Source of the DNA: Liolophura sinensis
Lineage: Eukaryota > Mollusca > Polyplacophora > Chitonida > Chitonidae
Length of the DNA stretch: 64,000 bases
NCBI RefSeq assembly: GCF_032854445.1
Contig: NC_088295.1
Span: forward strand, 18,279,385-18,343,384
Direction of reading: 5' to 3'
Numbering within the stretch: the first letter of the stretch is position 1; each line of letters begins with the position of its first letter. Of the stretch, positions 1 through 64,000 are shown in pieces. A model generated the notes under the pieces. The model did not search any database. It was given only the letters and a program-made list of their open reading frames with translations, and had not been told where the DNA came from. The translations under genes and the position numbers were made by a program.

Positions 1-200
1 CTATTGTTCAGTTCTGACTTTGCAATCATATTTTATGAACAAACTGATAAATACTCTACGACTGCAAGAGTACAATGGTAAATCCAGTCTGCACTCAAGT
101 CGCCCAATTATTGGCTTTCCTGTACAAAGTACAGGCATAGCTTATGTCCTACCCTGAGCATCGGTGTCCCCACAACAGGGAAAGCAATGTTAAACATAAT
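1..200. other. AT-rich sequence, nothing recognised
   Basis: I see no coding signal, repeat or RNA gene in this short stretch at the window edge. Confidence 0.5.
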
Positions 201-316
201 GTTATTTATTTATTTATTTGATTGGTGTTTTACGCCGTACTTAAGAATATTTCATGACCATCTGCAGGTTGCTGACAGACCTTCCCACATACAGCCGGAG
301 AGGAAGCCAGCGTGAA
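201..316 (-). repeat. tRNA-derived SINE fragment (internally deleted)
   Basis: The stretch begins with the (ATTT)n tail followed by 'gattggtgttttacgccgta' and ends with 'ccggagaggaagccagcgtg'. Compared with other copies in the window, the central part ('cttatacgacggcggccagc...') is missing: 'atatttca' runs straight into 'tgaccatctgcagg'. The tRNA head is absent. Read on the minus strand, the element would go head to tail. Assignment to a molluscan SINE superfamily (RUDI/V-SINE or Meta-SINE type) is an inference. Confidence 0.75.
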
Positions 317-1408
317 CAAAATGTTAGGGGTGGTTTCTGCATGTATTGAGCTCAGAGTCTGCACACATATAGAGCAGAATAGCATGAGGGGGATATTCCA
401 TCGTTGATTCGGTGTGTACATATTTCGTACCGTAAATTACGGAATTCCTGACTTAGTGTATTATGTATTAGAAGCAATGTTAAAGAAAATGTTAGAGGTG
501 GTTTCTCAAAAAGTACTGCATGTATTGAGCTCAGGGTTTGCTCACCTGTAGAGCACAACAGCACGAGGGGCATATTACACTGTTGACTGGGTGTGTTCAT
601 ATTAAATACCGTAAGTTCATGAATTCCTGGCTTAGTGCATTTTATATTAGAATCACCGTTTTACAAAATGTTCGGGTTGGTATTATAAAAAGTATTGTAC
701 ATGCATGTATTGACCTGAGGTTTACATATGTATAAAGTATAACGAGTTCTTAATGCATTAAGCTGAAGTTCTGCATTCATGTGTCTCAGAGGCGAGTTTT
801 TTTAGTAGCATTGCTACCAATTCTAAATCTCAAACATATATTGATCATGTCATACTGAGCTTTACACACCTTTAAATTTGTTATGCTTGCTAAATCAGGA
901 ATTGCTGAACTAAGCTATGAGTATGCAAGCATTGAGGTTAACCATAAATCCATTAGCTGAATTAAGGCTGGTGCTATCCTCCCCCCTCCCCCCCCCCCCC
1001 CCCCACCCCACACACACAAACACAAGCTTCATTATGCATTCTATCTTTTCATGCCATATATTGATCATCAGGTCTTAATAGAGCTTTGATTGGAAAAAGC
1101 TGTTAAACAAGCTTCTATTCAAACCCACTTTCAAAAGGTGTTACCACAAAGTCCACACAAAGAATAACAGATAACGCCTACATGATGGTTTGTATGCATT
1201 CTACTATAATGTTAGACTAGTATAAACTCACCTCTGATGTCTTGCACCAGTTTCAATACTAAACGATATCAATATAAAAATGTTAGGAAGTGAATCCTAG
1301 CTCAATTACAGTATCATTTATCCTTGTTTACGGACAGCTTAAAAATATAATCACATTTAGGATATGTTTAGCCACAAAGCCAATTAATATTATCAACTAT
1401 GCTAGATT
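317..1408. other. Non-coding stretch with a poly-C tract
   Basis: No convincing ORF is present. Around 325-560 there are two loosely similar copies of a segment with 'gcatgtattgagctcag' and 'gcatattacac'-like motifs, about 190 bp apart, so a small local duplication is likely. A C-rich homopolymer tract lies at about 978-1005, followed by a short CA-rich run. Confidence 0.5.
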
Positions 1409-1703
1409 CCATGAACAAATACATGCTGTTCATACCTGTATGAGGACTACATGACTACATAGTTCACATGAACAAATACATGCTGTTCATACCTGTATGA
1501 GGATTTCATAACCATATAATTCACATGAACAAATACATGCTGTTCATACCTGTATGAGGATTTCATAACTACATAGTTCACATGAACAAATACATACTGT
1601 TCATACCTGTATGAGGATTTCATAACTACATAGTTCACATGAACAAATACATGCTGTTCATACATGTATGAGGATTTCATAACTACATAGTTCACATGAA
1701 CAA
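1409..1703. repeat. 57-bp minisatellite, about 5 copies
   Basis: The unit contains 'catgaacaaatacatgctgt' followed by 'tcatacctgtatgaggattt' and 'cataactacatagtt'. The period is 57 bp, a multiple of three, which explains the apparent 89-codon ORF on the minus strand. Copies are very similar, so the array is recent. I do not regard it as coding. Confidence 0.9.
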
Positions 1704-1774
1704 ACAAAGAGCACATTTACATCATGTATATTAAACTTTTGCAAGAGCAATCTGCATGTGTAAAATGCGTACAG

Positions 1775-3095
1775 GGGTGAACTGTAACATGTACAGGTGG
1801 TCTGACAGGGATGAGCTCTAACATGTACAGGTGGGCTGACAGGGATGAGCTGTAACATGTACAGGTGGGCTGACAGGGATGAGCTGTAACATGTACAGGT
1901 GGGCTGACAGGGATAAGCTCTAACATGTACAGGTGGGCTGATAGGGATGAGGTCTAACATGTACAGGTGGGCTGACAGGGAAGAGCTCTAACATGTACAG
2001 GTGGGCTGACAGGGATTGAGCTTTACACATGTACAGGTGGGCTGACAGGGGTGAGCTTTAACGTGTACAGGTGGGCTGACAGGGATGAGCTCTAACATGT
2101 ACAGGTGGGCCGACAGGGGTGAGCTGTAACATGTACAGGTGGTCTGACAGGGATGAGCTGCAACATGTACAGGTGGGATGACAGAGGTGAGCTGTAACAT
2201 GTACAGGTGGTCTCACAAGGGTGAGCTTTAACATGTACAGGTGGTCTCACAAGGGTGAGCTTTAACATGTACAGGTGGTCTGACAGGGGTGAGCTTTTAC
2301 ATGTACAGGTGGGCTGACAGGATGAGCTCTAACATGTACAGGTGGGCTGACAGGGATGAGCTCTAACATGTACAGGTGGTCTGACGTGTGAGCTGTAACA
2401 TGTACAGGTGGGCTGACGGAGGGGAGCTGTAACGTGTACAGGTGTCTGACAGGGGTGAGCTCTAACATGTACAGGTGGGCTGACAGGGATGAGCTCTAAC
2501 ATGTACAGGTGGGCTGACAGGATGAGCTCTAACATGTACAGGTGGGCTGACAGGGATGAGCTCGAACATGTACAGGTGGGCTGACAGGGATGAGCTTTAA
2601 CATGTACAGGTGGGCTGACAGGGGTGAGCTGTAACATGTACAGGTGGGCTGACAGGGATGAGCTCTAACATGTACAGGTGGTCTGACAGAGGTGAGCTGT
2701 AACATGTACAGGTGGTCTCACAAGGATGAGCTTTAACATGTACAGGTGGTCTCACAAGGGTGAGCTTTAACATGTACAGGTGGTCTGACAGGGGTGAGCT
2801 TTAACATGTACAGGTGGGCTGACAGGGATGAGCTCTAACATGTACAGGTGGGCTGACAGGGATGAGCTCTAACATGTACAGGCGGTCTGACAGGGGTGAG
2901 CTCTAACATGTACAGGTGGTCTGACGTGTGAGCTGTAACATGTACAGGTGGTCTGACGAAGGGGAGCTGTAACGTGTACAGGTGTCTGACAGGGGTGAGC
3001 TCTAACATGTTACAGGTAGTCTGACAGGGGTGAGCTCTAACATGTACAGATGTCTGACTGGTGAGTTATAACATGTACAGGTAGTCTGATATGGG
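1775..3095. repeat. 34-bp minisatellite, about 38 copies
   Basis: The unit is about 34 bp, with core 'acatgtacaggtgggctgac' followed by 'agggatgagctcta'. Copies vary mainly at 'gggctgac/ggtctgac/ggtctcac' and 'gagctc/gagctg/gagctt', and a few have short deletions. Short minus-strand ORFs rich in C-Q-P-T-C-T-C and V-S-P-P-V-H-V are by-products. There are no unique spacers, so it is not a CRISPR array. It lies 3' of the PDZ-gene exons and so could be in an intron of that gene. Confidence 0.95.
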
Positions 3096-5649
3096 CGACA
3101 GACCCCTGAATCAATCTAGCTAGGGAAGCTAGGCAAAATCTCCTATATACTACCTAATTACCACTGGCACTAAATAATTAATCTGATCGGCCCAGGTAAT
3201 TAGGAACGACTACTCCAGCAGATGTATTAGCCATTGATTACAGGTTAATCAGTTAATACACACATATAGAGATTACAGAGCTGTATGCCTGAATACCTAT
3301 GGGTCAAGGCGAAGACCCCTACAGCTAAAATCTGTCAACAATTGCTGCTGTTTCATAATCACAAGAGTTGTGACATTCCATAAAAAGTGGATGACTAGGT
3401 AACTTTAACATAGAGCTGATTTCCACACCTAAGAAGTGGAACTAACCTGTAGTGGTTGTATGAAAACAGCTTCATCTATGTGATTCTGATACAGGTACAT
3501 TTGTACAACGTTTTCATTTATTTAATTATTTACTTCATGTTTTAATCTATACTCATTAAGATTTCACTTAAATGGTCATGTTTGCAGGAATTGATTTTTC
3601 CTTGTTGTCATAGCCTGTCATTAAAGGGGCTTTACTGGAGAATTAGAAACAAAGATCAGCGCAAAATCCAATCAAATATTTGCTGTTGTTTTCGAATAGC
3701 TAAATTAATTACCTTTCACAAAATATCAGCCTCGTCATGTGCACATGTATTAACCATTCAACACTGATAATTAAGTTCTTAAAATTTATAAAAAGAGTTG
3801 CACTGTAACTGTTTTAAACTTTAGAATATTTTTAACAGTATAAATATTACAGATACATCTGATATCTGAAAGGCAATAATTCTATTCTTTGTAAACACAG
3901 GAAATTTCAGGTGATTTCACTTGCTTTGCAAATACAAATTTTAAGATTATTAAGCAATACAGGTATAGTAAGCGACATCTATGTAAGTATTATGGATAGT
4001 AAAAGTTGGACATAGCTTTAGGGGAACCCCCATGCCAGGCTTCATGTACCAAACTAAACTAACGATTTAAAACTGTATCCCACAAGCCAGCACAAGTTAG
4101 ACATTAAGTATGAACCATGTAAGCCACTTTGTTTGGGAATAATTGTTACAACTGAGATACATGTAAGACACTGACTGGCCAACAATCTGTAACAACTGAT
4201 TTGAATTAACTAAATTATAAACTAAATGGTTAACTAGATAATATGTGGCATAATTATTACTTTGAAGTTAAATATAAATCACGTGCATATCTTGCACTTG
4301 TAGATCCGACATTATAGATCTGTCATTCTGTACATTTATAGATTTCTAAATCAATAAATTGATAAATAAATAATAACTGAGCAATAAATTTACATTTTGG
4401 ACTTTTTTCCACATTATAATCTAACTACAGTGCATTAACTGAAATGTCAGTTGGCCCAAAATGGAATTAAAGTATCAAACACTTCAGATACAAGTGGTCT
4501 TTGCTATGTTCATCATCTAGATGAGCTGTGAACTGTTAACATCCATAGGTAATGCTCAACACTGGAAACAAGCACATAAGCATGTAAGTGAACATCATCA
4601 GCTAAGTCTATACACTAAATCTTAATAATATAATTAAATAATTAATCTTGTAATATTAAATCTATTACAAGAACATACATATTATAACTATGATCTACAT
4701 GTACAAATAGAAATTGTGTCATATACCGATCGCTTAGTCCATGCATGCTTCAGCATTGTACCAAACACTCCAGCTTTTCTACGTGTGAATTGGACACTAT
4801 GTGAAACCACGTACACATATCTACCTATCTGATCAGACATAAGTCACATCTGCATCAATAATACGCAGGGATTTCTTCCTTGTACAGATCATAGTCAGAG
4901 ATGTGTATACCTGACAACGGTTGCCTGACTCAGCCGCGCAACAAACAGGTAAAGTATATAGGTAACAGCTGTTCTGCATGGTCCCGTCTTTTCTATAACA
5001 CACAGGAATTGAAATTTTAAAGATTTTTCATATTTTCGCTGTGAGAGATCTGGCGGGCCGTGTAGTAGCTGAACACTTCTGTGGTGATCAATGCCGATGG
5101 GGAGTTGCTCTTAAACCACTGAGGGTGGGGAAAGTGGGCGGGGGGGGGGGGGGGGGGATAAGGGTCCAGCTGCTAGGTGGAGCTGTCAATATATGTATGC
5201 CGGCGTGTTCATACAGCAGACTGGATACATACACTTGTCAGTCATATCATAAGTGTATGACTATGAGTCATTAAGGCCTCTTCATGTGTAAATATCACTG
5301 ACAGACTGATTAGTGTCAACACAATGAAGTATGCTAGACGTACGATGATGATGATGATGATGTTCACACCACAGACAATGTTCATAAAATACATTACTTT
5401 TTTGCAAAATTTCATTCCTTTATTCATTTGATCCCTGTTTAATGCCAGTCTCAAGGATTTTACACTTTTACAGTGATGTGCAGATATGCACACCATATTG
5501 GCGGAAGACAAGCAGTCTATAAAAAACATAAGACTATAAAGCAAACGACCACATGAGTATGGTCGACCGCTTCTTGTCAGCAAGGTCCCCCGAACAGTGA
5601 GAGTGGGGGAATATATGCAGTACAGTTGTACACGTACAATACAACTATA
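3096..5649. other. AT-rich non-coding stretch
   Basis: No exon could be recognised on either strand. A (gat)n microsatellite lies at about 5344-5363 and a G-run at about 5140-5157. This would be intron or 3' flank of the minus-strand PDZ gene if that gene continues leftward. The 145-codon minus ORF at 5242-5679 has no recognisable domain and runs into the adjacent minisatellite. Confidence 0.5.
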
Positions 5650-7060
5650 TAATATGGCTGACACCCAGGTCTCCTTCACATGTATATTACTGACACTCTG
5701 GTCTCCTGTATATGTATATGGCTGACACCCAGGTTTCCTCTATATGTATATTACTGACACTCTGGTCTCCTCTATATGTATATGGCTGACACCCAGGTCT
5801 CCTTCATATGTATATGACTGACACCCAGGTCTCCTTCACATGTATATGACTGACACCCAGGTCTCCTTCACATGTATATGACTGACACTCAGGTCTCCTT
5901 TATACATATATGGCTGACACCCAGATCTTCTTCACATGTATATGGCTGACACCCAAGTCTCCTTCACATGTATATGGCTAACACCCAGGTTTCCTTCACA
6001 TGTATATGGCTGACACCTGTCTCCTTCACATGTATATGGCTGACACCCAGGTTTCCTTCACATGTATATGGCTGACACCCAGGTCTCCTTCACATGTATA
6101 TGGCTGACACCCAGGTTTCCTTCACATGTATATGGCTGACACCCAGGTCTCCTTCACATGTATATGGCTGACACCCAGGTCTCCTTCACATGTATATGGC
6201 TGACACCCAGGTCTCCTTCACATGTATATTGCTGACACTCAGGTTTCCTCTATATGTATATGGCTGGCACCCAGGTCTCCTCTATATGTATATGGCTGAT
6301 ACCCAGGTCTCCTTCACATGTATATGACTTACACCAAGGTCTCCTTAACATGTATATGGCTGACACCCAGGTCTCCTATATATGTATATTACTGACACCC
6401 AGGTCTCCTCTATATGTATATGGCTGACACCCAGGTCTCCTCTATATGTATATGGCTGACACCCAGGTCTCCTTCACATGTATATGACTTACACCAAGGT
6501 CTCCTTAACATGTATATGGCTGACACCCAGGTCTCCTATATATGTATATTACTGACACCCAGGTCTCCTCTATATGTATATGGCTGACACCCAGGTCTCC
6601 TCTATATGTATATGGCTGACACCCAGGTCTCCTCTATATGTATATGGCTGACACCCAGGTCTCCTTCACATGTATATGGCTGACACCCAAGTCTCCTTCA
6701 TATGTATATGGCTGACGCCCAGGTCTCCTTCACATGTATATGGCTGACACCCAGGTCTCCTTCACATGTATATGGCTGACACCCAGGTCTCCTTCACATG
6801 TATATGGCTGACACCCAGGTCTCCTTCACATGTATATGGCTGACACCCAGGTCTCCTTCACATGTATATGGCTGACACCCAGGTCTCCTTCACATGTATA
6901 TGGCTGACACCCAGGTCTCCTTCACATGTATATTGCTGACACTCAGGTTTCCTCTATATGTATATGGCTGACACCCAAGTCTCCTTCATATGTATATGGC
7001 TGACACCCAGGTCTCCTTCACATGTATATGGCTGACACCCAGGTCTCCTCGATATGTAAT
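5650..7060. repeat. 32-bp minisatellite, about 44 copies
   Basis: The unit is 32 bp: 'ctgacacccaggtctccttc' followed by 'acatgtatatgg'. Variants alternate between 'ttcacatg' and 'tctatatg', and a block of several units around 6290-6480 is repeated around 6460-6600, a sign of array-internal duplication. The array ends about 250 bp from a PDZ exon and so is probably intronic or 3' flanking DNA of that gene. Confidence 0.95.
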
Positions 7061-7306
7061 CCTATACTTCATGTATGATGCACACAACATAGGCTATTCA
7101 TACACCCGAAGGACGTAATTGTCTACAACTTCACAGAGAAGTTGATTTACATCTACAAGTATATCTGTTGTAATCTGAGATAAACACATACGTGTACTTT
7201 CATTCTGAATACTCCAACAATATTCCAAGATCCCTTTGTTCATAACACTGTACTGTAATAAAATATAACTGAATAGAATGTAATCTGGTTTGTGCATGTA
7301 ACCAAC

Positions 7307-7491
7307 CTTTTTGTACAGCTGTCTAGCTCTGTGAACTCTGACCTCTGACCTCAGGTCAGAGGGAATGGCCTGAAGGTTACGACCCACAGGAATGAAGAAG
7401 AGGCTGACACGTCTAGAGCGTCCATCCAGGACTTCCCCCAAACCATCCAAACTCTGTACAGGGTGACCGTTTACTCCAAGGATTATGTCCC
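7307..7491 (-). CDS. GRID2IP: PDZ gene exon B (second half of PDZ2)
   Basis: The acceptor is ctccacag|GGGACATAATC. The exon codes for DIILGVNGHPVQSLDGLGEV and on to NLQAIPSDLRSEVRVHRARQ, completing PDZ2 and a short basic linker. The right-hand limit (7491) is secure. The left-hand limit is a proposed donor, AAAAAG|gttggt, which is a weak match to consensus; reading on gives a short low-information tail to a stop near 7094. Confidence 0.8.
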
Positions 7492-8701
7492 CTGTGGAGA
7501 TAATATTTAAAATATCTCAATACCATAACACACAGGTATCTGTATTTTTGATCATTATTATTAATGGTATTATATGTAAAGGTTATTATGGACAAAGGCA
7601 ATTTTAAAGTCATTTAATTATGACACATGCAAACCATGGTTTACACAATCATTTATAATAAGTTTCATTTATAATTATTATATAAAGGAAGATTGATCAA
7701 ATAGCAGAGGTAAAGGCTTTTTATGATGCTTATAATGTCTGAATGTGGCTTCTATGTTAAATACTTCAAATTATCCGAACGTGTCTGAAAGGATTGTAAT
7801 ACAAATGTTGAAGTGGAAAGGGGCAGGCTCATTGGTGTAAATATACACATTTGATTTATTTATTTATTTGATTGGTGTTTTATGCCATACTCAAGAATAT
7901 TTCACTTATACGACAGCGGCCAGCATTATGGTGGGAGGAAACCGGGCAGAGCTGGACTTGAACTCACAGCAACAACACTGGTCTTAGTGTGTTAACCAAC
8001 TGAGCCACAGAGGCCCCCTATATATGTTTGAAGACAATTTTGTGTTTTGCATGACAATCTCTAGAGTTTAGCAGTTCCTAGCAAAGCCTGCAAACATCAA
8101 AATAACTTCATACATATCTTTATTTCTGATGAAGGTAGAAACATGGATAAAATGTGAAGCAACAGACAGTAAAAATTAGACAACAGTATATTTCTTGCAT
8201 TAAAAACACAAACAGCTACAAGGAGGCATTTACTTGTTACAGAAGAAATCTAAGCTAGTTGATTCTGCTTTTTATCTGTAATGGCAGCAACAACCAGTAA
8301 TATTCCTACAGAAAGTCCTTTTATTTCTGCATACCTTCAGCTAGTCCTGATTTAGCTGCTGGAGTACCAGGCTCGATCTTTCCAATTATGATCGGATGGT
8401 CGTCACGGACACTGAAGCCGAATCCCTTGATAGGGTCAGGTGACATGTTCACTTGGTGTAAGTGAGAAACAACGCTCAGTGTGGGTGGTTGATGCCGACT
8501 CTTACGAGCAATTGTCTTGACCACATCAGCAGGGGTGCTCCTCACATCCTCCTGATTCACACCCAGAATGTGGTCCCCGGCAAGTAAACCCGCCCGATCA
8601 GCACTTCCACCCTTCTCCACAGCTGTCACGTAACTTGGGCCACGACCTGCGATGTCGAAGCCAAACGCTCGCGGCCACTTCCCAGTCATTATGAGTGGCA
8701 T
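7307..8701 (-). CDS. GRID2IP: Delphilin-like PDZ scaffold gene (GRID2IP-like), partial, two exons seen
   Basis: Two minus-strand exons, 8701-8335 and 7491-7307, join in frame (GAA G|GG) across a GT-AG intron (8334-7492). The product begins near MPLIMTGKWPRAFGFDIAG and has two adjacent PDZ domains. PDZ1 covers roughly residues 6-80 (WPRAFGFDI carboxylate loop, GGSADRAGLLAGDHILGVNQ). PDZ2 covers roughly 89-165 (KGFGFSVRD, PGTPAAKSGLAEGDIILGVNG). The WP-x-x-FGF start and the AGL-GD-IL pattern match, as I recall it, the N-terminal PDZ of delphilin, the scaffold that binds the C-terminus of GluD2 and also carries an FH2 domain in vertebrates. The remaining exons (linker, FH2) are expected at lower coordinates and are not seen; they probably lie outside the window. 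PDZ identity is near certain; the delphilin assignment is good but not proven. Confidence 0.8.
7492..8334 (-). other. Intron of the PDZ gene, containing a SINE
   Basis: A GT-AG intron of 843 bp, phase 1. It holds one complete-looking SINE (7855-8019) and otherwise AT-rich sequence. Confidence 0.8.
7855..8019 (-). repeat. tRNA-derived SINE with tRNA-like head
   Basis: Read on the minus strand, the copy starts GGGGGCCTCTGTGGCTCAGT (A-box-like TGGCTCAGTTGG), then GAGTTCAAGTCCAGC (B-box-like), then the conserved tail domain ending in (AAAT)n. It is deleted internally between the B box and 'gctctgcccggtttcctccc'. This is the best copy in the window for showing tRNA ancestry. Confidence 0.85.
8335..8701 (-). 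CDS. GRID2IP: PDZ gene exon A (PDZ1 and first half of PDZ2)
   Basis: Codes for about 122 residues starting at the ATG on 8701-8699. The donor GAAG|gtatgc is at 8335/8334 and leaves one base of a glycine codon. The frame stays open a few codons upstream of the ATG to a possible acceptor (aacag) near 8714, so the exon could begin there instead. The ATG aligns with the delphilin long-form start as I remember it, which favours it as the initiator. Confidence 0.85.
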
Positions 8702-8720
8702 CAGGACAAAGTTCTGTTGA

Positions 8721-8908
8721 TTACAAATACATTTATTTATTTATTTCATGCTTTAAGTCATACTTAAGAACATTCCAGTGATACAGTGTTTAAGAACGGT
8801 AACCAGCCATAGGGGATGAGGAAACTAGGCTGAGTCTGGGGGAAAGCCACAACCATCCGCAGGTGACTGGCAGCTAGCTGACCTCTTCACATATGGCCGT
8901 TACAAATA
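8721..8908 (-). repeat. Diverged SINE copy with 9-bp target duplication
   Basis: The (ATTT)n tail starts at 8731 and the element ends near 8899. The direct repeats 'ttacaaata' at 8721-8729 and 8900-8908 look like a target-site duplication. The body is strongly diverged but keeps 'aaccatccgcaggt' and 'gggggaaagcc'. It sits about 20 bp upstream of the start codon of the PDZ exon. Confidence 0.7.
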
Positions 8909-8995
8909 TACATAATGGCACCTTGGAAAACAAGCTACATTCCTATATATTTAATGTATGTGTAGTAAACTCTGAAATAAATGCAGATACATGTA

Positions 8996-9850
8996 ACACA
9001 CTTGTCTCATTACCTGTAAACCACCAGACAACACATTTGTCTCATTATCTGTTAACCACAGACAAGACATGTCTCATCACCTGTTAACCACAAAGAACGT
9101 GTTTGTCTCAATTCCTGTTAACCGCAGGAATTACCTGGAAACCACATGCAACACATCTGTCCCATTACCTGTTAACCACAGACGACACATCTGTCTCATT
9201 TCCTGTTAACTACAGACAACACATCTGTTTCATTACCTGTAAACTACAGACAGCACATCTGTCTCATTTCCTGTTAACCAGACAACACATCTGTCTCATT
9301 ACCTGTAAATGACAGGCAACACATCTGTCTCATTACCTGTAAACCACAGACAACACATGTTTCATTTCCTATTAACCACAGGCAACACATCTATCTCATT
9401 ACCTGTTAACCACGGGCAACACATCTGTCTCATTACATGTAAACCACATGCAATACATCTGCCTCATTTCCTGTAAACCACGGACAACACATCTGTCTCA
9501 TTTTCTGTAAACCACGGGCAACACATCTGTCTCATTTCCTGTAAACTGTCTCATTTCCTGTAAACCATGGGCATCACATCTGTCTCATTTCCTGTAAACC
9601 ACGGGCAACACATCTGTCTCATTTCCTGTAAACTGTCTCATTTCCTGTAAACTGTCTCATTTCCTGTAAACTATGGGCATCACATCTGTCTCATTTCCTG
9701 TAAAGCATGGATGTTATACCTGTCTCATTTGCATTCCTGTACCACAAATGATACCTGTACCACAAATGACATTTCATTACCTGTGAACTACAAATGACAC
9801 ACATCTCATTACTTGTAAACCACAAATGACAAATCCGTCTCATTTTCTGT
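8996..9850. repeat. 34-bp minisatellite, about 24 copies
   Basis: The unit is about 34 bp: 'acacatctgtctcatttcct' followed by 'gtaaaccacgggca'. The array also contains short 'aaactgtctcatttcctgt' internal duplications near 9541-9670. Small plus-strand ORFs here are repeat translations. Confidence 0.9.
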
Positions 9851-10520
9851 AAACCATAGACAATACAGGGCTTCACTTTGAACGGAAATCCAGGAATCCG
9901 ATTCTTGCCATGATTCGACCCGTAAACCAAATTTAAGAAAGTAACAAAGTCACAAAAATAATTTTCAAAATTACTAACTGCTCTCATATTTCCAGTTCAT
10001 AACTGTGCTTCCTCTCAACAACTGGACGCATGACCGTAAACAACGCCGTAATGCGCCTTTTGTTTGACTTTTTTTCACACATTATTTCACATAGGAGTTA
10101 CTTTCATTTGGAGTAAGTGTGGCACTACATTTGACCTAGATTCCGGTGGATTCCTGCAAAGCAAACCTATGGGTAACACACCCATCTCAATACCTCTGAA
10201 CCACAGATCGCACACCTGTCTCATTACCAGTGAACCACAAATGACCCGCTTGTCTCATCACTAGTGAACCAGAAATGACACACTCATCTCATTGCTGGTA
10301 AACCACAAATGACACTCCTGTTTCATTCCAAACTGCAAATGACACACCTATCGCATTACCATTGTACAATAGATAACATGCCTGTTTTATTACTAGTGAA
10401 CCACAAATAACACGTACACCTCTTTGCCAGTAAACCACAGATACCAGAAGTTTTTCATGACCTATTAACCACAGATCATTTAATTAACTCCCGCATTACC
10501 TGATCTGCAAACTGTAGGTA
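9851..10520. repeat. Decayed extension of the 34-bp array, interrupted
   Basis: After an unrelated interruption (about 9855-10170), degenerate units resume at about 10175-10500 ('aaccacaaatgacacacctgt', 'tctcattaccagtgaaccac'). This suggests an older, larger array whose edge has mutated. Confidence 0.7.
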
Positions 10521-11690
10521 CTGTAATGCAAATTCTGGGCACATGTATACGCATGGAATGACTCTATGTGTACAATGAGTTGTTTCGGAGAAAATTATTT
10601 TTATTTACTTTTCCCCTGATCAACATACATGTACACATACTATACTTCTCCACATTTTAAGAGCACTAAGCCCTCAAGGCTGGCAAAGGTATACTACTAG
10701 TATGATACTAACTACATGTACAATGATCATGCACACCTATACATATGTACTGGTAATATACAACGGAAGCCTTATGTAACAGAAATAATAAAGACCATGC
10801 AGCACATGGTGGAAAAATATTTGGCAAAAAGTCATTCATAATACGGACTGCAAACAATCCTCGATCAAGTGAAATGAAGCATTGAGTCAGGTGGGGTCAT
10901 GTTAATTGTGAAGGCTATATTTTATATAACAGGTGTGGTAGAATACAACAGTCTGGCTGTACTGGTGATGACTGGCTGTCAGTACATTGCTGTTGTTACA
11001 ATGTTAGATATACATTCAGTAAACCCAAGTAATTATAAACGTTTTATAAAAGCATTCCACACACATATGAAAATTTATAGGTTGAAATAAACTAAGGTAC
11101 AAATCAATCCAAGTATACATGTCATGGTTATTTTAGTGAGCTAATAATATTTAAAGAAAGAAAAATCAATAGATGTTTAGTTATGTAGCTTCTAAGTCAG
11201 TATGCAGTAAGCTAACAACCCCCCCTCCCCCCCTCCCCCCGACACAAAATCTTGTCATAAACATTACATTCACAAAACAAACTTAAAGAATATTAATAAA
11301 AGTAAAACCAAAAATTACCTGATCTGTTTTAATGCAGTTATATATTGTTGGTAAGTCCTACAGCCTTGGTACAATCCTTCTCTTCATGGTATCCAGGTAA
11401 GATGTTCTCCACTTTGGAGTGCCAGGGCAGGCTGCTTCAACATTGCTCCCTACAACATTACCATTACATATAGAAAGAGAGCAGTCCATAGGCCCAATCA
11501 ATATTTAAATAAGCCTGTAACAGCATGGAGTAAGATCAATAAGAACGCTTCACCAGTGACCTGACCGAATACACGTGGTAGATGAGAACATATAATGAAA
11601 GAGACAAATCAAACGATGTAGTAGATGGATCTATCTCTAATACATAAAATACTTGGATACACAAGTAGCAATGATGTGATGCTGGATGAC
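10521..11690. other. Non-coding stretch
   Basis: No domain-bearing ORF. A CT-rich run lies at about 11219-11240. A weak candidate exon is listed separately at 11321-11453. Confidence 0.5.
11321..11453 (-). other. Weak candidate 5' exon on the minus strand
   Basis: On the minus strand 'aatgttgtag|GGAGC' could be an acceptor near 11453 and 'GATCAG|gtaatt' a donor near 11320. The sequence between is non-repetitive, unlike its surroundings, and lies upstream of the PDZ gene. It has a short ATG frame ending after about nine codons, so it would be untranslated leader. Splice signals alone are weak evidence. Confidence 0.2.
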
Positions 11691-13029
11691 AGTGTTACTA
11701 GCTGTAGCAATGAGGTACAAATGAGGATAGTGGTGAGGCAGCAGTGATGGAGTGCTGCAGTGGGGTAGCACACGCTGGTTGCACTTTATCAGTAATTTGT
11801 ATAGCAGTGGTCCACTACATCTGTATAGTAGCGAGCGAGTACTGTAGTGCAGGAGTTAAATACTGCAGTGTAGAAGTAAGGCAGTATTATGGTGCAGTAG
11901 TCAGGTATTAGTGTTGCAGTGAGCAGTGTCATTGTGCAGTGGTTAGATAGTCCTGTATTGTAGCAGTGAGGTAGCATATTGTGCAGTAGTTAGTTCTCTA
12001 GTGTAGCAGTAAGGCAGTATTATGGTGCAGTAGTTAGATAGTACTGTTTTGTTGCAATGAGGCAGTAGTTAGATTTATTTATTTATTTCATTGGTATTTT
12101 ACGCTGTACTTAAGAATATTTCACTTACATGACGGCCGCCAGCATTAGAAATGCTGGGAAGAAATCGAGAAGAGCCTGGGAGAAACCCATGACCATCTGC
12201 AGGTTGCTGACCGACCTTCCCACTTACGACCGGAGAAGTCAGTTGACTTGAACTCACAGCAACTGCAGTTAGATAGAACTGTAGTGTTGGAGTGAAGCTG
12301 TATAATGGTTCAGAGGTTAGGTATGGCAGTACTGTAGTATAGGAGTGAGGCAGTTTTATGGTGCAGTAGTTTAGATAGTACTGTTGTGTTGCTGAAAGGT
12401 AGTATTATGGTGCAGTAGTTTAGATAGTACTATAGTGAAGCAGTGAGGCAGTATAATGGCTCAGAGGTTAGGTATCGTAGTACTGTAGTGTAAGAGTGAG
12501 GCAGTCTTATGGTGCAGTAGTTAGATAGTACTGTTATGTTGCAGCGAGGCAATAGTATGGTGCAGTAGTTTGGTAGTACTGTAATGTGGCAGTGAGGCAG
12601 TATAATGGTTCAGAGGTTAGGTAGTACTGTATTGTAGCAGCGAGGCAGCATTATAGTGCAGTAGTTTAGATAGTATTGTTGTGTTGAACAAGGTAGTATT
12701 ATGGTGCAGTAGTTTAAATAGTACTGTAATGTAGCAGTAAGGCAGTATTATGGTGCAGTAGTTAGTACTGTAGTGTAACAGTGAGGGAATATTGTGGTGC
12801 AGTAGTTAGACAGTACTGTATTTTATTAGTGAGGCAGTATTATGATGCAGTAGTTAAATTGTACTGTAGTGTTGCAGTAACATGGTGCAGAAGTTTAGGT
12901 AGTACTGTAGTGTAGCGGTGAAGCAGTATTATGCTGGAGTATTTAGGTAGTGCTGTATAGTAGCAGTGAGGCGGTAATACAAAGTGGTTATGTAATACAG
13001 TAGCGGTGAGGCAGTACTGAAGGATAATG
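11691..13029. repeat. Degenerate 'gcagtagttagatagtactg' tandem array
   Basis: Many imperfect units of roughly 45-50 bp containing 'gtactgtagtgtagcagtga' and 'ggcagtattatggtgcagta'. Divergence is high and units vary in length. It runs directly into the homogeneous 69-bp array, whose units share 'tgaggcag' and 'tagtgtag'-like words, so this is probably the old flank of the same satellite field. A SINE interrupts it at 12073-12264. Confidence 0.8.
12073..12264 (-). repeat. SINE inserted in the degenerate tandem array
   Basis: Begins with the 'tttatttatttatttcattg' tail, then 'gtattttacgctgtacttaa', 'gccgccagcatta', 'gaccatctgcaggttgctga', and ends in 'gacttgaactcacagcaact' (B-box region in reverse). 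The extreme tRNA head is missing. Confidence 0.8.
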
Positions 13030-15003
13030 CTACTATTGAAGTGTAGTAGTAGGGCAGCACTGGGGTGTGTTGGTGAGGATGTACCGAAGTATAATGCCAC
13101 CACTTGTAGGTGTAGCCTTGAGGCAGCACTGGGGTGTGTTGGTGAGGATGTACCGAAGTATAATGCCACCACTTGTAGGTGTAGCGTTGAGGCAGCACTG
13201 GGGTGTGTTGGCGAGGATGTACCGAAATATAATGCCACCACTTGTAGGGGTAGCCTTGAGGCAGCACTGGGGTGTGTTGGCGAGGATGTACCGAAGTATA
13301 ATGCCACCACTTGTAGGGGTAGCCTTGAGGCAGCACTGGGGTGTGTTGGCGAGGATGTACCGAAGTATAATGCCACCACTTGTAGGTGTAGCCTTGAGGC
13401 AGCACTGGGGTGTGTTGGTGAGGATGTACCGAAGTATAATGCCACCACTTGTAGGTGTAGCCTTGAGGCAGCACTGGGGTGTGTTGGCGAGGATGTACCG
13501 AAGTATAATGCCACCACTTGTAGGTGTAGCCTTGAGGCAGCACTGGGGTGTGTTGGCGAGGATGTACCGAAGTATAATGCCACCACTTGTAGGTGTAGCC
13601 TTGAGGCAGCACTGGGGTGTGTTGGCGAGGATGTACCGAAGTATAATGCCACCACTTGTAGGTGTAGCCTTGAGGCAGCACTGGGGTGTGTTGGCGAGGA
13701 TGTACCGAAGTATAATGCCACCACTTGTAGGTGTAGCCTTGAGGCAGCACTGGGGTGTGTTGGCGAGGATGTACCGAAGTATAATGCCACCACTTGTAGG
13801 TGTAGCCTTGAGGCAGCACTGGGGTGTGTTGGCGAGGATGTACCGAAGTATAATGCCACCACTTGTAGGTGTAGCCTTGAGGCAGCACTGGGGTGTGTTG
13901 GCGAGGATGTACCGAAATATAATGCCACCACTTGTAGGTGTAGCCTTGAGGCAGCACTGGGGTGTGTTGGCGAGGATGTACCGAAGTATAATGCCACCAC
14001 TTGTAGGTGTAGCGTTGAGGCAGCACTGGGGTGTGTTGGCGAGGATGTACCGAAGTATAATGCCACCACTTGTAGGTGTAGCCTTGAGGCAGCACTGGGG
14101 TGTGTTGGGGAGGATGTACCGAAGTATAATGCCACCACTTGTAGGTGTAGCGTTGAGGCAGCACTGGGGTGTGTTGGTGAGGATGTACCGAAGTATAATG
14201 TCACCACTTGTAGGTGTAGCGTTGAGGCAGTACTGGGGTGTGTTGGTGAGGATGTACCGAAGTATAATGCCACCATTTGTAGGTGTAGCCTTGAGGCAGC
14301 ACTGGGGTGTGTTGGTGAGGATGTACCGAAGTATAATGCCACCACTTGTAGGTGTAGCCTTGAGGCAGCACTGGGGTGTATTGGTGACGATGTACCGAAG
14401 TATAATGCCACCACTTGTAGGTGTAGCGTTGAGGCAGCACTGGGGTGTGTTGGTGAGGATGTACCGAAGTATAATGCCACCACTTGTAGGTGTAGTGTTG
14501 AGGCAGCACTGGGGTGTGTTGATGAGGATGTACTGAAGTATAATGCCACCACTTGTAGGTGTAGCGTTGAGGCAGCACTGGGGTGTGTTGGTGAGGATGT
14601 ACCGAAGTATAATGCCACCACTTGTAGGGGTAGCGTTGAGGCAGCACTGGGGTGTGTTGGTGAGGATGTACCGAAGTATAATGTCACCACTTGTAGGTGT
14701 AGCGTTGAGGCAGTACTGGGGTGTGTTGGTGAGGATGTACCGAAGTATAATGCCACCACTTGTAGGGGTAGCGTTGAGGCAGCACTGGGGTGTGTTGGTG
14801 AGGATGTACCGAAGTATAATGCCACCACTTGTAGGTGTAGCGTTGAGGCAGCACTGGGGTGTGTTGGTGAGGATGTACCGAAGTATAATGCCACCACTTG
14901 TAGGTGTAGCGTTGAGGCAGCACTGGGGTGTGTTGGTGAGGATGTACCGAAGTATAATGTCACCACTTGTAGGTGTAGCGTTGAGGCAGTACTGGGGTGT
15001 ATA
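13030..15003. repeat. 69-bp minisatellite, about 28 highly regular copies
   Basis: The unit is 69 bp: 'ggtgtagccttgaggcagca', 'ctggggtgtgttggcgagga', 'tgtaccgaagtataatgcca', 'ccacttgta'. Registration is exact; for example the variant 'atgtcaccac' occurs at 14198, 14681 and 14957, i.e. 7 and 4 units apart. The left half mainly has 'gccttg' with 'ggcgagg'; the right half mainly 'gcgttg' with 'ggtgagg'. Since 69 is divisible by three and the unit lacks stops in most frames, ORFs of 411-731 codons appear in five of six frames. Variants are not biased toward synonymous change in any one frame as far as I can judge, so I call it non-coding. Confidence 0.95.
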
Positions 15004-15599
15004 CCGCAGTGAGACCGTTCCCGAGAAAAATACAAATACAGGTTGGGTGTAGCAGTGAGACAAAACTGAGGAATAATACTACCAGGTAAAGTAGTGAGAC
15101 AGTAGGCCCACGGGAGAATAATGACATTTCATGTAGATATACATGTAGTGGTAATGCAGAACTGAGTGTAGCACTGATTCAGTACTGAATAATGATGCAA
15201 CTATATGCAAATACGTGGCAGCCAGTCAGTACTGGGATTGAGGAATGAGTGAGCGAGTGAGTGTTTAGGGTTTCATATCGTACTTAATGATTTTTCAGTC
15301 ATATGAGACTAGGAGTCCTTAGTGCAGTAATGGGGAAGTACTGAAGGAAAATGCAAATGTAGTTTAGGTTTAGCAGGGAGGCAGAACTGGGTTGTAGCAT
15401 TGAGGCAATACTACAGGATAAGGCCAGGCAGCACTGGTAGGCCTATATAGTAGTGAATAAGTACTGAAGGAAAATGAAGGATATTGCAACTACAGGTAGG
15501 TGTAACAGTGAGGCAGTACTCAGGTCTAGCCGTGAGGCGGTTCTGAGGGATAAAGGGTCCAAGTCTGCTGCAAAGCCTCACTGAGGTGATAAGACAAAA
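15004..15599. other. Degenerate repeat-flanking sequence
   Basis: Scattered decayed words of the 'tagcagtgaggcagtactga' type continue from the arrays to the left. No gene is visible. Confidence 0.5.
15240..15320. repeat. Short fragment of a second dispersed repeat
   Basis: 'gagtgagcgagtgagtgttt' followed by 'atatcgtacttaatgatttt' and 'tcagtcatatga' resembles a dispersed repeat I associate with bivalve genomes. Only a fragment is present, so the assignment is tentative. Confidence 0.35.
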
Positions 15600-15604
15600 T
15601 ATTT

Positions 15605-15775
15605 ATTAAAAACAGTGATCAGCATGAAGCATGGATATATATGTATTAACAGTGATCACCATGTAAGCATGGATGTACATGCATGTGTATTAACAGTGAT
15701 CACCATGTAAGCACGGATGTATCTGCAAATGTATTAACAGTGATCACCATGTAAGCACGGATGTATATGTAATAA
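15605..15775. repeat. 37-44-bp tandem repeat, 4 copies
   Basis: 'aacagtgatcaccatgtaag' followed by 'cacggatgtatatgtatt' recurs at 15611, 15648, 15692 and 15736. Confidence 0.85.
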
Positions 15776-18579
15776 AAGTTTTTGGTACCCGTAATGAGGC
15801 AGATCATACACGTAAAGCAGATCAAAATGTTTTTACTGATAAAGCATGCATTATAATGCTCAACGCAACGACTGGCAATAACGCAAGTGGCTGCTTGGCT
15901 ACTTTGGGGTAGACAGACATCTGAAATCATCTTCATGTACATTTACATCACCGGTACCGTATATAAGGTATCCCGCACGACGCCGGAGGCGGCTTTCGTT
16001 TATAACTTATAAAACTAGAAACATTAATCTACCAAAGCTTGAATCCGTTAATTGAACTGTATTAAATATGGCATCATAACACGTTCCGCTTGAAAAAAGA
16101 CAAACTATAGTTGAGATAAACATATTTTGTACAGTTAATCTTCCCGCCACGTTTGTAATGCTCGCCACTGCGCGACTGGATCCCTGCAGACAATTTATCT
16201 GAATAATAAACGTTTACTTGCACTTCTAAGTTCATGAACGTGAGTTATATCTGTTTAATTTATGCTGATAATCTGTTTTACCAAAAATTTCCTTTATTGT
16301 GGTTTACTGATTTAAAATAAGAGCTAAGAAATGTAAATATAAATTTGGAATTCGACCTATACAAATGGGAGACATTATCACGGATTTAGCCTATACACTT
16401 GTAGGCCCTATTCATATTTATGAATATTATCCGTCATTGATAACGTATCTTTTAATGGCGAAGTCATAAGAAGGACTGTTTTCTCTTTTATCCAAAGTCT
16501 TAAATCCAGCTGTAACCATGTATCTCATCTGATGTGATTGTGCTTTCTCTTTTCTCACAGCAATGACAAAACTTTTCGACTAAATGTCTAATCTCTACAC
16601 ATGGACTTACTGGCTGCAATGAACGTATTATTACTATTATTATTATTAAAGGAGGTTAAATAAAGGGAATTCACAAAATTCTAGAATAATGTTAGTCATT
16701 TGTTATGAAGAATACAATAAGATATATATGGATCACAACTTCTATTTATTGAGTGAGCTACGCTTCAGAACTGATACCAAAACCGCGTTATTAAGCACGG
16801 AAGAATTAAGTTGTTATCAAGCATACAAGGTCGCCGATATAAACAGTATAGATGCTGTGGCCTGTAAGCCTATATACATTGTACATCTCTTTTAGAGTCA
16901 ACTTTCTGTCCAAAGTGAAACTACTTCGTGTACATATTTGCCTATATCCTTGTTACTCTGAACACACTTTCCGGCCTTGTATGTTTAGAACTTAAAACAC
17001 AGAAAAAATTCTATTCTATTTTATATTGTATTTAGCATATAAAATAATTGAAATATATTAAATATTGGGCTAAATATAAAACTTTCTTCCCACGAAGTGA
17101 TAAATAGTAATTAAATCACGCATTTTTACGATAAAAATTACTCAAAATAAACACATTTTTCATTTTCATACATATGTATATGTAGGCCTATATATGTTAG
17201 GGTTTTTGGATCTTTTTCGTTAAGTTGGGTTGGGATATAACTCGCAGAGACCTAGATTAAAAAGAAATCGAGCAGAAGCATAAATCAAAAAAAAAAGCGA
17301 AAGATGAAAACGTTTATTTGGTGGAGGTAGAGGCGGGGATATGAGAATGTGTAAAGAGCGCGCTCTTTTACTGCCGCGTGAAGAATTAGTTCCTAGGGTA
17401 ACATTCACAGCAGTCCATCAACTAACTCGCTACAGCTGCCACAGACAGATGCGAACATCACTCGCGGAGATGACATTAGCGTCACAAAATAAGACGAAAA
17501 TGACGCTGTTTACTACATGTTGGCGACGTGGTCCCGTGTGCTAAGAGGAGATATGGTCTTTATTTTAAATAGGTGTTTATTGCGCCAGAGAGATATGATC
17601 CTTGAATACACCCGAGTTACCGTACATAAGAGCATATTCATCGAGCTGATCACCCGTATGGTTTACAATCAATTCTATTTTAAGGACTGGGGTATAAAAA
17701 TATTTTGTAATCAGTGAATCAATGTAAATGCACTCGAAGTTTTAATCCGGCATACGGTCGTCAAAGATTGCCAAGTCAGTTTAGCAGTTAATTGTGGTTT
17801 AATTGTTAGGAGGAAATGGAACTGTCACAGTCAAACTACTTATGGCAAATCCTGGAATGCATAATTTATTACATACCGGCAAAGGCGGTATGCTATGTTG
17901 GCATACCTTGTGATCTTGGTCACCTATAAGCAGCGGATGTTAGATTTAATTTTAGTCTTGTCATTTTATTGCCATATAGTATAGTGGCCAGGGCTGTATT
18001 TGACATACACACTTTTAGATTAAAGGCAACATACCCAGTACACATACTATATACGCATACATACATGTATGCACGTACATGTGGTAGTTTGCACAGGAGG
18101 CGTAACATATCATACAATATATGTCGAACTGCCAGTTACCAAGTTGCCATGGTAACTGCTGCTGAAACCAGCTAAAGATAATTTGCAGTTATATATTAAG
18201 CATACTGGAACAATTTTTTTTTTTTTATCTGACTGTTTCTAGAGACCAGGTGGATGTATACAGAAATCATGTAATGGGACATCTGTGATTTTACCAAAAA
18301 AATCTCACAAAAAGAAACAAAGAAACAAAAAAAAAAAACCCTGCAAAAACCATCACTGCACCTTTCCAGAGCACAATACTGTGATATATTGATTGCAGCA
18401 GTGCAACAATATTGATACATATGTCATCAGCATAATCAGAAATTATACTTTCCTGTATGATTCTGATAACTATTTTAATGTTGAAAACGTATTTCATTGT
18501 GTGCATATGATATGGTCCACTGTGTTTTTGTTTTGAGATTGTTTTGTCATTGTCTGAATGTATATTTCTGTTTTGGGAC
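15776..18579. promoter_or_regulatory. Intergenic space between the divergent genes; likely holds their promoters
   Basis: This stretch separates the minus-strand PDZ gene region from the plus-strand DHHC gene. Two segments are locally richer in CpG: about 15963-15995 ('cccgcacgacgccggaggcg') and about 17350-17545 ('gagcgcgctcttttactgcc', 'actcgcggagatg', 'ttggcgacgtgg'). These are the best promoter or 5'-UTR candidates, but no TATA box, initiator or splice donor could be tied to either gene. A T-run (about 18217-18227) and an A-run (about 18329-18339) lie near the right end. Confidence 0.35.
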
Positions 18580-18619
18580 AGACTTCCATTACAGATAACT
18601 GATTACCAGAGGATTAAGG

Positions 18620-18745
18620 ATGGACTTTGTGCTATTTATGACAGTTTACCTGATTGTTTTCGGGATAATTGTCATCCTCTACTACTATGCAGACTCTACT
18701 GTTTTCCAAAACAAACTCTTGAAATTACTGAAGCATTTGCTGGAG
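18620..18745 (+). CDS. ZDHHC4: ZDHHC4-like coding exon 1
   Basis: 42 codons, phase 0, donor GAG|gtaagt. It encodes the first membrane segment. Possible acceptors upstream (gggacag at 18581, ttacag at 18593) suggest the ATG lies in an exon preceded by a non-coding leader exon. Confidence 0.9.
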
Positions 18746-21700
18746 GTAAGTTGTTGTGTTTTGCTGTTACATTTAAAGGACTATCATAGCATTTACCACT
18801 ATGAGTTGAAGTCCAGCTCATGCTGGCTTCCTCACTGGCTGTACATGGGAAGGTCTGCCAGCAAACTGTGGATAGTTGTGGGTTTCTGCTGGGCTCTGTG
18901 CGGTTTCCGCCCTCCATAATGCTGGCCGCCGTCGTATGAGTGAAATATTCTGGACTAGGGCGTAAAACACCAATTAAATAAAGAAATAAATAAATAATTG
19001 AAATGAGCTTGGATGCTGGACATAACTTGTTTATACCTAGGGTATTAATCAAAGTGCAGTTACTAAGTGCATTTGTTCAATACATATGCAGACATAAGTG
19101 TGTAACAGTGTTCTTTAATCCTATCATTAGTTATTAAGCTTGTATTGTTGTACAGCACTGTTGATTGTGTGATGTCTGCTATCCAATGTTATGAGTCTCG
19201 TTATAGGTTCTTCTTGGACTAGTGCCTCCAATACTCAAAAACTTGGTCACAGGAGCGATTGACCGCATGTTCTATAGGAGGTAAGCTTCGTACACAAATG
19301 TCTTTTCACTTTCAGCTTGAAGCATTTATTTTGATTAAAAATTTTGATATTCTGCTTGATTCATAAATTTGTTTTTAAAAAATTGTTATTAAAAATCTTT
19401 TTTAATAAGTGTGATAAAATCTATGTACTCTGGGGGATGTGAGCTTGTGAAAGGAAATAATTTCAAAGTAATAAGGATTGTTTGATTTTCTGAACCTGTT
19501 AAACAAAGAAAATGTAACACTACTTCAAACATAGCTAACATAACAATGTATCGGTACAGTATGTGTTGTCATGACAGTTACGTCTAACCTAAGTTACACC
19601 CTCATTGTGAAATGGGGCACCCTGTGTTATAATGCTTTGGTCAACAATATATCAGTCATGTGATCAGCAGCAGACTGATTCAAATGTAGACATATTTACA
19701 GTGCCACTTCACTAAAATATCTGGTTAAATAATCTAATACTTCAGCATGAAGAATGAGTCACTTTTGTGGTACATGTGTTGGTTTTTGTATTGCAGGAAT
19801 CATATCCTGCAGGTGGTATATACAGGCCTGGTAGTGGCAGGACATGTTGTGCTTGTGGTGGACATTTTACCCATCGTGTACACATTTGCTGCTCATGAGA
19901 ATCATGTTCTTCTGCCCATGGTCCTGGTATTATTGAACAGTCTGTTCTTCAGCCTCACCTGTACCACTGACCCAGGGGAGATAACTCACAGGACCCAGCG
20001 GCACTACCAGTCAGCCTATGCCTATGATGATGTCCTGTACAAAGAGGGTGTGAAATGTCGCACTTGCGTAATCCCCAAACTTCCTCGTTCAAAGCATTGC
20101 AGTGAGTGTCTGTGCTGTATGTATGCACTGTTTGTGTAGTCCTTCCTGTAGGATTGTGCATGGTGCTATAATTTTGGTATATTGTGGTAAGATCTAAAGT
20201 TAAAATTAGTAAACCTGGCAGAGATGGTATTACCGTGGTATAGCCATTCAGTGATGTGTAAAGTTCTTTACACAGCAAGATTTCTATACAGTGATGAAAT
20301 CTTATAGAAGCTGATAGCTGTAACTTTCATGCATTGCATGAAAGGTACTTAAAGTTGATTTTGTTTGTCACTTGCCAATTTTCCCACACCTGTGTGTATA
20401 AATTTGAGACAGTACTTTTTTGTTGTCAGGTGTTTCAGTTTGTGCACATAAATTTGATCAAGACAGTACTTGTGACAGAGGTGTCTATATTTGCCAAAGT
20501 ATGTATTTGCCATTTGCCACATATGTGTCCTGTGTGTATAGATTTGACTATATTTTCAGGTGTCTGTGACCGATGTGTGTACAGATTCGACCACCACTGT
20601 ATTTGGACAAACAACTGTATTGGAGGCCTTAACCACATGTACTTCATTCTCTTCCTCGTCTCTATAGTTGTGATGTCGGTGAATGGTGTAGCAATCTGCT
20701 GGAGAACACTGGCTCTAGTAGTCAACCATTTCAACATGTTGGAGACAAACTACATTGATCCTTCTGGCAATGTCCAGCCCATCACTCTGAAGATTCTGGC
20801 ACAAGTAATTTACCCAATACATTAATTCTTTTTTGTTTTGGCAGCCTTTTGCAGCTTCATACCGTTTGCTGAGCGGTTTGTGTCAGTGGCGTATGATGCA
20901 GGGGTGCCACTTGAAAAGATTAATGCACTGTCATTTTATTGATCATATACTGTCATAATTTGCAAAATCTTTCTGTCTAACACAGCATTCGAAAGGAGTA
21001 AAAACGTTTATCCTACATCTACATCTTATCTGCCAGCTGCAAGCAAAACAGAAAAGAGCATTATTTGCCCTATTTTATGGTATATTTTCAGTGATGCGAT
21101 AATACTTACCAATCTAATGAGCTCCATCTTAGCATACAAGCACACTTAGTAAATTTTTCAATTTAAAGGCTCTGTACAACTTTAATTGGTCGAAAAGGCG
21201 TTTAGAACCTGTCTACACCCTTCTGGAATCCCAGAGCTTCTGGGCCTGGGTGGCCCCTGCACCCTCAGCTATACTTAGCTGGGATAGTTGTTTTGCTTGC
21301 CACATCACTTCTCCACCCCACTGGTTACGGGTCTCGTTATTCTGATAAATTAACATCGATCACTTAATCTGCACGCACTGTTTGAATAAATATTTTAAAA
21401 CTGATATATCCAGTAGATGTAAAGTATGGAAGCTAGCCAATAATGTAATTTGTGCCAAAATTTGTGGTATGCTTAATTACAGTCTTGAGGATTAATATTT
21501 TTTTGTATTAAAACATGCTCAAATGCATGTACGGCTATATTGTGTCCAAGGCTTTGGTGGACCCTCGTCTCATTGGTTGGGATAGTGATCAGCCTTTATT
21601 TGCTTCCTACACCCCTGTGTGTGGGTGCATTCCATTGAGCCAGGGTTCAAACCTGGTCTTGGACATGGAATTTGCTATTTGTGGGGTCGACCACAATCGT

Positions 21701-22989
21701 GTGGCTGTCTGCAGTGTTGATTGAAGACCACTCATGTAGATCACATGTGGGAAAGTTTTAGTAATATGCCAAAGGTTAATGATTTATCATGGGTTCACTT
21801 ATTGCGCTTCTGTGTTTTTACTGGTATTTTTACTGTTATTTTTACTGACTGAGACATTGCTGGGCTTATTCAAATCAAATGTACTTTCTTGCTTGAATTG
21901 CATATTTTTGCAATGACATGATTATAACAAATCCTATACACAAATCTTGATACATATTCTGTCTAAGTGAAAGCCCTCAGTATAGAGAATCAAACCAATG
22001 CTGTATGCCATCATTTGGAGAATATTATTCCAGAACGAACATGTTCAGTACAGTGTAAAACACCAATCAAGTAAATAAATAAATAAGTGATCATATTCAG
22101 GGACAAGGGAGACTACTCCTGTGACTACAATTGACTGCCAATAAATTATTCAGTATGACGTTAAACAGCATTGAACCACAGTTGTTATTGATCTTGACCT
22201 TATTGCTGCAGAACACTCACAGTATCCCTGACATATCTGGTTTCCCATAGTCCACCCTGGATTTGCTGAAGTCACCCATAGTCATAGCTTAAAATTCTGC
22301 ACCATCTGTGACCATAGTTCATAGTTCATTCTTGTGTGAAGTGACAGACTCTAAAGCTATGCAAATGTTTAGATCAGGTATGAATCCATTAGGTTGAAGA
22401 TCTACCCACTACCCACTACAATCTACCCACTCTTTTATCCTTGGTAGGGCTATGTGGGTTATAGGTGAAGAGGACTAGGGGTTTTGGTGAAAAGCATATC
22501 AAATATTTGTATTTACTAAAGGATCACACAGCTGTGCCTTAGTAAATAGGAAGCACAGTTAATAATTTTGTACAATCACTAACTTGTCAATGTTTTACCG
22601 GGGTCATGTTTTTGTTAATGGCTTTAAAATTAATAGAGTCAACCAAGCATTATGTTTTTTTTCTCTTTCAGCATTTATTCCTCAATTTCCCGAGGATTGT
22701 ATTTACCATGGTAAGTTTGACATTTGTGGCTTTTGCCTTGGGCGGTTTTGCCCTCTACCACATCTTCCTAGTGGCGACCAATCAAACTACAAACGAGCGT
22801 TACAAGAGGAATGGAGACTGGTTACAGTTTAAGGAGGATAAAGCACACTCTTGCACAAGTAATGATGGAACCTCATCAACAAGCTCAAGAAGTCCAAGAA
22901 AAAATGTGTTTGATAAAGGATTTTGTCAAAATATTTATGAAGTACTTTGTCCGCACAAATTCCTCCGAAGTACTATTAAAAAGAAATAA
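18620..22989 (+). CDS. ZDHHC4: DHHC palmitoyltransferase, ZDHHC4-like, complete (5 coding exons)
   Basis: Exons 18620-18745, 19207-19280, 19797-20101, 20560-20804 and 22672-22989 join in frame with GT-AG introns to a 355-residue protein (human ZDHHC4 is about 344). It should transfer palmitate from acyl-CoA to cysteines of membrane-associated proteins, using an acyl-cysteine intermediate. Visible features: TM1 at about 3-25; two TM segments at about 73-95 and 104-122; DPG motif 125-127; Cys-rich zinc-binding domain from VKCRTC to NNCIGG; catalytic DHHC 179-182; TM at about 195-215; last TM at about 259-283; TTNE (TTxE motif) 289-292; C-terminus ending in three lysines. The start was chosen because MDFVLF opens an N-terminal membrane segment placed as in ZDHHC4. 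ER/Golgi location is inferred from the family. All key motifs are intact. Confidence 0.95.
18802..18998 (+). repeat. SINE in ZDHHC4 intron 1, plus orientation
   Basis: Begins 'gagttgaagtccagctcatg' (B-box region), then 'ctgccagcaaactgtggata', 'ctggccgccgtcgtatgagt', and ends in 'cgtaaaacaccaattaaata' plus a (AAAT)n-like tail. The tRNA A-box end is missing. Confidence 0.85.
19207..19280 (+). CDS. ZDHHC4: ZDHHC4-like coding exon 2
   Basis: Acceptor cgttatag|GTTCTT, donor TATAGGAG|gtaagc. 74 nt giving residues 43-66 plus two bases of an arginine codon. Encodes [20 protein letters not shown]. This exon is short and easily missed by ORF scanning. Confidence 0.9.
19797..20101 (+). CDS. ZDHHC4: ZDHHC4-like coding exon 3
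   Basis: Acceptor gtattgcag|GAATCATATC, donor CATTGCA|gtgagt. It encodes two membrane segments, the DPG motif and the first zinc-binding cysteines (VKCRTC, SKHC). Confidence 0.95.
20560..20804 (+). CDS. ZDHHC4: ZDHHC4-like coding exon 4 (DHHC motif)
   Basis: Acceptor tattttcag|GTGTCTGTG, donor GCACAA|gtaatt. Encodes [20 protein letters not shown], the catalytic core, and a membrane segment. Confidence 0.95.
20805..22671 (+). other. ZDHHC4 intron 4
   Basis: A 1.87-kb intron. It contains a SINE tail fragment at 22021-22086. A tRNA B-box-like word 'gggttcaaacctgg' near 21643 may mark a remnant of another tRNA-derived repeat, but no matching A box was convincing. Confidence 0.8.
22021..22086 (+). 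repeat. SINE 3' fragment in ZDHHC4 intron 4
   Basis: Only the tail side is present: 'gtgtaaaacaccaatcaagt' followed by (AAAT)n. Confidence 0.65.
22672..22989 (+). CDS. ZDHHC4: ZDHHC4-like coding exon 5 (terminal)
   Basis: Acceptor tctctttcag|CATTTATTCC, stop TAA at 22987-22989. Encodes [11 protein letters not shown], the last membrane segment, AATNQTTNE-like VATNQTTNE and a polar tail. A strong donor-like gtaagt at 22711-22716 lies inside the exon, but the reading frame through it matches the family, so it is normally retained. Confidence 0.95.
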   Translation, partial: HLFLNFPRIVFTMVSLTFVAFALGGFALYHIFLVATNQTTNERYKRNGDWLQFKEDKAHSCTSNDGTSSTSSRSPRKNVFDKGFCQNIYEVLCPHKFLRSTIKKK

Positions 22990-23610
22990 TCTTTCATGCA
23001 ACAATAGATTTGGTATCTTTGGTCAACAATTGCACATGGTGGATTGAGAACTGTAATTGTGTTATGATATTTTAGTTCATGATAAATTAGTGAATATGAA
23101 GTGTGCCTGTTTTTACATCAGTGAGTTTTGACTTTAGGACCAGGGTTTGCTAATGTGAATGTGGAGGTCAGTTCGATAAATATGGTGATATTTCTGTGAT
23201 TTTCCTGTGAGACGTATGATTTATTTGTTTTTTAAATAACAGGAATAGTTTGTGTGGTACGTGGTACTGAATTAAGATTTGGTTTGTGGGCACAAGAAAT
23301 GTACATTGTTGAAGGTGGTTGTAATTTATTTCATTAACAAGGTATGAATTAAATCAGTTTTCCTGATTTTGTTCTGTCAAAGTTTTGAAATCCCTAGCAT
23401 ATATATGTTGTTATACAGACTGTTTCTGTCACGTGCATTCAGTGTAGAGTATGCCATTTACTATACATTGTTTTAATACATGATCAAATTTGTCTGTTCA
23501 TTACATTCATAAGGTTTTATCCTTGCTTGCCATGAAAAAGAAAGATAATTTTTGTTACCAGTATACTTGTGTGGTCTTACAACAGTAATAAATGTGTGTT
23601 TTGTCAAAGT
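22990..23610 (+). terminator. ZDHHC4-like 3' UTR with poly(A) signal
   Basis: AATAAA at 23587-23592 is the first canonical poly(A) signal after the stop codon that I noted; 'tgtgtgttttgtc' follows as a plausible GU-rich downstream element. The UTR length of about 600 nt is an estimate. Confidence 0.6.
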
Positions 23611-24040
23611 CTTTACTTATCTTGATACATATTGGACTTTGTCGCCAATGCTTTAACTGGAATAGATGCTTGAAATATAAAGTTTAGCTGTATACAGATT
23701 GTCTCATTGGCCCTTCATGGTGTGCATTGATTGCACTACTGGTACATCCAGTTTGAGTGGAGAAATATAGTAATAGAGAATACAGTGTACATGAACGGGA
23801 GTAATCATGAAAATAATAACCTAATTGTAATTAAACTTAAGTATGCATAAGTTTAGATTATAGAGAAGCTGCATGCCTAGTTTCATGGAAATTAGTTCAG
23901 TACTTTAAGAAGAGTTGTGTGGACAAAATGTGAACACATGGAATAGCACTATTCCAAGTCATAAATAGGCTAAGTATGAATATAATTATCCTCCCACCCC
24001 CAACCCTAACTTCGTTGAGCAGAGGGGTTTTAATAAATAT
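23611..24040. other. Intergenic AT-rich DNA
   Basis: No gene or repeat recognised. Confidence 0.5.
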
Positions 24041-25252
24041 GGTGACAGTGGGCTAGATGATGTGAATATGGCCGTGTCTGATAGGTGTGGTTATAGCGGG
24101 CTGGACGATGGGAATATGGCTCTGTCTGATAGGTGTGATTACAGTGGGCCAGACGATGTCAGTATGGCTGTGTTTGATAGGTGTGGTTACAGCGGGCTAG
24201 ACGATGTGAATATGGCCGTGTCTGATAGGTGTGGTTATAGCGGGCTAGACGATGTGAATATGGCCGTGTCTGATAGGTGTGATTACAGTGGGCCAGACGA
24301 TGTCAATATGGCTGTGTTTGATAGGTGTGGTTACAGCTGGCTAGACGATGTGAATATGGCCGTGTCTGATAGGCGTGGTTACAGCAGGCCAGAAGATGAG
24401 AATATGGCCCTGTCTGATAGGCGTGGTTACAGCGGGCCAGAAGATGAGAACATGGCCGTGTCTGATAGGCGTGGTTACAGCGGGCCAGAAGATGAGAATA
24501 TGGCCGTGTCTGGTAGGCATGGTTACAGCGGGCCAGAAGATGAGAATATGGCCGTGTCTGGTAGGCATGGTTACAGTGGACTAGACGATGAGAATATGGC
24601 TGTGTTTGATAGATGTGGTTACAGCTGGCTGGACGATGGGAATATGGCTCTGTCTGATAGGTGTGATCACTGTGGGCCAGACGATGTCAATATGGCTGTA
24701 TCTGATTGGTGTGAAAACAGCGGGCTAGACGATGTGAATATTGCTATGTCTGATAAGTGTGGTTACAGCGGGCCAGAAGAGGAGAATATGGCCGTGTCTG
24801 ATAGGTGTGATTACAGTGGGCCAGACGATGTCAATATGGCTGTATCTGATGGGTGTGAAAACAGCGGGCTAGACGATGTGAATATTGCTATGTCTGATAG
24901 GTGTGGTTACAGTGGGCCAGAAGAGGAGAATATGGCCGTGTCTGATAGGTGTGATTACAGTGGGCCAGACGATGTCAATATGGCTGTGTTTGATAGGTGT
25001 GAAAACAGCGGGCTAGACGATGTGAATATGGCCATGTCTGATAGGTGTGATTACAGTGGATGAGATGATGTGAATGTTTCCGTGTCTGATAGGTGTGGTT
25101 ACAGTGTGATAAGCGATGGGAACATGGCCCTGTCTGATAGGTGTGGTTACAGCAAGCTAGACGATGTGAATATGGCCATGTCTGATAGGTGTGGTTACAG
25201 CGGGCTAGACGATGTCAGTATGGCTGTGTCTGATAGATGTGGTTGGGAAGTA
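24041..25252. repeat. 48-bp minisatellite, about 25 copies
   Basis: The unit is 48 bp: 'gataggtgtggttacagcgg', 'gctagacgatgtgaatatgg', 'ccgtgtct'. 48 is a multiple of three, giving an apparent 333-codon ORF (16-residue unit like NMAVSDRCGYSGLDDV). Substitutions change amino acids freely (GL/GP, DDV/EDE, RCGY/RCEN) and a TGA at about 25062 interrupts the frame. I treat it as non-coding. Two 3-unit blocks near 24690-24830 and 24830-24970 are near-identical, showing block duplication. Confidence 0.9.
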
Positions 25253-27256
25253 GATGAGCTGAATAAGGACTGCCATGGTATACATGTATTCAGATGTAAT
25301 ACAGGAGGCACGCTGAATACTTTATTGCCTTTTAGATGGGACGCGATACAGTGGAATAAAGGACACCTCGCAACTAGATAGGAAATCGTCCCAGTCCTGT
25401 ACAGCAAGGGGGTGTAATATTTTTCCAGCGGAAAAACAAGTAAAACTTACTTGAGTAAGAAGTACAGTTACTGAAGAATATGTGGGTGAAAAATTGGAGT
25501 GATGCGATTTGTACTTTTTGTCTTATCGAAAGACAAAAGTACGGTCAAAAGCAGATTTTGATATTTTAAGGTGTTTTCCTGCAGGAATTCCCTTCATAAA
25601 AACATGACCATGTGAACCAAAATCATTTCCACATGTTTGCTGTCCGGTAAGGGACTAGTAAGCTATAACGAAGTATCGTGTTGGTTCACGCAGTCATGTT
25701 TTTATTAATGGAAAAAAAAAGAAAGAAATAACATAAACGTTCAGATGAACTCTGCATTCACCTTAAAATTTAATGGATTCGAACACATCGTCCGCATTGG
25801 CCCAGTGGTAATATGCGTGCCTTGAATTCGTTGTTGAAGCGGATAACAGCTGACGGCATATGGTACAATTACACTGAGAAAGGGGGCATCTGTTTATGAG
25901 TTCAGCTTCGCAATTAGTGTCAATTAAGCACACTGTCATATGTTCGCGGCATAATTCATAGCTGTTTAGCAACGAATTAACAACAAAGGGCAGATATGAC
26001 CATCATGTACATTCTGGGATTCACCGGTAATATTACAAACGTTGCAATTTTCCTACGGCTAGCTAGTTGAAGGTTAAGATCTGCAGCCACTCGAGGTATG
26101 TTTATACGGTTGTCAGCAGAGCAGTTCCCAGAATCCCGATAATTCGAGGATTCTACCCAGCCTTGCATTACGATTCCTGGGGTTATCTGATAGACACAGA
26201 ATTCTTAGTGACGTTATAATGGCAAAAGGGAACAACAACATTAAAGGCTTATGTTCAGAAACAAATGCAATTGGTTTCACCGCGGTGTGAACATTTCACA
26301 GATTTTATAGAACACTTCATATGGCCACAGCTCTAGATCACAAGGCTGTCCCATGGAGCTTTAGACACGGAGGGATGACATGAAAGACGACGTCGTCAAC
26401 ATGTAGACGATGTTTAAATGTGACTCAAGTTTGCTTAAAAAAGGATATAGCACTTCAACTTGTGAAGACATCTCTCAGTTTCATCTTCAAAAGTTATGTC
26501 TTAAACGCATGGCACATATTTTCCCGATACGTTGTTCAACAAAAAGAATGCTTAATAAGATGAGCAGACGGGAAAGGGCCACAAGCTGACGCAGTCTTAA
26601 CAAACATACACACATAATTTTTAACCAATTAGCCTGTTGTACCTCACCACAAAATCTTTTCTATGAGAACAGCACAATTCATGCATTTCATGGACGTTTT
26701 CTTCACGTAACGATCAGGATTTTCACAAGGAATCGTTCACTGCTATAAATCTCTATCGGTATGATTTCACGCCCACAAAAACTTCAAAAGTATTATCCAC
26801 TGCGTCCAGGGAGTATTTCTCCTTTGAATGCTCATTGCTTGAATGTGCCGTGCTTTTGAAGTTTCCACTCAATGTCTGTATCCTCTAGCTGCTCAAACAA
26901 TCATCACCGGATGAGAGAGAAAAAACACAGAAAGCAATATTTAAAGCCATTTAAGACAATCTTAACACTGGTCCCCTGGAGAAATAATTCGTTTTCGTTG
27001 GTAATAATTGGTCTTAAACTAACACTCGTAACTTCTCTTAGGACAGAAAGGATGGTCCAGGCAATCACACAACGTGATGTACAAGAACCATCGAGTGTCT
27101 GAGTGTCATAGCTTGTTGACTCCGGCTCTAATATGCCATGATTTGGGCATATGAACCAGTTGATTCAGCACAATACGAGATGCCATTCTTCCGGAAAAGT
27201 TATCCCATTGTACTGCCCATCTATGTTAATTAGCTATGTAAATCCAAACAAATTAT
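25253..27256. other. Unassigned intergenic DNA
   Basis: No domain-bearing ORF on either strand. A stretch near 25795-25830 ('ggcccagtggtaatatgcgt') has a tRNA-like A-box flavour but no B box. Confidence 0.5.
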
Positions 27257-27405
27257 ATTTAATTATTTATTTGACTGGTGTTTTATGCCTTATTCTTATA
27301 CAACTTATACACGACTATTCGCAGGTTTCTGCCAGGCTTCCCCATGTTCGGTCGGAAAGACAGCCAACATGAGCTGGTGAGAAGTTCCTGGGTCATTTCC
27401 GAACA
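27257..27405 (-). repeat. Diverged SINE copy
   Basis: Tail 'ttaattatttatttgactgg' then 'tgttttatgccttattctta', 'gcaggtttctgcca', 'tcggtcggaaagacagccaa' and 'catgagctgg'. The central domain is shortened and the copy is old. Confidence 0.65.
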
Positions 27406-29259
27406 AATTATACCTTGCAATGTCAAACCGTTCCCACCGAGAGCTTGCAAAGCTTAACGAAAATGCACATGGTGAGAATAACGTAGATGTGTTGTATAGA
27501 TAAGGCCAGAGGTACGTTTAAAGAAAAATGAAAGTCTCCGACACTTGCTAAATAGACCTTGAATTCCCCTTTATCAATAACACATACTGTTTTCCACTGA
27601 ATCTTTCCAAAGCTAAGTACTTGCTCCAGTAATTCAGCTTCTGTCGTTGGTAGTTGCACAAAACGTTAGCCAACCACAGGCTACATGGGTAACATTGCCA
27701 TTTGGTTCCTGGTAATTATGAAGATTTATAAATGGAAAGTTTTAAGACTTTGGCAGTGTATATTTATCAAATACCTAAATAGCCATTACTGTTTATTGGT
27801 CCATTACTGAATCACGATCTGGGATTTCACCTCCAGTATAGGAAGTAACGTTTGGTTTCGCCAAATAAGTGAACCTATGCATCGAAACAGACATTCGTTC
27901 ACCAGGCCTCAACCAATAAGGACGTTCCAGGTCAATAATCGTAAGGCCAATTCTCAAAAAGTACTAGTTTACATCTATACGTCGAAACGGACATTCGTAC
28001 ACCAGCCATCAACCAATAAGGACGTTCCAGGTCAATAGTCGTAAGGCCAAGTCCCAAAACGACGTATAACACAAACCACCAAAGAACAAAGAAAGTATAC
28101 AAAGCATGAAATTAGATCGAAAGGGGGAAGCGGTCAGCAGTTTTTTTTTTAAGTTTGAGGACGCAAGGTATGTTCTAGGTGAATACGGGAAATCATCATT
28201 GAAATCGTGTACCAAGCCGTCGTATAAGTTGTCCATAATAAAAATGTATCTCAGGTGCGCTTTGATTACAAATGTTCATACATACAACACCATAAATATA
28301 AAGCCCCTAGTCCCGGATTAAGCAGAATTAGATACAGTCATGAAGCATCATGATTCTGGACGCTCTGTCCATATTTAGTTACAAAAGAATTGTACTCATG
28401 TAAACTTCAGAAACTGAAGACTGAAGGCGTTTGATGGAATAACTTGACACACTTTTTTTGCAGTAATAACTCCTGAGGTTGATTGAAATCGTCACGGAGC
28501 ACACATGATGTAACAAATGATACAGGGCGCGATATGTACACGCCGTATGCAGGACCCTTCGGTGTATTGCTGTCCAAGTAAGGCTAATTTTCAATGTCAA
28601 AACCGAAACTATCCCTCTTGTCAGCAAGACAGGAAACCGCTTTGGTCTTTGCATAAATATAGTTCCAGATAAGATGTACCATCTGGAGGTTGTGTGGTTT
28701 CCTTTAAATCCATCGATGGTTGATAGATATCTCTCATTTGCTATATATGGATTGTTTAAAGCTAGCAGATCGTCAATATGCCGTTTAGTGAATGAGAATG
28801 CTCGGGCCTGGTGAAGACATGACTCAAGTTTTCTAATGTGAGCGACCTGCTACAGTTAAGGAGAACTCTCATTAGTCAGAGAGCATGGAAGCAGGTGTCA
28901 CTTTAGATCTAATTAGTGAGAAGTCGCTACGGTTAGCAGGAACAAGATGTGGTATTTAGTGAGACTGAGTAAAGGTGTAACCTTACTGATATGAGCAAAG
29001 TCTTGTGGTGAAAACATTTTACGGCTCGTGCACACAAACGAACATGTGTCCAATTGTTAATAACCAATGGACAAGTACTAGCTCACAACTACTGTTACCA
29101 ATGATATTTTTAACGTAGTGTATGTTCTTTACTAAATTCCTCATTTTCTTTGAGTTCCATGGAAAGTAAATGTGTTTTTCCAAACCACACGTTTTGATTT
29201 AAAAGAAAAGACAAGAAGACTTAAAACCAAAATTATTTCAGAAGCGGGGTCCATACAGA
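27406..29259. other. Unassigned DNA with a small tandem duplication
   Basis: A 90-bp segment is duplicated with a 100-bp offset at 27871-27960 and 27971-28060 (shared 'aaccaataaggacgttccag' and 'gtcaata.tcgtaaggcca'). No gene recognised. Confidence 0.6.
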
Positions 29260-29360
29260 CTTTTCATTAAGGCGTTGTAAGAAGCATTTTGTCATTAAGG
29301 CGTTGTAAGAAGCATTTTGTCATTAAGGCGTTGTAAGAAGCATTTTGTCATTAAGGCTTC
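29260..29360. repeat. 28-bp tandem repeat, about 3.5 copies
   Basis: 'tcattaaggcgttgtaagaa' followed by 'gcattttg' repeats almost perfectly. Confidence 0.9.
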
Positions 29361-29999
29361 GTAACTATAAATCGTCTTTTAATCTGGAATGTTTACGAGG
29401 TTACACGATTTTAGAGAAAGCGGAAACACAGTATCGCCTCACCTGTACCTTTCGCTCTTCAGTAATACAGGCGAGACATTTATCGTGCGAAGTACGGTCC
29501 CTTTTATTATTACAACCGACAGCCAGGCATTGTGGCCAGTCGGTTGAGAGCTTGGGGATTAACGCCAGATGTATTCCACAACCACTTTCTCGTTGAAAAT
29601 GGCTTTAAAGTATAACAGCAATGTCTCGTAATCAGAAAGAAAACAGCTGATTTAACACCACTTCTACATGGCAAAATAATGGACTAGGAACAGATGCCTT
29701 CTCGGGTGGTATCTCGCTCTTGATTGGTTAAAACTGAGAGCATGGCGGCCTGTTCGGCTTTTCCCTATACGTGGATGTTTTTGTTAACTTTGAACTGCGA
29801 CATCTCGGTTATCCTACATTACAAAAGTAAAAAGTGACGTTTTTTAAATGTGACTCTTTATCGACAGATGTATACATTTGGTCTAATGTCATTTCTTTAA
29901 AACATTTAATTTTCACTATGAACAGGACATTGAAAAACCTGATAAGATTAATCTTATAATGTGTAATATTGAGTTTTTAAATTATTTCGAGCTTGGAAC
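29361..29999. other. Unassigned DNA
   Basis: No gene or clear repeat recognised. Confidence 0.4.
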
Positions 30000-30566
30000 A
30001 TTCTCATTGCACAGAGTTCATATTGTATACGATGCTTTGTAAAGGTAATATGACAAAACAGGCACTATCTGGGTGGGGTATTCCACCTGACCTCCTAAAG
30101 CTACACTTCTCGCAATTCTGAACAAGCACGGGTAATTCCAAGATTGATACCTAAAAGTGTCAAGTTTTAACCAAAGCATCACTTATCAAGAACATCTCCC
30201 AATCAGCATCAGTAAAGCTTTGTAATTACGGCTGGCTTCTGGGGTCCGCAAATAATTTATTTCTACTTATTAGATGGTTTTAAAGGACATACTTCAAGCC
30301 TTTTGAATAATGCGTTAAGTCCAAGAGGAATTTGTTTGTGATACCATTGAGAGTTTGAGCTTAAGTACTCAAATGTTGAGGCACGAATTACGAATAGGCA
30401 TGATTCATGTGGTCTACTTGCCCACTGATAACGGATGACAGTATAAGCCGCTGGAAGTTGATGTTTCTTCCATGAGCTGACAAGGTTGCTGACTCTCCAT
30501 GGCATCAAACTCTCCATGTATACTTCACTTTGAAATCTTTAACAATACCTAAGGGAGATGGCGAGA

Positions 30567-30610
<44 letters not shown>

Positions 30611-32190
30611 TTTTTTTATATTTAGTATTTATAAGTAATTCTGTGATCATGCTAAAGACCTGTGGTAAGGTATGTTATGTATGCCATGAGAAAAACGTAT
30701 GCTGCCAGATATTAATCTGGCTATATTTTTAGATCAACAGCATTTTTGAACTTTAAAAGGGATAGGGATGGAATTGGACCATTTTTGAAAGCTCAGGTGA
30801 GTAGTTTACTTATTAACTGAAATATTTTATGGACTTTACTTTTCTTATATGTGAATGGCTTGCGTGAAATAATTACAACAGTTAGTGAATGCTTGGGTGT
30901 AAGGCGCTGTTGATGTCAAATGCCTTTTTCAATCAAACTGTATTATGCCATACATCACAAACAATTATTTTACTTTTTCCATATTTGACGGCGCTTTCAC
31001 GGTAAAAGAGTCATTAGGGAAGAAAACAAAACATTTATTCTGTATTCTGAATGAACAAGAATATCTTCTTCATGGTACAAATCTAAAGCTCGGGGGACTT
31101 TTACCTGATGGTATCAGTGCTAGGTTACTTGTTCACGGCCTTGACCCGGACAACCATGTGTTTCCGTCAGGTAAAACGGCCTCTGACTTCCTCTGTGGTA
31201 TAAATGAGTTCGGTTGTGTGACATCTCAGCCTGTCATTACCACAGACAGGCTTTGTACGCGGAGATTCCGTCGCAAGTCATTGACCTCTTTGATACAAAG
31301 TGCATCTGCCTAGAGTTAATTACTCAACGGACGAATGCGTGGGAACTGCAAACCGTAGTTTGAACCAGATTTGAACCTGTAAAACATATCGTATTTGACT
31401 AGAAAACCTGTGTGGTTGTTTATAATTTACTTTCCATTTTGATCATGTGGTTTCTTGTTAAATCCATCAGGACTAAGCATTATTTGTCTGACACTCCGAC
31501 ATATTGCTGCGCAAACATTGAAACCTAGTCTGGGACTAATGGACATATTTATCGCAAAGTGGCTGGATCAGCCTTCAATATACTCATAAAATAATCCATA
31601 CCAATCAGGCATAGGATGTGGCATGAATGACCCTAAAGACGAAATGGAGTCCCTTGTGTTTGTTTTAGATAAATTTGTGTTAACAAGTCGGGCACAAGAT
31701 TAGACATCATCTTTGTCGGAATGTATATTCCCCTCTTTGCGTGAGCTCAGCTTTGCAGCGTCATACAACATCACTTACCAATCAGAATGACTACTTGCGA
31801 AATGTAACAAGCCAGAATGAGCACCTACAAGAAGCTGACAAATGTCATTATATGTTGTTATGCTGTAGGTTTTTGGGGTTATTTTTGCTTATGCCTAGTG
31901 TTTGTCTGATTGAGCACTATAAGCACCTGTAACACAACAACTGTTATGCAGGCAGGTTGTGAATTGTTGGCACCTAAAATCGTGGGCGATTGACCCGGAA
32001 CTAATGCTTACTTACATGACGAATGTGGACTTGTGTCTTCCGCAAAAATGGTTTGCGGAAATACATCAAAGTCCAGTCAGTCTGACATGTACAGGATAAC
32101 ACCATCCACCTATATGCTGTTTTCTTCACCTTCAAAGGTTTTACTGGGGTAAGTGGTTCATGTAAGCCATGCAACAAAGATCTGGTGTCT
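30000..32190 (+). repeat. Dispersed segment family, copy R1
   Basis: This block is collinear with 36260-38960. Shared landmarks include 'tttaaaggacatacttca' (30279/36540), 'cgtcaggtaaaac' (31167/37576), 'tttgatacaaagtgcatctg' (31289/37822), 'ggatgtggcatgaa' (31613/38331) and 'tgtacaggata' (32088/38814). Divergence is substantial. Nothing in it resembles a known transposase or reverse transcriptase. A 122-codon ORF at 30945-31313 is not obviously conserved in the other copies. It could be an old segmental duplication or an unclassified repeat. An (AT)n microsatellite lies inside it. Confidence 0.6.
30571..30608. repeat. (AT)n microsatellite
   Basis: About 19 uninterrupted AT dinucleotides followed by a T-run. 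Confidence 0.95.
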
Positions 32191-32698
32191 TTGAAATTAA
32201 GATTGGCATTCCCCTATAACCTCTACGTTGCCTACCTTGCTCCGTTATCCCTAATGTAGTGTTACGTAACATTTGACTCTTCAAAAGTAAGACAGATCCT
32301 TTGCGTTTCATGTATACGGTGCACCTCATAGATGTGATGTTACGGTTGGACAAGAACTCTCGCGAGACTCATTGTTGCTGCGCTTCATCGTTGGAGGCTG
32401 TTCGTATAAACTTTGATCCAGGTGTGAAATTAAACAAAAAGGCAAACTGGAGTTGGAATTTATCCAATTTCCACTATAGCTTCATGCTTGTGTGGATTTA
32501 CTAGTGATGACACATGAGAGCACCTACCTGGATTTGATAGCTGAGGCGACTGTGATTACGGACAAATAAATTATTCGGTGCTCAACAATAGTGTACTGAA
32601 GCCATCAAGGGAAGTACAGAGGTGTTCAAGGTAAGCTTATGAAACAAGACACGGCTGTGATAGTATATGTAATCACAGACCTACAGCACTGTCCATTA
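32191..32698. other. Flank left of the Harbinger element
   Basis: No gene recognised. The last three bases (TTA, 32696-32698) are the left copy of the transposon's target-site duplication. Confidence 0.5.
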
Positions 32699-32763
32699 GG
32701 CTGCGTTTCCACCAAGTTTCACGTGTCTTGTGTCTCGTGTCATGTGTCATGCATGACACATGA
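32699..32763 (+). repeat. Harbinger left TIR and subterminal palindrome
   Basis: TIR from 32699. A perfect 24-bp palindrome occupies 32740-32763 (arms 'tcatgtgtcatg/catgacacatga'). Confidence 0.9.
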
Positions 32764-32832
32764 CATTAGCAGTTTCCACCGGATTTCACATCGTACATGT
32801 CACAAATGCATGTCATTCTACCTTTATTCGCC

Positions 32833-35086
32833 ATGGGTGACAGTTCAGGTTCATCTGATGAGGAAATTCTTGCTCTATGTCTGTAGTACCGTCGAGCAAG
32901 GAAGAGAAACCGGAGCAGGCACTCAATATGGTGTAGGGACCATTATTTATTGCGTCCAGAAAGGGGAGAATTTACAAGAACGTTTCGCTATCTCATGGAC
33001 AATCCAGACAGAGAATTATTCTTCAATTACACACGAATGTCGTACGAAACCTATGCAGAATTGAAACAACTAGTCTTACCTCACCTGCAACCAATTGGAA
33101 CCAACTACAGAGAAGCTATATCTGGAGAGCAGAAGCTCATCCTTACACTCAGGTAAGCAGCGAAAAGTTAACATTTGATAATGTTTTATTCAATCAAAAC
33201 CATGAAAGTAAAATATCAACATCAAATGGAAACACTGCAGTTATATTTTTTAAAAATTATAAACAAAAACAAAACATTGCATATCTCATGCAGAACATAA
33301 ATTGTGATTCTTTGGCACATCAAGGTAACGATATGATATTTGGTAATATTTGACCAATTTACAGCAGAACAATCAACATCAAGTTCGATCATTGATCAGT
33401 TTCAATTTGGATTATTTAACAACTCCAAAAATGATTCTTGGCTGTAAACTGTCCCAGAGCTGGTGGAGACGTCACTGGAAGTTCCGGGGTTATTCATGTT
33501 TGGTGGCATTACTTCTTGTGTGAAGTAGATTGGTTGGGGCACGGGCTTTGAAACTTCTTTCAGATCTCTCAAAACCTTCAGCTGGAACTCAATAAACTGG
33601 TCATCAGTTAGGGACTGTACTTTTGGCATTAAGGATTTGAAGAATCCCATTCTTGGACATTCCCGAGCAACAGATTTCTCATCCAACCTTCTTTTTAATG
33701 ATTGGAATAAGGCAGTTTCTGATTCTTCGGCACGACGTTTGGAACTGCATTTCTGTTTGACGACGCTTTCAGTTAAAGTCGGCTTGAGGACTGATGGTGT
33801 TGATGCTCGAGCTTGTGATGGTGGGTCAGTCAAATTATCTTCATCATCTGCATGAGAGGTAATACTGCTCTCATCAAGAATCCCCGAACCTTTTACCGCC
33901 TGCTCCAGTATACTGACGTTGTCGTCAACACTGCAACCAGACTCGTTCAGCTCTTCGACATCATCATTGTTGGTACTGAGATTTCCTGTGGTGGACCTTT
34001 TGTCCTTGACGATTTTAAGGAATCTCATACTTTCCATGAACACCCACGGCTTCGAACTTCCAGCTCCATCACCAGATTTATTTTTCATGCGTTGTAGTGC
34101 GTTGTTATAACTTCTTGTAAGTGATGTCCATGTATCCTTTGCAGTAACACCTGTAACAAATAATATTGCATTAGCCGATAGTTTTCATAAATCAAATATG
34201 GTGTGAGCTTAGTCAAGGATTTTGGTGTGAACCCTGATTTATATCATTCTTATTACAATCATAATGACAGCTGTATATTAAGTATAATAATACTATGCTT
34301 TTCTTTTTTTCCAGATGTCTCGCAACTGGTTCATCATTTGCCTCGATGACTGTACCCTTCCATATGTCCAAGACTTCGATAGCTCGGCATGTACTAGCAA
34401 CCTGTGAGGTCCTATGGAAAGTACTTCAGCCTATCGAAATGCCCATTCCAAATGAAGACAAGTGGAAAAGTTTGGCAAAAAGAGTTGGAGATTTGTGGGA
34501 TTATCCATTTGCTATAGGCAGTCTTGATGGTAAACACGTGGCATTGGTTAACCCGATGAACAGCGAATCACTTTTCTACAATTACAAAGGGTATTCCAGT
34601 ATTGTGCTTTTGGCACTCAGTGATGCTGATTCGTGTTTTACATTAATAGACTGTGGACAGTACGGACGAGTGAGTGATGCAGGTGTATTCCAGGCCTCAA
34701 GAATAAGCCAGCTTCTTGACCAGGAGAGGTTGAACATACCGGATGAGTCTTTCATGGTCAGTACCACAGAGAAACGGATACCGTTTCAGGTTGTTGGAGA
34801 TGAAGCCTTTCCATTGAAAAAAAACCTCATGAAGCCATATGCAGCCAGAACGCTTGACAGAATTAAGCGGATTTACAATTATCGGCACTGTAGAGCTAGA
34901 CGTCCAGTTGAGTGCACTTTTGGCATATTGGCAAAGAAGTTTGAGATTTTTCAACGCCCAATGCGCCTACAACCAGACAGAGCAATTACAGTTACTAATG
35001 CATGTACTGTTCTGCACAATTTCATTCGTAGAAGAGGTATTTCTATTTCTTGTCACGTGACACGTGACATGTCACGTGTCATGTGA
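32833..35086 (+). pseudogene. Harbinger DDE transposase, two exons, one internal stop
   Basis: Exon 1 is 32833-33152 (ATG in 'ccatgggtgacag', donor CTCAG|gtaagc); exon 2 is 34315-35086 (acceptor ttttccag|ATGTCTC). They join in frame at TLR|CLATGSSF, a junction typical of Harbinger transposases. Total about 363 codons, with one in-frame TAG at 32884-32886 shortly after the start; the frame continues unchanged. The catalytic domain (DDE_Tnp_4 / RNase H-like fold) shows GSLDGKHV (first Asp, near residue 178), GQYGRVSDAGVF (second Asp, near 228) and RPVECTFGIL (Glu). Together with the MADF protein such transposases cut at the TIRs. The stop codon lies in the right subterminal palindrome, so the C-terminus (CHVTRDMSRVM) is encoded by repeat DNA. 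Confidence 0.9.
33402..34150 (-). CDS. Harbinger accessory MADF/BESS-like DNA-binding protein, 5' truncated
   Basis: One minus-strand exon opens at a good acceptor (gttacag|GTGTTACTGC at 34151/34150) and reads to the stop at 33402, about 248 residues. The start (DTWTSLTRSYNNALQRMKNK, then SSKPWVFMESMRFL) matches the second half of a MADF (Myb/SANT-like) domain: W, then Y, then a basic linker, then W-x-F-x-x-M-x-F-L. The C-terminal part (LTDDQFIEFQLKVLRDLKEV) resembles a BESS motif. The middle is acidic and Ser/Thr-rich. The exon for the first half of MADF should lie upstream, but only about 165 bp separate this exon from transposase exon 2, and I see no coding signal there. Either that exon is lost or it overlaps the transposase exon in antisense. 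Confidence 0.75.
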
Positions 35087-35106
35087 AACTTGGTGGAAAC
35101 GCAGCC
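35056..35106 (-). repeat. Harbinger right TIR and subterminal palindrome
   Basis: A perfect 20-bp palindrome 'acacgtgacatgtcacgtgt' lies at 35060-35079, next to the TIR that ends at 35106. Confidence 0.9.
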
Positions 35107-35109
35107 TTA

Positions 35110-36259
35110 AACAGAATACTGAACTTTCACCGATATTACACAATATCTCGGGACGGGTACCATCACTGAATTTGACCTTTAGTCAAAACTGGAATCATTG
35201 TGATATTACCTCACCCCTTTGGTGTATATATCGGTGTAGCCCCATGATTGATTGATTGATTGATAATGCCAACATAGTAGTTGACATTTGATAGTTGTTG
35301 CTACAGTTACAGGTGATCCAGTTTCTTGTACTATTTTTTTTCATGTAGTGATGTAGGAACATAACCGGATCTTTAGCATCAACGTCCTTGTATTTAGGGA
35401 TATAAAACTGTTGTTGTTTATTGTTGAACTGAAATTTCTGTCTGGCCCTTCAGCAATTCATATTTATTTCATCACTGGGATTCATGGTGTCTCGTCAGTC
35501 TTAATTTGCCTTCACAAGTACCAAAATTCCAAGGCGCTCCTAAAAGGTGAATGAGTTCATGAGAACTGGTACTCACTATAGACTTTCAGATAAAAAGGAA
35601 ATATAATCGCTCTACACTTGAACAGTGGCAACAACTGGAAGATATTCCCGCTACAATAAGATGTCATTATTTAGGCTGTGGCGTAAAACACGATCTCGAT
35701 TTCCTGCCTTTTAATGGGTAGTAATTTTTGTTCTCTGTCGCACTTTAGAAAGATTATTATTAATGACGTGGTTGACGCAGAAGACTTAGGTCATACTTCT
35801 TTGTGGGTGAACAGCATAAACGAATAGTCCAAGGACCAGTGATATACTTGGTTAATACTTGTGTCCTATGTTAGAAGTGACAGGCTACAGATAAGGAGAG
35901 TTCTCAGTGGTCGGTATACGGAGCGGTTGGCAGATCTGACCAGTTAGATTGAGTTAAGATATAACAATTTTTATGTGACCAAAATGTAATGTTGATAGGC
36001 ATATCTATAAATAAAGCAACGAACAAATGTCTAATTAACGCGTAAGTTGTGATGTCTAGATAATTAATAACCCACTGAGTGTTCGTGTTGCTGGCCATAA
36101 TTTCTTTGACCAGTATGTAAAGAACATGCGTTCCAGCACAAATGTTTTTCCATCACACATGTGTAAAATTTGATTTAAATGGTTATATTTTTTACTTAAA
36201 AGAGTAAAAATCGAGAACACTTGATACATTTAAAATGCAAAAGTCGTTTAGTGGAATAG
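35110..36259. other. Unassigned DNA
   Basis: Contains a (gatt)n run at about 35246-35263. No gene recognised. Confidence 0.5.
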
Positions 36260-36802
36260 GCCTTAGAGCAGGAACACTCTGGAACATTCTTGTTGCACCC
36301 AGTTCAGGTCATGAATGAAGCTTTGTTAAGGTATCACCACAAAGCATACGCTGGAATCTTATTTCCAAGATTAATACCTAGAAGTTTAGACCTAAAGCCT
36401 CACTAGGTGAGAACATCTCCCAGTCAGCCTCAGCTAAGCTTGGTCATTACGATTGGCGTCCAAGACTAACAAGCGTGTGGGCGCGCGCTTCAGTCACGAA
36501 GTAACTCCAGGAATAATTTGTTTAAGTCTTTGAATGGTCTTTAAGGACATACTTCATGTGGTCGGAAAAAAACGGTCAAGTCCAATAGGAATTTGTTTGT
36601 GACAATTTTAAGAATTAAGTGTCCCAATGTCGAGGCACGAACTAGGAATAGGCATAATACACCTGCTGTCTCGATACAGTTTTTTTTATACAGGTTGAGA
36701 GTATAAGCCCGCTGTACGTTGACGTATCTTCCATGAGCTGACAAGCTGACTATACAAATGACATAAAACTCTCCATCGAATACAGCAATGAGCGGCGTGG
36801 GA

Positions 36803-37156
36803 GTGGCGGGCATGCTGGTTAGACCGGCTTATCGCCGACAGAATTGGTGAAAAATTTGGAAGTCAGTTGAAGATGATGGGGGCGAGAGTGGCGGGCATGC
36901 TGGTTAGACCGGTTTATCGCCGACAGAATTGGTGAAAAATTTGGAAGTCAGTTGAAGATGGTGGGGGCGGGAGTGGCGGGCATGCTGGTTAGACCAACTT
37001 ATCGCCGACAGAATTGGTGAAAAATCTGGAAGTCAGTTGAAGATGGTGGGGGCGGGAGAGGCGGACATGCTGGTTAGACCGGCTTATCGCCGACAGAATT
37101 GGTGAAAAATTTGGAAGTCAGTTGAAGATGGTGGGGGCGGGAGTGTCGGGCATGGT
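36803..37156. repeat. 85-bp minisatellite, 4.1 copies
   Basis: The unit starts 'gtggcgggcatgctggttag', includes 'accggcttatcgccgacaga' and ends 'gatggtgggggcggga'. Unit starts are at 36803, 36888, 36973, 37058 and 37143. Copies are over about 95 percent alike by eye. Confidence 0.95.
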
Positions 37157-37299
37157 TAAAGTTACATATAAAAGAACATTGCAAATGGTTTGCAAAATTT
37201 TTTAAATTTTTGGACTTACGTGAAATGTTTAATCACATAACTATACTGACTAAATTAATGCCTGGTGAAAAAATGCCCTTGGCGTCAAAGACCATTTTG

Positions 37300-37445
37300 T
37301 GAGATGTTCTGCAACATACTGTGTATGGTCGTGGGTTACCCACAGGCTTACCCAGTTTCCTCCAACCATAATGTTAGCCGCCGTCGTATAAGTGAAATAT
37401 TTGTAAGTGCGGAGTAAAAAAAACAATGAAATCAATAAATAAATG
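37300..37445 (+). repeat. SINE 3' portion, plus orientation
   Basis: 'gtatggtcgtgggttaccca', 'ccaaccataatgttagccgc', 'cgtcgtataagtgaaatatt' and a terminal 'caataaataaatga'. The tRNA head is missing. Confidence 0.8.
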
Positions 37446-37673
37446 AGGATGTGGAGAACTCGGGGACGAATTTTTATTAGGTCTCTCAGGCATCATTTCC
37501 GAGAGCAAACACGCTGGCTGGTTCCGCGTTGGGGTCAGTATTTCTTGATGGTCTACTCTCTGACCTGTGCTTCCGTCAGGTAAAACAGACTGTGACTTTC
37601 TCAGTGGTATAACTGAGATCAATTGTGAGATATCAGCCTGTCATTACCATATAACGGTGACAAGATAGACACA

Positions 37674-37831
37674 TTTGATACAATTTATTTGTTTATTTGA
37701 TTGGTGTTTTACGCCATACGCAAGAATGGTTCACTGATACGTCCAACGACCATCCAAAGTTGCTGGCTCAGAGACTCCTGGATCATTGCGCAGCACTAGC
37801 ACGGTAACGGCTAGGCCAGTCTTTGATACAA
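37674..37831 (-). repeat. SINE flanked by an exact 10-bp target duplication
   Basis: 'tttgatacaa' occurs at 37674-37683 and 37822-37831, on either side of a shortened SINE ('gattggtgttttacgccata' ... 'actcctggatcattgcgcag'). The paralogous segment R1 has one copy of this decamer (31289-31298) and no insertion, so R1 is the empty site. Confidence 0.9.
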
Positions 37832-38960
37832 AGTGCATCTGTCTAAAGTGACGGAAGTGACTGAGAATAATTATTTATAATCTGCATTTGAAAGAGCTGA
37901 CATTTTCGGTGATAAACTATAGATTGGCTTCCTTCCAAATAGATTGATAGCTTTCTGTTGTCGAGATGTATTTCGCCATCAGAACACTTTGTCTTCCTCA
38001 GTACCCGACGGGTCATCAACAAATCTCACGGTGGATTGTCCACCGGACGAATTAGTTAGGATTACAAACCGACGTCTGAAGCAGATATACATGTACCAAT
38101 TACCTAGGAAAAATTGAGTGGTTATTTGTATTATAATATCCATGTTGTGAGATTCAGGTGTGAAGGTACTTTTTAAAGCTAAAGCTTCATTTGTCTTTCA
38201 TTCTCATGTAATATTGCTCGCCAAACAAAGAAACCTAGTCTGGAACTCTCGCAAACGCGCATATTTGTCTCCACAACCATAATGTGGCCAGACGGGTATT
38301 ATAATATATAAGCTACCCTGGTCATGCAAAGGATGTGGCATGAAAGCAGGAGACGACACGAAATCAGTGTCATGAAAGACCCGGCCAAGTGCCGTAAAAC
38401 ATTAGGGATTTCGTTTATTGGCTTGTATACACATGACTCTCTGGCATGTCATCTCTCTGTCCATACAAATTCTATTAAAGATATGGCATTTAATTATAAG
38501 TTTGGTTTACAAGGCTTGGCACAGAATTAAACAACATCCATTTCGTGTACAGATTCTATATTTCCCTTATTGCCAGAGGTAAGAATTGCTGGCAGATTGT
38601 GAAGAGATTGGGACATGAATCATTGGCGTTTTGAAGAACGTGGGCGATTGCTCTGCAGCTAATGCTCATTTATAAAAACGAATGTGGACTAGAAATGGTC
38701 CGGGTTCTATCAGCGAAGCTTGCTAATATGGTTAAGCTACGCTATAGGAAGTTCATGATGCCGAGGACAGGTCAGAAGTCCAGCCTAATCATCTTCCTGT
38801 CAATAAGGTAGACGTGTACAGGATACCACTAGACACATGTGTCTAAACGGCAGATCGCGTCCGAAGATTCAGACCCATTTAATAAAAATCTTCCTTCGGG
38901 TCAAGGTTTTAAGCGGGAAAGTAGTTTATGTAAGCCCCACAACGAAGGCCTTGAGTCTTC

Positions 38961-39248
38961 ACAATGGAGGTTGTCATTTACTTGCTCTTGAAGTCCCTAA
39001 TCCCTAGACAGTTCCCTTGTGTTGCACCCGCAGATGTCGATAAGGTCAGACTCACTGTTGCTTTCTTTTATTTTTCGAGTCATGATGTTGTTATAAACCA
39101 TGATCTGAGTGTGAAATTTTAAAAAAGGCATAATATTGTAACCCGATTAACAGCCTCTACTTTTACCAGTACTGCTGCTACCAATTGCATTTATCATCAC
39201 GCTTTAAGGCTAATTTACTCCCTTTGATATATGAATCCCTTGAATTTA
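38961..39248. other. Unassigned flank
   Basis: No gene or clear repeat recognised between R2 and the retrotransposon. Confidence 0.4.
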
Positions 39249-39430
39249 CAACTAAAACCAAAAAACAGAATTTGTCAAATCCAACATACAGATCCAATAC
39301 AGATTAATATTTTACCAATAAGATTGACCTGCTGCTCTACACAAAATTATACACACAGTATAATATAGTGTAAAACCTATTGTTTCTGAACACTTACGTT
39401 TCCACAGTATACATTTACCACAGCAGTAAC
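39249..39430 (-). repeat. LTR-like repeat, 3' copy
   Basis: Shares 'aactaaaacca', 'acacacagtataatatagtg' and 'cttacgtttccacagtatac' plus 'atttaccacagcagtaa' with 45970-46208. Confidence 0.75.
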
Positions 39431-39814
39431 GGACGGCCATATGACGGACTGGCCACATCCATGAAAATCACCAGCATCACATGTTGTTAAGAATAATTCA
39501 CAATCACTGCAGAACAATGAACGGTCACAGACACGTTCCTTTAACATCTGCAAGTCCTTGGTTATCCTTGAAATGCACTGAACAACTGCCATATCAGTTC
39601 ATTTCAAACAGCCCATATAGCACATCTACCAGTTACATCACTTGTTCAGTTTTTTATGTCCACAACTTCTGTCATCATATCACGATGACATGTATATGTA
39701 ATGCATAAGTCTGTCACAGAATCTCCAGATCTCATTAACATCAGTCAGTTTCTCAGTCCACATAAAAGAGTTCACTAAATGTTCAGATCATATGATATGG
39801 AAACTGATGGTAAA

Positions 39815-40260
39815 TCACATTACAATCTGGTAAACTGGTGTCAGTTTGAGGCACGGCCTGTACTCCACAGATAGACGGCACATCAAGATGGTCATTAGTG
39901 AACCATTTCGGAGGAACCACAGCCCGACGTTAAACTGGAACTGGGCTGGGTTCTGCTGCACGTGGTATACACGCTGTGTTCCTAGACACTTCATGGTGTC
40001 TTGCTGCAGGCACATTACAGTGTAAGTACCTCTCGTCATCTGAGGTTTCTTCATCTTCACTTTCAGGCATAAAATGTGCATTGTCCCCAGGTTTCTCCCT
40101 TGTTTTCTTGGCTGGCTGTATTGAATTGGCATTATGTATTGTCAGTGGCAAACCATCACACTGTAGCAGCAAACTGCACTGCAACACACGTGTTCTGCCT
40201 TCTCCAGTTTCAGGCCGCGCCTCATAAACAGGACTGTAATTCGCCACCCTTTTTTCACAA
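39815..40260 (-). pseudogene. gypsy pol C-terminal region
   Basis: The minus-strand reading NPVYEARPE-like SPVYEARPETGEGRTRVLQC matches the segment after the integrase core in metazoan gypsy elements, where a chromodomain-like or GPY/F-related tail follows. An acidic stretch (ESEDEETSDDE) comes next. Frame changes are present. Confidence 0.7.
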
Positions 40261-40453
40261 CAAGAACAGTTCGTCCAAGTGTGACCTCATTAAACAGGGA
40301 CCATCACGTTTAGAGAGATTTCTCACCAACACTGTCACCTGGTAATAGGGCTTGAGCGCGAATCATACCTTGTCTTTCCTTCCAAAACCTTGGAAGAGTT
40401 TTCACCAGCAGTCTTGTAGGTATTTCTCAACCATGTTTCCACTGTGGGACAAA

Positions 40454-41328
40454 TTAAGTATGACTTTCCGGATGACCATCAGGTAACTCAAAGATCAGAT
40501 CAGCAGGAAGTCTACGATTCCTCCCAAAGAGCAGGAAGTATGGAGCATAACCTGTTGTATCATTCCTTGCACAGTTGTAGGCAAATACCATTTTGTTCAC
40601 ATGGGCTGCCCAATTCGACTTGGGATCTTCAGGTAAGGTTTTCAACATTTCAAGCAAAGTTCGATTTAATTTTTCCACTTGCCTATTGCATTGGAGGTGG
40701 TAAGGCGTAGCTCTGGGTTTGGCTATCCCTGTCAACCTGTGGATGTCAGCAAACATCTGCTTCTCGAACTCCAGGTCCTGGTTATGAAGAAGTTTTGCTG
40801 GGAGACCGAATTTCATCACAAAGTCATAAAATGTCTTTGTCGCTGCTGTTTACCAGATTTGTTTTTGTGTAAGCAAAAGCAAATCGGGTGAAGTGGCCTA
40901 CAGGTAATCAAATGTACTCGAAACCTCCCTTGCTCTTTTCCAGTTTCAAGAATCCACTGAGACTAATGGGGGAAATCGACGTTAACTGCTCCATAAGGGC
41001 CTTCTCAGGTACTGTTGGAACTTTGTTCTTTAGACAGGGACAAGTTTGGGTAATGTGATGTTCAATGTACGTGGTCATGCGTGGCCAGCAGAAACAGCTT
41101 CTGGCTAACGCACATATTCCTTCCAAGGTGACCCATATCATCATGTAGCTGCTTCATCACCTCCTTCTTATACTTACAGGGAAGAACTACTTGTCTACGC
41201 TTCTCTCCTGAAACAACAGTGTCTCTAGACAATAAGGCGTCACTACCCAAAACAAGTTTCCTCCACTCATGTAGCAATGCCGCAGAGTACCTGGTGTCTC
41301 CATGATTTCCTTCAGAGTTTCCTGTCAA
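40454..41328 (-). pseudogene. gypsy integrase
   Basis: Two to three minus-strand frames. The N-terminal HHCC zinc-binding region is at 41328-40990 (LHDDMGHLGRN, then WPRMTTYIEHHITQTCPCLK), with a frameshift inside it. The core follows at 40819-40454 (HRLTGIAKPRATPYHLQCNR, QVEKLNRTLLEMLKTL), the segment around the last catalytic residue. In canonical gypsy integrases 'HPQGNGQVERFNR' holds the Glu; here QVEKLNR retains it. Confidence 0.85.
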
Positions 41329-41555
41329 GTGTTTTCAACTTCAGAGCCACACGAGTCTTCGTTTTGTGCTTGTTTTAGGTCATTCTTAGAGATGGTCATA
41401 TGTTTCCCTAATGACCTCTTCTGTATCTAAATCCACATCTGATGTCAATGACTGTATCGTGGCTACCTGGTGTGTCTGTTGAGCCAACACAGTCGTTACA
41501 ACTGTGCTCAGTACACTCGCTGAAACCGTTTCTGTACATTCTGACATGCGCTTCT

Positions 41556-41783
41556 TTATGTCATACGGAAGGCGTGACAGACCATCTGCATCCGCATTAG
41601 CTTTCCCTTGTAGCGGATAGTGAAGTTAAAATCTGATACCCATCTGTGCCTGGCACACTCCAGTCTTCTAGTCTTTAGAATGTAGGTCACCGGATTATTG
41701 TCACTATAGACATCAAATAATGGGGAAAAGTACAAACAATCTCGGATCCATGCAGTATCCATCCTTAGATACCTAATGTCCAA
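41556..41783 (-). pseudogene. gypsy RNase H, partial
   Basis: FDVYSDNNPVTYILKTRRLE and HRWVSDFNFTIRYKGK are typical of the RNase H domain of Ty3/gypsy pol; YSDNNP carries an expected catalytic Asp. The segment between it and the RT is shortened. Confidence 0.85.
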
Positions 41784-42455
41784 AATAGCAAACCTGACGC
41801 TTGAACATTTAACTTTTGGAAGGCTTTAGTTTCACACCAGCGACTTTCAGTGTTTGCAGTATCATTTACACGACCATCAAAATCGTTGCTGAAGGTTAAA
41901 ACACTGTCCATACAGGGGGTACACATTTTTTCTCTCTCATCAGGTAAGGTCTTTTCCGTGAATACACCAGGCCCTCCAATCAAACCAAAGGGTATTCGCA
42001 TCAATCGACAAACCTCATGGCATGACGAAGGCTGTCAGGTTGCGACTCTCACGAGCCACAAATCCTTGGTGATATGCCTTCCCTTGATCTAGCAAAGGAA
42101 ACAAAGATTTTCCTTTTCGAGTATTTAATGCGTCCCGAATCCGAGGAATCGGTTGACGTTCCGGAACAGTTTTGAGATTCAGTTGGCGAAAGTCTATACA
42201 CAGTCTTAAAGGTCCTTCTTTTTTTCTAACACAAACCACAGGACGAGTACTCAGACGTGCTTTCCTTTATCCAACCTTTGCCAATAAGATCTGTGAAGTA
42301 ATCCTTTACCTCCTGGTGAAGTGGTGGCGAAATAGAGACGTATGTTCTCTGAACCGGTGTTGTGTCTTTAATGTTGATTAAAGAAGCTGAAGCTCCAAAT
42401 CAGGAGCATATCCTATATCATCATCCCTGGAAAAGGCGTTGCACTCCTCCCGAAT
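41765..42455 (-). pseudogene. gypsy reverse transcriptase, broken
   Basis: Minus-strand frames give DTTPVQRTYVSISPPLHQEV and GKGWIKESTSEYSS (RT N-terminus), GPLRLCIDFRQLNLKTVPER (motif A neighbourhood), LLDQGKAYHQGF, RIPFGLIGGPGVF, and at the YxDD position CMDS, so the second catalytic Asp is lost. The frame is broken near 42237 and near 42010. Confidence 0.85.
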
Positions 42456-43226
42456 ACTGGAAGTATGGACTGTGGATTCTTAACAACTCCAAACGTCTTA
42501 CAGAAGAACTTGATGCTCATATGCATATACCGTACAAAGACGTATGGGATTTCTCTACTCTCTATACTACGATTCCTCACAAAGATCTTATTGAAAGAAT
42601 ATCGTCGTTAATTGTCCCGGTATTTACTAAAACAGGTCACCGTTACATTAACGTCGGAAGCAATTAGGCTTTCTTTTGCTCTACTATTTATAAAGGTTAC
42701 CTTCAAGACCAGCTCATGCTGGCTTCCTCTCCGGCCGTACGTGGCAATTGTGCGCCTCTTTTGGCAGGCCTATACCTGTTTTCATATGAATACGACTATA
42801 TGCGGAAATTACCTAAACGTAAAATCTTTAAAGCTCGATCCTTTTCATTTACCAAGCGGTATATTGATGATCTACTGGCGTTAAATAACCCCCATATTGC
42901 TGAGGCGGTGAAGGAAATCTATCCGCCTTCATTGGATTTAAAGGAGACACCAGATAGTCCTGATGGTACATCTTTTTTGGATCTATATCTGTGCATCAGC
43001 AAAGGGTCCTGCAAATGGCGTATACATATCTCGCCTTGTAGCATTTGTCAGATCTTGCGTTAATAGTGATGACTTTAATCTGCGTCACAAGTTGCTAGTT
43101 CAAAAACTGGTTTGTCAAGGATACTCCATCAAACGCCTTCATTCTAAGTTTTTCAAATTTTACAATAACACTCTCGTTGGCAGGTATGGAAAGAGCGTTC
43201 AGAATCTCTGGCGACCTGCATTGTGA
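42456..43226 (+). pseudogene. Reverse transcriptase of Penelope-like type, degenerate, containing a SINE-derived patch
   Basis: The frame shows VWDFSTLYTTIPHKDLIERI (motif A region), NCAPLLAGLYLFSYEYDYMR, SFTKRYIDDLLALNN (catalytic YIDD), SFLDLYLCISKG, and after a frameshift near 43015 GVYISRLVAFVRSCVNSDDF and KLVCQGYSIKRL. One in-frame TAG is at 42665-42667. The stretch usually ending in G-x-P-M-G-T-NCAPLL is missing and replaced by 11-12 codons from a SINE. The RT identity is clear; assigning it to Penelope-like rather than another non-LTR class rests on the YIDD-LxLNN and DFSTLYTTIPH patterns and is moderately sure. No GIY-YIG domain is seen. Confidence 0.75.
42709..42744 (+). repeat. 36-bp SINE fragment inside the RT reading frame
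   Basis: 'ccagctcatgctggcttcct' followed by 'ctccggccgtacgtgg' matches the SINE body downstream of its B box (compare 18812-18850) and keeps the RT frame open. Confidence 0.8.
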
Positions 43227-43975
43227 TCAACCACATAGACGGCGCTGTTATCCATATGTACATATCTATCACGTACATGGTATTTAACAACGTAGATGGC
43301 GCTGGATGCCCAGTGTAACCGTCTATCTTGTATGTCATGTGTAACATCATAGATGGCGCCTCTTGTAGTATGAGATCTTTACATATTAACGGGAAAGACG
43401 TAATGCTCCGTTACTTTGGAATCACAATCTGATCGGTTAGAGTCTGTAACGTTCGTCATTTTCGAGCTGTATCTAATACCGCTTAACCTGGGGCTAGTGT
43501 CCGTAAAGGTAGCCATGCTCATTACATCAGCATGATGCCTTTATGAACAGTTGCAATCAAAGCGCGACTGAGATACTTGTTTAACTGTTATTTGACCTGG
43601 AACTCATTCATGGACTACGAATTTGAACTTTGATATGGAATTCATGCCTGGGATATCCACTGTCTGCCCGGCATCATTGAAACCTGATGACCGCTTCTCT
43701 CTTGTGTGTTACCGGGTTTATTTCTTATTTGTATAATTTCTTATATACCTTGTCTTTGTGAGCTAGTGTTAAACGTTGTTTTGGAAATGAATCTTGCGAT
43801 TATCGACTTGGAACGCCTTTTACGGACTACAAATGGTATATGAATGTCGGACATGACGCTTATATTTACCTGTTGAAGTGTTCAAAGACGAATATGTCAG
43901 GGAACAATAATGTCACGATCAGTGTTTTGAACAGCGACGTTGATGTGACATGCTGATCTCTTGGGTACTTGAATG

Positions 43976-44420
43976 AAAGTATCATTTAACATCACCCCCT
44001 CTAGCCACTCCATTTCAAAATCTGGTACAAACAGTGCATGTTGAGTGTTTCCTGCATACACGAGTAGTACATCGGTGTGTTGTTACTTGTCCCTAGCTTC
44101 ACGTCGTCCTAACTTCACACGTTCTATGTCATTTTTCCCTTGTTTATCAAATTAACAACAGCTCTGATCTCTCGCTGTTTCACACCTGGTAAAGCTTGGC
44201 TCAAGTCTTTTCCCACGTTGCCACTTTCCAGTTTTCTATGACATTATATCCAGTGATGGGTATTTTGGCCTCAGGATGACTAGAAACCAAGAATGGAACT
44301 TTCAGTCATTGTTTTCTATTAATTAAAAATGTCAGCTCAACCTAACCATTAATTGGAATGGTACTCCCATTAACACTGTGAAGTGTCAAGTCCTCCATAA
44401 AGTCACTCACTGGTTGGATT
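43976..44420 (-). pseudogene. gypsy protease and pol start, degenerate
   Basis: Minus-strand reading LKVPFLVSSHPEAKIPITGY then NVIENWK (about 44310-44225) matches the end of retropepsin domains of gypsy elements (I-T/L-G-x-N-V-I-E). GNTQHALFVPDFEMEWLEGV (about 44050-43985) follows as pol linker. Stops interrupt the frame and the catalytic D-S/T-G is not clearly seen. Confidence 0.6.
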
Positions 44421-44584
44421 TCTACAGAATTTATTTGATTGATGTTTTACGCCGTACTCAAGAATATTTCACTTATACAACGACGGCCAGCATTATGGTG
44501 GGTGGAAACCGGGCAGAGCCCAGGGGAAACCCACGGCCATCCGCAGATTGCTGCAGACCTTCCTACTTATGGATTTTTACAGAA
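44416..44584 (-). repeat. SINE inserted in the gypsy element, 14-bp target duplication
   Basis: 'ggatttctacagaa' (44416-44429) and 'ggatttttacagaa' (44571-44584) flank a 5'-truncated SINE ('gattgatgttttacgccgta' ... 'ccgcagattgctgcagacct'). One mismatch in the duplication. Confidence 0.9.
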
Positions 44585-44689
44585 GAAAATCTGTTTGTCA
44601 GCATTTGCATGGGAATGAGAGAACACCATTCAAGTCACAGTCCATTGTACATTTTTCACCAACTAATTTTACCATTGTGGTCTTTTGTC

Positions 44690-45950
44690 TTTGTGAAAAA
44701 TGGTAAATAGTTCCTCGTAACTGCTGCAAAGACATTATTATCCCCTGTGGATTTCTTCTTGCAGCCTACTTTGAAATGATCTTTACTGCCATAATACCAA
44801 CAGTGGCGACACTGTTTCACCATGTCACTACCTCATGAGTTAGAACAACCAGGGTTAACGATATTTGTCGTTGTTTTTCACTGATTGACATTGCTTTGTT
44901 TCATCAACATAAACATTTCTTTCAGTTCAGCAATTTCTTTCTTCAATTCTGCCTGTTCATTTTGATGCGCATTTTCCTTTTGGACTTGGTCAACCTCGGG
45001 TTGGAAACTTGAATTTTCCCCTTAAATCCTTTAATTATTAAACACCCTCAGATTCACGTCCAGATATTTGGTTCAATCTCTGAATCAGAATTTCATCTGA
45101 AATAGTTCTGTCCTCTAACTCTGGTCTCATTTCATTTCTCTTTTTAAAGGATTCTTAGAACACTGAGCAGATAGTCTTGGTAGTCTTCTTAAGGTCATTG
45201 TGTCAAATTACATAAGTCTGTATACCAGTCACTTGCATCCTTTTCCGTATAATGTGACCGAATAATGCCCATTACAATGGATAACTTGAGATCTTCTCTA
45301 CTTTCAAGATATGTCCTTAGCGCTGTTCCAGCAGTCACAGCTCTAACGACGGCTTCGACAATCTTCAGGGCCTAATCTGGCATCAGAAGGGCAGGGGGTG
45401 GAACCACCAGTGAAGGGCACCCCACTGTTGAATATTTCGATTCTCATACATTTTTAAGGGCCTAGGTTCCTACGGTTGACCTCCACCCTACGTGCACACC
45501 ACAACACGTACCTAGCACGAAAATTCAGTCTTTGGATGGCTTGTATTTACTGATATGTGGAGAACTCTGCCATCCCCGATGACATGTGCATCTGATCATC
45601 ACATTGTATCATAGATACCCCAGACCATAATTTAAAAATTGTTTGTTGTGGGTAACAAACCATTTTTTCTGAAGTCGAATCGGGTCGGCCGGCATTTTTT
45701 TTTTGAACACATTCTGAATGCTAGTTGAATTATTGCGGGTTCAATTTTCGTCAGCTGCTTCAGGGCGTACATTTCCGAGTTTAAATGCTCTTTAAAACTT
45801 TGTTTTCATAACCAAGTTCTTTCAAACTGAAGTCAAATGTTCCTTCTTGACTCTGGATCCAACATTAAATTTGAGTAAATTTACGAACATTAAACCTAAA
45901 CAACTGAAGTTAAAAGGCATTCATTGCTTTCGCCACTGTGGCGAAGGGAC
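44690..45950 (-). pseudogene. gypsy gag remnants with zinc-knuckle-like motif
   Basis: Minus strand near 44835-44740 reads MVKQCRHCWYYGSKDHFKVG then CKKK, a C-x2-C...H-x4-C knuckle with a longer than usual gap (7 instead of 4 residues before His). Upstream, near 45000-44890, QNEQAELKKEIAELKEMFML suggests a coiled coil. The rest, up to the 5' LTR, has no clear domain. Confidence 0.55.
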
Positions 45951-45969
45951 GCCAATTTTCTTTCGCCTC

Positions 45970-46208
45970 ACAGAAATTATATTCGCCAAACTAAAACCAA
46001 CAAACAGAATTTGTTAAAATTTGCAAAATTACAATTTTACCAATCAGACCGACCAAATGCTTTAAACAAAATTATACACACAGTATAATATAGTACACAC
46101 AGTATAATACAGTTCACACAGTATAATACAGTTCACACAGTATAATATAATGTGAAACTGTTTCTGAACAATTACGTTTCCACAGTATACATTTACCACA
46201 GCAGTAAT
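45970..46208 (-). repeat. LTR-like repeat, 5' copy, with internal 19-bp expansion
   Basis: Matches 39249-39430 but contains four tandem copies of a 19-bp unit 'cacacagtataatacagtt' (about 46076-46150) where the other copy has one. The array makes this copy longer. Confidence 0.75.
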
Positions 46209-47121
46209 TAACCTCATTCTTTATCGTATACATCATCACTATAGATTAAACTGTACAGATGAGATATGTCTCCTGAACTACACTTTTCGATTTATGAACT
46301 TAGGCCTACATAACCAGTAATAATTTACTTAAAATCAATATCTGGCATGCTAACAATTACCAACTATATCCACAAGAATGAATTCAAAATGAAGAACCAC
46401 TTCAACTACTGACAAAATCTCTGTTTCAGTGAGAAAATTTACTGGACGGTCAATTACAACACTACGTTCAGGAAACGGTAAAAGGTCATGACCTATGTAA
46501 CTTCCGTTTGCGCCGAAAGCTATACAACACTTTGACAACTTACTTGTGTAATTTATACATAATTTGCTTATCTAGTCAGATGAAAGTTACAACACTAAAA
46601 CATTTTCTCTTTATGAAAAACTATAGCACAATTACTTTACAGTTATCTTACCTGGAGAGAGGGAAATGACGAAGATGTAACAACATCTGGTGTGAAGAGT
46701 TGTATTGAACGCTGGGAGTGTCCCCTACAGCATAGTCATTTGAGATTGAGCAATGCTTACACCATTAAAAATCTGAGTAATCTCCCATTTACCATAATAT
46801 GCAAACTTACAGCACAAAACGATATTTTTCCTCTCGATTAATAATAAAGAAGGGTCCCTAGCAATTACATTACCACAATATTTTTACAGGGGTTTTGCTT
46901 TTTACCTTTTCTTTCATTTTCACAAGTTTTTTTTTATTAGGGGTGCCACAATTAAGGTGTTGTCAGGAGCAGTTGCAATACCTCACATATAAGAAACTAA
47001 TTAACGCATCATACAATTACCCAACACCCCCCACCCCCACCCCCGATAGTTCAAACACTTTGTCGTTGTGAGTATCAAACCGAAATCTTTTTGAATCAAG
47101 CCCTGGCTACGGCGATTAGAA
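46209..47121. other. Unassigned DNA
   Basis: AT-rich with a C-rich tract near 47022-47044. No gene recognised. Confidence 0.45.
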
Positions 47122-47268
47122 CTTTATTTATACTCAATAATATTTTCACTTATATGGTGGCCAGCATTATGGTGAGAGGAAACAATGCAGAGCCCGGGGG
47201 AAACTCACGACCATCCGCAGGTTACTGCAAGACCTTCCAACGTACAGCCCGAGAGGAAGCTAGCATGT
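47122..47268 (-). repeat. SINE copy
   Basis: 'ggccagcattatggtgagag', 'gcagagcccgggggaaactc', 'acgaccatccgcaggttact' and 'ccgagaggaagctagcatg'. The tRNA head is missing and the tail is eroded. Confidence 0.8.
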
Positions 47269-48553
47269 TGTTAGAGCTTTAAGATCGGATATTTGTCAGG
47301 TCCCTATAGCTAAGGTTGGTGGCTTACTCTACCTATATACCTATTCCCCATTATATAAGTGACAGAATCTTCCAACCTCTTTTCGGCTGCATTGGGAACC
47401 ACCTTGAATGAGAAAGAAATTTGGTTTCTCCCGAGTATGCGCCTAGAATTTGCCTCGTCCGTAAGCTCCCATACAAATAACTTACAACAAGGTTGAACTA
47501 TTATTTCAAGATGACAAAAATCAGAAAGTAATATCTGAAGCCATTTTCAGACAATCTGAGCGAGAGCCTACAGAGGGAAGTAAACTGTAACATTGTACTC
47601 TGTTATCCTTGATGATCAGAGTTGTTTAATTAATACTCATGGATCTAGCCTTGGTTGCAGGCGTGACGAACCAATGGATTCTGCGTGCCATCGTTTGTGT
47701 AAATGTGCACTTATCGTTGATCTTGATTCTCCACTTGAATAAAATAAAACCGTTTGGTCACTGTTAACTCTGTATAAAGCCAAACAAATTACCTCTTTTC
47801 TCCTTTGAAGTGATAAACTGAAGTGCAATGTAAAAACAACCGTAGGCAGCTTATACCGTGAGCTTAAGGAGACAAAATCAGGTGGCCTTGAATGCAGGCA
47901 GTTGCAAATTAATTGTGGTAAGTGTGTGGGAGCTTAAGAACGTGAGGTCCAAAACGGATCTCGGGACGTGCGTGTTTACGCGAGAGTTTCATTTGACACA
48001 AGAAAGGAAAGCTTGAGTCACGTAACTAGCCTCGAAACCGATGTTGTTGCCATCTGTGTGAAATTTTGTAAAAAGGGCAAAAACGGGGAAAAGAAGAGCT
48101 GGTGAGTGGGATTTTTTATGTCTCAATAAACCTGGATGTACGCTAGAGATATCTTGCACAACTTTGGGATGGCTGCGTGATTTATTTTTGAAGATATTTA
48201 CTGATAAATGTCCTCAATCAGAAGATCGATATTTTAGAATATTGTAACTCCGGCGGCGCTTACGGCGCCACTCCAAGTAGCAAGAGGTACATTATTGCAA
48301 CTGGTATTTCATGAGCTGACCATACTGCTGACTCTCCAGATAACAGCAATCTCCCTACCATGTACAGAAACCACTTACATATCGCCGGCGGAATTCGTGA
48401 ACAATACCAAAGTATATATGGTGACACTGAGTAAAGGAGAGTCAGGTTACTTAAGACAATTAGCGAAAAAAGAAAACATTGGCGGAGAACAACATACACG
48501 GTTTAAAAGTTAACATTAAATAAGTGTTCAAATATCAGTATGCGGATACTTGC
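47269..48553. other. Unassigned DNA with a short relative of segment family R
   Basis: At about 48300-48350 'catgagctgac' ... 'ctgctgactctccagataac' matches 30470-30510 in R1 and 36735-36775 in R2, so part of the R family lies here. No gene. Confidence 0.4.
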
Positions 48554-48724
48554 GGATCGAACAATAACTAAAACAAATGCCACAACAATTTTATTGTGTA
48601 ATAAGGTCATTTAAAATGACAAATTTATTAAGAATTTAGTTACAGAAAAATAAAAGTAGAAATGAATTTAGTATTTTAAAACTTGGAAATGAAATCCGCA
48701 AAAGTTGGGGGCTAAAAAAGAGGC
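48554..48724 (-). repeat. Split direct repeat B2
   Basis: Shares 'gaacaataactaaaacaaat', 'aatttattaagaatttagtt' and 'tttaaaacttggaaatgaaa' with B1 at 50076-50257, same orientation. Confidence 0.9.
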
Positions 48725-48864
48725 AAACTGAAGACACAAATTTAAACCATCACACCCCCAAGGGAGAGGGGCTGGAAAATTTCTTTCACCCAAACCACGC
48801 CTTACCTCCCTGAGAGAAAATTTTGGAAAGGCCACAATGAAGCCACACTGTCTTCTATATGCTA
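48725..48864. other. Retroelement 3' non-coding sequence
   Basis: Part of the segment between A2 and B2, left of the solo LTR. No other feature. Confidence 0.6.
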
Positions 48865-49835
48865 ATATTGTTATGTATGACTATTTAACGTTTTCATGTA
48901 CTGTTAGTCTGCGGACCTTTGTGAAAGCATAACAGGCCCTGTTATATGTGTACAGCGCGGACCGGATAGAAAGCACCCTGTTCAATGCTTCGTTTATTTC
49001 ATTGGCTGTTAATTCTGTGTTTAAGAATAGTTGAATCCACCTGGAACGTATATAAGCCGTGTTTTCTGTGCAGAGAGGAGGTATTTTTGCTGTCCATTAT
49101 ATTGATATGAGCTGGTGATGCCAGTTTTGTTTGGGAGGACAGATTTCTATGCCGGCACCGTTTGTGTACCACAGTTGTACTGATGTCTGGTTTAAGTGAA
49201 TTTCTGTGGAAGTCACGTTTATTGGTGTTCGGATCTTTATTATGATTATACAGTGTTGACTGTGTAATTTGTTTAACACGCTGACCTCACCTGACCGACA
49301 AGGTCGTCACGGACTCTAAACTGAAGTTTTCACTCCAGTGTTGCAAAGGACGTTCGTTCTGCCACAAGGTGACATTACTCTACGTCTCTAAACGGCTCGT
49401 TTGTGAGTTTCTGCGGGAGCTGTGACTGTTCTAAAGTGGATTATACCTCCATGCCTGGATTTACCCTGTGTTGTGCTCTGCGGGTGTGACGTCATTCAAA
49501 GGCTTGACTGTTCCAGTTGTGTGTAACCTGTGTACTGTGTTCGCGTTCGCTAACCTAGCGAAGTACCTGACTAGGACAATTTGTGACTTGTGTGAATTGT
49601 GTGTTTATCCCATGGTCTTTACGTTGGATCTCCTGGAATACGTTCCTTGGGATGCAAAGGTGAACTGGAAACTTTTAAAGACCGGTAATACTGATGTGTA
49701 TGTTTTTTTTATGTTGTTGTTGTTGAACTGTCTGTAAAACTGTACGTCTCATTTTATATATAAAGCATTGTTTACATTGTAATATTGAGTCACTGAGTCT
49801 GTTTTCTGTTGCTGTTTTCAATACCGTAACAATAT
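48865..49835 (+). mobile_element. Solo LTR, 963 bp, with 4-bp target duplication
   Basis: The LTR runs from TGTTATG (48869) to CCGTAACA (49831), with short inverted ends TGTTA/TAACA. ATAT duplications lie at 48865-48868 and 49832-49835. A TATA box (TATATAA, 49049-49055) sits about 180 bp from the left end, with cagagaggag just after as a possible start region, which fixes plus orientation. No internal coding sequence remains, so it is a solo LTR left by recombination. Family (gypsy or BEL) is undetermined. Confidence 0.85.
49049..49055 (+). promoter_or_regulatory. TATA box of the solo LTR
   Basis: TATATAA in the context 'ggaacgtatataagccgtg', placed as expected at the U3/R boundary. Confidence 0.7.
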
Positions 49836-49924
49836 TCACCATAGGGATGAATCCTGCCATGTGATCATCACTAGTGATGGTGCACAGAGGTTATCAGAAC
49901 TCTGTCAACTCATCCAAAGAAGGG

Positions 49925-50043
49925 GAGATCACTCCCACAGGGGAGACCACTTTTCCAAAGGGAGCGCAGATCTAGAATCAAACATTATGAAACGATAATT
50001 TGTCCACACATAAAAATCATTATAGCCTGTCTATAATTTGTAT
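49925..50043 (-). repeat. Split direct repeat A2
   Basis: Shares 'ctcccacaggggag', 'aaacattatgaaacgataat' and 'ttgtccacacataaaaatca' with A1 at 55651-55766, same orientation, about 90 percent or more identical by eye. Confidence 0.9.
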
Positions 50044-50075
50044 CTATGTGCAGACGAAATTGATCAGAGACTTAC

Positions 50076-50257
50076 GAATCGAACAATAACTAAAACAAAT
50101 GCCACAACAATTTGATTGTGTAATAAGGTCATTTTTTAAAATGACAAATTTATTAAGAATTTAGTTACAGAAAAATAAAAATAGAAATGAATTTAGTATT
50201 TTAAAACTTGGAAATGAAATGTTAGAATCCGCAAAACGTGGGGGCTAAAAAGGAGGC
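50076..50257 (-). repeat. Split direct repeat B1
   Basis: Partner of B2 (48554-48724). It lies only about 32 bp from A2, as expected for the B1-A2 junction of split-repeat elements. Small indels (for example a 6-bp 'gttaga' present only here) separate the two B copies. Confidence 0.9.
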
Positions 50258-51339
50258 CAAAGATAACAGGAACCGCTATCACCCCACCAAAAGTCTCTGA
50301 TCAATTGAGCTATATAGACGTCAAACACCTTTGTTTGATTCAGGTTAACAATGAAAGCACAATACATGCTTGTAACCGTCATAGGAGCTGTCAAGTTCTG
50401 GCCTCCTATCGAAAAGTCCGATCTGTAACGAACAATACAACATATCATAAAACATGACATGGAATTCAGGGAGCAAAGATGAACTAAAAGTACAAATAAC
50501 ATTTGTGTGGATTATCACATACAAAGGATAGCCCCAAAATTTAGCATTAGCTAGAAGAGATTCATTTAAATGTAGATACTGGTCACCTAAGGGTTGTCCC
50601 CAAAAAAATGTCACCAGCTTACCGTATATGTAGGGGAAGAACTGCAAAATATTGATTATGAATCTCTCAGAGCAGTCAAGTACTGGTCCCCCTGGAAATT
50701 CCCAATAATGCGATTCTCTCTAATACGTATATTACAAATAATTATCTGAGAGAAGGCAAGTAACTGGCCTCCCAGCACATCACTGAGAGCAGTCAAGTAC
50801 TGCCCCCCCCCCCCCCACCCCTCGGAAATTCTCAACAACGCAATTCTCTCTAATACATATATTACGAATTAAACAATACCTGAGAGCAGGCCAGTACTGG
50901 CCTCCCAGAACAACTCCACCATGTAAGTTCACTCTTACTAAAAATGCCACATGTATGATATTAAAACTCGGCTAGCGGTCAAGCACTGGCCTGGTTGAAA
51001 TTTCAGACTGAATGCCCAAGTGACATCCTCCAAACACCAACCTTCGATAATGAAATATGGATGTATAACTAGTTTAACTATCAAGACCGGCTTCCCATGT
51101 AAGAATTTTCTGACCCTTCCTGTCCAGATAACACAATATATTTACAACAGTAATGGATAATAATGCACAACAGCAGGCAGTCAAATTCTGGCGCTACTGA
51201 AAAGCATAGCGTAACAAAGTGAACCATAAGCCATGAATGTCTTACCAGAACAAAAAGGTATGCTGTTTGAGCGGTCAAATTACTGGCCTTAAGAACTCAA
51301 GTCACTGGCCCCAGGCATTTTGCTATAAAACTGCTCTGA
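50258..51339 (-). other. Retroelement 3' non-coding region with internal duplications
   Basis: Contains a ~80-bp segment repeated at about 50663-50740 and 50787-50869 ('ctctctaatacgtatattac'), and many copies of a motif like 'gcagtcaagtactggcc'. A C-run is at about 50802-50816. No ORF of interest on either strand. Confidence 0.6.
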
Positions 51340-51900
51340 CTAGTTAATTTTAATTTGAGAGAAAACATTGATGCGTATATATTGCTTTAATGCATCAGAT
51401 TTCCAACGACCCAGTTTACGAATCACAGTTTCTGGAATACCCATAGAGGCAGCCCTTGTAGCGGCTCCAATACGGAAACTGTGCCCTTTGTACTGTTTTG
51501 TGTCAAGGACATTGAACTTAAGCGCTGAATGTAATGTGCTGCAGAAATGTTTGTAGGTAACAGGAGCCCCAGAGCCCAGCTGGAAGAGGTGGCCCTCAGA
51601 GGGCCTACAATTTTTCAGGTCTCGTACAAGGCAAAGATCGGGGTTTTCTGAGAGTCACAGATTTATGCTAACCGGGTGAGAGTTACTGAACTTGAAATGG
51701 TGAATTAAAACTGTTATGGATGAGAAGCCGCTTGCAGTTGAATGAAAGGTGATGTCTTTTCTCTGCAGAACTTTGTCTTTTGCATCGCATGAATTTTGTG
51801 ACACTGCAATTTCACCAATGCACAGAAAGGCATGAAGTGCAAGGAGGAACTTTGCTGTCAACAGGGACCGATATGTGTATAAAGGAATAACATGTGGTAA
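51340..51900 (-). pseudogene. Tyrosine recombinase of the retroelement
   Basis: One minus-strand frame with a single TGA at 51657-51655. It reads TAKFLLALHAFLCIGEIAVS near the start, then GHSFRIGAATRAASMGIPET and VIRKLGRWKSDALKQYIR, ending at TAG (51342-51340). The H-x-x-R box (HSFR) and the tyrosine nucleophile (QYIR) are present. The first catalytic Arg, expected in FLRIGE, is Cys here (FLCIGE, codon TGC), consistent with a CpG-type CGC to TGC transition. The enzyme would join the circular cDNA to the target; this copy is dead. Confidence 0.9.
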
Positions 51901-51962
51901 AGATGTTACTAAGTTGTGAAGTATTCTAGAGTGATTGGCAGATGGATGTCTTCAGATGGTTT

Positions 51963-52658
51963 TCAAGCTCGTGCTCCTTTATAAAATTTATGAATGTAAA
52001 AACAGTTGGTAGGGTCTGTCAAGTGTCTCACTTTATGCACGAAAGATATAGTCGAGATGTGTGAGCAGATTGTAGCTGCACCGCGGTTGTTACGAAAAAG
52101 AGTCATAATAACAGCGCAGGCAGATGATGTTTTGTTCATTATCCCCACAACAGCCGCATTATCTGTCATGAAAAGAACTAAAGCTAGAACAATTGGGAAA
52201 AGTTCTTTTGCTGCTATACTCTGAGTAGCCATGTTTTTCCATGGACCTACCCACAAATGATTTTCAAAAACAGCCGAAAATTCATTGCTCCAAGCTGCAT
52301 ATGTATAAAGCGTTATTGAGTCAGATGATGCCCACTCAGAAAAAAGGAAGCATACCTTACCATTGAAGTTGTTAAGAAATGACAGCCAAGCATCAATATA
52401 TGCTTTGACATTATTGCTTATTGGAATGTGATGATGAGGTTCAGTAACAGCAATTGTAAGGTTCTGCAGACGACGCAAGAATGATCTTCCGGGAATGATG
52501 ACTGAGCAGCAGAAATTTAGGTAGCCAAGAAGAGATTGAAGCTCTACTAGGGTCACATCTTTGCCATACTTAAACTTAAGAAGGAGATTTTGTGCCTTTT
52601 TATAGCTTTTCCTGTGGTAAGCGGGCCTCCATCTTATCAGAATCAATCCCAATTCCAT
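51963..52658 (-). pseudogene. RNase H region of the retroelement
   Basis: The frame overlaps the RT frame by a shift near 52610. LVELQSLLGYLNFCCSVIIP and GRSFLRRLQNLT form the RT-RNase H connection, followed by LYTYAAWSNEFSAVFENHLW, ELFPIVLALVLF and MTDNAAVVGIMNK. In related elements the first is LYTDAAG, so a catalytic Asp is replaced by Tyr (codon TAT); the TDNAAVV Asp is kept. Confidence 0.85.
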
Positions 52659-53307
52659 AGACTTGACCTACAGTTTTAGAGATTAAAGTTTTAAAATGTT
52701 TTATGGGAATACCTATGTGTTCGCATAAATTAATAAAGTTGAGGATGTCGGTTGTGCGCTTCCTTGAATTCGCTGGGACTAGAAAAACAAAATCATCCAA
52801 CAGGCCCGGCATAGCAGTCACATTGAAGTGATGCTGCATGATCCATTGAAGCGAACAACTAAGAATTTCAAATATTTTGCAGGACGATGATGTCCCCATT
52901 GGTAGGCATTTATCATAGTAATATTCATCTTGCCAAACAAAACCTAAAAAGTGATAGTCTTCTGGATGGATTGGAATTAAACGGAAAGCATGTTCAATAT
53001 CTGCTGTGGAAATGAGGCAATGTCTGTCTTGTTGTTGGACTAGAGAAATAACTTACCCTGTGGAATCATACTGCACTTTGGAGAATTCTTTTGGTATATG
53101 TGTATTGACAGATTGATCTTCAGGAAAAGATAAGTCGTGAATTAGACGAAATTTACCAGCTTCCTTCTTTGGAATCACTCCAAGTGCAGAACAGATTAGG
53201 TTAGAAATAGCTTTTTCAGAAAAAGGGCATGTAATCCTGCTTATACATACCTCTGCTATAATTTTGCTTTCGACATGGTCTGAATGTAATCTAGCTGATG
53301 CTGGCAA
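52600..53307 (-). pseudogene. Reverse transcriptase of the retroelement
   Basis: One frame interrupted by a TAA at 53055-53053. LGVIPKKEAGKFRLIHDLSF, then STADIEHAFRLIPIHPEDYH (motif A Asp), LGFVWQDEYYYDKCLPMGTS, and PGLLDDFVFLV at the catalytic YxDD position (LLDD), then GIPIKHFKTLI. These are characteristic of DIRS/Ngaro-type RTs. Both catalytic Asp positions look intact; the stop and the frameshift at its end inactivate it. Confidence 0.9.
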
Positions 53308-54230
53308 TTTGGTGTGTCACACTTTCCTGCTCTACAGTATTTCCAACAGTATCCAAGTGGGAACTTTCTACAGGTTTAAAGAGAGTCGAAAATTGCCGTT
53401 TTTGGCTGAGTTTATTGAAGGTGCAGGTGAGGTTTTTAAAGAGCACAACTTCCAGAGTTCATCATGAATTTTGACCCAGGGCAGCGGTTGTAATACGCGC
53501 AATTTGCGGAAGTTTTCGTCATTATACTTTGCAGCAGGAAACCCCAAGTGTTGGCTTACAAGTTTAACTGTGTTGCCATACTTTATGAGACTGGGCACTT
53601 GATCTAAAAACCATGTTGCGTATACAGAAATAAAGATATCGAATACCTGGGACCACTGACCTATGTGAATAACATCTTTACGACTAGGTGTTGAAATGTT
53701 TATTTGTGACCCATCAGATGATAGTTTAAGAGAAGGTTCATCCGACGGACTGAGGAGCTGACTGAAGTTGATGTACTCATTGGCGTGTATCTTGGCTCTT
53801 ATTGAAGCACTTACATTGAATGCTAAAGGTAATGACGAGGAAAGGAAACCAGTTTCACAAATATCTATATCTAGTTAAAAATAGGAGTGAACAGAGCAAT
53901 GCAACTCGAAGATATCTCACCCAGTAGGTCAGCTGGGTCCTGGCTGATGAGTTGACTGCACTCGGTGGTGTAGACTCAGCAACGACAGAGGATGCCTGGG
54001 GTGGGGGCCGCAGGAGCTGACGGGACTCAAGTAACACCTCCGCCGCAATGGCATCAAAAGACGGGCATGCACATGATGTGGTTTGAGTGGTGCTAGGAGG
54101 AGGGGTAGGTGGCTGACAACACCATGAGGGGCTGCGCTAGGTCCGGGCCCGATTGGACCTGGTTGCCACTATTGAGGCAGCATCCGGTTTAGGAGGCGTG
54201 GTGTAAGATCTGAAAAACACTAGAATACAA
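53264..54230 (-). pseudogene. gag-like region with CCCH zinc finger
   Basis: A frame at about 53840-53368 reads IRAKIHANEYINFSQLLSPS, IGQWSQVFDIFISVYATWFL and LRVLQPLPWVKIHDELW, a conserved gag-like domain found before the RT in this element class. After a frameshift, 53370-53264 reads FPLGYCWKYCRAGKCDTPNC then QHQLD, a C-x3-C..C..H-type zinc finger. Upstream (54.2-53.9 kb) is a Pro/Ser-rich stretch (RPPPQASSVVAESTPPSAVN). The start codon is not determined. Confidence 0.7.
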
Positions 54231-55022
54231 AGCAAGAGAGGCAGCGTGAAGGTACTACATGTATGTGCAATAAAATAAAATTAGGCAGCAGACCATTATT
54301 CAGAGTATAAATGAAATTATACCACTGCCATATGTGAGTTACTTTTATACATGTGTTAAATTTCATTTGAATAGCTATTATAGCATAACACTACACGGCC
54401 GGAACAGCCATGTGTGAAATTATATTTAAAAATGAGTTAACTGCATACAGGTTACAGATTATATAATAAGTCAATTAAATATATGGCACATAAGGCAACA
54501 AATTTAAAGATCAATAAAAAAGGCCACGTACTAATACCCGTTTCTGCATATTCCCAAACAAATAACACCGATAGCACATGAACATAATAATATTGTCCTG
54601 AAAAGCACGATAAGGGGCCTACTGTGCCCAAAAGCACAAATGGGCACAATGGTCCATAGTACACACAATCATACAAACTGAGTCTTAGGTTTTGTAACCA
54701 ATAATCGGGCCAACCTGCCTCAAGACTCGAGGCATTGCCTCAATGAAACTAATCGTCTCAATTGAAAGTGTGACCTAAGTATAGCGCAAGTGCCTGTGCC
54801 GTGGATGCCAAATCATAGGGTGACACACCCAGGTTGGGGTAAAGAACTCACAATAAGTTCAGGGTATCAGCAAGCAAAATTAGGCCAACAGGTTGAGCCA
54901 AATCTATTAACTTATATACATAGTCAAGATTTAAATCAATATAACTGGAACCAATGCAGCCAACATCCAACAGGGAAATCAACTTGAATATTTAATACTA
55001 ACAGAGCACTAATATTATTTTT
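54231..55022 (-). other. Retroelement spacer between hydrolase and gag-like ORFs
   Basis: AT-rich; no domain recognised in any frame. Confidence 0.5.
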
Positions 55023-55469
55023 TTAGCCCTTGCGCTTAAAATGGCCAATGGCCCTGCGCACACTACAGGTGCATTTATACATGTCGTCTGGATTCAGGTG
55101 CACGCCATCTTGACTTAAAACTTGCGTTCAATAAGTGGGCTAAGTGTTCATTAACACAAACAACGTTGTTCTTGTAATTTGGAGGTAACGACTGGGAGCA
55201 TCGCGGGAGTAACTAACCAATAATAATTATAATAATTCGCAGCCAGCTTTAGATAAGTCATTTCCACCAAGCTGGAGAAAAACGGCATAGTATTTACATG
55301 ACTGTGTGCCAGATATCACAACCTGCAACGAACGAGACCCGCGGCGCACGGACCCTTCCGGTACTCCCAGAAAGTCCACCTGGATACGGGTCCCGTCGAG
55401 GTCGGCATTAACATAGTTCTCTAACCGAGAGATAAATGAATGGCCTGTTATTAGAACTCGAAATACCAT
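55023..55469 (-). pseudogene. SGNH/GDSL-type hydrolase of the retroelement, frameshifted
   Basis: Begins MVFRVLITGHSFISRLENYV: GHSF corresponds to block I (the GDS serine). FLGVPEGSVRRGS lies in the block II region, and VFLQLGGNDLS is block III (G-x-N-D). After a frame change near 55220 the minus strand reads DGVHLNPDDMYK, block V with the Asp and His of the catalytic triad, to a stop at 55025-55023. All four signature blocks are thus visible, but not in one frame. SGNH hydrolases act as esterases or lipases; their role in retroelements is unknown. It lies between repeat A1 and the gag-like region, so it is the element's first ORF. Confidence 0.85.
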
Positions 55470-55650
55470 GTTTCTAACAATAATAATATCAGAACCAAAG
55501 TAAAACAGTGGATAAACTTAAAGAGGGTGAGATTAAAATACCACAACTGGCAAATAAAAAAATGGTCCGTAGCACTTGTACGGCCGTAGACTAGTATAAT
55601 ACTAGTAGACTGTAGCTGTGGTAGAAAGAGAAGGCTACGTTGAAGAAGCG

Positions 55651-55766
55651 GAGATAACTCCCACAGGGGAGCCCACTTTTCCAAAATTCCTGATCTAGAA
55701 TTAAACATTATGAAACGATAATTTGTCCACACATAAAAATCATTATAGCCTGTCTATAATTTGTAT
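55651..55766 (-). repeat. Split direct repeat A1 (5' end of the element)
   Basis: Partner of A2 at 49925-50043. It marks the right boundary of the retroelement. Confidence 0.9.
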
Positions 55767-57312
55767 ATTTAATAGATTGTTGAACTCTTTGTCTTTCAAA
55801 CTGGCAATATTTCAGGTTACGGTGATATCAGTTGACCCATCGTTGTTGAGCTAGAATATTACGAGATAGCAAGAATATCAGGTTGGTACAGGCTTGATAT
55901 TTATTGAAGACAAGGGACATCGTCAATCAAAATCACAAGCTCTCTGTGAGGTAATTATTCTGAAATGGCTTTCTCTTAAAAAGAGATTGATAGCTTTCTG
56001 CTGTTGAGATGCATTTTATCTTCAGAGCACTCTGTCTTCCTCAGCAAACGTGGGGCCAGCAACAACATCTCTGAGAATTGTCATCAGAACGCATGCGTGA
56101 GAATTGAAAGTGGGGGGTCTAAACCAGATCAATCATTGTTCATTATGTAACAATTACCTAAAAAATCTGTCTGATTATTTATATGTGACATCCATTGAAC
56201 ATGTGGTTTCAAATGTATGCAGGTGATTGTTAAAATTAATAGGGCTAAAGCTTTATTTGTCTTTCACTCTCACGTAATTCATTTAAAACCTCATTTAAAA
56301 TCATGCAACAGTTATATAAGATCATTTATCACAAGTAATAATTACTTATGGAATATTGCCTGTTCGGAGGAGCACCTGGTGAACGGCAATTATCTGAAAA
56401 GACTTTAGGTGTGTAACGGTTTCTTGACATATGGCTAAAGTGTATTTTTGTATCAAATCCTGCCTTAGCCATATTGCATGAGGGTTTATAAGGTGCTATT
56501 ATTTCAGCATTTAATATAACAGAATAAAACCCAGACTGATGTTTACTGATTTCACTGGTTGTGCGTGTCCATTTGTCAACTATCACATCGGTGGTGTACT
56601 TTTTCGCATTTCTGATTTGTCATTATTCGAATTTGTAATAAGGCAGCTGTTATGTTAGCAGATTGTGACGGGACAGGGGATATTAATTGAACCTAAATTG
56701 TCGGTGACTTAAGGTCGAGATCGTGATTGGGTGGAATAAAGCACCAGATCTCACACATGTACTCATTTTACATAAGGAATTATCTCACAAGGGGCGTTCT
56801 TGTCTACACAAAGTGGAAGGCCTATATGGATATGGATTATTATTTGACAATGGAATTTTTTTTTTACACCAAGTTGTTTTCCTAAGGACTCATAAACATT
56901 CTAATAACTACTATAGAAAACTTTATTTCCGAACAAATTTCCAAAAATGTCTGACGCATTTCAAATATTGTGTAAATAATTAATTTTCCTTGAATGAGTC
57001 CAATGTCAGCATCAATGTTCAACACAAAGATCCAGTCATCTGTCCTCTATCTTCACCTTGATGTAATTTGGGTTCACATAAATTGTGACTCGCCTTTTCC
57101 TCCCTACTGACAGGGCACTGTGCACGACAGGGCCTGACTTATTTTTTCCTCACCATTGTCAGGCCACTGTGCAAGACAAGGCGGCCTGGCGTCACATGTA
57201 TTTTCTTTCGCAGATACGTTTTACCTTACACACGCATTTCAGAAGTTCACTGCACATTTGACCAAAGATATTGTCTCATTTATTTCACTGATGTCACTGG
57301 ATTTTTTCAATT
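55767..57312. repeat. Segment family R, partial copy R3 (left part)
   Basis: At 55985-56040 'gattgatagctttctgctgt' ... 'tctgtcttcctcag' matches 37944-38000 in R2. At 56240-56275 'gctaaagctttatttgtctt' matches 38182-38205. At 56650-56720 'ttagcagattgtga' and 'cggtgacttaagg' resemble 38590-38650. No gene recognised; about half of the stretch has no identifiable relative here. Confidence 0.45.
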
Positions 57313-57435
57313 ATGTGATTCGTGTTTTACGCCGTATTCAAAGATATTTCACTTATACTCCGGCGGCCGGCATTATGGCGGGAGGAAGCCGGACAGAGCC
57401 TCGGGGGGAAACCCACGACCTTCTGCAGGTTGTTG
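57313..57435 (-). repeat. SINE copy
   Basis: 'cgtgttttacgccgtattca', 'ggcggccggcattatggcgg', 'gacagagcctcggggggaaa', 'cccacgaccttctgcaggtt'. Tail and tRNA head are missing. Confidence 0.8.
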
Positions 57436-58270
57436 TGCTATACATGCTATATTTTCCGTCTATTATCATCTCGAAATATCGTCCAATGCTGTCAATTTCA
57501 TTACACGTTCCTATGTTATCTTTCACCTCGTTGTCAGCTTGATCTTGCCGCATGCGAGTGAAGTGCCCGAATGTGCGCGGCCTGGAATGAAATAACTTGA
57601 TGCAACTTTTTAATCAGGAATGTGGTTCATTTCAGACATACATATAGAACATTGACCACAACTCTCTAAAATGGCAAGACAGTTAGCCTACATTGGAGAT
57701 TGATTGTTCTACGCAAGAAGTAGCCACGGTTGTACACAGTAAAGGATAATGTGTCTTCAGGAAATTGCGATTCGCAAGCCTTTCAAGTTCTTTAAAACCA
57801 CCAGTGACTATCTCCGTAAAGTTATGCACAAAACCGCATGTTGGATTCGCCTTGTTGGCAGGTAAAGCATTACCTTCAATCCCAAATAAGGTAATTACAT
57901 GATAAATGAGTAAAATGCCAAACTAACAGACATACGGCAGCGTGACAAACTGAAGGCTATACGCATGTGAGGGGATTTTAATAACGTGGTTTTTAATATG
58001 AACTTTCTGGAGAGTCAGTGTTGAAAATCCTTCTGGTTCTGCATCAACTCCAATATAAGCGTGACGAAAGATATATTTCAGTATTTTGATATTACTACAT
58101 GACGATCAGGTGTATAGTTGTTGTAACAGGTAATTTGTTACAGTGATAACACAGTTGACAGTTGAGATGAGGTAAAATGTCAAGCTACCGTATAAAATCT
58201 GTAATCTGTGACAAGATTCCAGTTTTCAGATTGTCGTTGATGTTTTGGTTCACTTTATGTACTCAGTGAC
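57436..58270. other. Unassigned DNA
   Basis: No gene or clear repeat recognised. Confidence 0.4.
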
Positions 58271-58274
58271 TTGT

Positions 58275-58430
58275 TTGTTTGGGGGGGGGGACCGACTGTC
58301 AACCTAAAGTGAACGTTCCATATTGGTAAGGGGGGGGGGATGACTGTCAACCTAAAGTGAACGTTCCATATTGGTAAGGTGGGGGGGACCGACTGTCAAC
58401 CTAAAGTGAACGTTCCATATTGGTAAGAAT
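58275..58430. repeat. ~52-bp tandem repeat with G-runs, 3 copies
   Basis: 'gaccgactgtcaacctaaag' followed by 'tgaacgttccatattggtaa' repeats three times, each preceded by a run of 7-10 G. The G-runs differ in length between copies. Confidence 0.9.
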
Positions 58431-59789
58431 CCGCTGGAGAAGGGTTGTACAGCCATTTGAATACTTTTTCCCAAGAGGAAACACGTAGGACTCCAAATTT
58501 TTTCAATGAATATTGTTGTGTCTATGAAATGACACTGGCTTTCTTTGCCGTCGTCCAGGGATAAGCGGTTGTCGCCTTAGTTCCTCACATTTCCGGTACA
58601 AACACGCTGGTTGGTTCCGTGTTAAGTTATTTGTTCACGGCCTTGACCCAGGCGAGGCTGATCGACCATGTGTTTCCGTCAGGTAAAACAGCCTCTGATT
58701 TCCTCGGTGGTTTAACTGAGTCCAATTGTGCGATATCTCTGCATGTCATAATCAGAAAGCGGTGACAACCCAGATCTTGTAAGCGGAAGTCCGCTCGGCT
58801 CTATACACAGTGCTACTGACTATAATGTCTGTCTAACATGAAGGGCATTAACTGGGAAAATTATTTATAAATACAGTGGTGACAGTTAATAAGTATTTTT
58901 TCCCCATTTCTCTACTTGCTAGGGGTAATGTGTCGCTACCAGTATTGTTTCAGCTGCCTCTCCATGGCGACGTATCCTGGTATCGACTGTAATATCGATG
59001 ACATCACTTTCGGGCTGCTTCATCTAGATGCATTGTAACTATATAAAACTATTTAAAACTTTAACAAAACTTTGTGGTAGTTCTTGCATATGATGTTTTA
59101 TGGCATTTTAAAATGTTGATAATGCAGGGCACAAGTTAATAAATTAAAGTAAGGCCCAACAACTGTCTGACCCTTATTGAAGGACGGAAACACCTTATGG
59201 TTGATTTTTGCGATGAGAGCTGTCATGGAAAGATATAATAGTGTTGATAGTCATTATCCCGTGACACATAAAATATATTGTTTGAATATACGTTCTGTTT
59301 TGGGGGGAAATACAAGCTGACCGTCTTAAGGTTCTAATTCTTTTATTGACATATGTATTTGTTAGTGAAAAATATATCCGCACAATGATGCCAGCTCTGT
59401 TTATCATCAGTTTTTGACGGATACCCTAGACACATATGTACATAACAATGTAGTCTCGATCTCTGCAAGCATCGTAGATAAGCACAGGATTTCAAATGAA
59501 TGCTCCCATCAATAGCATGGAATAAAGCACGTCTTATATATATGTATCTGTTTGTAAACACGCCCCGACAATCTGTAAAACTCTTCTTTGTATCGCCAAT
59601 ATTATTAAAAGCTGCCCAGTTGTTCCTGTTTTGCATAATGCCGGCGCAAAATGTTGTGTTTACAGGTCTGAGTTTTTGGAGATTTGCGTTGCGTCTACTG
59701 GTTTTACGACTCTTTCTTAACAACTGATTATTTGTTTGATTAGTGGCTTTGAAATATGAAGCTTTTTAGTCTACCATTTGAAAGAGAGA
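58431..59789. repeat. Segment family R, partial copy R3 (right part), and unassigned DNA
   Basis: 58590-58760 matches R1 31115-31250 and R2 37500-37650 ('ttgttcacggccttgaccc', 'tgtttccgtcaggtaaaaca', 'gcctctgatttcctc'). From 58800 on, nothing is recognised; the 126-codon minus ORF at 59343-59723 has no visible domain. Confidence 0.5.
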
Positions 59790-61010
59790 ACACTTTGTCC
59801 ACTGAAAGTCGCAATGATGGCAATCACACAGCTATTTATGTACCGTAATAGAGAAACCCCTGTCTACCGACTGTATTGATGATTTGTACTGTGAGAGTTG
59901 CATTGATACCAATCACACAGCTTTTTATGTACCGTAACAGAGAAACCCCTGTCTACTGACTGTACTGGCGATTTGTACCGTAAGAGTCGCATTGATGGCA
60001 ATCATACGCCTTTTTATGTATCCTAACAGAGAAACCCCTGTCTACTGACTGTACTGGTGATTTGTACCGTAAGAGTCGCATTGATGGCAATCACACACCT
60101 TTTTGTGTACCGTAACAGAGAAACCCCTGTCTACTGACTGTACTGGTGATTTGTACATTGAGAGTCGCATTGATGGCAATCACACAGCTTTCTATGTATC
60201 CTAACAGAGAAACCCCCGTCTACTGACTGTACTGGTGATTTGTACAGTGAGAGTCGCACTGATGGCAATCACACAGCTTTTTATGTACCGTAACAGAGAA
60301 ACTTCTGTCTACTGACTGTATTGGTGATTTGTACAGTCGCATTGATGGCAATCACCCACCTTATTATGTACCGTAATAGAGAAGCCCCTGCTTACTGACT
60401 GTACTGGTGATTTGTACAATGAGAGTCGCATTGATGGAAATCACACAGCTTTTTATGTACCGTAATAGAGAAAACCCTGTCTACTGACTGTACTGGTGAT
60501 TTGTACCGTAAGAGTCGCATTGATGGAAATCACACAGCTTTTTATGTACCGTAACAGAGAAACCCCTGTTTACTGACTGTACTGGTGATTTGTACCGTAA
60601 GAGTCGCATTGATGGCAATCACACAGCTGTTTATGTACCGTAACAGAGAAACCCCTGTCTACTGACTGTACTGGTGATTTGTACAGTGAGAGTCGCATTG
60701 ATGGCAATCACACAGCTATTTATGTGCCGTAACAGAGAAACCCCTGTCTACTGACTGTACTGATGATTTGTTCAGCTAGAGTCGCATTGATGACAATCAC
60801 ACGCCTTTTTATGTACCATAAAAGAGAAACCCCTGTCTACTGACTGTATTGGTGATTTGTACAGTGAGAGTCGCATTGATGGCAATCACACAGCTTTTTA
60901 TATATCGTAACAGAAAATCCCCCGTCTACTGACTGTACTGGTGATTTGTACTGTGAGAGTCCCTTTGATGGCAGGCACACAGCTTTTGAATGTACCATAC
61001 CAGAAGATCC
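59790..61010. repeat. 89-bp minisatellite, about 13.5 copies
   Basis: The unit contains 'attgatggcaatcacacagc', 'tttttatgtaccgtaacaga', 'gaaacccctgtctactgact' and 'gtactggtgatttgtacagt' plus 'gagagtcgc'. Consecutive starts such as 59989 and 60078 are 89 bp apart. Identity falls at both edges. Confidence 0.95.
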
Positions 61011-61960
61011 AGTGAAATTCTTTCTTTTTTATTATTATACACCACCTCCAGGACAATGTTTGTCTAAAATGTCGCCACAACAGTAAGCTGTGTTTTCTTT
61101 ACTAAACAATGGCATAATAGGTAAGAAAAACTGAGATTTGATTCCCACACCAAATAAGGACAATAAAAACACTTCATATCTTATATCAGATAATGATATA
61201 TTGTTGCTGGTAATGTATAGTAGGCGGGTCTAGTGCTTTTTTTAATGCTTGTCCAAGTATTTCCTTTTTCGAATTTTATGGAGGTATTAGACGTTGTAGT
61301 ATACAGATGTTTACCGTTAATATATTAGTGTAAGTGTTTATCGTCTTGATTTATTGCCTTGAAATCTTTTATATCACTGATTTTTCTTTTGCATTCCTTT
61401 ATATGATTGATCTCCAACGGTACTAAGTTAACTCTTATGTGAGGCCACATGGGTTCTTGGAGCTTTAAATTCATGTCAAGCGTAGGATGGTGTCTATCTC
61501 TCTCTCTGGCTGCTGACGCGTTTGGAACATAACAGTTTGCTTGTACAAACCAATATATTACCATGTTTTCAGAACGAATGTCTAAATTCGATTATTGGGG
61601 ATTTACTTGACCGAGTTATTCTGGGAAACTCGACCAGGATATGGAGCTTTGGTGGACAGCAAGATGTCAATGGCTGTTGACTAAATTACTGGGTTAATCA
61701 TCTGACACAGGCTTGATCCCATCTACAAATGTCCGCAGACCCCAGTACTGGGACTTACCATGATCTTCTTTGGCTGGGTTGATTCTGCTATACACTCATC
61801 ATGTTTTGACCGGTTCTCTTTAGACCGTTAAATTACACACCTATCACAGTCACTGGCCACAGGACATTTTCATTAATTTTAGTTTCCTCATCCACCATGG
61901 CTAGCACGTGTTATATAGATCTCAGAAATATAAATCCCCTGCGTAATCCCCTTTCGAGAC
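61011..61960. other. Unassigned DNA
   Basis: No gene or repeat recognised. Confidence 0.45.
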
Positions 61961-62430
61961 GACTATCGTATTTGGATCGCCTTACTATACATCCCCTGTA
62001 TACTTAAATGATCTTATTACATATCCCTTCCGTACTTTCAAAATGGTTACTTGGATCATCTTACTGCGTGTCACTTGCGTAGTTCCATATCAGTTATTTG
62101 TACTAACCTGCTACATATTCCCTGCATAATCTTGTAACAGTTACCTGAATCATCTTACTGCGTGTCTCTTGCGTAGTTTCATATCAGGTAATTGCACTAG
62201 CCTGCTACACATCCCCTGCATAATCTTGCAACAGTTATTTGGATCCACGATGATCCGCGAAAATTCATAATGGTTACCGTACTGGGATCATATTACTACA
62301 CATAACCTTCATAGTTTCATACCGTTTACTTGGACCTTCCTACTGCATATCCCATACATAGTTTTAAAACTGTTACATCCTACCGCGTATCCCCTAAATA
62401 GTTACTTTGACTACCGTTTACTTGGATACT
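61961..62430. repeat. Degenerate ~47-bp tandem repeat, partly organised as 94-bp dimers
   Basis: Words such as 'cttactgcgtgtc', 'tgcgtagtttcatatcag', 'ctacacatcccctgcataat' and 'cagttatttggatc' recur. Two adjacent 94-bp stretches starting at about 62060 and 62154 are closely alike. Confidence 0.7.
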
Positions 62431-64000
62431 TATCTTTCGTATGCCTTGCATGTTTTCACAAGGGTTACTTGTATCATCTCTTTCATACTCTATTTAGTAA
62501 ATCTGACAGTTCCGTTGTATGTTACTACTGGATATACAGACCACGCTTACACGAGAACAAAACGTTTATCCGCTGAGCTGTTCCACGATATACCTGTAAT
62601 AAATGTCCACATCAAAGCACCTTGCAGTCATCTTGCTCCAGTCTTGCTCCAGTCGCCTCTTTGTACACATCGTAAAATGGGATGGACAATGATATCTGTC
62701 ATGGTAATTTTGTTTCCTTATAATTGAATCTACCGAGAACAGCCACGTCATACGCTCTATAATTTCAAATTTGAATCCCACAATCCCTCATTTGATTGGT
62801 CAGATCTGAGTGCAACAAAGGCTTATTCAATAAAATGGCCGTGTTTTTCTACATCTACATACTCTGTAGCTCATGAATAGTATCCCTTCCTATCCCCTCT
62901 GTAAGGGATATCTATAAACGGGATGAGGTACAGCCTCATGGCCATGAACGTCAAGAAAAACTCAAAAGAAGAGCTTAAATACCCACTTGGTACTTGTGCG
63001 TGCGTACATTATCTAATCTCAACTTAGCAATCTCTCGGGGTCAGTCAAAGCCTTTGACATTCGAGAGGTAAGCTATTAACAGACAAATACCTCATAACAT
63101 ACAAAATTGGACAAATGCCTACCAGTGTCTACCAGACTTTGCTATGGCAACAATATCAACATCCTCCATCCTACATACAGAGGAAACAATCCACTTCCCT
63201 GTGTGCTGTAAACAAACGTAGACAAGCGACTCTTACCTTTGAGCACCTGTTTAGCGTTGTATAGACGTTTGTATGTATATTTGTGATTTCAAGGAATGAC
63301 GGGAATGAGAAACGTTGAAAATCATAGACTAAGAGATTGCACATGTTTATAAAGCATTTTTTGTTGAATAATAATTGATCGTGAAATAGACAGGCGTTTA
63401 CAAAGAACTCATTCCGAAGGATCTCAAACTGAGGCAAAGGAGAAAGAGAGAGAAAGCAAATATAAATAAGCAATGATTGTGTAAACATACGAATTCCTTG
63501 AATTAGAGCTTCGTGTATACTCACATTTCGATTTGTGCTTATTGCATAAAACGGAGATGAAAAACATGAAACACGGATCTGTATAAACACACAAATACTG
63601 GTATGTATATTTGAAAACAAAAAACACAGATGTATACAAAAATACATAGTGGATTTTTTTCATCAAACACTAAGATTTGATGAACACAATTTCGATAAGT
63701 GAAGAGAGCCTATATCAGAATAGAAAAAGAATGGAAATGAGGATGTTGTGTCGCGCCTGTGCTAACATTACCACCACTCGATCCATTTATCTCTGCTGTG
63801 TTTATAGCTACCCGTAAACGACTGAGGCATCGGTAACCTCGTGCTACTTCTGTATATGATTATTTTGATGAGATTGTCCACATGTCACACACAGTCAACA
63901 GTGGCAGAAACTTTCAAACTGTTAAATCTGTATAAAACATAAAACTCTTGTTTAGTATGCTGCGAAAAAAAAGAGAAATCAAAGATGACAGATAACTGTC
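62431..64000. other. Unassigned DNA to window end
   Basis: No domain in any frame. The 158-codon minus ORF at 63171-63647 is rich in Phe, Cys, Ile and Ser with no recognisable pattern and is probably chance. A GA-rich run is at about 63440-63458. Confidence 0.4.

Follow-up and report, generated by a model that had tools for sequence, protein, structure and literature searches.

A putative Ngaro-like tyrosine recombinase retrotransposon with an SGNH hydrolase gene upstream of gag in Liolophura sinensis

Results

Features of the locus

The window analysed here, 64,000 nucleotides of Liolophura sinensis DNA, carries between positions 55766 (approximately) and 48545 a broken element with the order A1 - SGNH hydrolase - gag - reverse transcriptase (RT)/RNase H - tyrosine recombinase (YR) - B1 - A2 - B2 (Table 1). 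An earlier note, made from the sequence alone, had described the repeat blocks as A1, ORFs, B1, A2, B2 in one orientation, and all four are recovered by sequence match. The strand of that first reading has to be corrected: the element lies on the minus strand. With a probability of roughly 0.8, we consider the locus to be a Ngaro-like YR retrotransposon copy that is old and inactivated. It would belong to a clade in which the hydrolase, where detectable, is an SGNH esterase/lipase-like gene lying 5' of gag; a separate group of the same genome has a related gene 3' of YR. Other loci of the same genome are labelled L001 to L052, and the window copy WIN.

Table 1. Position, strand and supporting evidence of the features identified in the window
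Feature	Position	Strand	Evidence
A1, 5' terminal repeat	55643-55766	-	repeat comparison, genome matches
N-terminal part of SGNH hydrolase with GHSF and GGND blocks (open fragment of 96 aa)	55227-55517	-	homology chain to PF13472
SGNH hydrolase, C-terminal block DGVHLN (separate open fragment)	55026-55127	-	hydrolase HMM, E-value 2.3e-6
Hydrolase-gag interval, about 0.8 kb without recognised coding, 3' end splice-acceptor-like TTTTTCAG	54200-55025	-	DNA matches
Gag-like ORF, broken, partial CCCH finger at end	53297-54199	-	pieces common to L001-L004, L020-L022
Reverse transcriptase, broken	52600-53316	-	RVT_1, E-value 2.7e-5 for 52600-53052; homologues
RNase H region (assigned only by motif and position) with YR N-terminal part, broken	51963-52667	-	matching L020 stretch
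Tyrosine recombinase	51340-51951	-	Phage_integrase, E-value 1.4e-3 for 51340-51654; L020 comparison
Noncoding 3' region containing short direct repeats	50261-51339	-	repeat and copy comparison
B1, including 23 bp to A2 junction (core block 50067-50260)	50044-50260	-	repeat comparison
A2	49917-50043	-	repeat comparison, genome matches
Solo LTR of another element, outside the Ngaro-like element	48869-49831	.	ATAT on both sides; absent from L001, L002, L020
B2, 3' terminal repeat	48545-48727	-	repeat comparison, genome matches

Gag and pol regions

RT and RNase H are followed by YR in the same direction, the RNase H being assigned by its position and by motifs characteristic of this domain. The RVT_1 and Phage_integrase matches in the window are both below the Pfam cut-offs. 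L001 exhibits an RVT_1 match (E-value = 2.9e-5), and L020 a Phage_int_SAM_4 match (E-value = 3e-5) in the stretch matching the RNase H/YR N-terminal region of the window. No Pfam RNase H match was obtained in the window, L020 or L038. Of the characteristic YR motifs, HxxR and Y are kept, and the first-box R reads C in the window copy. The start codon position of the window gag reads ACG and its finger is only in part preserved; by eye, the gag of L001 and L020 exhibits a full CCCH plus CCHC-like finger, for which Pfam gave no match. The arrangement described in the earlier note is confirmed.

DNA matching the hydrolase-gag interval is present in L002, L003 and L004, and partly in L020-L022. 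Its splice-acceptor-like motif TTTTTCAG was found in both the window and L002, that of L004 being TTTTTCAA.

Terminal repeats and integration core

A1 and A2 share 93.5% identity over 124 aligned bases, and B1 and B2 95.1% over 183. Exact direct repeats in the span reach 64 nt, whereas none exceeded 17 nt in 100 simulations under a first-order Markov model. Both repeats recur across the genome, the search for further copies that the earlier note proposed giving at least 25 matches each (the window's own included), and all four blocks are also present in L001. The A repeat extends about 170 bp further as a leader in L001, L002, L020 and L021; the window A1 is without it. The B repeat runs 23 bp beyond the block first described, so that B1 adjoins A2 with no gap; at the window B2 these expected final bases (about 23 bp) are unrecognisable. 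No inverted repeat pair of 20 bases or more, and thus no DIRS-like inverted terminal repeat, was found in 47800-56600.

In other copies the 5' end mostly reads AAAT|ACAAAT. AAAT immediately precedes ACAAAT (GCAAAT in L009) in 13 of the 17 outer 5' ends, 10 of the 16 outer 3' ends have it after the end of B, and L001 and L003 each contain it once at their B1A2 junction. The window copy breaks this rule at both outer ends and reads AGAT at its B1A2 junction. The AAAT core common to the termini and the B1A2 junction of other copies is as expected for YR circle integration: a short core matching the circle junction, without variable target duplication. A and B repeats do occur apart from the coding region, an observation that the earlier note would have held against its own reading; they are accounted for by solo A-B units found elsewhere in the genome.

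The A2-B2 stretch of the window is split by a 963-bp solo LTR flanked by ATAT on both sides, which is a later insertion. This LTR has 42 matches among those listed, its own included (40 of 770 candidates being scored), and a true long spacer between A2 and B2 is rejected, the gap containing this LTR.

Identity and past constraint of the hydrolase

All three SGNH blocks (catalytic S, GGND-type N and D..H) are present in the window, on two open fragments; the residues are named after the available parts of PMC5408684 and PMC3905857. No Pfam SGNH match was obtained for the 5'-type pieces searched, the window hydrolase and its nearest homologues among them, a direct match above the cut-off being found only in the homologues L036 and L037. 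The assignment follows a homology chain from the window to L028 (E-value = 3e-12), from L028 to L031 (4e-29), from L031 to L036 (3e-11), and from L036 to PF13472 (1.2e-11). A search of the PDB with the hydrolase alignment gave 2vpt as best match, at an E-value of 0.42.

In four cross-family hydrolase pairs pS is saturated (0.72-0.83) and pN ranges from 0.22 to 0.48, the pN being somewhat lowered by finding and aligning the sequences through protein similarity. The same-family comparison WIN-L004 gives 0.24 versus 0.27. Two low-pS pairs, L031-L033 (pN 0.205, pS 0.163) and L031-L040 (pN 0.091, pS 0.114), are without constraint and are read as within-family decay. These codon comparisons indicate that the hydrolase was under purifying selection between families in the past and has decayed near-neutrally within the family of the window. 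A chance ORF is rejected on the evidence of the four cross-family pairs together with the profile match of the second block; the window N-terminal piece was among the seeds of the hydrolase HMM and the C-terminal block was not.

Position of the hydrolase across the genome

Wherever a listed hydrolase has an RT or YR match within 6 kb, its side is constant: the 5' type lies 5' of RT/YR in 10 of 10 places (12 of the 22 listed 5'-type places having no such match), and for the second type all 19 of 19 places have it 3'. In L028, L032 and L034 the hydrolase stands 5' with gag only. The diverged relative L024 exhibits the order A-like repeat - hydrolase - gag - RT - YR - B-like - A-like; a 60-nt repeat (85%) precedes its hydrolase and recurs after the B-like block, and its second A-like repeat weakly matches the start of A (E-value = 0.03). 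B2 was not found in L024. Self-comparison of 17 further stretches, which are short and from old copies, revealed a fitting pair of split repeats in L024 only.

A tree of RT/RNase H/YR (30 loci, 549 columns), built from loci of this genome alone, separates the 5' and 3' groups with labels of 98-100; the split has labels of 99 and 75 for RT/RNase H alone, and of 100 and 47 for YR alone. The suggestion that a hydrolase directly after A1 defines a distinct lineage is therefore supported within this genome, by the tree split and the constant positions alike.

As to whether the hydrolase is always 5' of gag, it is never 3' of RT/YR in the 10 5'-type places with such a match within 6 kb, and it is missing from L001, L020 and L021. 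Such copies, named beforehand as evidence against the lineage, are explained as internal deletions nested inside a hydrolase-bearing family. The deletion junction of L020/L021 is at an ATTTGT microhomology and that of L001 inside gag; splicing is rejected as their cause, the junctions not being at donor-like or acceptor-like motifs. The hydrolase is also undetected in six of the 20 rows of the 5' clade (L022, L025, L027, L048, L049, L050), L048-L050 having been fetched blind to its presence. Because of these six rows and the three deletions, we regard the hydrolase as dispensable or often lost in the 5' clade.

The same absences are what one would expect if the hydrolase were foreign to the element, an SGNH gene captured or inserted once upstream of gag in one ancestral copy and passively amplified. 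However, a hydrolase lies 5' of RT also in the diverged relatives L023, L039, L040 and L041, whose RT pieces are 48%, 49%, 48% and 41% identical to that of the window, and the four cross-family pairs show constraint. Its occurrence across families largely refutes a single passive capture, which we hold to be very improbable.

Discussion

Ngaro-like classification

The earlier call of a Ngaro/PAT-like element is upheld. The split direct repeats A1-ORFs-B1A2-B2 are those of Ngaro-like elements, and Ngaro is a better fit than PAT, a search with PF05869 having revealed no Dam-type methylase. This search of the genome gave 0 matches with a positive E. coli control, although a diverged DIRS methylase might escape the model; the pol region exhibits no PAT-like methyltransferase, and in L020 the gap between the last two RNase H/YR pieces before YRa is only about 330 bp. 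The assignment as Ngaro-like is by structure, the trees comparing loci of this genome only. A Pat1-like PAT element that has lost its methyltransferase would share the zinc-finger gag and the split direct repeats, and the available text of PMC4157794 views a Caenorhabditis briggsae lineage as Pat1 with such a loss. Against this origin, which we judge improbable, stand the lack of any PF05869 match in the genome and the other YR group of the genome, in which the hydrolase follows YR just as it does in Xenopus Ngaro (PMC9210276, available part).

Origin of the two hydrolase positions

The 5' position may be secondary, the same gene having moved when a 3'-hydrolase-type element permuted its gene order. 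One profile detects both hydrolase types (one 3'-type sequence being among its seeds) and the hydrolase tree is compatible with such a move; in the same tree, however, the six 3' rows cluster together on a long branch with a support of 100, and the 5' rows are diverse. We rate this permutation slightly below even odds. Alternatively, and more tentatively, SGNH genes might have been recruited at both ends, 3' of YR in one clade and independently as first ORF in a separate one. If true, a membrane-acting enzyme would have been recruited convergently to particle assembly, gag might be expressed via a spliced RNA, and the first-ORF SGNH would occupy the gag-side position taken also by the LINE ORF1 esterase.

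Proposed mechanism

For the Ngaro-like element of the window we propose that a full-length RNA from A1 to B2 would be packaged by gag and then reverse transcribed, the B1A2 block serving, as in the published model, as a template that joins the ends into a circle. The YR would recombine the B|A junction of the circle with a genomic AAAT, so that both ends retain AAAT and a variable target duplication is not produced, a step that the termini of other copies support. The hydrolase, if the LINE ORF1 esterase is a guide, most likely serves the gag particle as an accessory, either an acyl-esterase or a lipid-binding one. Being the 5'-most ORF, it could, speculatively, be translated from the unspliced RNA, and gag perhaps from a spliced one.

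Significance

Hydrolases of unsettled role are found repeatedly as accessory genes of LINEs, Penelope-like, LTR and YR retroelements (PMC5408684, PMC3905857 and PMC9210276, in the parts available). Front-hydrolase and back-hydrolase clades in one genome offer a natural contrast in which to study whether position follows expression with gag and whether there were two gains of the hydrolase. Its position also serves as a structural marker to subdivide Ngaro-like elements.

Comparison with known systems

Like the window element, PAT/Pat1-like elements have split direct repeats and a zinc-finger gag, and encode a methyltransferase (PMC4157794, available text), which was not found here with PF05869. 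The ORF1 of ZfL2-1 and other LINEs, which stands ahead of pol where a gag would be, contains an SGNH esterase, and the ORF3 of rotifer LTR elements an SGNH hydrolase; both belong to other element classes (PMC3905857 and PMC5408684, as far as available). In ZfL2-1 the SGNH domain is within a coiled-coil protein, whereas the window element has it as a separate reading frame.

The Ngaro elements of Cafeteria burkhardae likewise exhibit the arrangement A1-[ORFs]-B1A2B2 and isolated AB repeats akin to solo LTRs, and some of their copies are without ORF1, as some of the window's family are without hydrolase (PMC8547959, available text). Unlike in the window element, a hydrolase is not mentioned in the main text of that paper.

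Within the same genome, the 3'-hydrolase elements (L038, L043-L047, L051, L052) likewise have RT followed by YR and a related SGNH hydrolase, and L038 a zinc-finger gag by eye. Their hydrolase directly follows YR and they occupy a separate branch in the RT/RNase H/YR trees, unlike the clade of the window; the stretches fetched for L038 and L043-L047 revealed no split repeats.

The Ngaro-like elements DIRS-53_XT and DIRS-54_XT of Xenopus likewise combine an SGNH hydrolase ORF with ORFs for a gag-like protein, RT/RH and YR, DIRS-53_XT also having split direct repeats A1...B1, A2, B2 (PMC9210276, available part). The earlier note's contrast, that hydrolases of described Ngaro elements lie elsewhere, is borne out for amphibians by the same source: in Xenopus the ORF follows YR, in contrast to its place between A1 and gag in the window element. 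The position after YR is not required in Ngaro, as far as the available literature goes, and a search that did not reach the founding papers found no published Ngaro with a 5' hydrolase.

Structure of the window element

The Ngaro-like tyrosine-recombinase element of the window exhibits four repeat blocks, all in a single orientation. Fragments of a hydrolase, gag, reverse transcriptase (RT), RNase H and tyrosine recombinase (YR) lie in the A1-to-B1 interval. Across 124 aligned bases A1 shares 93.5% identity with A2, and across 183 B1 shares 95.1% with B2; the order A1, ORFs, B1, A2, B2 given in the earlier note is confirmed. An exact direct repeat of 64 nt is the longest present, whereas 100 Markov simulations gave none beyond 17 nt, and the repeat comparison of the element reported no inverted pairs. 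RNase H has no Pfam match in the window or in the related loci L020 and L038; we take the fragment for RNase H only by its position and motifs. The gag zinc fingers, recognised by eye, have no Pfam match. Since stops and shifts break its reading frames, the window copy looks dead.

Features of the window element
Feature	Window position	Strand	Basis or remark
A1	55766-55643	minus	repeat comparison
Hydrolase C-terminal block, DGVHLN	55127-55026		profile of eight hydrolases, E 2.3e-6
B1	50260-50067	minus	repeat comparison
A2	50043-49917	minus	repeat comparison
963-bp insertion	48869-49831		begins TG, ends CA, ATAT on both flanks
B2	48727-48545	minus	repeat comparison

The A2-B2 gap measures 1.2 kb only because of the 963-bp insertion, which is absent from the copies L001, L002 and L020. 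Among its 42 listed matches (its own included) are pairs on contigs C4 and C5 that share a strand and lie about 6 kb from each other; we therefore interpret it as a solo LTR that derives from a high-copy LTR element and sits within the A2-B2 stretch.

Other copies in the genome

The surrounding genome (609 Mb, 632 contigs) contains at least 25 matches to the A repeat and at least 25 to the B repeat. Fifty-four stretches were fetched, three of them contained within others. A second copy with all four blocks (L001, 4.8 kb) lacks the hydrolase and the gag start. L002 reads A1-hydrolase-gag-RT-YR-B with a single B, and hydrolase and gag are also present in L003 and L004, whose 5' ends are rearranged or missing. 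The L003 copy (605-8370) has its interior inverted between the outer A start and the outer B end; in its 3' noncoding part (1808-3405), matches recur every 87 bp, which points to expansion of a tandem array with an 87-bp unit.

L005-L014, ten stretches of 1.0-1.3 kb, exhibit A then B without any of the coding pieces tested and without B1 adjoining A, and are accordingly solo A-B units. Isolated AB repeats are likewise described for Cafeteria Ngaro, and attributed to recombination between 5' and 3' repeats (passages in PMC8547959). Recombination between A1 and A2 would yield the A-B units of this genome, and between B1 and B2 the ends with only one B seen in L002 and L022. On contig C1 (47.67-47.85 Mb), six A-B pairs of the same orientation are spaced 31-39 kb from one another and separated by RT fragments of YR elements; one pair (L013) was read. 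Large segments duplicated in tandem probably account for this arrangement.

In L020 and L021, the leader that follows A is joined to the stretch ahead of gag at an ATTTGT common to both sides. Junction and 5' flank are the same in both, which are therefore one event, an insertion duplicated with its surroundings. The two lie on contig C13 at 5.10 and 5.14 Mb, 39 kb apart. In L001 the leader is joined to the interior of gag. The earlier note had held that A/B repeats apart from the coding region, or copies without the hydrolase, would speak against its reading. Both occur, the former as solo units; the latter (L001, L020, L021) we read as losses, because they nest inside the hydrolase-bearing family, with inner branches weakly supported. 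ORF1-deleted copies are also described in Cafeteria Ngaro (passages in PMC8547959).

Position of the hydrolase

The position of the hydrolase differs by clade: 5' of gag/RT (5'-type) or 3' of YR (3'-type). From matches to 5'-type queries, 22 places were compiled by hand with fragments merged, excluding one 3'-type match and those that identity (26-41%) and query range led us to take for LINE type (L036 and L037 checked). RT or YR matches lie within 6 kb of the hydrolase in 10 of the 22 and are absent in 12; in each of the ten, the hydrolase lies on the 5' side of them and shares their strand. The 3'-type query L046 gave 35 matches, merged into 24 places; RT or YR is found within 6 kb in 19 (none in five), always with the hydrolase 3'. 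The hydrolase also precedes gag in L028, L032 and L034, where no RT was found. In the diverged relative L024 a 60-nt A-like repeat is followed by hydrolase, gag, RT and YR; next come a B-like block (E 1.7e-8), a stretch that weakly matches the start of A (E 0.03) and a second 60-nt repeat, 85% identical to the first; B2 was not found there. Given this order, the hydrolase sits between A1 and gag in L024 as well.

Among twelve loci (L043-L054) picked by RT and YR matches, hydrolase disregarded, seven have it 3' (L043-L047, L051, L052) and in five it was not seen (L048, L049, L050, L053, L054). L048-L050 belong to the 5' clade, so this unselected sample alone contributes no 5' case. Tree rows consist of residues aligned to window pieces, with a bias toward the window's side. 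The RT, RNase H and YR tree (30 loci, 549 columns) splits into 20 and 10 loci, with labels 100 and 98 on either side of the midpoint root. The larger side holds ten 5'-hydrolase rows, three deletion copies, one fragment and six loci without hydrolase, the smaller one eight 3'-hydrolase rows with L053 and L054. The labels are 99 and 75 for RT/RNase H alone, and 100 and 47 for YR alone (22 loci). In the hydrolase tree, six 3' rows group with 100, as does the window family; the deeper order is poorly resolved.

Identity of the hydrolase and selection

Neither the window hydrolase piece nor its nearest homologues have a Pfam SGNH match. The piece matches L028 (E 3.2e-12), L028 the L031 hydrolase (E 3.9e-29), L031 the L036 hydrolase (E 2.6e-11), and L036 is a PF13472 Lipase_GDSL_2 protein above the cut-off (E 1.2e-11). 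Judged by sequence homology, this chain connects the window hydrolase to an SGNH family. Among PDB entries, 4c1b, a protein encoded by ORF1, matches L036 best (E 0.005). GHSF and GGND are present in the N-terminal fragment of the window.

Pairwise pN/pS of the hydrolase (11 pairs; WIN, window copy)
Pair	pN/pS	Remark
WIN-L028	0.344/0.718	
L028-L031	0.224/0.767	
L028-L033	0.269/0.774	
L031-L023	0.475/0.828	
WIN-L004	0.236/0.269	same family
L031-L033	0.205/0.163	no constraint
L031-L040	0.091/0.114	no constraint
WIN-L002	0.208/0.45	24 codons only
L046-L052	0.062/0.072	3'-type
L046-L038	0.067/0.067	3'-type
L036-L037	0.010/0.026	LINE pair

The first four pairs indicate constraint, at saturated pS, and hence past selection on the hydrolase. 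The low pS of L031-L033 and L031-L040 suggests that L031, L033 and L040 are one family. As to its role in the element, an SGNH hydrolase adjoining gag could, by analogy, act like the LINE ORF1 esterase.

L036 (1612-5110) and L037 (1637-5209) each carry a LINE-like unit, for which L037 gives RVT_1 at E 3.5e-38 and RNase_H at E 2.8e-15. Downstream of it, an SGNH hydrolase is encoded in its own open ORF of 214-242 aa, and the hydrolase query matches include many of this kind. This downstream hydrolase is of interest because LINE esterases are described in ORF1 (passages in PMC3905857). The unit shared by the two loci terminates in about 52 bp (L036 5056-5107, L037 5152-5206) that match, in inverted orientation, the beginning of the solo LTR in the window. 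Five listed solo-LTR matches begin at 221, four of them starting about 0.8 kb after hydrolase matches, possibly reflecting repeated insertion of the LINE into an LTR matching that of the window.

Termini, integration and expression

At the outer 5' boundary, 13 of 17 rows have AAAT immediately ahead of ACAAAT (GCAAAT in L009), the exceptions being the window copy, L006, L010 and L012. At the outer 3' boundary, 10 of 16 rows have AAAT after the B end; here the exceptions are the window copy, L002, L005, L010, L013 and L015. L017 and L018 have a common flank and represent a single duplicated insertion. L001 and L003 have CACAT-AAAT-ACAAATT at their B1A2 junctions, with AAAT once; the window copy has AGAT in its place. 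This core, common to most termini, is consistent with a circle junction recombining with a short identical target. It is comparable to the 3-bp junction of DIRS1, whose circle recombines with an identical target without target duplication (passages in PMC3266345). Reverse transcription through the repeats would produce the circle, as in the published model that PMC6681497 mentions for Ngaro and PAT, and YR would integrate it into the genome.

Donor-like GTGAGT occurs close to where A ends (in L001 both A1 and A2, in L002 A1, in L003 A2), and acceptor-like TTTTTCAG (window, L002) or TTTTTCAA (L004) ahead of gag. These motifs are a faint sign that spliced RNA might serve for gag expression.

Comparison with known elements

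PF05869 has zero matches in the genome. The window element exhibits the structural marks of Ngaro, namely split direct repeats and RT with YR, without methyltransferase (passages in PMC4157794 and PMC3266345). A Pat1 origin with the methylase lost is less probable but conceivable, since the zinc-finger gag of the window element also marks Pat1 (PMC4157794, in part). The literature searched, with founding papers and Repbase outside its scope, yielded no description of a 5' hydrolase in a YR element; given that scope, an earlier description is possible. According to the earlier note, the hydrolase lies elsewhere in described Ngaro elements. This holds for amphibian Ngaro, where the Xenopus paper (PMC9210276) places it after YR, whereas in the window element it lies between A1 and gag.
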